From Perognathus longimembris pacificus (taxonomy: Eukaryota > Chordata > Mammalia > Rodentia > Heteromyidae), in the NCBI RefSeq assembly GCF_023159225.1, contig NC_063171.1, forward strand, positions 13,624,326 through 13,688,325: 64,000 nucleotides of DNA, read 5' to 3'. The position numbers and the translations under genes are program-made. Below are positions 1 through 64,000 of the stretch, piece by piece. Numbering within the stretch: position 1 is the stretch's first letter; every line of letters starts with the position of its first letter. The notes beneath the pieces were generated by a model that was not told where the DNA came from, did not search any database, and saw nothing but the letters and a program-made list of their open reading frames with translations.

Positions 1-3000
1 CGGACAATAGTCATAAATAAAAATATATTTTATTTTGGGGAAATTCAGTTTATCACATCCCTTTGTAGTTATATGTATTTTGAAAATGATTTACATACTG
101 AATTAGTGTTCAAAGTTATTTCATTACTCATTGAGAAAATCAGCAAATTTTAAGAGTCAGAAGCAAAACTTTATTCAATCGATTTGAAGTATTTATTTGT
201 ACCAGCCCAGTGATATATAAGATTATTAAATATATAAATAAACAAGTAATCTGTATAAAATTCTGTGGTTGAAAGAGGAAATAAAAATAATCATGAGAAA
301 CTATGGAAAAGTCAGAATGTATCAAAAGTCTAAATGGAATTTGAGAGGAAAATTGCAGCAAGTAATATTTCATTAGGAAAAGAGGTCATAAAAGAATAAG
401 TAAAGAAACAAGATGAAACAGTGAAGACTCAAAAGAAAAAAGTGTCAAAATGGAACACAAGTAGTAAGCAAAACAAATACAATTTTACAGAATTTAAATA
501 AGATTGATAAGCTTGTGTTTATAGAACATGAGTAAAACTCATGAACGTGTTTCCTTAGAATGTAAAAAGGATTTCCCTCATTTCTTTCTTCTCATTCTTT
601 GGTAATTAACTTATTGTCACTTAACATTAAATGTTTTAATCATTTCCTTTTTTGCCCAGTCCAATATAACCAAAATCCAATTGTCTTCTAACATTTTATG
701 ATTTGCCAATAGAGTCCATATTAGTTTTGCCTTTTCACATTCCTGTATTGTTTTCCAATCCTGCAAAAAAAATGTTTTAAAAATTCTCAAAACTCTAAAT
801 ACAAAAATACTAGAGGTAATAATATTTCCTATGAAAATAATCACATTCTTTCTCTTAGGCTTCTGACATAGCCAAATTGGTTTAACCTTGAATTTATATA
901 GACTCATGTATTCATTTGAATTTAACTTTATTTTTGTTATGGATGGTTAAAATACTTTGAAATTACAGTTCAGGCTTTATTTAAGCAAAGACTAAGATCA
1001 GAGCAAGAAAGAATTTCCCTAAGTTGCCACGTGCTGTACAGCATAATTACTAGCTTTCTGAACTAGGGAAATCTTCCCTCATCTTATGACCTGGTTACAG
1101 ATCTCTCCAGTGGCTGGGAACCATCGTTTTGTTCATCTTTGCTCTCCTTTTGTACATATTAGAAAGTCACTTCTACCTTTGGGCATTGCCCCTAGCATGT
1201 GAAACTTCACTGCCTTGAATTTGATAAAAGACCCAAACATCTATGTCTTATCTTTCTCTTTCTTTTGTTCTTCATGTGTGTCTTGAACTAGGGAAAGATG
1301 AAAGTGCTTTATGAGGGTTCCTCTGGCTTAATTTACCTTACCTCAACTTTGTGTTTTCATAGTCCTTATATTGTGGAAAGGCTACATACTTTACAGATCT
1401 CTAATCTTCATCTTTGGAAACTGTTGTTTCTCAAACAGTAAGTATCCATTGAGTAAAATTATGACTAACACTGTGAGATTTTGTTCCTGAAGGGGCCCTC
1501 CAATATGTTGATTTAACATATAAGCTCCAAAATAGCAGTTAAACTTCATTTCAATTTTTCCTTCATTGTATTAATGCCAGATATAACCTCTGCTTCTCTT
1601 TTGTGTTGAAGACAGCCTTCAACCCTTCAACCATTTCCTCACAGCAAAATGTTCTTCTGGATTCTACCCATTTATTCCTTTTTCTCTTCTCCAGTAGTTT
1701 TTCTTTTTTTAAGACCATAAAATATTTTGAATTTTCATTTATTATTACCTTTTATTATTGAGAGTGGTAAGTCTTATTTTGCATCCTAATTATAAATACA
1801 ATTTTTTGCATTTAGTATCTGAGATTTTGTTTATATTGGCTTTTAATATATATTATATATTATGTAAATGTATATGTACACATGCCTATATATGTGTGTG
1901 CTTAATAATATGTGACATATATACACACCTATACACACACACATATATATACATATATTCAAAAGACTCTATAGTGCTGGATTAATGATTCTCATGTAGG
2001 TTTTAAGTACCATTAGGAGATGATAAACTCTTGAGACTTTTATTTTCGACTCCACATTTTTAATGTAAATCCCTGTCAGAGTGAAGACCTCCCCAAATTT
2101 TAAGAGACATCAAATCAATTATAATATATATAATGCATATTATATATGTTATAGATATATTATGTATATTATTGTTATACATCACATACTGTAGCAAGCA
2201 CAAGCTTCAGTGTTCAAATTTCTATAGAGACAAAACACAATAGAGAATAAGAGTAACTATAATGAAAGTGTAAGTAAACCCTATTTCAAGATACTAAGTA
2301 GAAAACCGGCACACCAGTTCTCTCTAAATAAGTTTCTATACCCAGCACATCCCTCAAGGCACCATGTGCTTCTATGAGCATAGCCTTGTGAAATAAACAA
2401 GATTAAACCTTGCCTGTTGAATCCAACATTTGAAATGAGTGAGCATTAATAATCCATTTTTTCAAATACCATTTGCAGGTTTCCCCTTTGGTTCTCATGG
2501 AGGGCATTGGGTATTTCAGGAATTTCAGCTAAGAAGGATGGATCAGCAGCAGGATGGTCACAGGAGAATTACCCTCAAAGAAACATTGAACAAAGATTGA
2601 GCAAAGAACAATTTCCCTTCAAAAAGGTTAAAGACAAGTCCATAGGCTGAGCATGCTGAAAGGTTCAATAGTTTAAGTCACAATATCTATGTATTTTGAT
2701 ACTGCCTTCTTCTTGTAATGTGATGATAACAGTATTTTATAATGTGAACATTCTTCCTTGTAGAAATCAAATGGGGACTGAATATGAACTTAAATGTCGA
2801 TCACTTTGTCTTAAACAAGAACATAGGGCTGGTTTTGTTTTGTTCTGTTTTTTATTTTTGTTTTTGTTTTGTTTGTTTAGTTTTTTCTTCAATTCAGGTA
2901 TTGGGTTTAGATCAGTACATTTGTGCAGATCTTTGCTTTTTATTTAATCTTTATTTTTTTATTAAAGGCAAATGTAACACCATTGTGCCACAAGTCATTA

Positions 3001-4553
3001 CTAGAACTTAGAGTTAGCTCTTTAAAATATAACAAGGAACAAAAGTTATCACAACTACTAATTTCTATCCATAAGATATTGAACTCTGTGTCTTCTAACA
3101 TGTAATCAAAACTTAGTTTCTATAGAAAAAATATGTATTTTATTATTTTAAATGAGAAAAATATATCAAAGTAGCAATAGCAATGGTTTTATGAAACCTG
3201 TAAGACTGTCCATTTGTCTTTTTGACACTGATCACGGAGAGTCATAAGCAAAACTCAAAGGCAACTCTATCAACCACCAAATAATACACACATTAAAGTT
3301 CCATTCCTGTTCTAGTGTTCTTCCTGTATCCTATCTGTGGATGTGGGTGTTGCCATATGAGCAACAACACCTCCATTTGGAATGATAATAGTGTGATTAT
3401 TTCTAGAGTTATGAAATCTTAACTCACATTTTCCCAGATTTCCAATTTAGTTTCCTCAAAAATAATCAAGTATACAGGATCTATAAAAGTCAAATTACTC
3501 AAGAATATTGAATTAAAAAATAGTACACATACGTGTATTCTCTCAAACACTGACAGGATATAGACAAAATGTGAAATTTTCACACAGATAGTTTGGATAC
3601 TTTGTTAGTTTTATTATTATAATTATTTGGTTCAAACAAGGATTGAAAATCACACATTTTGGACTTGTGTAGCTGGCTTGCCCTGAGCCACTTCTTCAAT
3701 CCTATATCTTTGTTTCAGGGAAGGAAGTGTGTGACAATAAAAATATAGGCAAATCCAGAAAGAGGAGCTCCTTTTTTAATTTTGTCTGTTAGAGATAACA
3801 TATACAAACACATAGTAGCTTGTTAGATAAGTTGTAATTTTAAAAATATAAACTTTATATACTCATTATGAAACAATTTCATTGAAGGGAAATTCATATG
3901 CCCTATAACTCATTATGTAAAATGCCTATTCACTAAGTTTCATTTTTTGTTAAAAATTACAACTTTTAGTTCTTACATTGAAGACTCTATTTTCAGCTGA
4001 TATATGAATGGTGTTTGAAGAAAAGTCACTCCTTCGTTCTTTAGTATGTGACTATGAAATTGTCCCAGAATATCTATCTCAAAGATTTTTGCTTTGCTGT
4101 TGAATTGTTTTGCTTTTAGAAATAAGTGGCTCATAGCTTTATGAGTTGTATTTCAGACTTATCAATTCTATTCTTCTTGCCTGTAAAAAAAGAATACAAT
4201 CTGGGTATAATGATTTTAATTATATCAATACCTCAATGACTGAATATTGTAACTTAGGAAAGAATACTTTTCACAAAGGTTGTTCTATTGAATTTTTTTC
4301 AGAACATTTTGTTATTTTGAATTTCTCATAATTTAATTTGTATTTTACAGTTAACATACCTGTACAAAGTCTCTTATGTTTATGTGAATCTTTCTTTTTT
4401 AAGTATATTTCCAAAGAACTTTGATTTTCATTGTTATTCTGTGCATCCGCTCTTACAGTTATCAGTTTTATCAATTTCTCAACCATACCTTTAGTTTTTC
4501 TTCTTTTGTTCACCTTAAGTTTATTTATTTCCATTTTAATCCAATATTTTCTT
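1..4553. other. AT-rich intronic DNA, no element recognised
   Basis: No gene or datable repeat is seen. It holds a TA/TG-rich stretch with short CA runs (about 1840-1965), a second TA-rich patch (2120-2180) and a T/G-rich patch (2825-2895). All open frames are short and without family resemblance. The last 18 bases are the left TSD of the L1 that follows. Confidence 0.5.
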
Positions 4554-7107
4554 TTTAATTAAATTTTATTGACAAGATGATGTACAGAGGGGTAGAGTTA
4601 CATAATAAGGTAGTGAGTACATTTCTTATATTTGTTACACCCTCCCTCATTTTTCTTTCCCTTCCCTAGTTCAGACTACCATATTTACAATATCCAGTGT
4701 ACCAAAATCATATACAGTAACCACATGGGGTATGCCACAGGAAATTCACCTAGTACGTAAAGCCTAATGACAACGATAAAATCCTCCTGTTTCCATCTCT
4801 TGTTGATCATTTTGCTTAGCCTCATCTTAGATAATCATATGTATGTAGCTGTTGAGCTCTTGTGAACCTCTGAAGGTATATCCTAGATCTTTTTATGCTC
4901 ATTCAGTAATTGTTTGGTTTTAGAGACATAATGTAAAGTCGCTGACCAAAGCATGTGGAAATACCATTTGAAAAGTTTTTCTGTTGTTTTACGGACATGA
5001 TCTCTACTTTTCTTCCCCTTCCTCCCCAACAACCACATATAAGAGAGACCATGTGCCTTTGTTCTCTGTGCTCTCGGCTTGTCTTGCTCAACATTATTTG
5101 TTCAAGATCTGACCATTTCCCTGCAATGCCATTATTTCATCATTTCTAATTGCTATGTAGTATTCCATTGTGTACATGTACTACATTTTTGGGTTCCATT
5201 CATCTGTAGTGGGACATCTGGGTTGTTTCCATATTTTGGCTATTATGAATTGTGCAGCAATAAACATGGATGTGCAGGTGTCTTTATGGTATACTGGATC
5301 CTGTTGTTCAGGATAGATGCCTAGGAGTATTATGGCTGGGTCACAGGGTATGTCTATGCTAAGTTTCTTGAGGAACCTCCATACTGTTCTCCAGTGTGGT
5401 TGTACTAGTTTACACTCCCACCAACAGTGGGGAAGGGTTCATCGTTCTCCACATCCCCTCCAGCATTTGCTGTTACCTGAGTTCAGAATATAGGCCATTC
5501 TAACTGGAGTGAGGTGGTATCTCAGAGTAGTTTTTATTTGCATTACCTTTACTGCCAGGGATGTTGAACATTTCCTCATATGTTTCTTTGCCATTTTTAC
5601 TTCTTCTCCTGTGCAATATCTCTTTAGCTCCTTTGCCCATTTTATAATTGGTTTACTGGGTTTGGTGAGGGTTAGTTTCTGGAGTTCTTTGTAGAAAACA
5701 GATATTAGGCCTTTGTCTGTTGCTGTGCTGGTGAAGATCTTTTCCCATATGGTTGGCTGTCTTTCTAGTTCAGTGGCTATGTACTTAAATGTGCAGAAAC
5801 TTTTATTTTGTAGTAGTCCCATTTGTCAACTCTCTCCCCTACCTGTTGAGCCCCTGGAACTCTGTTCAGGAAGTTCCTGCCTATGCCTATAAGTTCTAGT
5901 GTCTTGCCTACTCTGTCCCTCAGTAGTTTCAGGGTTTCAGGTCTGATGGTAAGTTCTTTAATCCATTTGGAGTTGATCTTGGTGCATGGAAATAGGCTAG
6001 GGTCCACTTTGCGTTTTCTTCGTGAGGCAGCCAAGTTTTCCCATCAGCAGTAATTGAGGCTATGTTTTTTGTTGTTGTTGTTTTTTCCATTTTATGTTTT
6101 TAGCTCTTTGTCAAATATCAGCTGACTGTAAGTATGTGGATTTATATCCAGGTCTTCTATCCTATTCCATTGATTTTCAGGCCTGTTTTTATGCCAGTAC
6201 CAGGATGTTTTTTTATGACGGCTCTATAATAGAGCTTGAAGTCTGGTATTGTGATACCTCCTGTGCTGCTTCTTTTGCCGAGAATTGCTTTGGCTACTCT
6301 AGGTCTTTTGTTGTTCCATGTGAATTTATGGGTTGTTTTCTCTATTTCAATGAAGAATGTAGCTGGGACTTGGAAGGGGATTTCATTGAACTTGTATAAC
6401 ATTTTGGGCAATATGGCCATTTTCACTATATTGATTCTGCCTACCTGTGAGCATGGGAGGTCTTTCCATCTCCTTGTGTCCTCTTTGATTTCTCTTTTTA
6501 GATTTTTACAGTTCTCATTAAATAGGTCATACACATCTTTAGTTGGGTTAATCTCTATGTATTTTCTTTTTTAGATATTGCAAATGGTATTGTTTCCATA
6601 ATTTCCTTTTCTGTTTGTATATTGCTGGGATACAGAAAAGCTGCTGATTTTTGTGGATTGATTTTGTATCCTGCTACTTTGCCAAAATGGTTTGGGGGCT
6701 GAGTTTTTTTGGATCCTTCAAGTATAAAATCATGTTATCTGCGAATAGGGATAATTTCATTTCTTCTTTTCCAATGTGGATCCCTTTAATGCCCTCTTCT
6801 TGCCTTATTTCTATGGCTAGGGATTCCAGCACAATGTTGAATAGAAGCAGGGAGAGTGGGTATCCTTGTCTTGTTCCTGATTTTAGGGGAAATGCTTTTA
6901 GTTTCTCCCCATTTAGTACGATATTAGCAGTTTGTCTGTTTTATATGGCTTTTTATGTTTTAAAGAAAATTCCTTCTATTCCTATTCTCTTCAGGGCTTT
7001 TAATATGTATGGGTGTTGTATTTTGTCAGAGGCATTTTGGGCATCAACTGAGATGACAATGTGATTCTTCATCTTATCTCTGTTAATGTGGTGAATTGCA
7101 ATTATTG
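4554..7107 (-). mobile_element. 5'-truncated L1, antisense to BRINP3, with 18-bp TSD
   Basis: The left edge is the reverse complement of an L1 3' end: an A-rich tail, then the lineage's terminal motif around GATGATGTACAGAGG. Reading leftward on the minus strand, ORF2 sequence runs from the RT region to the C-terminus. The flanks carry TTAATCCAATATTTTCTT (4536-4553) and the same 18-mer with one C for T (7108-7125), so both ends are defined. Confidence 0.93.
4990..7107 (-). pseudogene. L1 ORF2 remnant (C-terminal part of reverse transcriptase protein)
   Basis: The minus-strand translation in several broken frames gives recognisable ORF2p pieces. 6157-6534 contains the [19 protein letters not shown] segment, the downstream RT/thumb region of L1 ORF2. 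5439-6034 contains the K(I)NSKWIKELTIRPETLKLL segment and the TATELERQPTIWEK region. ORF2p supplies endonuclease and reverse transcriptase for target-primed retrotransposition. Only the C-terminal half is here because the copy is 5' truncated, so the endonuclease domain is missing. Frameshifts separate the pieces, and no functional protein is expected. The left boundary is approximate. Confidence 0.85.
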
Positions 7108-7191
7108 TTAATCCAACATTTTCTTCTTAATAAAGGAATGTACAACTGCAGATTTGTCTTCATTATTTACTCTTTCTGGAGTAACATATTA

Positions 7192-7465
7192 CTGGGATTT
7201 TACTCAGGGCCTCATGATTGGTAGGTAGATTCATTATCACTCAAGCTACAATGGAACATGTAATTTATTCAGTCTTGAGGTAAGAACTTGTATTTTTGCC
7301 TTTGCCAGCCCAGAACCTCTGTCCTCCACCCTATAGCCTTCTGCTATACTGAAGTCATGCCTGGCTTCTGATTGAGATGGAGTCTTACTACCATGTTAGC
7401 CAGGCTTGACTTATACTGCATTCTTCACAATTTCGACTTCCAAATTATCTGGGAATATAGGTCAC
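7192..7465 (-). repeat. Degenerate B1/ID-type SINE remnant
   Basis: CTCAGGGCCTCATG near 7203 resembles the reversed ID monomer. GAGATGGAGTCTTACTACC near 7375, and ATCTGGGAATATAGGTCACAG near 7449, resemble a reversed B1 (7SL-derived) half. About 100 bp between them is unmatched. The copy is old and its borders are uncertain. Confidence 0.45.
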
Positions 7466-10400
7466 AGTATATGATATGGATTTTCATATTTACTGTAATA
7501 TGTCTCCCTAGTTCTCTTTGTGTTTAACTTCCATATTGCTGATTGAGGTTTTTGGATATTGATTACAAATAAATTTGAGAAGTGATTTCATTGTATCATC
7601 ATTTTTCCCATCATTGCTCTCTGAGCCATCTACTACTCTTATACATGACTACATATATGATGGTTTCCCATATTTCTCTAAGCCTCTTCTTGTTTTTGCT
7701 TCTTTGTAGATTTGTTTTTATTAACCACTTGGGGTTAACTATTTTGTTCTTCTTTTAGGTTTCCATCTGTCAAGCAAATCAATTAAAACCTTTTTTTTCA
7801 TTTTTCTTTAAATTCGAGTATTCACATTATTTTAAATTGTTTTTTCTCTGTATTTACAGTATCTAATTGTTTTCATCTTCTGTTTTACATTTTATAAATA
7901 TTATCGTATAATTCTGTGATTTTTCTTTCCACAAACTTTCTTTCAAACTTTTAGTCAATACCATTTTTCTGAAAGTAAGAATTGATCGTTGAGAATAGAA
8001 GAAATGCCAGATGTCAGAGCCCCAAGTGCCTTCAGCAACCATTCCATGTCAAACCTTTTAACCCAGAGATGCAGAAGTCATGGTTCATGCAGGAGAAATA
8101 GCTAGCCTAATCTGTGTTGTTTCAAAGAAATTCTCCACATATATAGGATTATTAACACAACTAATTATTTATTTATTATCAGTAGCATTATCTACTTCTA
8201 ATTGTCACATATTCTCCAAATAAAGTGGGTAAGGAAAGTCCTCTCTTCCTTATTAAAAAATCACCACACCTGGATTCCTTTCATTTTAAACATTAAAACT
8301 AATCTTCTAGGAGCTAAGGTTACACTGAGTACAATTATTCTAGTAGGGTCGGCACAGAAATATGTGAATGTATTTTATTGGCTCGTTTGAGGTGGAAACC
8401 AAGATCCAGTGGCTTGAGATTTAGGTAGCCTTTTGTTTTCTGACATGATCCAGTTGCTTACTCGAGTGATTTAGATAGCCTTTTGTTTTCTGGCACATGA
8501 GTAATAATTTCTTGTTTGTTTGCAGGCAAAGTAAATTATTGCTGCATGCTTACATTATTTTAGATAATATATCTTTCAAGTTTTAGTATTATTAACTGTT
8601 TCTCTAGTGCTTCCTATGGTTATTTGTTTCTTTCTTAGAGAATGCTGGATATTTGTAGTAATACCATGCTGTCTCTTCTGGCATACGCACAGTAATAATT
8701 TCTAGTGGTAATCCGTATGAGGATTCACATTTCTATACGCTGCTACAGTCAATCGAGGATGCTCATAGTATTGGCAGGCCTTTTAAAATCCTTTCTTTTT
8801 AAACAAGATTCAGGTGTTAATTTCTATTTATTACTAGGATTATTTATATTGCAACAATTTTCTGGGACATATATGTTGCCCTATACAGTACTTCAATTAA
8901 ATAGTGGCTCTTTTGAAGAGACATTTTTATTGTTTATTTTTGGTATTAGTTCTGAGCCTAGATGAGTCCTAACTACCTGTCATATTTTATTATTGCTCGA
9001 TCCTAAAGATAATGGATAATCTTGGTTTTAATTTACAAAATCCATTAAAATTATTCCCAATGATATAGTTACTAAAACTCAGATGTTCTTAAAAGTAACA
9101 TTTATTCTTTCATGACAGAAGTCAGTATAGATTATGGAATATCTATATTATTGAATGTTTTCCATTCACGCAAAAATCTATGAGACAGGTCTCTGGAGCA
9201 AGCTTGGGTGGGGAAAAAATAACTTTACTTTGGAATACACTGCCATTGTAGGGATTTTAATTTGTAGGAGAAAGAAAGAAGCCTGATGTTTAAAAGTACA
9301 CTGTACTTCTTCCTACATATTCAGGATCAAATCCTGACATTTGACACTTTTAACATTCTATTTGATGTGGATGTGTCAGGATTTGAAATGTAGATTTCAG
9401 AAAGAAATGAATTTTCAAAGTCAATAAATGATGTTCTATTTCAGACTACTGCTTTCAAAAACTATCCATGCTCAACACAATGTCCTGTAAAAGTGATTAT
9501 CTAGAAGCACGGTGAGAAATCACATCAGCTGGCTGAGGGTCATCCTCCCAAGGAAGAATTTCAATTGCACTCATCACCCTTGAAATCATGTTGTTCTTAC
9601 CCCACCTTCAGCACAATTCTTCTCAGAGGCAACTTAAATTTCAACATATCATTACTAATCACAACTTAAATTTCAAGAATCATTAGTAAAAACTGGTCAA
9701 GTAAAATCATTCACAGAGTTTCAAACATATTCAACAATTTTAAATAGTTTTCTGTTATATAAACATTTGCCCTAACACTAAAATTACTACTTTGTCTAAA
9801 GAAAAATCTAAAAATAAAAAATGAAATAATATTGGTGAAGGAAACTTAAGAAATATAGAAAAAGGAGAAACATTTAAATTTGTAGAAAATGCTCCATGTG
9901 AATAAATACAATATTTTTATTTTAGCCTAGAGAAAGTACATGGTAATTCAATTCACACTATATGTTAATTGAAAATTTAATTTCATTCATAATACTAAAT
10001 TCATAATACTAAAAGAAGCAGAAAAAGAACCTCTCTGAAAGGTTTTATATTATAGGAGATGGGAGGGAAAAATGACACGGACAATCTAATTAAAGTACGC
10101 TAGGTGCATGTGTGAAATACCATGATGAAATTTTTATGAAAAAACGGCATAAAATAAAAGGCAAAATGACAAGAAGATAAAGCAGGTTATTTCTGTGTGG
10201 AGTATAAGAATGCAAAGCAGGAATAAGGGTGTCCAGAGAGGTAATGGAGTTGAATGTGGTCACAGTACTTTATCTACATATAGGAAAATGGAAAAAAAAA
10301 ACTTATCAAGATGAGTTCAGGAAGGGGGATGGAGGATGAGTGAGAATACTGAATAATGAGAAGGGTGTGATTGATCAAAGCAATATATATATATATATGG

Positions 10401-10636
10401 AATTGTCAAATTATACCCATTTGTACAAACAATTGATTTTAAGGAAAAGTGTAGAATAAAGTTAGATAGAACATTTAGAACAGATAGAACATTTCCTAAA
10501 TTATATTAAAAATTGACATATAACAGAATTCTAGTTAGAGAAGAGGAACTGACACATTTTGAGGATAAAACAATGCTGAATTCAGAATGGGGACAGGAAG
10601 TGATTGAAGATTATTCAGAATATGATGCTTAATTTA
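7466..10636. other. Intronic stretch without recognised elements
   Basis: AT-rich unique-looking sequence. It contains a spaced duplication of about 33 bp (8416-8448 and 8464-8496, sharing TAGCCTTTTGTTTTCTG) and two smaller local duplications near 9630-9690 and 9985-10013. A TA run sits at 10384-10399. Confidence 0.5.
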
Positions 10637-10804
10637 ATTAGCCCACCTCTTTTGGCTCACACCTGAAAATCTAGATCCTATGGAGGCTGAGATCTGAGTA
10701 TGATAGTTTGACACCAGCTCTGGAAGGAAGTCCATGAGACTCTCTTTAATAAACTACTCATAGAATGGTCAAACATAGAGTTGTGGCTCAAATAGTTGAG
10801 CCAA
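10637..10804 (+). repeat. B1-dID SINE, cut off by L1
   Basis: The copy has the 7SL-like start (TTTTGGCTCACACCTG), GGAGGCTGAGATCTGAG, then the linker ending GAGACTCTCTTTAATAAAC and the start of the ID-like half (GTGGCTCAAATAGTTGAGC). It stops abruptly at the 5' end of the following L1. Confidence 0.75.
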
Positions 10805-11700
10805 TGGACCGAAGACCTAGAAATAAAATCAGAAACCCTGAAAACACTACAAGAAGGTATAGGAGAAACCCTTGGGCTCCTTTGCATGGGATGAAACTTC
10901 CTTAATAAAAGCCCAGAAATACAACAACTCAGAGAAATGGGACTGTATCAAGCTGCAGAGCTTCCTCAGGGCAAAGGACATAGCTTGGAAGATAAATAGA
11001 AAGCCCACAGATTGGGAAATCTTGACCGGCCATACAATGGACAAAGGCCTTATATCTAAAATATACACCGAAATAAAAAAATTGAATTCCTCCAAAACAA
11101 ATCCTCAAAGAACCAACAGCCTCCTCAGCAAATGGGCTAAATACCTAAAAAGAAACTTCTCTATAGAGGAAATTACAATGGCCAAGATACATATGAAGTG
11201 CTCTACATCACTGGCCATAAAAGAAATGCAAATAAAAACAATAAGGAGATTCCACCTCACCCCAGAAAGAATGCCCATTATCAGGAAAACTAATAATAAC
11301 AAATGCTAGAGAGGATGTGGCCAAAAGGGAACCCTACTACATTGTTGGTGGGAATGTAAATTGTTCAACCACTCTGCATAGTGGTATGGAGATTCCCCAG
11401 AAGGCTAAACATAGAGCTCCCCTACACCCAACGACCCCACTTTTGGGCATCTACCCAAAAGATTACAAGCAAGACCACACTAAAGCCATCATCACAACTA
11501 TATTTATCCCAGCACAATTTGTCACTGCCATAATATTGAACCAAACTAGATCCCCATCAGTAGATGAGTGGATCAGGAAAATGTGGTTCATATACACAAT
11601 GGAATTCTATGCCTCTATCAGAAAGAATGGCATTGCCCCATTTGTAAGGAAATGGAAGGACTTGGAAAAAAATCATACTAAGTGAAGTGAGCCAGACCCA
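10805..11700 (+). pseudogene. L1 ORF2 C-terminal remnant
   Basis: A stretch of 145 codons (10872-11309) and a following frame (11317-11685) encode the ORF2p C-terminal region. Markers are WDCIKLQSFLRAKDIAWKIN, the WEILTGHTMDKGLISKIYTE segment, and near the end YTMEFYASIRKNGIAPFVRK. The N-terminal endonuclease and most of the RT are absent because of 5' truncation. A stop and frame change near 11309 breaks the region upstream of the CCHC-like motif. Confidence 0.85.
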
Positions 11701-12269
11701 AAGAAACATGGACTCTTGGTTTCCCTCATAGGGAATAATTAATACATGTTTAGGTGAGTCAATGGTGCAATAGCTATGCCCGTATGATGCTAAGTGAAAT
11801 GAACTCCACAGTATGGAAACAAGTTCTATAACATTGTTGTAATTATTTTCAATGTGCCATGTGAAACAGTACCCTTTGTTCTTTCTTTCCCCCCCGCCAC
11901 CCCCAGTAATCCCTTCCCATGGTTTTACTCCTGCTGTCATTCTATGTGATCTTAGTACCCTGGATACTGTATATATGTGTACTGGAACTAGGGAAGGGAA
12001 AGGAAATACCAAAATTAAGAGTTTAAGGGTAAAAAGACAAACCATTGCAATACCAATACTTTCAAAATCAATTGGTGTAAACCAACTGTACAATTCAAGG
12101 TGGGGAGAGGGAAATGGGGAGGGGGAGGCAGGGGAAAAATGAGGGAGGCGATAACAAGTTGGTAAGGAATACACTTGTCTTACATATGAAATTGGAACCC
12201 CTCTGTACTTCACTTTGACAATAATGAAGGAAAAAGAGAACAATAAAAAAAAACAGAAACAAACAAAAA
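10805..12269 (+). mobile_element. 5'-truncated L1, sense orientation
   Basis: It starts within ORF2 at the segment reading AATGGACCGAAGACCTAG and runs through the ORF2 C-terminus and the 3'UTR with its G-rich tract (12100-12145). It ends with the CTCTGTACTTCACTTTGAC motif and an A-rich tail (12235-12269). No clear TSD was found, so the 5' border rests on the loss of SINE homology. Confidence 0.9.
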
Positions 12270-12754
12270 ATGTGAATCCATCTTAGTAACTGATATGAAG
12301 TGCTTTGGCAGAATCTCCCTTGAGTTGGGTTTAACTCTAACACCAAGGGTGCCATGTGTGTATCTTTGTGTATAATGAAACACCACAGATATTGTTGAAT
12401 ATGTTTTGTTGAATCTGGGAAATGTCAGTTTCAAATGTTCAAAAGGGAAAGCTAGTTTGGCAAAGTATTTACAAAGTGACTTTTATTAAATGTTCTTTAC
12501 AGTTTATCTGATAACCCTTTAGGGAGAGGTAGGTATTCTCTCATCTGCTGAACTTCAATTCTTGGAAAATGATCTTTTTATTAATCAACATTGAATACAT
12601 GTACAATTTCTGTGTTTGATGTTAGTTTTGGGATATAAACTCAGAAACTCCTTCTAGGAAATTTATATTCTCCTCTTATAAATTATTTTCTTTCTAGCAT
12701 TTTTAAAGGACAATGTTAGATACCATTTGAGTGAAGTAGAAAATAAAGAAATTT

Positions 12755-13013
12755 TGTCCATCGTGTGGCTGATAAAAATCTTTTCCCAATTTGTGGGCTT
12801 TCTGTTTATCTTGCGAGCTATGTCCTTTGCCCTGCAGAAGCTCTGCAGTTTGATGCAGTCACATTTGTCCATCCTTTTCTTGGTTTGTAGCATTTCTGGA
12901 TCATTGTTAAGGAAGTTTCATCCTTTGCCAAGAAGCCCAAGTGTTTCTCTTACTCCTCCTTTTAGGGTTTTCAGGGTATCTGTTTTTATTTTGAGGTCTT
13001 TGATCCATTTGGA
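12755..13013 (-). mobile_element. Internal L1 ORF2 fragment without a 3' end
   Basis: The minus strand reads through the same ORF2 segment as the start of the previous L1 (markers WDCIKLQSF-like DCIKLQSFCRAKDIARKIN and NWEKIFISHTMDK). There is no tail and no 3'UTR at either side, so this is a remnant. It is closer to the young subfamily consensus seen at 20-21 kb than to the neighbouring L1. Confidence 0.8.
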
Positions 13014-14117
13014 AGATTTTACAAATTTTCAGAAATCTGAAAAAAAAATAAAATGAGAAAATAAATTTTCATTCTATCTTTTTATGCCATTCTGATCTTG
13101 ATTCAGCTATGGGTCAATAGATAATGCAGAGTCTTTTCTTTTCTTTTTTTTTTTAAACAACACTTACTTCTTCAAGTGCATTCCCCAGCTTAGATGTAAA
13201 TGCTTAAGAGAAAGTTACTCTTAATTTCCCTTTGCTCTACACATCTGTAGATATCTGTGCTTCAACCTGTCACATAACTCCAAAGAGGCTAAAATATAGA
13301 CCTGTAAAGAATATTGTGGTCATCCACCCTTTCTTGGTGTTCCAATCACATTACACATTTATTGTATGATTTGCTCAATATATTATTCTCTGTGCAACAG
13401 TATGGAAAAGGGAGACTTTTTTTCTGTGTTATCTGTGAAAGGAAGATACTAAAGAGCACTGCTTCGCACAGCTCATGGCATAAATACATGTTAACTCTTT
13501 TAATTATTCCATTGAGTAGATATACAAGATCAGACAGATAAACAATACTCAGGAACATACTCTAATAACATAAATTTTTGTGTAGAGTATAAGTTGTGGA
13601 ATCCCCTTCCCTTTCCAAAAGAAGCTGGTTATTGAAGAGATAAGCAAAAATTGTCCAGATTTTTTGTAAAAACTAAGCTTCAATGCAGGAATCCTTTTTG
13701 GAATTTATCAAAACTGCCTGCCAAGTACGGTGCTAGCATTTCTGAAAAATGTGTGTCTTTTCTCTTAGTACTGAATGCAATTTGAAAAGTGGTTCATAGA
13801 ATATTTGAAAATCCCTCTCCCTAAATTTCAGCAAATAAGAACCTTGGGGAGAACTTTCTTTTAACAAGCAGTAATTTTCAGTCCTTACTTGGATTATTGT
13901 TAGAGATTACTTTATAGATAGTAGAATTATTAGCAATCTGTACGTTCTCCACATGTATTTTGAACAAAGCACTCTTTTACGTTAAAGAAATAAGAGAAAG
14001 TTTGACTTATTTCCACTCTAAGTTACAGATTTTATGAATGGTTAGAAAAGTGAAAAAATAATTGTCTTATTGACATAAATATTAGTAAGGTTGGTAAATA
14101 AGTGTATGTTGTAAATC
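13014..14117. other. Intronic stretch, nothing recognised
   Basis: Apart from a short T-rich run (13139-13154), I see no repeat or gene. Confidence 0.5.
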
Positions 14118-14322
14118 TGGCAACAGTGGTTGGCAGATGGCTGCAGTTCTATCTGCTCAGGAGACTGAGATTTTAAGATCATGGTTCAAAGCCAATCTGG
14201 GCTAAAACATTTGTGAGACTTTTTTCTTATTATCAAGAAGAAAACAAAAGGCCAAAAGTAGAGTGAGGGTGTGTATTGTGGCTCTGAGTTCAATCCTTAG
14301 TATTAACAAAGAAACAAAATAA
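14118..14322 (+). repeat. B1-dID SINE, diverged
   Basis: CTGCTCAGGAGACTGAG and GATCATGGTTCAAAGCCAATC in the 7SL-derived half are followed by the CTTATTATCAAGAAGAAAAC linker. An ID-like end (GTGGCTCTGAGTTCAATCC) and an A-rich tail close the element. Confidence 0.7.
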
Positions 14323-14481
14323 ATAGAAGTTTATGGTTTGAGATATGACAGGAAGGTTTGAAGACTCCATACTATCATTTCAAGCTAATATTGCACCACG
14401 GTAATAGCCATCTCAACAATAGAGTACCTGTATTATTCAAGACAATCTTTTGATTTTTTTTTTCATTTGAAACAATTCTTG

Positions 14482-14577
14482 GCTTAATGTGGTGGTTTAG
14501 ACATGTAAACCCAGCACTTTGGAGGCTGAGGCAGAAGAACTCTGATTCTGGAAATACCCAGATCCTGTTTCCAAAAA
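14482..14577 (+). repeat. B1 (7SL-like) monomer remnant
   Basis: CATGTAAACCCAGCACTTTG followed by GAGGCTGAGGCAGAAGAAC is the classic 7SL-SINE left region. The remainder is diverged. Confidence 0.6.
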
Positions 14578-15249
14578 ATCCACTATTTTTCTACTACTAA
14601 TACTTTTGTATTTCCTGCTCATGTTGCTTGATGCTCCACTAGGGAAAAAAGTGAAGATTTGGAGGTTGATAATGCTTTCCAAAGTGCACAGTTACATTTA
14701 GCATATGTTACTTCAGATTGTATTCCAGTCCCAGGGTCTTGAGATCACCTTGAGATCAGAATACAGAATAGTAGGAAAAATCCACACTAAGACCAGGAAA
14801 TAGTCTAGAACTTAGACTAAGGGACATTTATGGGGAGTGAGTTTTATCTTATTCCTGGTATTGTTTCAAATTTCCAGTACACAGTATTATTGTAAGTTAT
14901 TTCTAAATTTTTATTCATATACTTTCAAAAGTACATGCAATATTCTCTTACAACTTCTACTGTATGTAGAGGACTTCAACTATCCTCATTCAATATTTTA
15001 GTTACTAGTTTTGCACTTTTACCAAAGGCAGATGTCCCACAACTGAGATTTTAGTGGGAACATCAGAAAACATTCTAACACTAATAAAGTCTACCAAAGG
15101 ACTTAGGAAGAAAGGCAGCTTGTAAGTTATTAAGACAAAGATGCCAGTGATGATTCTTAGAAAAGAGACAAATTGTGTCCTTTAAGCAAATGGGGAAGAA
15201 AAGGAAATAAATGAAGTGGTATATGATACTTAATAGAAATAATCACAGA

Positions 15250-15530
15250 AAAGCTGCCAAGTGCTAAAGACTCTGAAACACTGAGTTTACATCAGTGAAA
15301 TATGACACATATTTTGTCCTTTGGGTATTTATTCTTATTAGGCAAATATGTAAACAGACTGAGGCGTAGGGCACAATTAAGTTGACTGCGAGAAATTAAT
15401 TCTTGCCAGAGGGAGTTTGTAAGAAGGAAAAATAAAAGAAGGAAAAATAGAATACAAATTATTTTCTGTATGCAAAAGCATAGCATGTAAAATAACATGG
15501 AGAGATTCATCTTGTCTAATATGCTGTGAG
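15250..15530. repeat. Old dispersed repeat, copy 1
   Basis: It shares an ordered series of blocks with 17465-17785: CTAAAGACT, ATCAGTGA(A/G)ATAT, TTTTGTC, AGGGCA(C/A)AATTAA, GCATAGCA and TTGTCTA(A/G)(T/C)ATGCTGTGA. The family is not named with certainty. The block order suggests an ancient mammalian repeat. Confidence 0.6.
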
Positions 15531-15727
15531 AAGTGAGATCCTGTAAATTTATCTAGGCTAATAGCAATAATTTTTATAGATAGTTCTAGGTAAGAAAATG
15601 TCCATAAATGTCAAGAAATGATTGTTTGTTTGTGATTGTTTAAATTAATTTTTCCTTAGCAGATAATGGATTTTGTCAAAGAAGAACACATTTTTGTTTT
15701 TGTTTTTTCTGTTTCTGACCATTGGTG

Positions 15728-15840
15728 TTTTTTTTTCAAATTTTTATTATCAAACTGATGTACAGAGAGGTTACAGTTTCATACGTTAGGCATTGGATAC
15801 ATTTCTTGTACTGTTTGTTAACTTGTTCCTCATACCCATT
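15728..15840 (-). mobile_element. Very short L1 3'-end insertion
   Basis: The terminal L1 motif (ACTGATGTACAGAGAGGTTA) is preceded by a reversed A-tail and followed by the GTTAGGCATTGGATACATTT block. It ends about 110 bp in. Possible TSDs are CCATTGG at about 15719 and 15838. Confidence 0.85.
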
Positions 15841-17464
15841 GGGTTTTATGAAATATCAACCATCCTGTAACTGCTACTATATCTGAACTTAATGATTCCA
15901 TCCTCAAACCAAAATATTCTCTTACCTAATCCATGGCAGGGATTCTCTGTCATCAACCATGCTTTCAGTTTATCATAATTCCATCACAACTAACTCATTT
16001 ATATGTTCTTCTTTTCTAATATTCTCTATGCGTAATCAATCAGAGCTCTTTCAATTTCTCTAATTTCTATGACTTTTCTTCATTAAAATATCCAGTTCAG
16101 TCATTTCTATAGCTTTGTATAGCTTCCTAGGTATTCTTCCTAACTTCATGCAGAAGCTTTCAGAGGCATCCTACATGTTCCAAGTGAAATTCTCTACATA
16201 ACATTCTTATATCATACACAAAAATAATGACTATTCACTAGGTTTCAAATTAAATCAGGCATTGCTCCTTTTCTATGGTGATATCTCACCACTAACATCA
16301 ATGTACAACTGACAGTTTATCAAATGGGTAGAAACACAGCTAGGAAACACACTAAGCTTGAGTACAAAGTATTTCAAGAATGATGGTGATAGAACTCAGT
16401 GGTTGATCTTGCTATGCTTGGATAGGACCTAGGATTAAATAATTGAATATATATGTGTATTATATACATTTAAAATTATTCTTTCAATGGGCTTCATTTT
16501 CTTTTAAGTGGTCAGCACTCACTGTATGATGTATGAAGAAGAGAAATTATTTTTCAAATTGCCCCTTTTCCTTATAGCTAGATTATAAAAGGGTATAAAA
16601 ATAATTTCTCCATTTTAAAATGTATTTTAAAGAGTACTATCTTCCTAATATTGCTACTTTGAAATGCTATGCTAATTTCATATTTGTCTTATATCTTTTT
16701 ACTATATAATTTGAACAGAGATCTGAGTTGGCTTTGATTATATTTTCTTCACTTTTAAAGTATAGTCCTCTCTAAACAGTTTTTGGACTTGTAAAAATGG
16801 AAAATTTTGTTATCCTAAGAAAAAGATACTTTCTTTTAAAGTTAGTTGTTTCTGTGAGGAAATGTAATAATCCTGTCAACGTTAAGATATATAGCTTTAG
16901 TCATTTGTGACTTATGCCAGTAGAAAAGGTTGGAGCTTATTTTAGTTAGGTGCATGAAAAATGTACACTCACCTTCCTGTAACTCAAAAATGGCTAAAGC
17001 AATTTATTCCAAACTCTCAAACAAGTTCACCTTTGCTCCAAGCCAAAGTTTGAGATCTCATCCAAAATGAAATCACATACAGAGAAAATTATGGTCTATA
17101 AAGAAAATAGAAATTACAGTTTCTCTTTTTCAATATTAGTCCATACAATTATTATTATCTTGGAAATATTTTACTTACCTTGAAGTTTTTGCAGGTGAAA
17201 TATATTCTTAGGTTTTAAAACTGAAGAATACTGTAGTTACAATATGTATTTACAATATTTGAATAATAATACCAAAATAATTTTAATTTCTCCTGTATCA
17301 ATTAACAATTTTAATTTTAAAATACAAAATGTATGCATGCCCAATAGATGACCATCTGTTTGTAAGAAATTGCCAAATTTAAGCACTCTAGGTCTTTATG
17401 AGGTTATGTTGAGATCTATAAATCATTCCATTAATGTATTGATTTGGGGAAAGTAAATTTAGTA
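15841..17464. other. Intronic stretch, nothing recognised
   Basis: AT-rich sequence with no gene or repeat I can name. Confidence 0.45.
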
Positions 17465-17785
17465 TCTGCTTGGTTCTAAAGACTGGAAGTGTTGGGTCTA
17501 TATCAGTGAGATATAACAAATCTTTTGTCATTGGGCACTTTTTCTGAAAAGACAAATGTGGGATGGGACTAAGGCATTAGGGCAAAATTAAATTGATTGC
17601 AAGACTGTGCTTGGTTCTTAAGTTGGTAAGAAAGGTGAAAATTATCTGAGCTGAATCTTAAGGATAAGTAGCAGTATAGCAATAGATAAAAGAAAATAAA
17701 ATACAAAATATTTACAATGCCAAGAGCATAGCACCTGAGAGAATGTGGAGAAATTCACCTTGTCTAGCATGCTGTGAAAATGTTG
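17465..17785. repeat. Old dispersed repeat, copy 2
   Basis: This copy matches 15250-15530 in the same orientation with the same block order. It has extra sequence around 17620-17690. See copy 1. Confidence 0.6.
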
Positions 17786-19400
17786 TCTAGACAGTGTATA
17801 GTGTATTCTTCTCTAATCCTTCATCCATGACTTCAGCAGTTTCTTTGCAAATGGGTTTCTCCAGTAATACCTGAGATCCAATTTTATGTCCCTTTGATAT
17901 TAGCCTTCAATTCTTAACTTTGTTCAGTGGAAAAGTAATGAACAGCTCACAAAGGCATCATATGTACTTCTGAGGCTGAGGTTCTTTTGTGTGTTTTGAC
18001 ATTTCTGTATGAACAACATTCTCTATTTAGCTGCTGTCTCTTTAGTTTAGGTCCTGCATTGAATTAGTTGCAAGGCAGGCCTGAGCCTCAATGCAACACC
18101 ATCCTAGAGCAGGTGCAGCCAAACCATTGAATCCCCCGCCCCCACCCCCCGCGAAATACGTCAAAATGAAGCAGTTTTCAGTCTTAAATAATTCGTTATA
18201 AAACAACTTCAAGGTAGTTAAAAAAATCTGTGTTAGTTAAAAAAACAGTTGGATTTCTTCACCTATTTTTTGATGTGCAACATATTTTATCATTGTAAGA
18301 CAGAAACACAGTGGTGGTTTAGGTGTTCCCTGGTAAATAGGCTTTTGATAGTACACATATGATAGTGGTTTGAAGCATTTGTTTCATCTAACACCAAATA
18401 AGAAGCTTCTGAAAGTCTTAAGCTTGAAGAATTGAATGAGAATAATTTTGAGGAGAAAGGAGCACACAAAAATTCTAAGTTTATGAGTTTAGTTTTGTTT
18501 TCATCACACTGGAGAAATGAGAGTCACTAGAATAAATGGACATTTTTCTTTTTCACATGTGGAAAGCTTTGTAAGGTAGAGAAAAGAGTCTTCATAGACT
18601 GACATGGAAATTTAATTTTTGCTGTTCTATTTCGGACTTGAACATGACATGATTCTGCGTCACAGGAATATATTACTTTTGGGATTCCTATCAAGGGGCT
18701 GTCCTAATGTTCTTGCACTTGACTTAGAGTCCATATCAGTAGTTAGAAAACTGTCATTATGGAAATACATAATTGAAATAAACAAGAAAATCGTTAGGGG
18801 AACTAGAAGAGAAAAATTACAAAAATCATTATAATTCTCAAGAGTATTACATATAGGAAAAGCTTTTGTGAATTTTGGAAAAATAAATAGGGTATTTTTT
18901 TGTTGACGACAGTATATCAATTAATAGCATATTGTTAGAAATTGAAGAGAAAGCTTTTCTCACAACTGAAGAAAGGAAGAACAAACAAAGACTGAAGATA
19001 TGACACAATATAAAGGATATATTAAGGTGATAGGGCACTTGAAAATATAAACGTGCCTGTGAAGACAAAAATAATAGAAAATTAAAATGGATAAAATGTA
19101 TAGACTGTGAAAAGTAAGCAAGTGTATAATATAGGCATTTTGAAATTATGGTGGGAGAAAATATTGAAAGTAATGGCACTGGTTGAGATATAGTCTTACA
19201 CCGTTTTGGTAATTGGTAACTCCTTTGTACAATACATGAAGATAACTTTTTAAGTTATAAAGAATATAAAAACAAAATTTAAGAACTTTGAAGTATGGAG
19301 AAGGAAGCACTGTTGTATAACACCAGTGTCTTCACCGAATTTGCTGAATTGTACAATTTTCAAATTTTCTTGTTTTTTCCCTGCTCTGAAGAACAGATCA
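17786..19400. other. Intronic stretch with a short C-rich tract
   Basis: The only notable feature is a C-rich run at 18135-18154 (CCCCCGCCCCCACCCCCCGC), unusual in this AT-rich setting. No gene is recognised. The run of short open frames at 18619-19179 has no family resemblance. Confidence 0.45.
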
Positions 19401-19611
19401 GGGCTGGGGATATGGCCTAGTGGCAAGAGCGCTTGCCTCGTATACTTGAAGCCCTGGGTTCGATTCCCCAGCACCACATATACAGAAAATGGCCAGAAGT
19501 GGCGCTGTGACTCAAGTGGCAGAGTGCTAGCCTTGAGCGGGAAGAAGCCAGGGACAGTGCTCAGGCCCTGAGTCCAAGGCCCAGGACTGGAAAAAAAAAA
19601 AAAAAAAAAAA
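19401..19611 (+). mobile_element. ID-dimer SINE (IDL-Geo type), young
   Basis: The tRNA-like monomer starts GGGCTGGGGATATGGCCTAG and has an intact B-box-like GGTTCGATTCC. The second monomer starts near GCCAGAAGTGGCGCTGTGAC and ends CCCAGGACTGG, followed by a 21-A tail. The flanks are GAACAGATCA (19391-19400) and GACCAGATCA (19612-19621), a 10-bp TSD with one mismatch. Confidence 0.93.
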
Positions 19612-19934
19612 GACCAGATCAATTGACAAAGTTAAATGCTGCTCAAGATATGGAGTTTAAAAATAATTATTCTATATATTTTAGAATTATAAAGCTCTAT
19701 AACCTTGAAATAAGTTGGATACATTCATTGGAAATGTGAAGAAGTGATTGACTAAGAGCAATTTACAAGAGTTTATTAATACACTGTGAAAAGTCATAAA
19801 CTGATCATCTAATTCTCATAAGAATGCAGCTAGATTTGTTCTAAATATTTTTGTTAATGATAATAGCAAGGGCATTTTGAAATCAATGATTTTCCCATAC
19901 CAGAATTATATTGAAACTTCTCTCACTTGCCTTT

Positions 19935-21680
19935 TTAAAAAAAATTTTCTTATTTATTGTCAAAGTGATGTACAGAGAGGTTATAGCTTCATATGTTAGA
20001 CATTGGATACATTTTACATTTCTTGTACTGTTTATTACCTCCTCCCTCATTCCCCCTCCCCCTCCCCCTTTCCTTCTCCCCCCCATGAGTTGTTCAGTTG
20101 GTTTACACCAAACAGTTTCGCAAGTATTGCTTTTGTAGTTGTTTGTCTTTTTATCCTGTGTCTCTTGATTTTGGTTTTCCCTTTCACTTTCCTAGTTCTA
20201 ATACCAGTATATAAAGTTTCCAATGTACTCAGAAAAGATAGAGTGATAGTGCAAGTACAACCACAGGAAGGGGATACACGAGGATCACATGGCATGTTGA
20301 AAGTAATTACAACAGTTATATATCACTCATTTCCATAACATGGATTTCATTTCACTTAGCATTATCTTATGCATTCATAGGGGCATGGCTATTAGGCTCT
20401 TGTGATCCTCTGCTGTAACTAACGTAAACCTGTGCTAATTATTCCCTATGAGGGAGACCATAGAGTCCATGTTTCTCTGGGTCTGGCTCACTTAGTGTAA
20501 TTTTCTCCAAATCCTTCCATTTCCTTACAAATGGGGCAATGTCATTATTTCTGATAGAGGCATAAAATTCCATTGTGTATATGTACCACATTTTCCTGAT
20601 CCATTTGTCTACTGAGGGGCATCTGGGTTGGTACCATATTTTAGCTATGATAAATTGTGCTGCGATGAGCATTGTTGTGCTGGTGGCTTTAGTGTGTTCT
20701 TGTTTGTGGTCTTTTGGGTAGATTCCGAAAAGTGGGGCTGCTGGGTCATAGGGGAGTTCTATGTTTGCCTTCTGAGGAATCTCCATACTGCTTGCCATAG
20801 TAGCTGAACCAGTTTACATTGCCACCAACAATGAAGTAGGGTTTCCTTTTGGCCACATCCCCTGCAACATTTATTATTGTTAGTTTTCTTGATAAAGGAC
20901 ATTCTTACTGGGATGAGGTGGAATCTCAATGTTGTTTTGATTTTCATTTCTTTTATGACCAGTGTTGTAGAGTACTTTTTCATATGTCTCTTGGCCTTTC
21001 TCATTTTCTCATCAGAGAAGTCTCTTTTTAAGTCCTTAGCCCACTTGTTGAGGGGGCTGTTGGTTCTTTGTGATTTTGTTTTGGAGGAATGTAATTTTTT
21101 TAGTTCTGCATATATTTTAGATATGAGGCCTTTGTCCATTGTGTCACCAGTAAAGATCTTCTCCCAATCTGTGGGCTTTCTGTTTATCTTGTGAGCTATG
21201 TCCTTTGCCCTGCAGAAGCTCTGCAGTTTGATGCAGTCCCATTTGTCCATCCTTTCTTTGATTTGTAGCATTTCTCAATCCTAAGCAGAATGAACAGTGC
21301 TGGAGGAATTACAATACCCAACTTCAAGCTGTATTATAAAGCTATAGTAACTAAAACAGCTTGGTATTGGCACCAGAACAGGCCTGAAGACCAATGGAAC
21401 AGAATTGAAGACCCAGAAATGAACCCACAGAACTATTCCTACTTAATCTTTGAGAAAGCAGCTAAAAAATAGGAAGGAAGAAAGATAGCCTCTTCAACAA
21501 ATGGTCCTGGCAAAACTGGTTCAACACCTGCAACAAACTAAAACTAGATCCGTATATATCACCCTGCACCAAAATCAATTCCAAATGGATCAAAGACCTT
21601 GAAATTAAAACAGATACCCTGAAAATACTAAAGGAAGGAGTAGAAGAAACACTTGGGCTCCTTGGCACAGGATGGAATTT
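19935..21680 (-). mobile_element. Twin-primed (5'-inverted) L1
   Basis: Segment 19935-21276 is minus-strand L1 from the A-tail up into ORF2. Segment 21277-21680 is L1 in the opposite orientation, covering the adjoining upstream part of ORF2. Compared with other copies here, about 15-20 bp are missing at the junction. The TSD is CACTTGCCTTT (19924-19934) and CATTTGCCTTT (21681-21691). Confidence 0.93.
20439..21271 (-). pseudogene. L1 ORF2 C-terminal region, nearly open
   Basis: Two overlapping minus-strand frames cover the ORF2p C-terminus. 20759-21271 (170 codons) runs from MDKWDCIKLQSFCRAKDIAH to the cysteine-histidine motif CGQKETLLHCWWQCK near its end. 20439-20798 (119 codons) continues with MEIPQKANIELPYDPAAPLF, through YTMEFYASIRNNDIAPFVRK, to the end of the protein. 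One frameshift separates them, around 20760-20798. The Cys/His motif is the conserved C-terminal zinc-knuckle-like segment of L1 ORF2p. The sequence has little damage, so this is among the younger L1 copies in the window, but truncation and inversion make it non-functional. Confidence 0.9.
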
Positions 21681-21691
21681 CATTTGCCTTT

Positions 21692-22734
21692 GAAAGCTCC
21701 AGCACCTAGGCTTTAACAAAAGGCAGCTTGTGCTAAAATTTCTGAGTACTGTGTTTTTCTAAACACCTCAGGTAATTCAAATAATCAGTCGAGGTCGAAA
21801 CCAATATCTAAATAATAATAACTAACACAATTTTAAATCTGATTCCACACAGGGTAAATTATTTTTTATTTTTATTAATAATACATGCAGAAAGAAACTG
21901 GAATACATGAAACTTAGAGCTTGAATGTACAAACAAAACAAAAATGTGTTTGATTCTAGCAATTAGGAATGACTCCTTGAAGTACAGCTTAATTAAAGGA
22001 AAATAATTATGTAAATGTGAATTTATTATCATATATGTATGGATTTTCTCAGGAATGTATAACTAAATTCCAATGTATGTTCTGTACAAAGGAACTGTGG
22101 GTATTTAAAGATGACTAACTGTAGTCATCTGAAGAAAGAACAGAAAAAATTATAGCAAAATGTGAAAGATAGTATAGTGTGAACAGAGCCATGCCACCTC
22201 TAGTCCATCACCTTCTAAATGGATGCATAACATAAGTAAAACATAGGAGAAAGAGCCCATGCTTCAGAGAATCAAACAACTGAAATTAAATAAAAACATA
22301 TAGAACACATGGTTTCTTCTCTGAAAAAATTGCAAGTGATTGTCATATAGGATCTTAGATTATTTTATAACCATCTCCAAATTTATGTTTGTTGGCATAT
22401 AATTTTAATTACAATAAAATGCATTCATAAATATCATCTAAATTATGATGTATTGAAATACATACATGTCATTAGAAGTTAGTAACAGGAATTTAATGAT
22501 TGCATCAAGTTGTTTTCTTTTACTATATTGAAATTAAGTCCAACATTTTTGAAGAACTGCTAAAAAATGGGGAGGACTACATTTAGAAGTGAACCGTGAT
22601 TTCTTTGTTTGGATTCTAAAATAAAAAAGAATGTTAATACTTATATGACTGATAGAAAGTGATTTTGTATAGAGCACTATAGAGGAACTAAAACAAGTCA
22701 ATGTATTTCTATACTAATAAAGGGACATTTTGTA
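21692..22734. other. Intronic stretch, nothing recognised
   Basis: AT-rich, no gene or repeat named. Confidence 0.45.
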
Positions 22735-22900
22735 GCTTGGTATGGTAGCTTATACCCAATTCCAACTTAGGCCAGACACCAAAAATTTCACACTTTGAAA
22801 AGTAACTAAGAAAAAAGGATTAGAAGGATAATTAAAGTGGTTGAGCACCTGTCTGTGAATTATGAGGCCTTGAGTTCTGACCTCATTATTATACAAAAAA
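22735..22900 (+). repeat. B1-dID SINE remnant
   Basis: GCTTGGTATGGTAGCTTATACC at the start and AGTGGTTGAGCACCTGTCTG followed by GAGGCCTTGAGTTCTGACC near the end fit a diverged B1-dID. The linker is poorly conserved. Confidence 0.55.
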
Positions 22901-24692
22901 ATGTGTGTGTATAAGTTAATATTTTATATTAATATGTTAATATTTTATATTCATGTTAGGCCTTAAAATTAAAACTTAAAAAAGACTCAAATTCTTTTAT
23001 GTTAATGATTATTTTTACTTCCTTAAATTCAAAATCTATGGTTTTCTTTAACATGGAATCATTTTGATATACATTTTCAACTGCACAATATTTACATATT
23101 TTTGTAATTTTATTCTTAGAAGCAATTTTCCATTAACTACTTCAATTTATTTTTATAAGAAAAATGTTTTAGTTATTTCTTAGAAAATTGCTCTTTCTTT
23201 AAAAAAATCTTACCTGATAAGCAGTTATTTATGTAAAATCAGTTTTCATGTGTAGCTTTTCACTAACAAGGATGGATAAAATACGTAACTTCAGATACTT
23301 AAACACCTTGCCACATTGTAACTAGGTTCTTGTCTTATGAGAATAATGTACTTTGAGATTTTAGTTTCCTTTTCAAAAATATTAAAACATGTATTTGTAT
23401 AAATCTTTACCATTTAAATAACCCGAGATCAATAGATGATAGATCTGATAGAAAGATACATAGATGATAGATAGATACATGATAGATAATTAGACAGACA
23501 GATGGATCTGCATATTTATACATATGTATATAATAATACACAAATATGCATATATATAAACCTAAATGCAAATATGCACACATACATGTCTCTGTAGGGA
23601 CTTCAATAAAGTACTTTAAGTTTCATCTGTGAGAACTATGCAACTGGAGATCAGGAAATATACATTAAACTACTAATACTATACTAACTATACATAACAA
23701 ATGCATTGTACTCATGGACACTGACAATTGATTGTAAACCTGTAAATAGAAGCCAATATCCCTTGTTGTTTGGTTACCTTCGTTTTAATGTAATCATTTC
23801 ATTTTCTGTAGGTCAAAATGTTTTATAATGTAACATAAAATAAATTTAAATATAATTCAATATAGTTATTTTCAAATTCACTCCTTTACATTTTAAATTA
23901 ATTGTTATAGGAAAGAAAATATTGAGTATTATCAGTAAACTTAAGTAGAGAAAATGGTTGAACAATCTAAAGATATAATTTCCAACCTTAAGTCTCATGT
24001 CTTTTTACTATGGAAATGTCCTTTAAGGCCTTACCTAGAAGTTCCCAGAAACTGATGCACCCAAAAGGCTTTTATGTCTTTCTCACTGATAATGGATCAG
24101 TAATCAGAATTTGGAAAACAATGTAAGGAGCCAGTAGGTGATACAATAATTACATTTTTTTAAATACAGGAAATACATTTGGTAATCAAAGTAATTAAAA
24201 CATATGACATTAAATGTTTAGAAAAAAGGTTAAAAGAATAAGCAATTGATCAGGAATCAGATCAAATGATCTTTCTATGTAACACAGCTTGGAGAGAGGC
24301 TTGCATCAGAGCCCATTCAGAGCCCAGGAAAACAGCTGCATATTCAATAATATTCAAAAATTTCTGCTCTCTTCTACATGAGCAAAATCTGAATAGATGG
24401 GAATTTTCTTTAGTGATTTTTTTTCATACGGTATTAACTATCCACTGTTGCGTCATTTTTTAAAAAATTGGCTGGGACTGTGTGTTCCATTGATGCAGGT
24501 TTACTAGACAATATTGTTAAAGAACACTTCTAGGGATGAAATGTTTTTCAGTCTGGGTCACTTTTTTGAATTGCAATCAGAGCTTTGTCTTTCAAAAGCA
24601 GTTCATGAAATCCCAAAAAATCATGAAGGAGTAGAGGTCTCTGGTTCTCTACATTTTATAGTAAAACAACAGTCTGAAAAAAAAGATAGTTT
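22901..24692. other. Intronic stretch with GATA-like simple repeat
   Basis: An imperfect GATA/GACA array lies at 23431-23510, next to TA-rich dinucleotide sequence up to 23590. A short tandem duplication (TTAATATTTTATATT) lies at 22915-22962. No gene is seen. Confidence 0.5.
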
Positions 24693-24860
24693 CGGGACTC
24701 AATATGGTGTCTCATTCCTGTAAATCTCAGCTACATGACAGGTCTAGTTAGGCGGATTGGAGTTTAAGGTCAGTCTAGCTTAAAACAGTAGACCTTTACT
24801 GTATAATAACTAAAAGCAAAAAAGCTATAGAAGTATGTCCGCATTCCTAGTAAAAGTAAT
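24693..24860 (+). repeat. B1-dID SINE remnant
   Basis: ATATGGTGTCTCATTCCTGT, AAATCTCAGCTACATGACAG and TTTAAGGTCAGTCTAGC follow the 7SL-half layout. The ID half is very degraded. Confidence 0.55.
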
Positions 24861-25739
24861 GTCTTCTGTTGAAAAAATAATAAAAGGAAGAAAGAAAAAA
24901 CAAAGAAAAAGTAAAATGATGTAATATAAAGAAGATAACCAGGAAGAGGTGTCATTTAAATAAAAGGAAAACAAGAACTGTCAGATTTCACATTGAATGT
25001 GTTTTGTTTTTGTTTTATTTCTAGGAAAAATATAAAATGATTGATTATAAAAAGACTCTGTGTGTTTTCAAGTATTGCTTTTATTTCCATTAGTGTTTTT
25101 AGTGTAAATAGATGTGTTAGTTGTCATCCTTAGGCTATGTCTCAAATAATTTAAGTGAGAAAAGAGCAATAGTGTGTAATATTATTATGATACTATGACG
25201 TTATCAAGGTATTTGTCTTCTTTACTGATCTTTCTACAGCTGTTGCAATTTTGAGAAAATGTTTGGAGTTTGTGTGGACCATTAGAGTACTGTTTTTTCG
25301 TACATAATTTATATTCTTCTTTTGAAGTCATCTTATCATCTTAGTGCTTTCTTTTAGTGATAATGAGTTGCAAAAGAATTTAGATATCTCCTAACTTTTT
25401 CTGAGACAAGCCAATTTACTTTTCACATAAAGAAAGATATGAGAGAACTGTTCTTATAACTGCCGGTTGGAACAAGAAATCTACTCCTGTCTTCCTAATT
25501 ATGCACCAGTCTGCTGAGTTTTTAGTATGCCCTGCTTATGGGTTCTCTTGGGCTCTAGTTTAATTGGGTGACAAATAGGAGAAGATGACAGTCTCAGTCT
25601 TCAAAGTTCAGCTCACCAGTGCATACAGCCATTAGTTGTCCTGTTATAAAAAGATAGTTGAAGTCAGCAGCCATTGATATGCTACTCAGAATAATTTGAT
25701 AACTGCTGAAACTTCAAAAAGTGGTAATAAAAATGTTCT

Positions 25740-25742
<3 letters not shown>
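24861..25742. other. Intronic stretch, nothing recognised
   Basis: No gene or repeat named. Confidence 0.45.
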
Positions 25743-25776
<34 letters not shown>

Positions 25777-25966
25777 CAGTCCTGGGGCTTGGACTCAGGG
25801 CCTGAGCACTGTCCCTGGCTTCTTTTTGCTCAAGGCTAGCACTCTGCCACTTGAGCCACAGCGCCACTTCTGGCCGTTTTCTGTATATGTGGTGCTGGGG
25901 AATTGAACCCAGGGCCTCATGTATAGGAGACAAGCACTCTTGCCACTAGGCCGTACCCCCAGCCCC
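25743..25966 (-). mobile_element. ID-dimer SINE with 34-T (reversed A) tail
   Basis: A T-run (25742-25774), then the reversed second monomer (GCCAGTCCTGGGGCTTGG) and the reversed ID monomer ending GCCGTACCCCCAGCCCC. The TSD is not clear. Confidence 0.9.
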
Positions 25967-26107
25967 TGCTTTAATCTTTTTAATCATATACAGTAAGGAA
26001 TGTTTTAAAACATACTTCACAATGGCATATTAATGGAATTTCAGAGGAGACACATAAATTTTTTTGATAAAGAAAAAAAGGTTGTATAAACTTTTTACCA
26101 AAAAGGT

Positions 26108-26170
26108 TATGTGTGTTTGTGTGTGTGTGAGAGAGAGAAAGAGACAGAGACAGAAACAGAGACAGAGAGC
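26108..26170 (+). repeat. TG/GA-rich simple repeat
   Basis: A short TG run passes into GA and GAGACA units. Confidence 0.85.
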
Positions 26171-26198
26171 ATCTATGTGGATGAGCTGTCTGTGAGCA

Positions 26199-26395
26199 AT
26201 TTTTTTTTTTTTTTTTTTTTTTTTGCTGGGGTTGGGCTTGACCTCAGGGCCTGGGCACCTATGTCTCTGTCCTTTATGTTCAAGGCTGGTGCTCTACTAC
26301 TTTGAGCCAAGCATTGCTTCACTTTGTCTGCTGGTTAATTAGAGGAAATAATTTCATAGACTTTCCTGCCAGGTGTGGCTTCAAACTGTGCCATT
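26199..26395 (-). repeat. B1-dID SINE, antisense, partly deleted
   Basis: A reversed A-tail (26202-26224) leads to GGGCTTGACCTCAGGGCCTG and CAAGGCTGGTGCTCTACTAC (dID half), the TGGTTAATTAGAGGAAATAA linker and a short B1 end. Confidence 0.75.
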
Positions 26396-26397
26396 GA

Positions 26398-26446
<49 letters not shown>
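26398..26446 (+). repeat. (TG)n microsatellite
   Basis: About 24 TG units with one interruption (TTG). It starts directly where the preceding SINE stops. Confidence 0.95.
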
Positions 26447-26448
<2 letters not shown>

Positions 26449-27529
26449 GTCACTTTGGGGAATATTCAAATATACTGTACTCTCTCCTAAGTTGAGAATT
26501 AAAATTAAAAAAAATAGTAATAACAGGAAACTTTCATTATACACACAAGCCTATATATAACTAGGTGTCTTGTTTTATATCATAGTAAGGCATAACATTT
26601 TATATCATGAGATTTTCTGGCATTTTGACAGTGACAGATTGTGTTGGGCTGAGACTGTGAGCACCACTAGCCTGATGAACTATCAATGTCCCTGAAGAGT
26701 GGCAAGCATTCTCTAATCTGATGGTAGATGCTTTATTTCTTTGCTTGACATTTATACATGCAGGTTTTTAGTAACTCTGTCAAAGAAAGCACACTAGAGA
26801 ATCAGTTTCTCTTTTGTATAAAGTGTCATTTATTAGGTAGATGGTTGATTGAGACCAGGTAAGCACCAAGTGGGAAGATTGGCTAGATTTAGAAACACAG
26901 TGATTCACTGAACATTACAATGAGTTTTAATGAGAAATGGGGTTCAATTCAGTGCTACACTGTAATTGCTTGCTTATCTTGGGAAAAGATGTGTTCATGA
27001 TCTTAGTAAAATTTATTCATTTATAGCCCACCATTTGTACTTCATCCTGATTATCTGCCTCTCATTTTCACTAGGCATTGAGAATGTGCTTCCAGGAACA
27101 GGACTATATTGAAAAGATTGGGTCTGAGTGACAGAATGTGTCTGGGAAAGAAATTAGTAGAACCATATGGAGTAGCCCAATGTGCTCTCTATTTCCAAGG
27201 GAGAAGCAATTTGGGATAAAGAATATTTCTTTGTTCTATATCCTTGGTGACCTAGCTACATTAAATTTAGATAAGTCCTTGCTTTGTGTTGCATTTTATG
27301 TTGGTTATCTAATGATACTATTATTCAAAATGATTATAACATCCTTTCAGTTTTACACAATGATTTAAAAACAATCCCAAAAAGCTATTTGTAAATACAG
27401 TGTACTTACAGAATGATTTTTTGAAATGCTAACTCCTTTGTACAACTACTAAAAGATAAGAATATTATAAACATAGTAAAATAAATAAATGAAAACAAAA
27501 AGGCTATTTATTTTCTTCGCTTGATTCAT
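26447..27529. other. Intronic stretch, nothing recognised
   Basis: No gene or repeat named. Confidence 0.45.
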
Positions 27530-27541
27530 TACTACTACTAT

Positions 27542-27594
<53 letters not shown>

Positions 27595-27595
27595 T
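27530..27595 (+). repeat. (CTA)n trinucleotide repeat
   Basis: About 21 units of TAC/CTA with one early TTA interruption. It occupies the place of the reversed A-tail of the adjacent SINE. Confidence 0.95.
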
Positions 27596-27783
27596 TTGCC
27601 AATCCTGGGCTTGAAATCAGGGCCAGGGCACTGTCCCTCAGCTTATTTTGCTCAAGGTTAGCACTCTCCCACCTGAGCCACAGAGATACTTCTGGCTTTT
27701 TCTCTTTATGTGCTGAGGAATTGGACCCAGGGCTTCATGCATACTTGACAAGCACTCTACTGCTAAGCCACATTCCCAGTCCC
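27596..27783 (-). mobile_element. ID-dimer SINE, diverged
   Basis: Reversed second monomer (GCCAATCCTGGGCTTGAAAT) and ID monomer (GGAATTGGACCCAGGGCTTC to CATTCCCAGTCCC). More mutated than the copies at 38 and 43 kb. Confidence 0.88.
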
Positions 27784-27966
27784 ACTTGAATTCTTAACTT
27801 GAATTTTTGGGTCATTATATTTTGAAGTTTTATTGTCATTTTTATTTGGTTCAAAACTTAAAGGCAATGAGATTCTAATCCATGGGGGAATGGGAAATGC
27901 AAAAATTCTTCCAATTTTTCACTTCTTTATTTTGCCTTTATTTCCTAAGTTTAATGAAAGCAGGGC

Positions 27967-27971
<5 letters not shown>

Positions 27972-28023
<52 letters not shown>
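27972..28023 (+). repeat. (CT)n microsatellite
   Basis: About 25 CT units with one TTT interruption. Confidence 0.95.
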
Positions 28024-28025
<2 letters not shown>

Positions 28026-29129
28026 ATTTATTGATGGATTTCTTGATTAAACTTTTAATGTAAAGTAACAGAAAAGAATATTGGACCCCTGGGATCTGAC
28101 ATCATCCTGCTTGTCTTTGGCACTGTCTATAGAGCTCAGCAGTTGCAGCTGACAGGTCACAGCCCTGAACCCAGTGCAATCCTGTCTACTGCTTGTTACT
28201 AACCTGTTGTAGTGAAGTTTTACCTTCCATTATTAGTATTGAAAACATACAAAATACTTTCCAGCCAATGCCAGTGGAATAAAAGTATCCCTTTAGATTT
28301 TCTAAGAAGTACAATGTCCCCACTTATGAAACACCATCAGTTATAGCTATCACAAAAACCCGTTTCTAAATGTGTATCCATGTTCTTAGCAACCTGGTGA
28401 ACGTTTTTATTTGCTCTATAGTTGGTTATAATTGCTGTGATTTTAAGCTGCATGTTATTTACAAATAAAATTAAATAAATAAATAGCATCCATAGGAGTG
28501 GGGTGTAGGATTGGCCTCTTAGTGACCAAGGGCTACCAGTTTAATTTCTGGAATAACTATGTTGTAAGTACAATGCAGATATAATGTTATTTGGAATCCT
28601 TTTGACTCCATTCTGTTCAGTTTATTTTATTCTATATCATTTTAAATAAACACTTTCAGGACCTAAAAAAACTTCTTTCTTTTAACGTAGGGTGTAATTT
28701 TAGATGTTAATGTGCACCCAAAGTGCATATGTAGTCTCTCTCAATAGGCTTTCCTTGAGGTGTTTATAGGTGTTTTCTTTTACTGTAAGAGAGGGCAGTG
28801 TATGGGGTATGATAAAGTAGAACAATCACTGTAACCATGCACTGGACTTGTGGTGGCCAGTAGAAGTAAGAGCACACTGTGCTGAAGTTATTGCTTCCCA
28901 AGGACACATACTTGATTATGTTCCCAAGTAGAATGCATTTTCTATCACTTGTATTTATCTCCTAGGCCTTCATCATCTATCTCACACAAAGACATCGTGC
29001 TTTATAATGCTTCTTACTCTTTATTCATGATACAGCCAAACTTTATTTTTATTTTGTATATATTCATAATGAATTTCCATAGCAATCATTTCTACAAGTG
29101 TACATTTCTGTGTGTGTGAATGTGTGTAG
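28024..29129. other. Intronic stretch, nothing recognised
   Basis: No gene or repeat named. Confidence 0.45.
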
Positions 29130-29147
29130 ATGTGCAAACACATGCAT

Positions 29148-29300
29148 TTGTGCCAGTCCTGAGGCTTGAACCCAAAGCCTGAGCTTTGTTCCCAGCTTTT
29201 ATTTTGCATAAACCAAGTGTTGTACTACTGGGATCACAGCTCCTCTTCTAGCATTTTGATAGCTAGTTGGGGATAAGAGTATTAGAGCAGATGACATTAA
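29148..29300 (-). repeat. B1-dID SINE remnant (dID half and linker)
   Basis: GCCAGTCCTGAGGCTTGAAC and the following GAGCTTTGTTCCCAGC match the reversed dID. The CAGCTCCTCTTCTAGC and TAGTTGGGGATAAGAGTATT blocks match the linker. A short TG tract (29108-29128) lies on the tail side. Confidence 0.7.
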
Positions 29301-29322
29301 ATTCTACCTTTAAAAAAATCTT

Positions 29323-31106
29323 GGGAATCAGGAGCAAGGTGGAACGCTGCCACAGGTCAGCTCACTAGGTGTCTCTGACTACAAAGAGGTTTAGGGTCAC
29401 AAGACACACTCTACCTCAAGTGACCCACACCATTCGATGTCTAAGCAGATAAAAATTTAGATAAAAATTTGTTACAGAAGAACTAATTTAACAAAACGTA
29501 AAAAGACGGAAAACAACCAAACAGGGAGTGGACTCCTGTGGTCCTGCTGCAGAAGCAGCAGCACAGCTGCTCACAGCTTCTTGGTCCCGGCTCCCCCCAC
29601 AAGTAAAGCCAGGAGACCCAGGGAAAAAGAAAACAAACAAACAACAACAAAAAACCTAAAAAGAAAAAACCCTAAAAACCTCCCAGAACACCATACTGCA
29701 AGTTTCGGCCAGAGAATCACTAAAAAACAAAAACCGAAGAAAACCCACAGCACCAGACCCCCAGAAACAAAGAATGAGAAACAGAGAAGTCCCCAGAGTC
29801 GGCCAGCGGAGCCGCATGCCGAATTTGCCTGCCTGGCTGCTGCCAGGCACATCCAGAACAGCCTCCACTGCCCAACTTGTGCTCAAGGGCCGCCACCGGG
29901 TTCGATACCACAGAGTAAGCCCATAGGGGCCCTTCTACCCTCCATCACTCACGCTGCTGCTTGCACCGCCAATACCACCTTCACAGATGCCAGGGCTGCT
30001 CCTGTCACCAAACACAGCAGTTCCCTTCATCGACCTAGTCCTCATAGCCACAGTGAGCCACTAGAACTCTTGCCAGGAGAATCTCACTAAAGATTGAGTC
30101 CCAAGGATCCACTGTGCCCATAACCACTCACCCCATTCTGTGTGACAGCCATCACTACTGCCACCATTGCCACTGCTGGCATCAAAACCACTGCCATTGT
30201 GGCTACTCTCATAGAGGTATGAGCTTGACGCAAAGATGCTGAAGCTGATCACCAGAGCCTCTTCCCTCATGATTGAGCTTGTTGTTTCTGCTCCTGCTGT
30301 GGCACATCCTGGTCCCTGTGGAGGCCAAGCAGGACCAGTGGGGGCCTCTTCATTGTCTACAAACCTTGCTGCCTAGCATGGCCAGCATTGCCTCAGCCAC
30401 CTGCGCCAATACAGCTCCTGGCACAAAAGCAATGGGGGGTGAACCAGTGCACTTGTGCCACTATGCTTGAAACACCCTCACTCCCCCGTACAGATATTCC
30501 CATTGGCTGCTGATGCAGCCAACACCAGCACCTGAGGTAAGACCCCTCGCCCCCATTGTCTCCAAGCCCTAGGGCCGATGTTGCACCAGTTCACCTATCA
30601 CTGTTGCCACACATCACTTTGACAGTCACAGAGTGGTGGTAGCCACCACAGAGGAGGTCCACTGGGCAACAGCAACTGACACCAATCCCGTGGCTATGAA
30701 CTATGTCTCCCACAGCCACCATTGCTGCCCTTGTGTCACAGCCAAAACCTCAGGTAGGAATCTACCCTGAGCTCACGCCCCAGGTCAGGCACATACACAA
30801 AATTCAGAAAAAAAAAAGAAAAAAAGAAAAAAAAGAATCCATCCTATTGAGGCCACCATTCCTGGCCACTCCTTGCCCCCTGACCCTCTAGGAATCAAGA
30901 TCATGTTTCTCCTAATTTTAATTTTCTAACTTTTTTCCAATTTGTTTCATTTTTAAGATTTTTTTTCTTCCTTGCCCCTTGCACTTTTTGTGGTTGATTG
31001 TGTTTTTATGTTTCCTTTTTCTTTTCTTCATTTTTATTTTTATTTCCTTTTCAATCTAATTCCTATATAAATAAACACCAGTTTTTAATAGGCCTTCTCC
31101 TTCACT

Positions 31107-31157
<51 letters not shown>

Positions 31158-31920
31158 TCTAGATTCTAATTACTAAAAGCCTCTACCTTTCAAGCTTAGT
31201 ACCTTTCGATTTGGCAAAATTACTGCATTCCCATTTTAAAAAAATCTTCTGTTTAAATTTTATTTCTTAATGTTTTATAATTCCTTTACCTTTTCCATTG
31301 TTTTAATGTTTATCTTTTCTTCTGTTTCCTTTCTTTGAACTTAGATCTCAATTACCATCCTTCTGTTCCTTCCACTCTCCTTATTTCCCCACTCTTACTT
31401 TCTTCTCTTATGTTTCCTTATATCTCTTAATTTCTGGTTCTTCACCCATCTTGGATCTTTGTTGCCCATCGAATCATGGTTATTGGCTGTTTAGCTAGAC
31501 TGTATCTGGATTCAACTGATCAGGTCAAAAGGTTTCATTAAGTAATCCTTTTAGTCCAGATCAACTTAATTAAAAGGACAGAGTTCTTCAGTGCTTACTA
31601 CTATATATAAAAGCCAACTCCAGTATCACAATACATCTTCCCCAACATAAAAAGTAGACATAGAAAGGGGATTAACTACTTAACATTTTGAAACTTAATA
31701 TCAGTGCAATTACAGGACCTGGGGTTGGTTTTTGTCTTAAAACTGCAATCTGTGGAGGCAGTTAATTTGTTTTCAAATAAAAAAAAAGAGAGAGAGAGTG
31801 AACTTGCCTATCTATGATTGTGAATCTCTAAGGTCTGTGCAAAAACAGGGCTTGGGTTAGGTGTGGTTTTGGACTTCAAATTGCATTCTGGTGTCCTCTT
31901 GGATTTGCTTCCCTGTCCAA
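29323..31920 (+). promoter_or_regulatory. L1 5'UTR / internal promoter region
   Basis: This is the stretch between the L1 5' end and the ORF1 start. About 29520-30900 is GC-rich compared with the surrounding intron. It is rich in CCACCA/GCC repeats, consistent with a CpG-containing promoter that has decayed. From 30900 it becomes T-rich and carries a CA microsatellite. A 169-codon + frame (29581-30090), rich in Pro, Lys and Ser, is open here, and minus frames overlap it. That openness may reflect base composition alone. Confidence 0.7.
31109..31155 (+). repeat. (CA)n microsatellite in L1 5'UTR
   Basis: About 23 uninterrupted AC units. Confidence 0.95.
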
Positions 31921-32624
31921 ATGGGCAGAAGAAATACAAGAAAAATGGCAAGTCAGGGAATATCAACTCCCACTCAAAATAAACAGGAAACAGAGAAGTC
32001 AATCAAGATCCAGGGGATAGTCTTCAAAATCTACAAATACTGCTGGTAAAATGATGAATGAAAAGTTTGAAACTCTTCAGACAACTATTCTTGAGCTTGA
32101 GGAATCTAACCAAAGATGAATAGAGGAAGACATGATTTTGACAAAGAAAGTCCAATGAATTCCAAAAGAAGGAAAAGGGGTCCAATGAAAGGATAGCCAC
32201 TCAGCTAAAACATTTGAGAGAGAGCATTCAGAACCAAATTAATGAAGTAAAGAAGTCCATGCAAGACCTCAAAATATAACAGACAGATGGATGCCATAAA
32301 GAATGACCAAATGGAAGGGAGATAAAAACAAAATTGAAAATCTAGAAAGTAGATTAGATGATGCATAGGATTGAATCTCCAGAACTGAAGATAGTCTAGA
32401 CTTTAGGGAGAAAGAACAAAAAACATTCAAAAATCAATTAAAAAAAGCAAGACTTTTCTTCAGAAGCTCCCAGTGCAAACAAGAAACACAATTTAGTCTA
32501 ATAGGCATTGAAAAAACCTAGATAAGGAAGTTAATGGAATAGGAAATTTATTTAACAGAATACTAGCAGAGAACTTCCCAACTATCCAGAAAGATAGGCC
32601 CATTCAGGTACAAGAAGCTTTTAG

Positions 32625-33194
32625 ATACAACCACAGGATGGTGATACAAGAAGATCATCAATAATAGAGGCTACGGTTACACATGGCACGTTGAAAGTAG
32701 TTACAACTGTGATATAACAATCGTTTCCATAACATGGAGTTCATTTCACTTAGCATTATCTTATGTGTTCGTAAGAGTATAGCTATTGGGCTCCTGTGAT
32801 CCTCTGCTGTGACTTGTCTACACCTGTGGTTGTACCTACACTTTCTCTGTATCTTATCTCTTATCTGACTATATTGGAACCGGATATACTGGTATTAGAA
32901 CTAGGAAATTGGAAGGGAATACCAAAATCGAGAGATACAGAGTAAAAAAAGACAAACAACTACAAAAGCAATACTTGCAAAACTGTTTGGTATAAATGAA
33001 CTGAACAACTCATAGCAGGGGGGTCGGGAAAGGAAAGGGGGAGAGGGGAGGGGGAATGAGGGACGAGGTAACGAACAGTACAAGAAATGTATCCAATGCC
33101 TAATGTATGAAACTGTAACCTCTCTGTAATTGATAAATATATATGTATATATATGTACATATATATGTATATATACATATATGTATATATATAG
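32625..33194 (+). mobile_element. Twin-primed L1 3' end nested in ORF1 of the larger L1
   Basis: 32625 to about 32830 is L1 3'UTR on the minus strand. About 32831-33194 is the 3'UTR in plus orientation, with the G-rich tract at 33017-33063 and the GAAACTGTAACCTCTCTGTA end. A TA-rich tail (33131-33193) replaces the usual A-tail. ORF1 sequence resumes seamlessly (TTTTAG|AAACCC) across the site. No TSD longer than 3 bp is visible. Confidence 0.87.
33133..33193. repeat. (TATATG)n-like AT microsatellite
   Basis: It occupies the tail position of the nested L1. Confidence 0.9.
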
Positions 33195-33639
33195 AAACCC
33201 AAACAGACCAGATCAGAATAGGACAGCTCACCAACTCATTGTAATCCATGCAGGATCAAAAGGAAGAATCCTTAAAGCTGCCAGGGAGAAGATAGCCACT
33301 ACATATAAAGGAAAACCAATCAGAATTACTCGTTTTCAATACAAACCATGAACACAAGGAGAGCATGGAATGAGGTATGTTGCACACTAAAGAAAAATAA
33401 CTACCAGTCAAGAATACAGTACCCAGCAAAGCTCTCTTTCATAGCCAAGGGCCAAATAAAATCTTTCCACAGCTAGGAAAAACTGAAACAATGTATCTCC
33501 ACCAAACCAGAGTTGCAGAAAATTCTCAGAGATGTTGAAAATCAACAAGAACATGATATGTGCAGAGAAATGGACCCAAAATAGAAAAGTAGTTTATTAG
33601 AGCAAGAATTGAAAAGGCACAGCCCTTAAAAAGATACAT

Positions 33640-36600
33640 ATAATGTCAGGAAATAACAAACACTTCTCTATCCCAATTCTTAATATTAGTGGACTTAACT
33701 TTCCAAGTAAGTGAACTACACTGACAAGTTGAATCAAACAGCAAGATACAACTTTCTACTGTCTTCAAGAGACACGTCTTGCACACAAAAGCCAACATAT
33801 TCTGAAAGTGAAAGGCTAGAATCAAATTTATCAAGTAAATAGCCCAATAAACAGTCTGCTGTTGCAATCCCAGTATCAGATAAGTTTGACTTCAAATTAA
33901 AATCAGTAAGAAGAGAAAGAAGTTTACTACATACTAATAAAATGAATGCTCCCACAAGAAGATATAATCATCCTAAATATCTATATACCAAATGCTGGGG
34001 CACCCAACTTCATCAAACAAGCACTAATGATTCTAAAAACATGTAGATACAAACACACTTGATTGTTGGAGACTTTAACACACCACTGTGGCCTCTGGAT
34101 AGATCAACACAACAAAGCCTCAACAAAACCCCTCAGAACTAAACAACTGCATACATCAACTACACTTAACCCACATTTATAGAATATTCCACCCAGCAAC
34201 AACAGAATATATGTTCATCTTGGCAGCACATGGAAAATTCTCCAAAATAGATCACATTTTAAGGAATAAAGCAAATCTGTACAAATTCAGAAACATTCCC
34301 TGTACTCCCTCAGACCACAATGGAATAAAATTAGAGCTCAACACAAAAAGCTACCATAGAAAATCCTGCAACTCATGGAGATAGAACAGAATATTGATGA
34401 ACTGCCAGTGAGTCACCAAAGAAATCAGAACGGAAATTCAAATACTTACGGTATTTAACCAAAATGAGCCCACTAAATACCAGCTCCTTTGGGACACAGG
34501 AATGGCAGTACTCAGAGGAATTTTATAGCTCTGAGCACATACATGAACAAATTGGAGAATCACAATCCAACAATTTAGAGATGCACTTGAAGCTCTTTGA
34601 TAAAGAGCAATAAGCAAAACCTCAGGCTTATAGATGGAAGAAAATAATTAAAATTAAATCAGAATTTAATGATTTGAGTCCAAAAAATAGAAAGACTCAA
34701 CAAAACAAGGACTGTCCCTTAGAAAAAATTAACAAAATTGACAGACACTTAGCAAGTCTTAGCAAAAAATGAAGACAGCACTCTCAAATAAACAAAATCA
34801 GAGACGAGACTGGAAACATCATGACAGAAAAAAACTGAAATTCAGAATATTATAAAGAAATAGTTTGCAAACCTGTATGATAACAAATTTGAGATTCTGG
34901 AAGAAATAGACAAATTCCAGCAAATACTGACATGTCCAAGCTTAACCAAGAAGATTTAAACCTACAAAATAAACCAATATCAAATAATAAAACAGAAATA
35001 GCAATAAGAGATCTCTCATCCAAGAAAATCCCAGGTCCAGAAGGATTCACAGTGAAATTCTGCCAGCCTTCAAAGCAGAATTCACACCAATACTCTTCAA
35101 ACTCTTCAACAATGCTGAAAGTGAATGTTCACAACTAACCTCATTCTATGAAGTCAGTATAACCCTCATCCCAAAACCAGACAAGGACTCATCAGAGAAG
35201 AAGAACTCAGCAAAATTCTTGGCAATTAACTTCAACAAGTCATCAAAATTGAACAAATCTTCAGTATTCAACAAACCATCAAAAATTATACATTATGATC
35301 AAACCATATTCATTCCAGGGATACAAAGCTGGTTTTATATATGCAAATCAATTAATATAATTCACTACATCAATAAGAGCAAGAACAAGAATCACATATT
35401 TATTGTTTCAGACATGGAAAAAGCATTTGACAAATTTCAGCACCCATTTATGATGAAAGCCATGGAGAAACTAGGAATCTTGGGAATATTCCTGAACATA
35501 ATAAAGGCTGTGTATAACAAATCTATAGTTAGGATTATACTTAATGGTGAAAAGTTAAAACCATTTCCTTTAAAATCAGGAACAAGATAAGGAGTTCAAA
35601 TCTTTCTGCTCCTCTTCAACATAGTACTAGAATATGTATCCAGAACAATAAGGCAAGAGGCAAATATAGTGGGGATTCAAATATGGAAAAATGAAATAAA
35701 ACTCTCTCTCTTTGCAGATGACAGGATCCTATATGTAAAGAACCCCATAGAATTTACTCCCAAGTTATGTAAGCTGACCAAAAACTTGGGCAAAGAAGCA
35801 GGCTATGAAATACATCCTCAAAAATTAATGGCTTTTCTGTATGCCAAACAATGTGAAAAGCAAGACTGAAATCAGGAAAGAAACTCCTGTTGCAATAAGC
35901 CACACACACACAAAAAAAAAAAATAACACTTGGGAATAACCTTAAGTAATGAAGTGAGAGACCTCTATGAAGAAAACTTTAAAAACCTGAAAAGGGAAGA
36001 TAAAGCAGAATTAAGGGAATGGAAAAACCTCCCATGCTCCCAGATTGGGGGGTTTAACATAGTGAAAATGGCAATACTGCCAAAGGCTATCTACAAATTC
36101 AATGCAATACCCATCAGTATTCCAACACCATTTTTAGTGAAATAGAGGAAGCAATCCAAAAATTCACATGAAACAATAAATCACCCTAAATAGAAAAACA
36201 ATCCTTACAAGAAAGAACAGTGCTGGAGGAATATTAATACCAAACTTCAAACTCCATTACAAAGCTATAGTAATAAAAACATGTTGGCATTTGCATAATA
36301 ACAGGCCTGGGGACAAATGGAATAGCACAGGAAGACCCAGAAATGACCTCACAGATATATGGCCATCTTTGATAAAGAAGCTGAAAAAGTAGGATGGGAA
36401 AAAGAGAGACTCTTCAACAAATGGTGCTGGCAAAACTGGTTAAACACCTGTAAAAAACTAAAATCACATCCTTTTTTTTTTTTGTCTTTGTGGTGATTTT
36501 TTTTAAATTATCAAACTGATGTACATAGAGGTTACAGTTTCATACATTAGGCATTGGATACATTTCTTGTGCTGTTTGTTACCTCGACCCACATTCCCCC

Positions 36601-37640
36601 TCCCCCTTCCCCTTTTCCCTTTCCCCCTCTTGAGTTGTTCAGTTCATTTACACCAAACAGTTTTGCAAGTATTTCTTTTGTAGTTGTTTGTCTTTTTTTA
36701 CCCTGTGTCTCTCGATAAAATCACATCCTTATATACCTCACTGCACCAGAATCAATTCTAAATGAACCAAAAACCTCATTGTAAAAGCAGATACCCTGAA
36801 AACATTGCAGGAAGGAATAAGAGAAACACTTAGACGCCTTGGCACAGGTAGAATTTTTTTTTTAAAAAGCCCAGAAACCCATCAAATCAAAGAATGCTTG
36901 GAGAAGTGGAATCACATCAAACTACAAAGCTTCTATAAGGCAAAGGACATAGTTTGCATGATAAATAGAAGGCCCTCAGTTTACGACAAGACGGTTACTG
37001 GCCATACAACAGACAAAGACCTCATGTCTAAAATATACTTAGAATGCAGATAATTAAATTCCCCAAATTCTCAAAACAATTTCCCCCTTAATAAATTGGC
37101 TAAATTCTTAAAGAGAGACTTCCTGAAGAAGAAATTGCAACAGACAAGAGACACATGAAGAAGTGCTCAATGTCACTGGCCATAAAAGAATTGCAACTCA
37201 AAACAACATTTAGATTCCAACTCATCCCAGTAAGAATGTCCATTATCAAGAAAACTCATAACAACAGTTGCTGGTGGGGATATGGTTAAAAGAAAACCCT
37301 ACTACAGTGTTGGGGGAAGTGTAAACTTGTTCAGCCACTCTGGAAAGCAGTGTAGACATAGAGCCCATAGAGCCCACCTTGGGGCATTTACTCAAATGAT
37401 TACAAGGAAGACCACACTAAAGCTATCAGCACAACTGTGTCCATACCACACAGTTTACCATCACTAATATATGGAACCAACACAGATGCCCTTTTGTAGA
37501 TGAATTGATCAAGAAAATGTGGTGCATATACAAAATGGAATTCTATTTTTCCATCAGAAAGAATGACTTTGTCCCATTTGTAAGGAAAGACCTGGAAACA
37601 ATCATATTAAGTGAAGTGAGCCAGACCCAAAGAAACAGAG
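33640..37640 (+). pseudogene. L1 ORF2 remnant with EN and RT motifs
   Basis: The endonuclease start is seen near 33676 (ILNISGLNF-like). The EN catalytic block LQETRLAHK is near 33762, matching the QETH-type motif of L1 endonuclease. In the RT region, KIPGPEGFTVKF lies near 35026 and FADD at 35711-35722, the YADD-type active-site box with F for Y. The [20 protein letters not shown] segment is near 36027, and the ORF2 C-terminal region runs to about 37640. A younger L1 tail (36474-36715) interrupts it. Many stops and frameshifts are present. The Cys/His motif region near 37270-37350 is badly damaged. Confidence 0.88.
36474..36715 (-). mobile_element. 242-bp L1 3'-end insertion nested in ORF2
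   Basis: It consists of a reversed tail, the ACTGATGTACATAGAGGTTA terminal motif, the C-rich 3'UTR tract and the TTTTGCAAGTATTTCTTTTG block. It is bounded by the exact 15-bp TSD TAAAATCACATCCTT at 36459-36473 and 36716-36730. Confidence 0.95.
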
Positions 37641-37886
37641 TCTATTGTTTCTCTCATTGGCAATAATAAGTACATGTGTAGGATAGTCTTAGTATAACAT
37701 TACAATAGCTCAGTAGCTATGAAGAAATAAGATGACGCTAAGTGAAATGAATGCCAGGTATGGAAATAATTGGTTTATCGTTTTTGTTATTTTCAACCTA
37801 CCATGTAAAATCTTGCCTTTTTCTTTTGTCTTTCTTCCCCATAATTTTATCCCTGATGTCATTTTAACTGATTTTATTGCCCTGGG

Positions 37887-37888
<2 letters not shown>

Positions 37889-37939
<51 letters not shown>

Positions 37940-37942
37940 TGT
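37889..37942 (+). repeat. (GT)n microsatellite in L1 3'UTR
   Basis: About 25 GT units, followed by TA/CA-rich sequence to 38010. Confidence 0.95.
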
Positions 37943-38323
37943 ATAATATACATATATGCACATATACATATACATATATATGTACATATATATACATAAT
38001 ATATATATTTATTTCTCAGAACTAGGGAAGGGAAGGTTAACATCAAAGTGGAGAGACAAATTTTAAAAGGTGAACCAATGCAACAGCAATACTTCCAAGA
38101 CAATATGCAGTGAACCAACTATACAACTAAGGGGAGGGGAGAGAACTGGGGAAGGGGGAGGGTTGGGAGAAAAATAACAGAGAGGTAACAAGTGTCTTAA
38201 GAAATGTAGTCACTGCCTTACATAAGAAACTGTAACCCTCTGTACATCACTTTGACAAAAAATAACTTTAAAAAAATCTTTCAAATATCGCTAATATTTA
38301 TGTGAATGGACCACTAAATAACT

Positions 38324-38326
<3 letters not shown>

Positions 38327-38359
<33 letters not shown>

Positions 38360-38548
38360 CAGTCCTGGGCCTTGGACTCAGGGCCTGAGCACTATCCCTG
38401 GCTTCTTCCCGCTCAAGGCTAGCACTCTGCCACTTGAGCCACAGCGCCGCTTCTGGCCGTTTTCTGTATATGTGGTGCTGGGGAATCGAACCTAGGGCCT
38501 CGTGTATCCGAGGCAGGCACTCTTGCCACTAGGCTATATCCCCAGCCC
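38327..38548 (-). mobile_element. ID-dimer SINE, very young subfamily
   Basis: A reversed A-tail and intact monomers. The TSD ACTAAATAACTTCT is exact at 38313-38326 and 38549-38562. The body differs from the copy at 43550-43759 at about two positions. Confidence 0.96.
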
Positions 38549-38562
38549 ACTAAATAACTTCT

Positions 38563-39084
38563 AATAGTGAAATCCTGTGAATAGATAAACATAATATCTG
38601 CAAGTGTTTTATCCAGTCAAACATTGGGGAAAGTAGAACTAGGATAGTCATCAGGATGAATTCATTTTCATAAGTGGATAATTCAGAAGGAGTCCCTGTT
38701 TCTTTAAATGAAATTTATAGTTGGTTTAACACTTATGATTTATATGAAAATGTGAGAAATGTGTTCATTGATTTTATATCATAAACTCTTGAAATACTAC
38801 TAAATAGTTGAAAGTGGTTCAAGAAAATATGGAAAATATGAACAATGTCAATTATATTTTAAATCACTTATATCATATATATGTAATCATCTATATACAT
38901 ACATATATTGTATGTATAATTTATTATACATCAAGTACAGTGTTTATTATTTTTCTTGCTTCATGAAGATTTCAGAGAAGCTTAAATTGATTCACTATGT
39001 TCATGTTATTTTCATTTAGTGGTAATTTATATGTGAATTTGCACTTTTCCTTCAAAAATTGCGCTAAAATTTTTGTGAAATTTG
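38563..39084. other. Intronic stretch, nothing recognised
   Basis: AT-rich; TA-rich dinucleotide sequence at 38875-38932. Confidence 0.45.
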
Positions 39085-39755
39085 CTGAATTTTTTTACTT
39101 TGTATTTTATTATATTTAAGTAGCTTATTAATGTATGACATTTCAACATGCCATTTCGTGTACAATGCATCTTGATCAGTATCATCCCATTCATCATTTC
39201 CCCCCATTTTTCCCAACACCACCCATCCCCTCACTTTTCCTAGTTTATGTTTCACATGTGTACATTGATTATGACTAGATGCTTCCCCCTTTCTCTCTTC
39301 CATTTTCTACCTTCTTTCCTCTCACATGTCACAAGTACCAACTTCATCATATTCATTTTGTTAGACTGTAAGTTAGTCAATAAACAAACTATTAGGATTT
39401 TCCCCTGTATACACCATACTTCAGTTAATTGTGGACACGTGCACATGATCATGCATTTACTTACATATATGTTTATAAATTAGATCTAAATTCGACATAT
39501 AAAAGAAAACATAAATCTATAGCTGGACTAACTTCACTTACCTCTTATCACCAGTTCCTTTCAGTCCTATGCAAATTATATAATACCACAAGTGTTGCAG
39601 CTCTTTTAGAATTTATCCAATAAATTATATAATATCGTCACTCCTGATGGATGAGTGAATGCCTACTGTATGTATTTGCCACTATTTATTGCTTCACTTA
39701 TCCACTGATGGGCATCTGGACTACTTTCATACAGTGGCTATGGTGAATATATGAA
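39085..39755 (-). mobile_element. Old L1 3' end
   Basis: The C-rich 3'UTR tract (39198-39235) and the GATGGGCATCTGGACTACTT block near 39707 align with ORF2-end/3'UTR sequence of the other antisense L1s. It is much more diverged and of an older subfamily. Borders are approximate. Confidence 0.7.
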
Positions 39756-40831
39756 AATTTATTTTAAAAACTTTTACTAAAATATGTTTTCTCCAATATG
39801 AAAATGCCATTTAAGATACATATTGCAATTCCAATGTGTGAAAATTCACTTAGTAATCAAAAATAAGCTCAATAATTATGGCAACCACATAAAAAATTAA
39901 GCTACCTTCAGTCTGTTTATATTTATTCTTTAATAAGGTTGAAATAAGAGTGAATAAATGGTAGAAATAACTTCAATGACTAAAATATATTTAAACTCAA
40001 CAACCACATTTGAAATTAACAAAAAAATCATTAATATTATCATCACTTGAAATAGTAGGATAAATGATTTTTTTCTTGGTAAAACCAGAACTTTCCAAAG
40101 TGTTTTGTTGGTTTCATGACTTTAACAACATGTAAACACATATATGCTACCTGTGTGCTGTCAGGAAAAAAAAATGAATCAGTACTGTGTTTTACTTTTC
40201 AAATCTCTAGTGCAGAGTAAATTTTGGTTGTATAAGACATGTATTTCAAAGTACATATAAAGTAAGACTAAGAAAAAAACTAGTTCACTTGGCTTTCAAT
40301 CCAAGTTAATTAGCAGAATATCCATAGCAATATTTATCACTCGTGACGCCAAATAAAGAGCTTTTTGATGAAATTCTGCATCAATCCAATTAACTTGTGC
40401 TTTATAATTTACAAATGAACAATAGGAAACCTTATGTTACAATTGTAACATAAACTTTGGGATTAGAAACATAAGTAAGACCTGTAAAAAAAATCTTGAG
40501 ACATCTAATTCTGTAGTTCTTTTTATATCTAACCTTCAAATCTCTTTCTATACAGTGCTTGGGAAAGAGTGTTTTTAATTGTCTTAAATAATTTTTCAAG
40601 GATTTTTTTTACTGCTTTCCCTTCCACCCTTATAATTTTCAAAACTTGGGCTTTGGACTAAGAATATAAATCTGATAAACTGATGCCTTATTAATATTAA
40701 ATATCATGATATTTTAAAATCTCCATATACATAATCAGAACAAATAAAGAAAATATGTATAGGTAGAAACAAATACTATATTTTAATTCCTTACTCATCC
40801 AGTCTCTTTATTTTTGCTATTTAGAGATAGT
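39756..40831. other. Intronic stretch, nothing recognised
   Basis: AT-rich, no gene or repeat named. Confidence 0.45.
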
Positions 40832-41048
40832 ATTTTGTTTTGTTTTTTTTCGAGGGGAGGGGCAGTCCTGGGCTTGGACTCAGGGCCTGAGCACTGTCCT
40901 TGGCTTCTTTTTGCTCAAGGCTAGGACTCTGCCACTTGAGCCACAGCACCACTTCTGGCCGTTTTCTGTATATGTGGTGCTGGGGAATTGAACCCAGGGC
41001 TTCTTGTATAGGAGGCAAGTACTCTTACCACTAGGCCATAAACCCAGC
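40832..41048 (-). mobile_element. ID-dimer SINE
   Basis: GGCAGTCCTGGGCTTGGACT to CATAAACCCAGCA. The tail is a mixed T/G run and no TSD is evident. Confidence 0.9.
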
Positions 41049-42350
41049 AAAGAAACGGATTTCTTCTATCAGAGAAAATGTGTTAAGGCAGCCATAAAAT
41101 AAAGGAAATAAGTATTTTAAATCTGTAAGTTAGTTGATAATGAAAAATTAATTTTATCTCCTATGTACCTATAATTTTAGAACAATAATTGTGAACCTGA
41201 AAATAAAGCATGCCATGTGACATACTTTTAGGTAATTAAGAAAGATTAGATTTGTCAATAAATACTTTAAAATAACCTAAAATTAAGCCATGCATATTCC
41301 CTAATTATTTTATCATATCAGATTGCAACAATTCTGTACAAACATATTCTATTTTAGAATAATCAATTTTGAATACAGCCTCAAATGCATAAGAGAAGTG
41401 AGCACATAGACTTAGAAATATTTTAAAGTGCTTTCCAGATCTTGGAAGATCAAGTCTAAGATACTCTGGCAGGCAGATGTCTGACATTTTGGAGGAATTG
41501 AAGAAGCAAGTGTGTTTTGGGGAAAAGAAAACAAGCAAAAGAGAAAATAGATGAATTTGAGGGGTAAGAAGAATTTGGAAAATATAGCATTGTTTTTTTC
41601 TAAAACTATTAAATTCTCTACCTTTCACCTTGAATAAAGTAAAACCTTATATCTGGTTTATAAATGGTGAGATAAATTTATTTGAAGTCTGATTTTCAAA
41701 ACACTGTCTCATTATCCAGAAGAAAAGTAAAGAGAAAATTCATTATCATTATTTTCTTCTGCAATGTGATTTCATTTAATTATCTTCAGGATGAATTTTG
41801 GTATATAATTGATTACATTTCAGGTTTAATCAATCACTTAAGTGTATTTATTACTTGTGGCATCATTTCCTGATGTTCCTTATTCCAGTAGACCTTGGAA
41901 AAATCAGGCCACAACATGAGTTTCCATAATTAAGCATTAAAGATGTTCATGGAAAAGTGCAATTATATACAAGTAGCAAAACATTTCATGTAGAATCATC
42001 AGAATTCCTTGGTCAGCTGAACATGAGGTTAGTATTAAGGTTGCAGAAAATTGATTATACGAATTTGAGAAAGTAGAGTTGTCTTGAAGATTGGGGTGGA
42101 GGTAGGTGCTACTATTGAATCAAATATGTAGAATTAAAATTATTTTTCTGGACAGGAGATAGTCCATTTAGTGAGAAAAAAACAGAAGACAGTGAAGCCA
42201 CACAAACAGTTTATAGAAATTTGATGCTATCATAAAACTGTAAATACTTTATATTAAATAATTAGATAATACAATCCATTTTTAGATATTAGCAGGATAA
42301 ATAGCTTTGATTTATTTGAAAACAACAAACACAAGAATCCTATGTGCACC
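41049..42350. other. Intronic stretch, nothing recognised
   Basis: No gene or repeat named. The 107-codon minus frame at 41305-41628 has no resemblance to a known family. Confidence 0.45.
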
Positions 42351-42360
42351 AAAATGTTCT

Positions 42361-42858
42361 TTTTCTTTATTTATTGTCAAAGTGATGTGCAGAGAGGTTA
42401 CAATTTCATACGTTAGGCCTTGTACTGTTTGTTAGCTCCTCCCTCATTCCCCGCTCCCCCTAACCCTTTTCCTCTCCCCCCATGAGTTGTTCAGTTGGTT
42501 CACACCAAATAGTTTTGCAAGTATTGCTTTTGGAGTCGTTTGTCTTTTTATCCTTTGTCTCTCGATTTTTATATTGCTTTCACTTCCCTAGTTCTAATAC
42601 CAGTATAAACAGTGTCCAGTGTACTCAGATGAGATACAGTGATAGTGCGGGTACAATCACAGGAAGGGGATACAAGAGGATCATCAACAATAGAAGCTAC
42701 GGTTTCACATGGCATGCTGAAAGTGATTACAACAGTGATATAACAATCGTTTCCATAACATGGATTTCATTTCACTTAGCATCATCTTATGCATTCATAG
42801 GGGCATAGCTATTAGGCTCTTGGGAGGAAGGTCAGAGCAGATCTACCCCCTGCAAACA
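42361..42858 (-). mobile_element. Short L1 insertion with extra 5' sequence
   Basis: L1 3' end from the tail at 42361 to about 42822 (GCATAGCTATTAGGCTCTTG), then about 36 bp that do not match L1. The whole is flanked by AAAATGTTCT at 42351-42360 and 42859-42868. About 13 bp present in the other copies (TTGGATACATTTC region) are missing near 42420. Confidence 0.88.
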
Positions 42859-43162
42859 AAAATGTTCTGTTTTAAGGAGTTTCTCTCTGTTGTAACTTTG
42901 GTAAACTCAGTGACACAAGTAATACTTTAGCCCAAAGATGTATTCCTTATTTCCTATATAATTTATACCTGACCAAAAGAACAAATAGATCTAAAGACAA
43001 AAGAAGTAGTTGCCCTCTTTCTGTGTTTTGGTTTTTGGTGGACTGCAGGTTTTACCTTATGCTTACCAGAATGTGAATGGTATTATTATGTAACAACTAC
43101 ATTAAAGAAAGAGCATTGCAAAAGTCTGACTTATGTAACAGAGTTGATGTTTTGTTTGTCAG

Positions 43163-43268
43163 GTAACAGAAACACGGACGGGGCCTCTTGGTTGCAGTAA
43201 CTATGACAACCTTGATTCTGTCAGTTCTGTTCTGGTTCAGAGTCCAGAGAATAAGATTCAGTTACAAG
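43163..43268 (+). CDS. BRINP3: BRINP3 internal coding exon (106 bp)
   Basis: The exon encodes 35 residues plus the first base of a split glycine codon, beginning [20 protein letters not shown] and ending in [10 protein letters not shown] pyrimidine-rich tract and AG (43161-43162) precede it and GTATGT (from 43269) follows. This segment is typical of the BRINP family (BMP/retinoic acid-inducible neural-specific proteins). These are secretory-pathway proteins of neurons with an N-terminal MACPF-like domain, linked to cell-cycle suppression and neural development. The segment should lie at or just after the end of the MACPF-like region. It ends in phase 1 and joins in frame to 51977, giving the continuous motif LQGLQVLLPDYL. 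The next exon identifies BRINP3 rather than BRINP1 or BRINP2. By memory of the human gene it is the second exon before the large terminal coding exon; the number is not certain. Confidence 0.93.
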
Positions 43269-43549
43269 GTATGTAGGTAAAATTTTACTAATTCTCTATG
43301 AGACTGTGGGGGTATATTATCTAGTTTAGATATATATTTTAATAAGCACATATATAGTAATAGTTTCTAAAAACATAAATGCTCACTTCATAATGCAGAA
43401 TGATGAATTTGAGACCACATTGAGAAAGTGTTCAAATTTACTTTTATTTTCCAAATTAAATAACAGAAATTGAAAAAAATAAATTGACAATGTATTTCTC
43501 ACATGTTAATTATTGTCTCAGTAAACACCAATTATGAATAGGCTTTCTT

Positions 43550-43759
43550 TCTTTTTTTTTTTTTTTTGGCCAGTCCTGGGCCTTGGACTCAGGGCCTGAG
43601 CACTGTCCCTGGCTTCTTCCCGCTCAAGGCTAGCACTCTGCCACTTGAGCCACAGCGCCGCTTCTGGCCGTTTTCTGTTTATGTGGTGCTGGGGAATCGA
43701 ACCTAGGGCCTCGTGTATCCGAGGCAGGCACTCTTGCCACTAGGCTATATCCCCAGCCC
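43550..43759 (-). mobile_element. ID-dimer SINE, very young subfamily
   Basis: It lies 280 bp downstream of the 106-bp BRINP3 exon, antisense. The exact 15-bp TSD TGAATAGGCTTTCTT is at 43535-43549 and 43760-43774. It is nearly identical to the copy at 38327-38548. Confidence 0.97.
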
Positions 43760-45036
43760 TGAATAGGCTTTCTTGATCTAGGATTATTTTATAGATTTGT
43801 AAACATAACCACAATCATTTCCAATGTCAAATAAACCATTAAAATTTCACGTAATATAGAAGATGGTGTTGAATTTGTTTTCTTGAATATAGAAACAAAG
43901 TTGAAAACATATCATCAGATATTAATATTTATATTATTCCCAATGTGATATGATAATAGTAATGACTTTGCATTTTTTATATTAACATATTTGTACTAAA
44001 TTAAAATATTACTATCATTGAATAAGAGTGTTATTAATGATAGCACTAACAAGTACATAATATTCCCAAGTAGGTTGTGGGTTTTCATGTTTGCTCAGCT
44101 TTAAATACAGAAGTCTAATGAATGCATACAATTTTATATTTATTCATTGAATTAAAAAAACCTTTATGATGCTAGTAGTTGCTTAAAATAATTTGACTAA
44201 ACAAATAAATCATTTTGAATTAGTTTTTGCTTTTTATATCATTTGAATTTGGAAATCAGTGCTGTATTCACTTTATTCCACCTCATATACTTTTAAATAA
44301 AACAATTTTCTATATATTCTCCCTCCTATCCCACTTCATTGGAGTACTCCTTGGTCCTTGTCCCCATTTTTCCTCTTGCTTGTACCCATTTCCTTTTGTT
44401 GGTTTATATGGGCTTTAACCTCATCTTTCTAAAAGTTCATATTGTTTGAGCTATCCATGGGGTATATTATACATTAGTTAATTCATTGTAACCACTTGCA
44501 CAACACCCATTGGTTTACTTGTAGATGTATAGCTATATTCTATATACTGCAATAATGAGCCTTTGTTTCTCTGCATGTGGCTTATTTCACACACATACAC
44601 TGATATACATGCACACATACACATATATAATACAATATATACATATATTTTCCAAATGCTTAAATTTCCATATGAATGGCACACAGCCTTTCTAATAGGT
44701 CAATAAATTTCCATTATGCATATACAGCACATTTTCTTGAGCCATTCTCTATTGGGGGAATCAGGGTTGATTCCATACTTTGGCTATGGTGAATAGTGCT
44801 CAATGAACATGTTTGTGCTGGTGATTTCACTGTAACATTGTTTGTGTTGCATTGGATAATTGCTCAGGATTCTCATATATCACTATGCAACAAAATCAAT
44901 TAAAATTGTTTCAAAGACCTCAGTATAAGATAGAAAGGGAAAGGGAAAAAATTCATTTCTTGGGTACAGGATGTAACTTTCTAAGTAAACTTCAGATACA
45001 AACAAAAACAAACAAACAAAAAAGTAAAGACCTAAT

Positions 45037-45538
45037 TGTTGGGGATTATTATGGCCTTGGGAAGGCTGCCCTTCTGCCAGCTTTGGGACAATGGAAGTCC
45101 CTCCCACCCTCTGGCCTCCACCCCTTTGGGAGGTGAACACGTGAGTGCCACCATAATGGGGTTGTCCCGCCCACAAAGGGAAGTTTCGTGATGTCACTTG
45201 ATGAACGTGATCCCTAGCCTATGACTGGCCCTTTGGCCAGCCCCCTTTCTTTCCCGCCATTACTTCTATCTAAGTGCCTTTCCATATTAAAGTCTTTGAG
45301 ATGCTTCCCACCACCGCAGCGTGTCCCTGATGCCTTCCTTTTTGCCTCCGCCCTTGGTAACTTGTGAGGGGACTGGGGGGAGGGGAGGCTTCAGCAACCT
45401 TTCCTCAACTTAGCGCTTGCCCATGTGAGCACGCCTTTGGCCTTCCGCTGGTGGAGGGCCAGGCTGAGTGCTCTTTCATAGAGTTTGTGGTTACCATTCT
45501 CCCCGTGTGGGGAGAAAGGGGTTGTCCAGACCTCAACA
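45037..45538 (+). mobile_element. Solo LTR of an endogenous retrovirus, 502 bp
   Basis: The termini TGTTGGGG and CCTCAACA form the TG...CA ends of an LTR, and CTAAT is duplicated exactly at both edges (45032-45036, 45539-45543). An ATTAAA polyadenylation-type signal lies at 45286-45291, placing the LTR on the + strand. The GC content stands out from the surrounding AT-rich L1. There is no internal viral region, so it is the product of LTR-LTR recombination. The class is not certain from sequence alone. Confidence 0.9.
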
Positions 45539-45800
45539 CTAATGAGTGGGATGACATCAAGCTTAAACATTATTGCATTGCAAAGGATAGAGGTAATATG
45601 CTAAATGGAAAGCCCACAGAAGTGGAGGTTTTTACTAGCCAATATACCAGACAATGTCCTGGTATTCATAAAATACTTAGAATTCAAAAAAAAACAATAC
45701 TTCGGCAAAACTTAACCCTTCAAAAAAAAACATATTAATAAATGACTCAAGTCTAAACTTCTCAGAACTAAAAATGGCCATTAGGCATATCAAGAAATGC

Positions 45801-45989
45801 CGGGCTGGGAATGTGGCTTAGTGGTAGAGTGTTTGCCTAGAATGCATGAAGCCCTGAGTTCAATTCCTCAGTACAACATACACAGAAAAGAAACCGGAAG
45901 TGGTGCTGTGGTTCAAGTGGTAGAATGTTATCCTTAAGCAAAAAGCTCAGGAACAGAACCCAGACCCTGAATTCAAGCCCCAGGACTGT

Positions 45990-46023
<34 letters not shown>

Positions 46024-46028
46024 AGAAG
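45801..46028 (+). mobile_element. ID-dimer SINE, older subfamily
   Basis: GGGCTGGGAATGTGGCTTAG at the start, CCCCAGGACTGTC at the end, A-tail with AGA units. TSD AAGAAATGC at 45792-45800 and 46029-46037. It is inserted in the L1. Confidence 0.93.
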
Positions 46029-46262
46029 AAGAAATGCTCAACATCTCTGTACATAATGGAAGTGGAAATGAAAACAACACTGATATTCTACCTCACCACA
46101 GTTACAATGTCCATTATCAAGAAGACAAATGGCAACAAATACTAATGGGGATGTGACCAAAATACTGGTGAGGATGTGGCCAAAAGGTATCTCTAATAAA
46201 CTGCTGGTGAAATGTTTAAACACTTGGAAGGCAGTATGGAGTTTTCTCAAAAATTAAACATA

Positions 46263-46690
46263 AGCCTGGAGCCAGTGGCTGAGGCCTGTAATACTAGTTA
46301 CTCAGGAGGATGAGATCTGAGGATCACAGCTGGAAACCAGTCTGGGCAGGACAGTCTGTGTGATTCTTTTTTTTTTCTTTTTTTTACTTTGTATTTGCTT
46401 TTATTTCCATCAACAGAATCCTTCATTAGCATTTCCCTAGTGTGCTGGTTTTTCTTTTTCCTTTTTTATTGTCAAAATGATGTACAGACAGGTTACAGTT
46501 TCATACGTTAGGCCTTGGCTACACTTATTGTACTGTTTGTTATCTACAATAAACAACCGAGAAAAAGCTGTTGTGCTGTAGTTCCAGTGGTTATACTAGT
46601 AACTTTGAGCAATAAGAGGTTCAGGGACAGTGGCCTAGGCCTGAATTTGTGCCTCAGGCCCTGATTTCAATCCCGAGGACCATGAAAAAA
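46263..46690 (+). repeat. B1-dID SINE split by an L1 insertion
   Basis: The 7SL half is 46263-46365 (GCCAGTGGCTGAGGCCTGTA, ACTCAGGAGGATGAGATCTG). The element resumes at about 46544 with the linker CAATAAACAACCGAG and the dID half (GAGCAATAAGAGGTTCAGGG), ending near 46690 with an A-rich tail. Confidence 0.85.
46366..46543 (-). mobile_element. Small L1 3' end with apparent 3' transduction
   Basis: 46450-46543 is L1 3' end in minus orientation, including its own A-rich end near 46450-46465. To its left lie 64 bp of non-L1 sequence (46386-46449) and then a second T-run (46366-46385, the reversed A-tail). In minus orientation the extra sequence holds AATAAA (46400-46405 on +) 14 bases before that tail. 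Confidence 0.82.
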
Positions 46691-47428
46691 AACACAAACA
46701 AACATATATTTACCTTAATGTCATTTGTTATGAATTGTATAAAAATTACATATTTTAACTCTTTAATGCTATTTTGTTATTTTAGATTTATAGACATGTT
46801 TTCTCAAATTTAAATAGAAATGAATTACAAAAATATTAGTAATTTTCTAATACTTAGCTTATTGTGAATTAATATTCCACCAAAATATTAACTTTGATCC
46901 AAAATATTATATTTGGACTATTTTACTTGGTTCCTTAAATAGTTTACTATAAAATACTTTAAACAGAAAGTTTTGTCTTTTATTTTCTATGGCTCAATGG
47001 CAGCCCTAGAATAAATTAAGAGCAATAAGTGCAATATTCAATTTTGAAATTTAGCTAAAGAAACAATTCAAGAAACATTTCTGTTATGTATAATTAACTC
47101 ACAAAATCAGTTTTATCTTCTTGGTTATTGTCATCTACATTTTCAATGATATGTTGTAACTTAATTAGTATTCTTATAACTGAAAAAAACCTTCAGCTCT
47201 CCAAAACTCACCTTAAGAAATTAACTGTTAACTACCTTAAGAAATTAGCCATTGACTTTGAAACGAATTCTTTCCAAAATTTCATCTTTCATCTGAATTT
47301 CCACACCAAATATCATATTAACTGTGCTTTTTTTGCCCAACTTTTAGAAGAGTCCCTTTTCTTTTTAAAGAACACAATCCATTCTTCAAATTTAGAACAT
47401 AATTTTTTTTTATCATGCAGTACTACAG

Positions 47429-47429
<1 letters not shown>
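46691..47429. other. Intronic stretch, nothing recognised
   Basis: A direct repeat of a 12-mer (CTTAAGAAATTA) is seen at 47212 and 47233. No gene. Confidence 0.45.
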
Positions 47430-47473
<44 letters not shown>

Positions 47474-47482
47474 GTGTGTGTG
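47430..47482 (+). repeat. (GT)n microsatellite at a SINE tail
   Basis: About 25 GT units with one interruption, at the reversed tail of the SINE that follows. Confidence 0.95.
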
Positions 47483-47690
47483 CCCACCTGTGTCTGGACC
47501 TTGAATTCAAGCTTGGGGGCTGTCTCTGAACATATGTGCTCAAGGTTAGTGCTCTATAACTAGAGCCACAGCTACACGTGTAGCTTTTTGGTGGTCAATT
47601 GGAGATAAGAATGTAAGAGACTTGCCTGGGCTGGCTTCAAAACAGGATCCTTAGATTTTAACACAGTGAGTAGCTAGGATTACTGGATAA
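47483..47690 (-). repeat. B1-dID SINE, antisense
   Basis: The dID half (GTGTCTGGACCTTGAATTCA, CTCAAGGTTAGTGCTCTATA), the linker GGTCAATTGGAGATAAGAAT and the 7SL half ending AGTAGCTAGGATTACTGG are all visible. Confidence 0.85.
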
Positions 47691-49559
47691 AGCAATTGAG
47701 AAATTGGTAGTGTCCTTAATCCATCATTAAGGTTGCACTTCATGTCTTTGTGCTTATTAATTAGTTTGCTATGTGCTTTCGAAAGTGGATGAAAGTAGAG
47801 GATAATCAATTCAAATAGAATAGGTTATGTTTTTGTGAAGTTGAAGGTGAAGATTAAAATTAAAATATTAAAATTCATGGATCTTTGGAAATTAGAGGAG
47901 TCTAGAATTATGTTTTTCCATAAAGTTCATCTTGCGAACTTCTACTCCTTTGAAGAAAAATAATTATGATGAAAGCAGAATTTCTTCAGAGAAAAACAAC
48001 AACAAAAACAGCAAAAGATAGCACCGAAAATATGGAAGACAATAGCATTATGTAACAATTTCAGAATAAAACTCCATGACTTACGATCTGTATAAGTTGC
48101 CGATTCTTCCTTCAATAATTTCAGGCACCTGTGTTATGCAAATATCACATTAATTCTGACAAAAAATGAAATTAAATGTCTTCTGGCAGGAAAAAGATTG
48201 ATTTATCTGCTTGAACTTACAGTACGGCTTTGCCAATACAATTAAAGCATAAACACTGCAAAAAGTGAAAAATTACTTTCCACAAATCCAAAGTTTCCAT
48301 GAAAACTTATTAAATATGTGTAGTAGAATACTACTAAATGTCTGGAAAGGATAAATTGCAACTATTGAAAATTCAATTTTTGAGTCTAATGAATCTAGTA
48401 AGAGTCTTCTAAGTAACAGAATTAAGAATCACATACATTGCTTAGTAGCATTTTAGTGAAATTCTCAGAAATAGAAAAAATGATCAATACCACTGAGTTC
48501 CAATTAGCTCACAGGATAGTTGTTTCCAAAGTTATATTTCAATAAATTGGCACAAGAACAAGCTAGTATTTGATAGATGATTAAATGTTAATTTTACTGT
48601 CTGGATGACTGGTAGTAATAAACAAGAACTTCTGCTTCATGAAGGTATTTCTCCATCTTTTGGATGTATATGAATTAATTTTCTCAGTACTTACAATATA
48701 TCACTTTGAGAAGTGGTCAAATAATTTTTACTAAGACTCATCATGCCAAAAATGTAATCAACAGCTATAAAATCTATTAATTTAAGGTGATGTTAGTTTT
48801 TTTTAAATCTCCCAATTATCTATTTTAGTTGCGAAATTACCCAGCTGATTATTTTATAGACTTTCCAGAAATTTTTCCAAAGATATCTGTTATTAGTTTT
48901 GATTGAGTTTTGAGTTAAATTGTAGTTCTAAATAGAAATTATAGTTTATAGTAACAATCTCTAAATTGTTTATTGGCTTATATATTGTTGCATATTTAAA
49001 TATTTATTTAAAAATGAATCCAAGCAGTTAAAGATGTTTTATTCCTGCAGAGGTTTGCTACTTTTCCCAATTATATCTTCATTTATTCTATATTGAGCCA
49101 ATTGAAATAATGTTTCAGGTTTGTTTTTTTTTTTTTTTTTGGCTTCACTTTTATTTTTGTTTGCTCATTGAGTTTGTAGTTTAACTGGATGAATAACATA
49201 CCTGAGGAGCTAATTACCAGTGCCATGGGTAGTTCAAAATGTAAGTTTTTGATTTGTTACCTATTTCAACTATAAAAACAAAGCAATTCATTATTTAACT
49301 CACTCCCAATGGCTTTTCATCTTGCCTGTCTAGTCCACAGTACCCTATAGTCTTTTCATCCCTTTAGACTTTTTGTAATATATAACCTAGCTTTTTTAGT
49401 TGTTTTCACTTTGAAAATTTCTAACAAACAAACAAACTATTCCTTCAACACAGGAAATACCAATATTTTATTTCATGTTCTTTTAGCATGCAGGCTTTGT
49501 TCTGCTTCACATTCTGGTTTAAAGAAAAAAATCATTAGCATATGTTAATTGCTCAAACC
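47691..49559. other. Intronic stretch, nothing recognised
   Basis: AT-rich. An 18-bp T-run is at 49123-49140. No gene or repeat named. Confidence 0.45.
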
Positions 49560-49900
49560 TTTGCAATTATGACATTAACTGCATATAATATTTTTTGATC
49601 ATGTTTCATCTCATCTCCATTACCCTTTCTTAAGTACCCCTTTGTATACATTTTAAGTGTTTTTACTGGAATTCATTGGGCTACATGTGTATATATAATA
49701 TCATAATAGTTAACCTTTCATCCCCTTCTGATTTCCCCTTACCTTTCCTCCCAGGCTCCCATCTCCACACACAGTTCCCTTCATATCATCACACTATCTT
49801 ATAACAATAGCCTTTACTTTACAATTCCATGTTCTGTAATGACAATGTAGTCACTATTTCTCCTCTCCTACTTCTAGAAATCTTTAAAATACTGCTTTGG
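49560..49900 (-). mobile_element. Old L1 3'UTR remnant
   Basis: CCATTACCCTTTCTTAAGTA and CCTTACCTTTCCTCCCAGGC resemble the C-rich antisense 3'UTR of old L1s. Borders are uncertain. Confidence 0.5.
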
Positions 49901-51448
49901 ATAACACTAGCAATACTGTCTGCTAAAAAGTTCAATTTATTTCAGTAGATGCCAGTTACTACTTAAATTGGTGGGACTGTTATGGAATTTAAAACATATT
50001 TAATAAGTCTATAAACAACCCACCATCTTGTGGAGATATATCTATATCTAAAAATCTGTCTATACAGGTATTGATAGACAATAAGTTTTGTCTGAAATGT
50101 ATCTCATTTCTTGCCATTATTTACTACTCTCCTAAGTACTTTCCTATTTTGTTATTTCTATGAAAGCACTATAACTTTTATAGGTTGAAAGTTGTAATAC
50201 AGCAAGTTACTATGTAAATTTATTTTTATGAAATTATACATTTCAAATAGATCAATAGCTTTGAATATCTGCTTTGCATGTCTGAATACATGTGTTACGT
50301 GATTTAACATATTGTTCTTCATCCCTGAGGCTTTAGAATGGACTCTTAAATCAGTTTCTCACCCTGAATGTATATTTCTAAATTAGTCAGTACCTCTGTG
50401 ATGTAGAGAACTCCACATTTATAAACATTTCCTCCTTTATCTTTGGTGATCTGATGGTACCTAACACATTTCATTTGTATTGTATCAAATGAAAAATGCT
50501 CTAGTAGGTTATCATGCTTCTCCTATAACCTAAATTAACTTTCTACCATCATTTCCTTAGTTTAGGTTTTGTGAATCTTCTTCATGTACTTGCCTAATTT
50601 TTTTTCTTTATACCTCTACCTCTAAGCAGTGCCTCTTTTGAGTATCCTCCATTATTAAGTCAGCTAAATATGCATGAATAAATCCTACACAACTCACCTT
50701 GCTATAGGAATTGTACAGATGTCTGCAACTTTCTTTTTTTTCTAAATAACTCAATAATGCTTTTGTTAAGCCTTTCACTTTGTATTGAAAAAGTACTAGT
50801 TAAAAGAAAAACCACAAACGCACCATGCTTTGAAATGTACAGCAAATTTCTTAGTGTTAAAAACTATCCATATTTCAAATGATATTGAAATCTTGTTTTG
50901 GGGTGGAATGTTTTCTAACTTTCCTGTAGCTAATATATCTTAGACAGTTAACTATATCTAGTGAATTGCATGTCCTCTTACTCTTATCAAGAAGCATCCT
51001 ATAATGTATGTCAGCAATTTTCTTATTTAAATTTCTAACAATTACATCCCATTGGCAGATGTTCAATACATAACTTATTGGTTGAAGATAAAATAAAATT
51101 AATACCTGGCCTCTGCATGGGAGAATTAACCTAAAATATGACATTGGAAGTGTAATATATTTACAAAGACAATTATTTCCTAATATGCATGACTTCCTAA
51201 ATAACAAATCAATAGGCAATAAATTGATTTTTTCTTGATATAACTAAATCACAAAACATTTATCAAAATCCAATTTGTTGTTAAATAATAATTTATTGTT
51301 GGCCAAAATTGTCCTTATTTTTAAGTTTTTTATTAAGTGGATGGACAGAATATTCGGCTTTACACTGTTTTCATATTTAGTAAGAAATGCTAAAAATCCA
51401 TATCTTTAAATACAATAAGTGCTAAGAAACATATTATTAGTTTTTTTT

Positions 51449-51450
<2 letters not shown>
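49901..51450. other. Intronic stretch, nothing recognised
   Basis: AT-rich, no gene. The minus frame of 114 codons at 50875-51219 resembles no family I know. Confidence 0.45.

Positions 51451-51500
<50 letters not shown>
51451..51500 (+). repeat. (GT)n microsatellite at a SINE tail
   Basis: 25 uninterrupted GT units, preceded by a T-run. Confidence 0.96.
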
Positions 51501-51502
<2 letters not shown>

Positions 51503-51695
51503 CTTCTGGGGCTTGAACTCAGGGCCTGAGCTCTGTTCTTGAGCTTATTTTGCTCAAGGCTAACATTCACTTGAGCCACAGAGTCGCTTCTGAGTAGTTT
51601 AATGGAGAGACTCTCATGGAGTGGCTTTGAACTGCCACCCTCATATTTCAACCTAATGAGAAGCTAGAGATTGCAGATGTGAGTCACCTGGCTTA
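51501..51695 (-). repeat. B1-dID SINE, antisense, upstream of the 237-bp exon
   Basis: CTTCTGGGGCTTGAACTCAG, TTGCTCAAGGCTAACATTCA and the 7SL half to GAGTCACCTGGCT. It ends about 280 bp before the exon. Confidence 0.85.
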
Positions 51696-51976
51696 CTTTT
51701 TTTTTTTTAATTTTTGCTTGTTTTCTGAAAAGGAAGGAATTTTATGAAACTTTCACAATCTCACAAGTCAATGTTAAACAACTAGGTCACATAGGCCATG
51801 TGTCTTTCTTGTCCTGAGATATATTTTACAAGCATATATAAGCTTATGCCTCCCTTCTGCCTTCAGATTATTATAACTGTTAATATATTATTTGCTGTTT
51901 TTTCCTCAGTGCCACAAAAGTATACTTTGATTTATCTTTAATATGGTAAAATTGATTGCTTTGCTTCTTTTCCAAG

Positions 51977-52213
51977 GGCTTCAAGTGCTCCTACCAGACT
52001 ACCTTCAGGAACATTTCGTGCAAGCAGCTTTAAGCTACATTGCTTGTAATTCAGAGGGGGAGTTTATTTGTAAGGACAACGATTGCTGGTGCCAATGTGG
52101 CCCCAAGTTCCCAGAATGCAACTGCCCCTCCATGGACATTCAAGCCATGGAAGAAAATCTCCTGCGAATAACTGAAACATGGAAAGCCTACAACATTGAC
52201 TTTGAGGAATCAG
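51977..52213 (+). CDS. BRINP3: BRINP3 internal coding exon (237 bp), cysteine-rich segment
   Basis: The first two bases finish the glycine codon split after 43268. The frame then runs LQVLLPDYLQEHFVQAALSY, through a cysteine-rich stretch (ICKDNDCWCQCGPKFPEC, then NCPSMDIQAMEENLL), to DFEES, and ends in phase 1. The acceptor is CTTCTTTTCCAAG (AG at 51975-51976) and the donor CAG|GTAAGT is near consensus (GT at 52214-52215). The LLRITETWKAYN wording matches BRINP3. From memory, BRINP1 has a quite different cysteine segment and BRINP2 a different helix here. The six closely spaced cysteines in the middle of the segment probably form disulfides in the secretory pathway. Compared with my memory of human BRINP3, His after LQE, Gln in CWCQC and Ile in YNIDF look like substitutions. 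The frame is fully open with no damage. The ATG at 51943 upstream is intronic and not a start. Confidence 0.95.
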
Positions 52214-52445
52214 GTAAGTAGTATGCTTTATTATACCAACTACATCATTGATCATAAACTTTATTAAAAAGATCAGAGAATCTTGTCATATAGTTACTTT
52301 TCATTATTCTTCCAGGTGGACATTTATGTGTCCTTTGTTACTGGATGTTCAATGTTTAACTGTGTGCTGCTATACATTATAGACACTGGAGTTTAACCTC
52401 TCCCTGACTTTGGGTATTAGAAACAGTTCATTACCTGATATCTCT

Positions 52446-52925
52446 CAATAGCTATGACCATATGGACAAATAAGATGATTCTAAGTGAAATGAACTTCAT
52501 GTTATGGAAACAAGGGGTTTATCATTCATTTTGTTATTTTCAACATACCATGTGAAATTATGACTTTTTTCTTTTGTGTTTCTTTCCCATGGTTTTACCC
52601 GATATCACGTAAACTGATTTTGGTACCCTGAATAAAGTATATATGTATATTGGAACTAGGAAAGGGAAAGAGAATACCAAAATCAAAAGACAAGACAACG
52701 ATAAAAAGACAAACCAATGCAGCAGCAATTCTTACAAAACTATATGGTGTAAACTAACTGTACAACTCATGGCAGGGAGGGAAATGGGGCAGGGGGTGGT
52801 GGAGGAAAAATGAGGGAGGAGGTAACAAGTTGGATAAGAAATGTACTCACTGCCTTACATATGAAACTGTAACCCTCTGTACATCACTTTAGCAATAAAG
52901 AAATGAAAAGAAATTTAAAAAGAAA
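52446..52925 (+). mobile_element. L1 3' end, sense
   Basis: It starts CAATAGCTATGACCATATGG, includes GATTCTAAGTGAAATGAAC, the G-rich tract (52775-52805) and the GAAACTGTAACCCTCTGTAC end, with an A-rich tail to about 52925. A TSD was not found. Confidence 0.9.
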
Positions 52926-53317
52926 GAAAAAATAACTTCTCAGTGATGCTCAATTTTGGAAAGCAAAATAGAGCATTTGTTCTATACCTTCTTTACATTA
53001 ACATCATTCACATGATTGCTCAACTTTAAGTAATATATTATTTTATAATCATATTGAGATCAACTTTGAGCTGCTAATGAGTTTTGTTGTTGTTTTTGGT
53101 GTTGGTATTATTTTTGAATTTTTAGGAAGGCTTGTGCTTGATTTTCAGTACTGTTTTTTCTTGGTTGTAGAACTCTTAATAAGTATGTATTGCCTTTAGC
53201 AGTTGCCATTTTATAAAGCACCAAAGTTAATAATGATATAGTATAATTTTTCAAGTTTAGAAAATGCTCATATTATGTATGTCATAATTTATGACTTAAA
53301 AATTAGAATTAAACATA

Positions 53318-53562
53318 GAGCCAGAATCAGTATGCTTGTCATCCTAGGACATACCAACTCATCCTACTCAGGAAGCTGTGATCTGAGGATCACAGTTCAA
53401 AGCCAGCCCCTGCAGGGAAATCAGTGAGACTCTCCAATTAACCACCAGTAAACAGGAAATGATGCTGTTATTCAAAGTGGAAAAACACAAGCCTTGAGTG
53501 AAAAAGCTCAGGGTCAGCACACAAGCCTTGAGTTCAAGCCCCATGACTGACAAAGAAGAAAG
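53318..53562 (+). repeat. B1-dID SINE, full-length
   Basis: CTACTCAGGAAGCTGTGATC and GGATCACAGTTCAAAGCCAG, linker CCAATTAACCACCAGTAAAC, then the dID half (CACAAGCCTTGAGTGAAAAA) and CAAGCCCCATGACTGAC with an A-rich tail. Confidence 0.88.
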
Positions 53563-54098
53563 ACATAGGAATAAGGATTTAAAATATGTATAGTATGGTG
53601 AAACTCTATAGGATTTAGGAAAAAGTGTTAGAAATCCGTGACTTTCAAATAAACATAGAAAAATACTAAATTATAGAAGAAGATAACTGAATAGATTCTT
53701 GAAGTTAATAGCCTTTTAAAGAAATAGAAAATATAATGCATTGAAATCTTTGAACTCAAAGTAGAGAAGTAGACAGTGTTTTCTGGAGCCTGGGATGGTG
53801 TGTAATCAGGGAGATGACAAAATCTCTTGACCAATATCCACCATTAAGTAATTAATAAACATAAGTCTGTTGGGTATACATGAATCTAGAAATATCTAGA
53901 TTTTCAATTGTGTTGCGTTGGCTCTATTTGATTTATGAGAATATCATGGCATTTATTATAACATATTTCTATGTTTTATCTATATGTTTATCTATATGTT
54001 TTAAAGTCAAGACCTAAAATATATCTTTTTTTGTTGAATATCTGTTTTGCCTATTAGTTTGTGGGGTGGGGGGAAGGGTTCTATGCAAATTTTATGAT
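53563..54098. other. Intronic stretch, nothing recognised
   Basis: No gene or repeat named. Confidence 0.45.
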
Positions 54099-54111
54099 CA
54101 TTTTTATTCTT

Positions 54112-54314
54112 TTTTTTTTTTTTGCCAGTCCTGGGGCTTGGACTCAGGGCCTGAGCACTGTCCCTGGCTTCTTTTTGCTCAAGGCTAGCACTCGGCCACT
54201 TGAGCCACAGCGCCACTTCTGGCCATTTTCTGTATATGTGGTGCTGGGGAATCGAACCCAGGGCCTCATGTATATGAGGCAGGCACTCTTGCCACTAGGC
54301 CATATCCCCAGCCC
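54112..54314 (-). mobile_element. ID-dimer SINE, young
   Basis: Exact 13-bp TSD CATTTTTATTCTT at 54099-54111 and 54315-54327. Both monomers are complete. Confidence 0.96.
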
Positions 54315-54573
54315 CATTTTTATTCTTATTTGTGATGAAATTCACTACAAGTTTTATTGGGATTTCACTAAACCTGTATATACAATATGCATTTGAGTAT
54401 GTATTCTGCCAATCTGTAAACATAGGATAACTTTAAAAACATGTCCCATGTAATTTTTCTTCAGTATTTTGTGATTTTAATTATAAATACTTTCTTCGTT
54501 TTTGGAACATTTGTTTTTAGGTATTTTAATTATTCCTAACTTTAAAGATTGGATTTGTGTATATGGCTCAGGA

Positions 54574-54889
54574 TGTTGGGGTGTCATGTAAGAATAAGGA
54601 CACCAAACTCAAAGGAACTCAGCAAGGCAAACTTTACTTCTGCACAGAAGGGTACGTCATTAGCTCAAAACCCAGTGAGCAAGAACACAGAACAGGTCTG
54701 CTGCTCCCTTTGATCTCTAAAGCAGCAGGCCCTGGCTTCTGCTTGAATTGAACAAGCTCAGCTTCATAACCTTGTGCACAACTGTCTATTTTGAAGAGGG
54801 TAGAATGTCTTAATTATGCAAAACCTTTATTACTTTTACTTTCTGATATTGTCTTAGCAGAATAATCAACAAGAGCCAAGCTACCAGGC
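54574..54889 (+). repeat. Unclassified LTR-like repeat, copy 1
   Basis: It begins TGTTGGGGTGTCATG, and from about 54595 matches 58973-59294 in the same orientation (AAGGAACTCA, TTGCTTGAATTG-like blocks, CTCTAAAGCAGCAGGCCCTG, AACAAGAGC). The TG start suggests an LTR, but no clear CA end or TSD was found. Confidence 0.65.
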
Positions 54890-55831
54890 CATTAAGAACT
54901 TTTAAGCAACCCACTTGGATAGAAAAGACTGCTTTTAAAATAATCCACCACTTTCAATTTTTTCTATTGTTCAAAGTCTTTTAAAATTATTTGACTTCCT
55001 CCCTCAGCTGTATTTCTTGTTATGATACAGAAGTTTGGATAGGGCAGTGTCTATGAATCTATAAATTAGTCTTCATATGAACTAGTCCCATAACATCCAA
55101 TTAAAGCCATTATCCCAATTACAACAAAGAATGATAGGAGAATAGAAGCCAGCCACTCTTCCAATTTGTAGCCACCTACTGAGGGATTCATTTACCTCTG
55201 AATTTTTAGTTGGTAGTCCCATCTTAGGCTGCGTTTGGGGGAAAGAAGGCACAACTTTTGCCTCCCAATCAGGATACCTACCCTTCTTTTTCTGTCACAA
55301 TGCAATATTCCTATGAAATCTTTCTTGTAGGAGTTAATTGTCCTCCAAATCCCTTTACTGCCCCCCCCCCCCGCAGTATAAATGAAAAATCTGTTGGTTG
55401 TTGGAGACATAATTAAAACACTTTCTTATTTGACAAACTCTTTCCTTTTTGAAGTGGCAGGGTGAAAAACATAGCTACTTAAACCATAGTGTGGGTTATG
55501 CTCCAATTGACCATAAATGCCTCAAGATAAAGTCCTCCACAATGCCACCAAACATCAGTTCTCCAATTGGTGAGAACAGATGCATTCCCATCTCCTCAGC
55601 AGACCAGATTTCACAGTACCCAGATACATTTCTCAGGAACTCTGTAGGCAAGATGGTGATAATTAGAGGCCAGAGATGATGTTAGAGTTAAGTGATGGTG
55701 ACTTAATTGACTAAGGTGGGATTAAGCAACCATTGGAAACAATGGAAACAGTCCTGCAGGATTTGTTGCCCTGAGCCTCTTATCTTGAAAGAGGGATCTC
55801 ATGCATGCCAGCAGGTTCTTTGACCCATCCC
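54890..55831. other. Unclassified sequence between repeats
   Basis: No protein-like frame recognised. It has a C-run (55362-55373). It may be internal sequence of an old retroelement, which I cannot confirm. Confidence 0.4.
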
Positions 55832-55843
55832 AAAGAGGGACAA

Positions 55844-56190
55844 GGTAACAAACAGTACAAGAAATGTATCCAGGGGCTGGGGATATGGCCTAGTGGCAAG
55901 AGTGCTTGCCTTGTATACATGAGGCCCTGGGTTCGATTCCCCAGCACCACATATATAGAAAATGGCCAGAAGTGGCGCTGTGGCTCAAGTGGCCGAGTGC
56001 TAGCCTTGAGCAAGAAGAAGCCAGAGACAGTGCTCAGGCCCTAAATCCAAGCCCCAGGACTGGCCAAAAAAAAAAAAAAAAAAAAAAAAAGAAAGAAAGA
56101 AATGTATCCAATGCCTAACGTATGAAACTGTAACCTCTCTGTACATCAGTTTGATAATAAAAATTTGAAAATAAATAAATAAAATTAAAA
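55844..56190 (+). mobile_element. Tiny L1 3' end with 12-bp TSD, split by a SINE
   Basis: AAAGAGGGACAA is exact at 55832-55843 and 56191-56202. Only about 110 bp of L1 is present: GGTAACAAACAGTAC before the SINE and ATGCCTAACGTATGAAACTG after it, then a tail rich in A. Confidence 0.93.
55873..56096 (+). mobile_element. ID-dimer SINE nested in the tiny L1
   Basis: Exact 14-bp TSD AAGAAATGTATCCA at 55859-55872 and 56097-56110. Complete dimer with a 24-A tail then GAAA units. Confidence 0.96.
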
Positions 56191-56244
56191 AAAGAGGGAC
56201 AAACTGAATACTTGACATGCCATACTTGTTTAAAAACTACTTTT

Positions 56245-56353
56245 TGCTGTGGCTCAGATGGCAGAGTGCTAGCCTTGAGCGGGAAGAAGCCAGGAACAGT
56301 GCTCAGGCCCTGAGTCCAAGGCCCAGAACTGGCCAAAAAACAATAATAATAAC
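56245..56353 (+). mobile_element. 5'-truncated ID-dimer SINE (second monomer only)
   Basis: It starts within the second monomer (TGCTGTGGCTCAGATGGCAG) and ends CCCAGAACTGGCC with an A-rich tail. TSD AACTACTTTT at 56235-56244 and 56354-56363. Confidence 0.93.
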
Positions 56354-56363
56354 AACTACTTTT

Positions 56364-56896
56364 ATTTCGAATGCAAACAGAAGAGTTTACCTATGCCAAC
56401 AAGTCAGTTGCTTCACCATTTGTCTCAACAGCTATGACCTGTCTTAAATCATTTACCCCCCACTACAATTACCTCCAAATTATTGCCTTCAGGGTTAGGA
56501 GACAAGGTTGGCATTAAGGAGGACTTATAGTAGTGGGATCCATTATTTCTAAACAAAATTGCATTATATGATCAGAATACCAATAAGAATAATCCCTAAC
56601 CTCTAAAACTGAAACACAAAAGGGTCTTCTATCAGCGAGTGAGAAATTGTAACTGTGACAAGGGAATTCTATTGCTCCTCACATGTCTAATGTTTCCTTC
56701 TGTTTTACCACTGATTATTGTTAGTTGACAATCCTACATTACTCTTTTCCCTTGGCAGAGTAGATAATCACCTTCTTGGTCTTTAAGCTTCATAGGGAGT
56801 ATAGGCATCAAATTGGACATTCGAGAGAGTCTTGGGAATATTAATGATCTGAAGAGAGCTCCCTTGTGAAAGAAAGAGTATCAGTCATTTTAAAGT
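56364..56896. other. Unclassified sequence
   Basis: No gene or repeat named. Confidence 0.4.

Positions 56897-56943
<47 letters not shown>
56897..56943 (+). repeat. (GATA)n microsatellite
   Basis: About 12 uninterrupted tetranucleotide units. Confidence 0.95.
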
Positions 56944-56944
<1 letters not shown>

Positions 56945-57033
56945 TAGGTATAGATAGCAAAGTGCACAGTTTAGAGTCCATATACATTATATACATTGTT
57001 CCATCCTTTCTTTCTTACTTTTTATTTTTTTGG

Positions 57034-57251
57034 TGCTGGTTTTGATTAAGAGTGTCGGTGCTGTCCCCAAGCTTTCATGTATAAAATTGATGCTCTACCA
57101 TTTGAGACACAGCTTCACAGCTTCCACCCATTTGTGGATAATTGTACATAAAAGTCTCAAAGACCTTCCTGCCCCAGCTGGCTTCTCACAGCAATTCCCA
57201 GTCTTAGACTCCTGGGTAGCTGGGATTACAACTGAGAGCCACGAAGACCCA
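57034..57251 (-). repeat. B1-dID SINE, antisense
   Basis: CTGGTTTTGATTAAGAGTGT (dID), CCATTTGTGGATAATTGTAC (linker), then CTGGGTAGCTGGGATTACAA and GAGAGCCACGAAGACCCAG (7SL half start, reversed). Confidence 0.82.
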
Positions 57252-58570
57252 GTCCTTCTTTTCTTTGAACATATTTAAAGTCTAGGTAAGTGCAAACAGA
57301 AGTTTACTCAGATTAGTTATTAGGAAAATTCCCCAATTGTAAATTACTTAATTAACTACATCTACTACTGCATATCCATTATGCCTCTTTCCCAGTATCA
57401 TCATGGAGGAATCATAACAAATAATTTAAGCATGCCTTGGAAAGGACTTTCTCTGAGATCATGGCCTTATAATACTAAAGGTTTCTGAGATTGCTATATG
57501 TTAATATCCTAGAATCTGTCAGTCATCTTCCTACCCTTTGTTATAGGACTGTAGCCTGGTGGTATATACTAACTACTCATCCTGAGGTAGCTAGGAATCC
57601 AGAAGGACCTAAACACCGCCACCCCCCGCCCCCGAATCAATAATTCTTATTATAACAAAGACTCCCCTGAGCAATCTTAAAAAAAAACAACAAAAAAACA
57701 AATAGCTTTATTTGGTGCCAACTCTGACCAAATCTGAAACTGTGGGGGAGTATTTTATATTTACCTTCTCACTCCTGCCCTAAATTTCTCCCTGATATCA
57801 GCTAAGGTCAATGGCTGTCCCCTGAAGATATGCTGAAGTGCTGTCTTAAAATGGCTGCCACCCTTAATAAGTCTTTCTCTTCTCATACCAGTTTCTTTCT
57901 TTCTTTCTTTTTTTTTTTTTTTTGAGTGGAGGAGTCTATAGCTATGAGTTGCTAAAAGTGCTAGGGTTTGGGCTTGAGGTCTAAATATTTCGTTTCACCA
58001 CATTCCTAGTGATAAGAGATATTAGTCTGAGGCAGCTTAATTTCTTTTGCTGAGCCTATAAATTAACTGAAATCAAAATATAATCTGTGTGCTGCCCTTC
58101 TCCATTACATTTATACCTTTTAATATGATGTTTTCTCTCCTAAAATCACACACCACACAAAAGCACAGAACATAGAATTAGACAGCTTAGAATTGTCAAC
58201 TTTCTCCCTGAGCCCTAAGGATGGAATCAAGTCAATCTGTTCTCCTGAAAATTATGACAGACTGTGTGAGCTCCAAACAGCATGATAGAATGAAATCATG
58301 GAATTGCATCCCTATTTCTGCCCTGAACAGAAGAGTAACATGTGGGTGGGGGGGGGAGGGGTAATAGCAACAAAGAGATCCTTAACATTTGTCCAAATGA
58401 TCTAATGGGAATGTCAAAGGGAGCCTTCAAAGTTCTGCTTTTTGCTGTTTTCCTAGTTCTAGAATTCTTATTCTCATTTTGCCAGGTTTCCATAATTCAT
58501 TTTTCCTGTGCACTCAATTCCATCTTTTATGCCATAATGTTCTCAACCCCCTTTTCTGGACCCTTTACTA
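57252..58570. other. Unclassified sequence with G- and C-rich tracts
   Basis: A C-rich tract lies at 57617-57633, a CTTT/T run at 57893-57922 and a G-rich tract at 58344-58361. No gene recognised. Confidence 0.4.
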
Positions 58571-58582
58571 GAGGGTTCTCTG

Positions 58583-58796
58583 TTTTGTTTTTGTTTTTTT
58601 GTCAGTCTTAGGGCTTAAACTCAGGGCCTGAGCACTGTCCCTGGCTTCTTTTTGCTTAAGGCTAGCACTCTACCACTTGAACCACAGCGCCGCCACTTCC
58701 GGCTTTTTCTATGTATGTGGTGCTGAGGAATTGAACCCAGAGCTTCATGTATAGGAGGTGAGCACTTTACGACTAGGCCATATTCCCAGCCCCCTG
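58583..58796 (-). mobile_element. ID-dimer SINE
   Basis: Exact 12-bp TSD GAGGGTTCTCTG at 58571-58582 and 58797-58808. The tail is a TTTTG-type run rather than pure T. Confidence 0.95.
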
Positions 58797-58928
58797 GAGG
58801 GTTCTCTGAACAGACTTAGTTTTCTTTTCTTTGTTTTCGAATGTTATAATCTTCTCTATTGTGAGTAAATAAATGTGAATCTGCTCTTTCTTCTTATCTA
58901 GAACACAGTCTGTCTCTGTCTCTCTCTC

Positions 58929-58929
58929 A

Positions 58930-58970
<41 letters not shown>
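58929..58970 (+). repeat. (CA)n microsatellite
   Basis: About 20 CA units, preceded by TCTCTCTC. Confidence 0.95.
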
Positions 58971-58972
<2 letters not shown>

Positions 58973-59294
58973 TGAAGGAACTCAAAAAGGGAAATCTTAC
59001 TTTTGCACAGAAACATGTACCATTAGCTGACATCCTAGCAAGCAAATACATGGAGTACTGGGCTGCTCCCTTTTTATCTCTAAAGCAGCAGGCCCTGCCC
59101 CTCTGCTTGAATTGGCCAACCACAGTTTCACAGTTTGCCAGGATTGCCTAGTTTGAAGATTGTGGGATGTCTTAAATACAGCCTCAGCTATTTGACCAAC
59201 CTGAATCTTTTCTTAATTGCTCACACTCCTTGCTCCGTTATTTAATCTCTGATACTGTCTTAGAATAAGAAACAAGAGCAAAGGCCAGAGCAGG
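58973..59294 (+). repeat. Unclassified LTR-like repeat, copy 2
   Basis: It aligns along its length with 54595-54889 with clear divergence. Its left end is replaced by the CA microsatellite and its right end abuts an L1 insertion. Confidence 0.65.
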
Positions 59295-59374
59295 ATTTTT
59301 AATTTTTTTTTCTTTATTGTCAAAATGAGGTACAGATGGGTTACAGATTCATATGTAAGGCAGTGAGTTTTCTG

Positions 59375-59592
59375 TTTTTTTTTTTTTTTTATTTGTTTGT
59401 TTTGCCAGTCCTTTGGCTTGGACTCAAGGCCTGAGCATGATCCCTGGCTTCTTTTTGCTCAGGGCTAGGATTCTACCACTTGAGCCACAGTGCCACTTCT
59501 GGCTTTTTCTATATATGTAGTGCTCGGGAATCAAACCCAGGGCTTCATGCATGCGAGGCAAGTACTCTAACACTAGGCCATATTCCCAGCCC
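59375..59592 (-). mobile_element. ID-dimer SINE nested in L1
   Basis: T-rich tail, GCCAGTCCTTTGGCTTGGAC and the ID monomer ending CATATTCCCAGCCC. L1 sequence lies on both sides. The TSD is not clear. Confidence 0.9.
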
Positions 59593-59706
59593 ATGATTAC
59601 AACTAGTTACCTCCTTCCTCATTTCTCCCCCCTCTCCCCTCCCACCACCTCCTCATGAGTTGTACAGTTGGTTTACACCAAATGGTTTTGTATTGCTTTT
59701 GGAATG

Positions 59707-60164
59707 TGTCGGGGTTTTTTAGCACACCCCCCCCCCCGTGCTCCCCTGACCCACGGGAGTGATGGGGAAGGCTCGCCCCACCCCGACCAGACAAGCCAAG
59801 AAAGGAAAGGGTGGGCAGACCGCCTGCATCCAGCCCTCCCTCACAGGAGGACAAACAGACATGTCTGGGAGTCAAGTCAGCAAGTCTGCGCAAGATCTGG
59901 TTTATTGGGGAAGTACGTGCCACTAATATAAAGCATAGGAGCCAATCAGGTCTAAGGTCGGCAGGAAGGGGAGTCATGAGCTGTCCATCAAGGTTGGAAG
60001 AGCTGGGTGGGGGGCATCACAGCCCACAGAACTGCCTCTGGGTCATAACCAAAGACACTTGTAGCAGCTGCATGTTGTTGTTAGGCACTGCCATCTTAGC
60101 CACATGTGGCCCCAAGACTGAGAAACAGGTGGGGCCAGCTAGTTGACTTCCAGGTGTGCCCACA
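59707..60164 (-). mobile_element. Solo LTR of an endogenous retrovirus, 458 bp
   Basis: Bounded by the exact 6-bp TSD GGAATG (59701-59706 and 60165-60170), with L1 sequence continuing across the site. On the minus strand it starts TGTGGGCACACC and ends CCCCGACA, with AATAAA (TTTATT at 59901-59906 on +) and a TATA-like TTTATATT just upstream (59925-59933). A 6-bp TSD is typical of class II (ERVK-like) elements. No internal region remains. Confidence 0.94.
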
Positions 60165-60401
60165 GGAATGGTTTGTCTTTTTATCATTTGTCTCTTGATT
60201 TTGATATTCCCTTTCCCTTCCTTAGTTCTAATGCCTGCATATACAGTATCCAGGGTACTGAGATGAGATACAGTGAAAGCAGGTTGGGAATTTTTCTCTT
60301 GGCATATAGAAATAGTAATTAAAATATTTATATCTTGCAAATATGATGAATTTGTTTATCTATACTGACAGTAGTTTGGGAGATCATATTGATCATGTTG
60401 A

Positions 60402-60610
60402 CTAGATATGATGGCTGTGACTATAACCCTGACTACTTGAGAAGTAAAGGTCAAGAGGATTCTGCTTTGATCCTAAAATGGTTGTCCAGAGAATCCTGCT
60501 TTTAGGCAGGTAAGGACAAAAATATAATGAGAACTCTCATTTAGGAATAGTGATATGTATTAATGGTCTTAGCTTAGGTGAATAAAGTGCTGACCAACTC
60601 TGTGTAAACA
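60402..60610 (+). repeat. B1-dID SINE, diverged
   Basis: TATGATGGCTGTGACTATAA, GACTACTTGAGAAGTAAAGG and a dID-like end (GTCTTAGCTTAGGTGAATAA). The tail is CAAA-rich (60607-60622). Confidence 0.65.
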
Positions 60611-61009
60611 AACAAACAAATCTGAAGTCTAACATTTAACTTACAAGCAAAAGGTACTGGAGAAATGACTTAGTCAATACAAGACTGTGAAATCAAGCCT
60701 TAATTTGTTGTTGTTGTTTGTCTTGTTTATTTTTTGTGTACATATATTCAATACATTCAGTGATAACTTCCCCATTTCTAATTTGGAAAATCAGTATTGC
60801 TTTTTCTTGCCTGAGCTCTCTGGCTAGAATTTTCAGTGCTGAGGCCTATCTTTATTTTGTTTCATATCTATGATAGAAATCCTTCAAATTTTCTCCATTT
60901 AGTTTAAATGTTGACCTTTATATATAGCCTATATTACAATGATGTACTTCCTTTCCATATCTAATTTGTTTAGCATTATTACAAAAATATATTAAATTTA
61001 TCAAATGTA

Positions 61010-61195
61010 TTGTCTGCATCTATTAAAATATGGCATTTTATTTGTCCATCTTTTGATGTTTTATATCATAAATAACAACTGATGGTGCTTTGAAAATTAG
61101 ATATTCACATACAGAGAATGAATCTAGTTCTTATCTCATGAGTTATGAAAGTCAAAAAAATTAGAGCCATAATATAAGACTGGAAATGATAGAAC
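61010..61195 (+). repeat. 186-bp exact direct duplication, copy 1
   Basis: Base-by-base identical to 62345-62530 (offset 1335). It sits in otherwise unremarkable intronic sequence and begins TTGTCTGCATC and ends GATAGAAC. Confidence 0.97.
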
Positions 61196-61316
61196 ACTGA
61201 ATTATAATAGGAGACATGCTCCAGGATATGGGAAAATATGTTTTGACAATACTATCTAAGTACTCATAGTAAGTGGAAAAGTAGACTAATTGTTACACCC
61301 AGCTGAATAATAACTT

Positions 61317-61445
61317 CTTCTGGGTGTTGTGTTACATGATGGACATAGCTATTCAAATGTACCAGGTAGGAAAATCACAATTCAAGGCCAGTCAGGACAA
61401 ACTTACTAAGAGTCTCTATCTGTAAGACAAGTTAAAGGCAAAATG
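61317..61445 (+). repeat. B1-like SINE remnant
   Basis: GTGTTGTGTTACATGATGG, then AATCACAATTCAAGGCCAGT and GAGTCTCTATCTGTAAGAC follow the 7SL-SINE layout. Confidence 0.55.
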
Positions 61446-61902
61446 ACGAAATATGTGGTTAAGGAAAGTTGAAGACACTAATATCAATATCTAGTTTCAT
61501 ATAAGAAAACAAAAACATAAACTTTTGCATAATTAAGGAAGCAATCAGCATAGTAGAAACCACACAGAAGAATTTATAAGCTATACATATGAACAGGAGT
61601 CATCTTCCAAAATATAAAAGAAATATAGGAAAGTCAAAATGAAAATATATCTGATTTTGTGATGAGTAATGTATTTCAAAAGAAGACATACAATTGAGCA
61701 ACAAGAACTCAACACTGATGATCATCAAAGGGATGCACTGTAAAAGCATCACACATACACATATTCTGGCTGTGATAAGATTGGCTGCTATCACAAAGAT
61801 AAAAACTAGAAGTGAGGAAAGGCAATTCTCACTCACTGTCAGGAGTGAAAACTTGTAAAGCCATTGTGGAAATGGTATTAAGAACAGAACTGCCACTTGC
61901 CA

Positions 61903-62088
61903 CCTGTGGTGGCTCATGCTAGTAATCCCATCTACTCAAAAGGCTGAGATATGAGGATCACAGTTCAAAGCCAGAAAAATTAACTTCCAGAATAACCTGG
62001 AAGTAGAGCTGTAGTTCAAGTGATAGAGCACTAGGTTTTGCAAACAATGCCTAGAGGACAGTACTCAGACCCTGAGTTCAAGCTCAGG

Positions 62089-62090
<2 letters not shown>
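61903..62090 (+). repeat. B1-dID SINE with CA tail
   Basis: GTGGTGGCTCATGCTAGTAA, GGCTGAGATATGAGGATCAC, a shortened linker, and the dID half (GTAGTTCAAGTGATAGAGCA to GAGTTCAAGCTCAGG). Confidence 0.85.

Positions 62091-62140
<50 letters not shown>
62091..62140 (+). repeat. (CA)n microsatellite at a SINE tail
   Basis: 25 uninterrupted AC units, directly replacing the A-tail of the SINE. Confidence 0.96.
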
Positions 62141-62143
<3 letters not shown>

Positions 62144-62344
62144 CTGTCATCCTTCTACTGCATATAGGTCCAAAGGAAATAAAATCAGTATGTTCTAGAG
62201 TTATCTGCACACCTATGACCATTTTTTATCACATTATTATTCACAGTATCCAAAGAATGGAAATAACATCCATGCATTGAAACAACATGGTACTCCTATG
62301 TAACATATACTTTCACCCATGTAAGAGAGTGAAATCTTATTTTT

Positions 62345-62530
62345 TTGTCTGCATCTATTAAAATATGGCATTTTATTTGTCCATCTTTTGATGTTTTATA
62401 TCATAAATAACAACTGATGGTGCTTTGAAAATTAGATATTCACATACAGAGAATGAATCTAGTTCTTATCTCATGAGTTATGAAAGTCAAAAAAATTAGA
62501 GCCATAATATAAGACTGGAAATGATAGAAC
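62345..62530 (+). repeat. 186-bp exact direct duplication, copy 2
   Basis: Identical to 61010-61195. It runs without a gap into a SINE fragment at 62531. Confidence 0.97.
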
Positions 62531-62672
62531 TGGGAATATAGCTTAGTGGTAGAGTGCTTGCCTCGCATACATGAAGCCCTGGGTTCGATTACTAAGCACC
62601 ACAAATATAGAAAAAGCCAGAAGTGGCGCTCTGGCTCAAGAGGTAGAGTGTTAGCCTTGGGCAAAAAGAAGC
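62531..62672 (+). mobile_element. ID-dimer SINE fragment lacking both ends
   Basis: It starts TGGGAATATAGCTTAGTGGT, missing the first few bases of the monomer. It stops after GGGCAAAAAGAAGC, before the last third of the second monomer and the tail. The left edge abuts the duplicated 186 bp. Confidence 0.9.
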
Positions 62673-64000
62673 TATACAATTTATTGATTTACTTAAGATG
62701 TGAAACAATAATTCAACTACACTAATAGAATAATCAAATAATAATTTAACTACTGCTATAGAATAATCAAGGGAAATTTTATTCAAGCTATGCCAATAAT
62801 GAAAATCTTTCAATAACAGAAATTGATATGACTTGAATTCTATTGAGAAGGCTGTCAGATTTTAAATGAGGTGGAAAATAAAGGAAGGTGATCGAGGATG
62901 TTAGTTGGGGATTATGATAAATATTATTAGGCATTCCTCCGGTGCTGGTTGTCTACTATTAAAAGTAGACTCTTGGGCTTTCCCGAAGACTGGAAAGATT
63001 TGATGTTATTTCCTTCAATAATCATATTCCATTCATATGCCACACCCTTCAGAAACATTGTCTGGTTCATGCAGATTCTAACTGAAAGGACAAAGTATTT
63101 GTTTGAATATAATATTAAATAAAAATATTTGCAAATATTCTAAAGTAAATCTGCTAAACCAAAGGAAGTGAGTTTAGTCTATCTGAGGTATACTTTGGAA
63201 TCTTGGGAAACATCCCATAATATTGCCTCAAGGACATTTGAAAAACAATACACTATTTTAGTAAGCAAATTTCACCTATCAGCTTGGATGAATGAAGGAA
63301 TAAAGAACCTGAATATCAGTAAAGCTGAGGAATTTTATCAAAAACTTAGCACAATCAACTAAATTAAAATATATACATTGAACCAAATATGTATTTAAAA
63401 TATATTTCCCAAATGTTCTTGCGATATGAACCTGATATTTCCAGTTGCTGATCTATAAAAGATGGCATAATTTGCTAATATTAAAATTATTTTGAATAGG
63501 CTTTCTGATCAGTGTAAATCAAGGTTCAATAAATAATTTGAAGGTAGGAAATGCTGTTGGCTCAAAATTAAATGGCAGACATTCAAGGAAAGTTAGAGAA
63601 GAAATACTAAGTGATGCAACAACTTGAAACCTATGAAATCTCACACAATAAGAACAGCAGAGAAAATGATTCCTATTCATAAAAATAATATTTTGCATAA
63701 CTATTTATTTGTTTTCAGCTAGAGATGGAACTAGTGTCTCCCACTTGCTAGGCAAGCATTCTGTCACTGACATACACCTGTACCTCTTATTTTATGCTGG
63801 TTATTTTTGAGAAAGTGTCTTAATTCCACCCAGGTGCATGCCTACACACATATTTTCCAGGTTCTCAGTGAAGATGAGATACAAACCATATGTTCTAGGA
63901 TCCTCTCTTAAGAATATCTTCTTTTGTTCTCACCGTGTGAATGCTTAGAGTGCTGTTTAATTAATCATGCCCAAGTGTAATTATTTATAGGAACATTCTA
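62673..64000. other. Intronic stretch with a short tandem repeat
   Basis: A diverged tandem duplication of about 32 bp lies at 62707-62770 (shared end TAGAATAATCAA). Otherwise no gene is recognised. A + frame at 63168-63362 lacks splice context and family resemblance. Confidence 0.5.
63718..63860 (-). repeat. Degenerate ID/B1-type SINE remnant
   Basis: CTTGCTAGGCAAGCATTCTG and CACTGACATACACCTGTACC resemble a reversed ID monomer. GAGAAAGTGTCTTAATTCC resembles a reversed B1 edge. Confidence 0.5.

What the first reader, a model, noticed from the sequence alone, without database searches (positions are those of the whole stretch)
61010..62530. Exact 186-bp direct duplication, 1,335 bp apart, second copy fused to a SINE fragment
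61010-61195 and 62345-62530 are identical at every base in a region where other repeats have clearly diverged. The second copy continues directly into an ID-dimer fragment that lacks its first bases, the end of its second monomer and any A-tail (62531-62672), and I see no TSD. The 328-bp composite therefore does not look like a normal SINE insertion. Candidate mechanisms are template switching during repair (microhomology-mediated), or a reverse-transcription chimera. An assembly artefact is the alternative.
Basis: partly seen in the sequence, partly recalled or inferred. Interest (0 to 1): 0.75.

Follow-up and report, generated by a model that had tools for sequence, protein, structure and literature searches.

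The report
Small local copy-paste repair scar
A 186-letter stretch of old, decayed jumping-gene DNA has been copied exactly, 1.3 kb downstream, and joined to an old broken SINE, most likely by a slip of the DNA copying or repair machinery; this is an ordinary kind of mutation scar, though a clear and recent example.

Summary
In detail: 61010-61195 and 62345-62530 match at all 186 bases and at none beyond. Copy 1 looks like the source. A decayed antisense LINE-1 ORF2 reverse-transcriptase stretch runs unbroken through its left edge; the part outside the repeat scores better than 2,676 of 2,676 control placements with one L1 reference and 2,673 of 2,676 with the other. In copy 2 the same bases abut remnants of a different, sense-oriented part of L1. 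The duplication is young (0/186 differences). The attached ID-dimer fragment is old (16/142 from the old-type consensus, 9 private differences), so it was not reverse-transcribed from a fresh SINE transcript together with the repeat. No target-site duplication or A-tail is found; the same search finds duplications of 12-15 bp around 5 of 11 other IDs in the window. Best account: serial template switching or DNA-templated break repair. Synthesis jumped back 1,335 bp, copied 186 bp, then landed just inside an old ID. An assembly artefact is not excluded: the own-genome search did not complete 12 of 12 times. A new instance of a known kind of mutation; low interest.

The parts
61010..61195 (+). 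Copy 1 of the 186-bp direct repeat, the probable source
   Evidence: 186/186 identical to 62345-62530; antisense L1 ORF2 runs through its left edge
62345..62530 (+). Copy 2 of the repeat, the probable derived copy
   Evidence: 186/186 identical to copy 1; flanked by sense L1 C-terminal remnants on the left and an ID fragment on the right
62531..62672 (+). Old ID-dimer SINE fragment lacking the leading G's, the last ~44 nt and the A-tail
   Evidence: 79-87% to 11 other near-complete window copies; 16/142 from the old-type and 18/142 from the young-type consensus, 9 private differences
60765..61070 (-). Decayed antisense LINE-1 ORF2 reverse-transcriptase stretch, crossing the left edge of copy 1
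   Evidence: 0 of 1,616 control placements score as well for either of two L1 references; outside part alone 0 and 3 of 2,676, inside part alone 4 and 30 of 2,702; RT profile hit 60902-60765, equalled or beaten by 2 of 100 shuffles
61676..62344 (+). Decayed sense LINE-1 ORF2 C-terminal remnants (interrupted by an ID-like SINE and a CA tract), up to the left joint of copy 2
   Evidence: Profile hits 61676-61801 and 62146-62253, each above 100 of 100 shuffles, and a weak colinear hit 62219-62317; nucleotide support mixed; last ~27 nt placed by alignment only
62340..62349 (+). Left joint of copy 2: T7 run and shared TTG/TTGT
   Evidence: 2 of 3 aligned L1 copies read TTTGTAAGG here, the third TTGCAGG; the microhomology is inferred

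Best explanation
A recent microhomology-assisted template-switch event (replication slippage or DNA-templated break repair). Nascent DNA passing along the sense L1 remnant stopped near 62344 and re-primed 1,335 bp upstream at 61010 on a short shared word. It copied 186 bp, then switched again at 61195 into an old ID SINE just past its leading G's, and went on from there. Simplest version: the ID was already the downstream neighbour, so two switches suffice and the net change is a 186-bp locally templated insertion with loss of whatever lay between the L1 remnant and the ID. Shown: exact identity, L1 continuity through the left edge of copy 1, ID older than the duplication, no TSD or tail. Inferred: direction of synthesis, microhomology at the left joint, the deletion, and that the ID was resident.
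For: 186/186 identity with sharp ends, same orientation, 1,335 bp apart. L1 alignment continuous through base 61010 in copy 1. Likely 3-4 bp shared word at the left joint and one shared C at the right joint. ID fragment far more diverged than the repeat copies: 9 private changes of 142 against 0 of 186; equal age would predict about 24 differences between the copies, chance of none about 6e-11. No TSD, whereas 5 of 11 other IDs show 12-15 bp duplications in the same search (0 of 500 random pairs reach 12 bp). Serial replication slippage makes small complex rearrangements between closely adjacent sites (PMC2583991, passages).
Against: L1 continuity at the right edge of copy 1 is not demonstrated: middle-ORF2 alignments of 61076-61290 are equalled by 206 to 413 of 1,646 controls, and a nucleotide profile finds nothing there. 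The left microhomology rests on other L1 copies, and the right joint shares only 1 bp. Why the ID lacks its 3' end is not explained by the two-switch version; it needs an older or third event. Loss of the L1 3' end is not proven: searches right of 62672 are negative, but the same alignment test also fails on parts that the profiles call L1. No reads or relatives were seen.
Confidence: 0.55

Rival explanations
1. A double-strand break in the L1 remnant was patched with a two-piece composite of 328 bp: 186 bp copied from 1.3 kb upstream plus 142 bp copied from an old ID elsewhere. Three joints; the template may be DNA or a transcript.
For: Both ends of the ID part are abrupt, with no tail or TSD. 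Patches of 73-414 bp, median 191 bp, with end-joining features were recovered at induced breaks (PMC5110952 section 4).
Against: Needs a third joint and a second template. No donor ID was found in the window: the nearest copy is 86.6% identical. In that paper the templates were distant, not local.
Confidence: 0.2
2. Assembly artefact: a chimeric read or misjoin made the second copy.
For: Zero differences over 186 bp. No reads, second assembly or own-genome search were available (12 of 12 requests unanswered).
Against: The copy is short, is joined to different sequence on each side, and leads into a further 1.3 kb of sequence (62673-64000) without N. A collapsed or doubled haplotype would rather repeat a longer stretch (inference).
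Confidence: 0.13
3. Reverse-transcription chimera inserted by the L1 machinery: either an ID transcript fused with a transcript of the 186 bp, or a minus-strand transcript whose A-tail is the T7 at 62340-62346.
For: A T7 run stands at the left joint. L1-mediated fusions with other RNAs, Alu included, are documented (PMC13174262, abstract and passages).
Against: No TSD although the event is young and one should be intact. Two of the seven T's are template bases. The ID part is old. In the published chimeras the Alu part is typically full-length and sense, with TSD and tail as hallmarks (passages).
Confidence: 0.07
4. An older duplication recently made identical again by gene conversion.
For: Would also give zero differences beside an old ID fragment.
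Against: Needs a conversion tract covering all 186 bp of a short repeat up to both joints; an extra event (inference).
Confidence: 0.05

Closest known systems
Serial replication slippage / FoSTeS / MMBIR rearrangements (PMC2583991, passages; MMBIR paper PMC2621351, search listing only)
   Same: Short segment copied from a nearby site, same orientation, joined to a further discontinuous segment, little or no homology at the joints.
   Different: Only 1 bp is visibly shared at the right joint (2-5 bp reported at FoSTeS joints); the left microhomology is inferred; the parent allele is unknown.
Class 2 templated sequence insertions (PMC5110952, abstract and sections 4 and 9)
   Same: No TSD, no poly(A), insert of similar size (186 or 328 bp against 73-414 bp).
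   Different: There the templates lie in distant regions; here at least 186 bp come from 1.3 kb away.
L1-mediated chimeric insertions such as Alu/L1 (PMC13174262, abstract and passages)
   Same: L1-derived and SINE-derived sequence fused.
   Different: No TSD or tail; the L1 piece is an exact copy of a decayed local remnant and the SINE piece is old and truncated.

Membership tests
Serial replication slippage / FoSTeS / MMBIR event | Inserted segment templated from a nearby site | tested here: met
   186/186, 1,335 bp apart, same orientation; source side supported by L1 continuity at one edge
Serial replication slippage / FoSTeS / MMBIR event | Microhomology at the joints | tested here: inconclusive
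   Left: TTG or TTGT inferred from three L1 copies; right: one C
Serial replication slippage / FoSTeS / MMBIR event | Parent allele without the insert | not testable with these tools
   No relative or second haplotype reached; the genome search unanswered 12 of 12 times
Class 2 templated sequence insertion | No TSD, no poly(A), end-joining type joints | tested here: met
Class 2 templated sequence insertion | Template from a distant genomic region | tested here: not met
   The 186 bp match a place 1.3 kb away; the source of the ID part is unknown
SINE insertion by L1 (target-primed reverse transcription) | Flanking target-site duplication | tested here: not met
   4-5 bp shared words, chance level; same search finds 12-15 bp at 5 of 11 control IDs
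SINE insertion by L1 (target-primed reverse transcription) | 3' A-tail | tested here: not met
   Element stops at GAAGC and is followed by TATACAATTT
ID-dimer SINE (sequence family of 62531-62672) | Homology to the two-monomer ID copies of the window | tested here: met
   142 bp align to 11 near-complete copies at 79-87%; fragment only; the family name is recalled, no library named it

The most novel reading that the evidence does not exclude
A germline break repaired from RNA: an L1-type reverse transcriptase copied a transcript of this locus in cis and then a second transcript bearing an old ID copy, leaving a two-template patch without tail or target-site duplication in a rodent.
Probability: 0.06. 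Interest if true: 0.45.

Novelty: new member of a known kind. Interest (0 to 1): 0.17.

Why it matters
It is a clean, recent example of a locally templated insertion whose order of events can be read from one genome: an undiverged copy beside an old SINE and an old L1. If confirmed by reads it adds a case outside human disease loci; it changes no general view.

Tried and rejected
Normal SINE insertion: rejected (no TSD, no tail). Simple tandem duplication: the copies are 1.15 kb apart, so it would need a second, deleting event. Independent L1 insertion as origin of copy 2: unlikely, since copy 2 equals a decayed local sequence at every base.

Rfam scan of the window at gathering scores: 0 matches. 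Searches with translations of the decayed L1 pieces against the PDB (nothing convincing, best E 0.36 and 0.73) and Pfam (0 families for 5 of 5 queries) failed. Better preserved L1 ORFs elsewhere in the window, four ORFs from three copies, matched human LINE-1 ORF2p; a fourth copy was used on its 81% match to one of these. tblastx and alignments with permissive scoring were uninformative; tblastn gave two weak hits. One search returned nothing because of an option clash (seen) and was repeated in corrected form. A nucleotide profile of the ORF2 middle found no match in copy 1 or just right of it (its single hit, E 7, lies at 61341-61354). My reading by eye that sense L1 begins inside copy 1 near 61083, which would make copy 1 span a 5'-inversion joint, therefore stays unproven. 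A paper search that included IDL-Geo, a SINE name I recall, gave one paper without that name.

Full report
OBSERVATION. The two stretches are identical at 186 of 186 bases, and the identity stops exactly at both ends. A repeat search of 59500-64000 finds the same pair. Simple-sequence words left out, the next longest exact direct repeat of the 64-kb window is 84 bp, so this is not chance. The window has no N and 34.8% G+C. Near-identical repeats of another sort do occur: two ID dimers at 38337-38548 and 43548-43759 match at 208 of 212 positions, but they are normal insertions with target-site duplications of 14-15 bp and A-tails.

WHAT THE REPEAT IS MADE OF. On the minus strand, from about 61070 down to 60765, lies a decayed LINE-1 ORF2 reverse-transcriptase stretch. 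As references I used better preserved L1 copies of the same window; four of their ORFs, from three copies, match human LINE-1 ORF2p chains with E from 6.3e-31 to 2.5e-62. Aligned to two copies, 61082-60700 scores 193 and 158, and 0 of 1,616 control placements do as well in either case. The alignment runs through base 61010 without a break. The part outside the repeat alone is equalled by 0 of 2,676 and 3 of 2,676 controls; the part inside alone is weaker (4 and 30 of 2,702). The translated RT profile has its best hit in the 4 kb at 60902-60765, equalled or beaten by 2 of 100 shuffles.

On the plus strand, profiles of the ORF2 C-terminus have their best hits at 61676-61801 and 62146-62253, each above 100 of 100 shuffles, with a weak colinear third hit at 62219-62317. 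Nucleotide support is mixed: E 0.0032 and 0.0087 for the best single-copy profiles, but the direct alignments are equalled by 36 to 354 of 1,638 controls for the first part and by 10 to 734 of 1,646 for the second. Those controls include other L1 copies of the window. The ORF2 middle, which I expected just inside and right of copy 1, is not shown: 206 to 413 of 1,646 controls do as well, its profile hit (5 of 100 shuffles) lies at 61226-61300 with only profile positions 7-29, and the nucleotide profile is negative. So copy 1 sits in continuous L1 at its left edge. Copy 2 begins abruptly, antisense RT sequence against sense C-terminal remnants. That makes copy 1 the probable source. Continuity at the right edge of copy 1 is not proven.

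THE SINE PART. 62531-62672 aligns with 11 other near-complete ID copies of the window. It lacks the 3-4 leading G's and stops at GAAGC, about 44 nt before the tail in a complete copy. It differs from the consensus of four old-type copies at 16 of 142 positions, from that of seven young-type copies at 18 of 142, and at 9 positions from both. The old consensus rests on four copies, so some of the 9 may be subfamily variants. All 12 copies compared, the fragment included, lie at least 2.8% from the consensus of their own type. The two 186-bp copies differ by 0%, 95% upper limit 1.6%. If a consensus-like SINE and the repeat had arrived together, the 9 private changes would predict about 24 differences between the repeat copies; the chance of none is about 6e-11. 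The ID sequence had therefore aged before the duplication, unless gene conversion has reset the repeat.

JOINTS. Left: two of three aligned L1 copies read TTTGTAAGG where the locus passes into TTGTCTGC; the third reads TTGCAGG. A shared TTG or TTGT is likely but inferred. Right: the C at 62530 fits both the repeat and the ID. At the ID's 3' end one T may be shared. Target-site duplication: 4-5 bp shared words, reached by 42-84% of 1,000 random pairs, and 6 bp with longer flanks. As a positive control the same search gives 12-15 bp at 5 of 11 other IDs, 9 bp at a sixth, and 5-7 bp at the other five; of 500 random pairs 0 reach 12 bp and 7 reach 9 bp. The T7 at the left joint contains two template bases and is no convincing tail.

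MECHANISM. If the ID was the resident neighbour, two template switches suffice: back by 1,335 bp, then forward into the ID. That is serial replication slippage as reviewed in PMC2583991 (passages seen), or its FoSTeS/MMBIR relatives (PMC2621351 seen only as a listing). If the ID was not resident, the event is a two-template patch resembling class 2 templated insertions (PMC5110952, abstract and sections 4 and 9), though those have distant templates. I found no L1 3' end right of 62672, which suggests a deletion; the test is weak for L1 as decayed as this. A reverse-transcription chimera is disfavoured by the missing duplication and tail and by the age contrast; published L1 chimeras were seen in PMC13174262 (abstract and passages). 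A (CA)25 tract at 62091-62140 and an inverted ID pair, 59500-59589 with 62530-62619, 88% complementary, lie near the joints and might have stalled a fork; that is speculation.

LIMITS. No reads, relatives or population data were seen, so an artefact is not excluded. The species was not identified. Whether the place is an intron was not tested.

VERDICT.

Noticed in passing
38337-38548 and 43548-43759: Two minus-strand ID dimers 208/212 identical without gaps, each with a target-site duplication of 14-15 bp: young normal insertions, used as a control.
   Followed up: yes
20100-21700: An L1 copy whose first ~425 bases are inverted relative to the rest, the usual look of a 5'-inverted (twin-primed) LINE-1.
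   Followed up: partly
60150-60338, minus strand: Match to sequence downstream of ORF2 in the 20-kb L1 copy (E 6.1e-19), probably an L1 3' UTR remnant; its relation to the antisense RT stretch at 60765-61070 is unclear.
   Followed up: no
62703-62770: Two-copy 33-bp tandem repeat, 82-86% alike, 30 bp right of the ID fragment.
   Followed up: no
62091-62140: Perfect (AC)25 tract between the two 186-bp copies, following an ID-like SINE.
   Followed up: no
59500-59589 and 62530-62619: Inverted ID pair, 88% complementary, 2,940 nt apart, one arm beginning at the right joint of copy 2.
   Followed up: no
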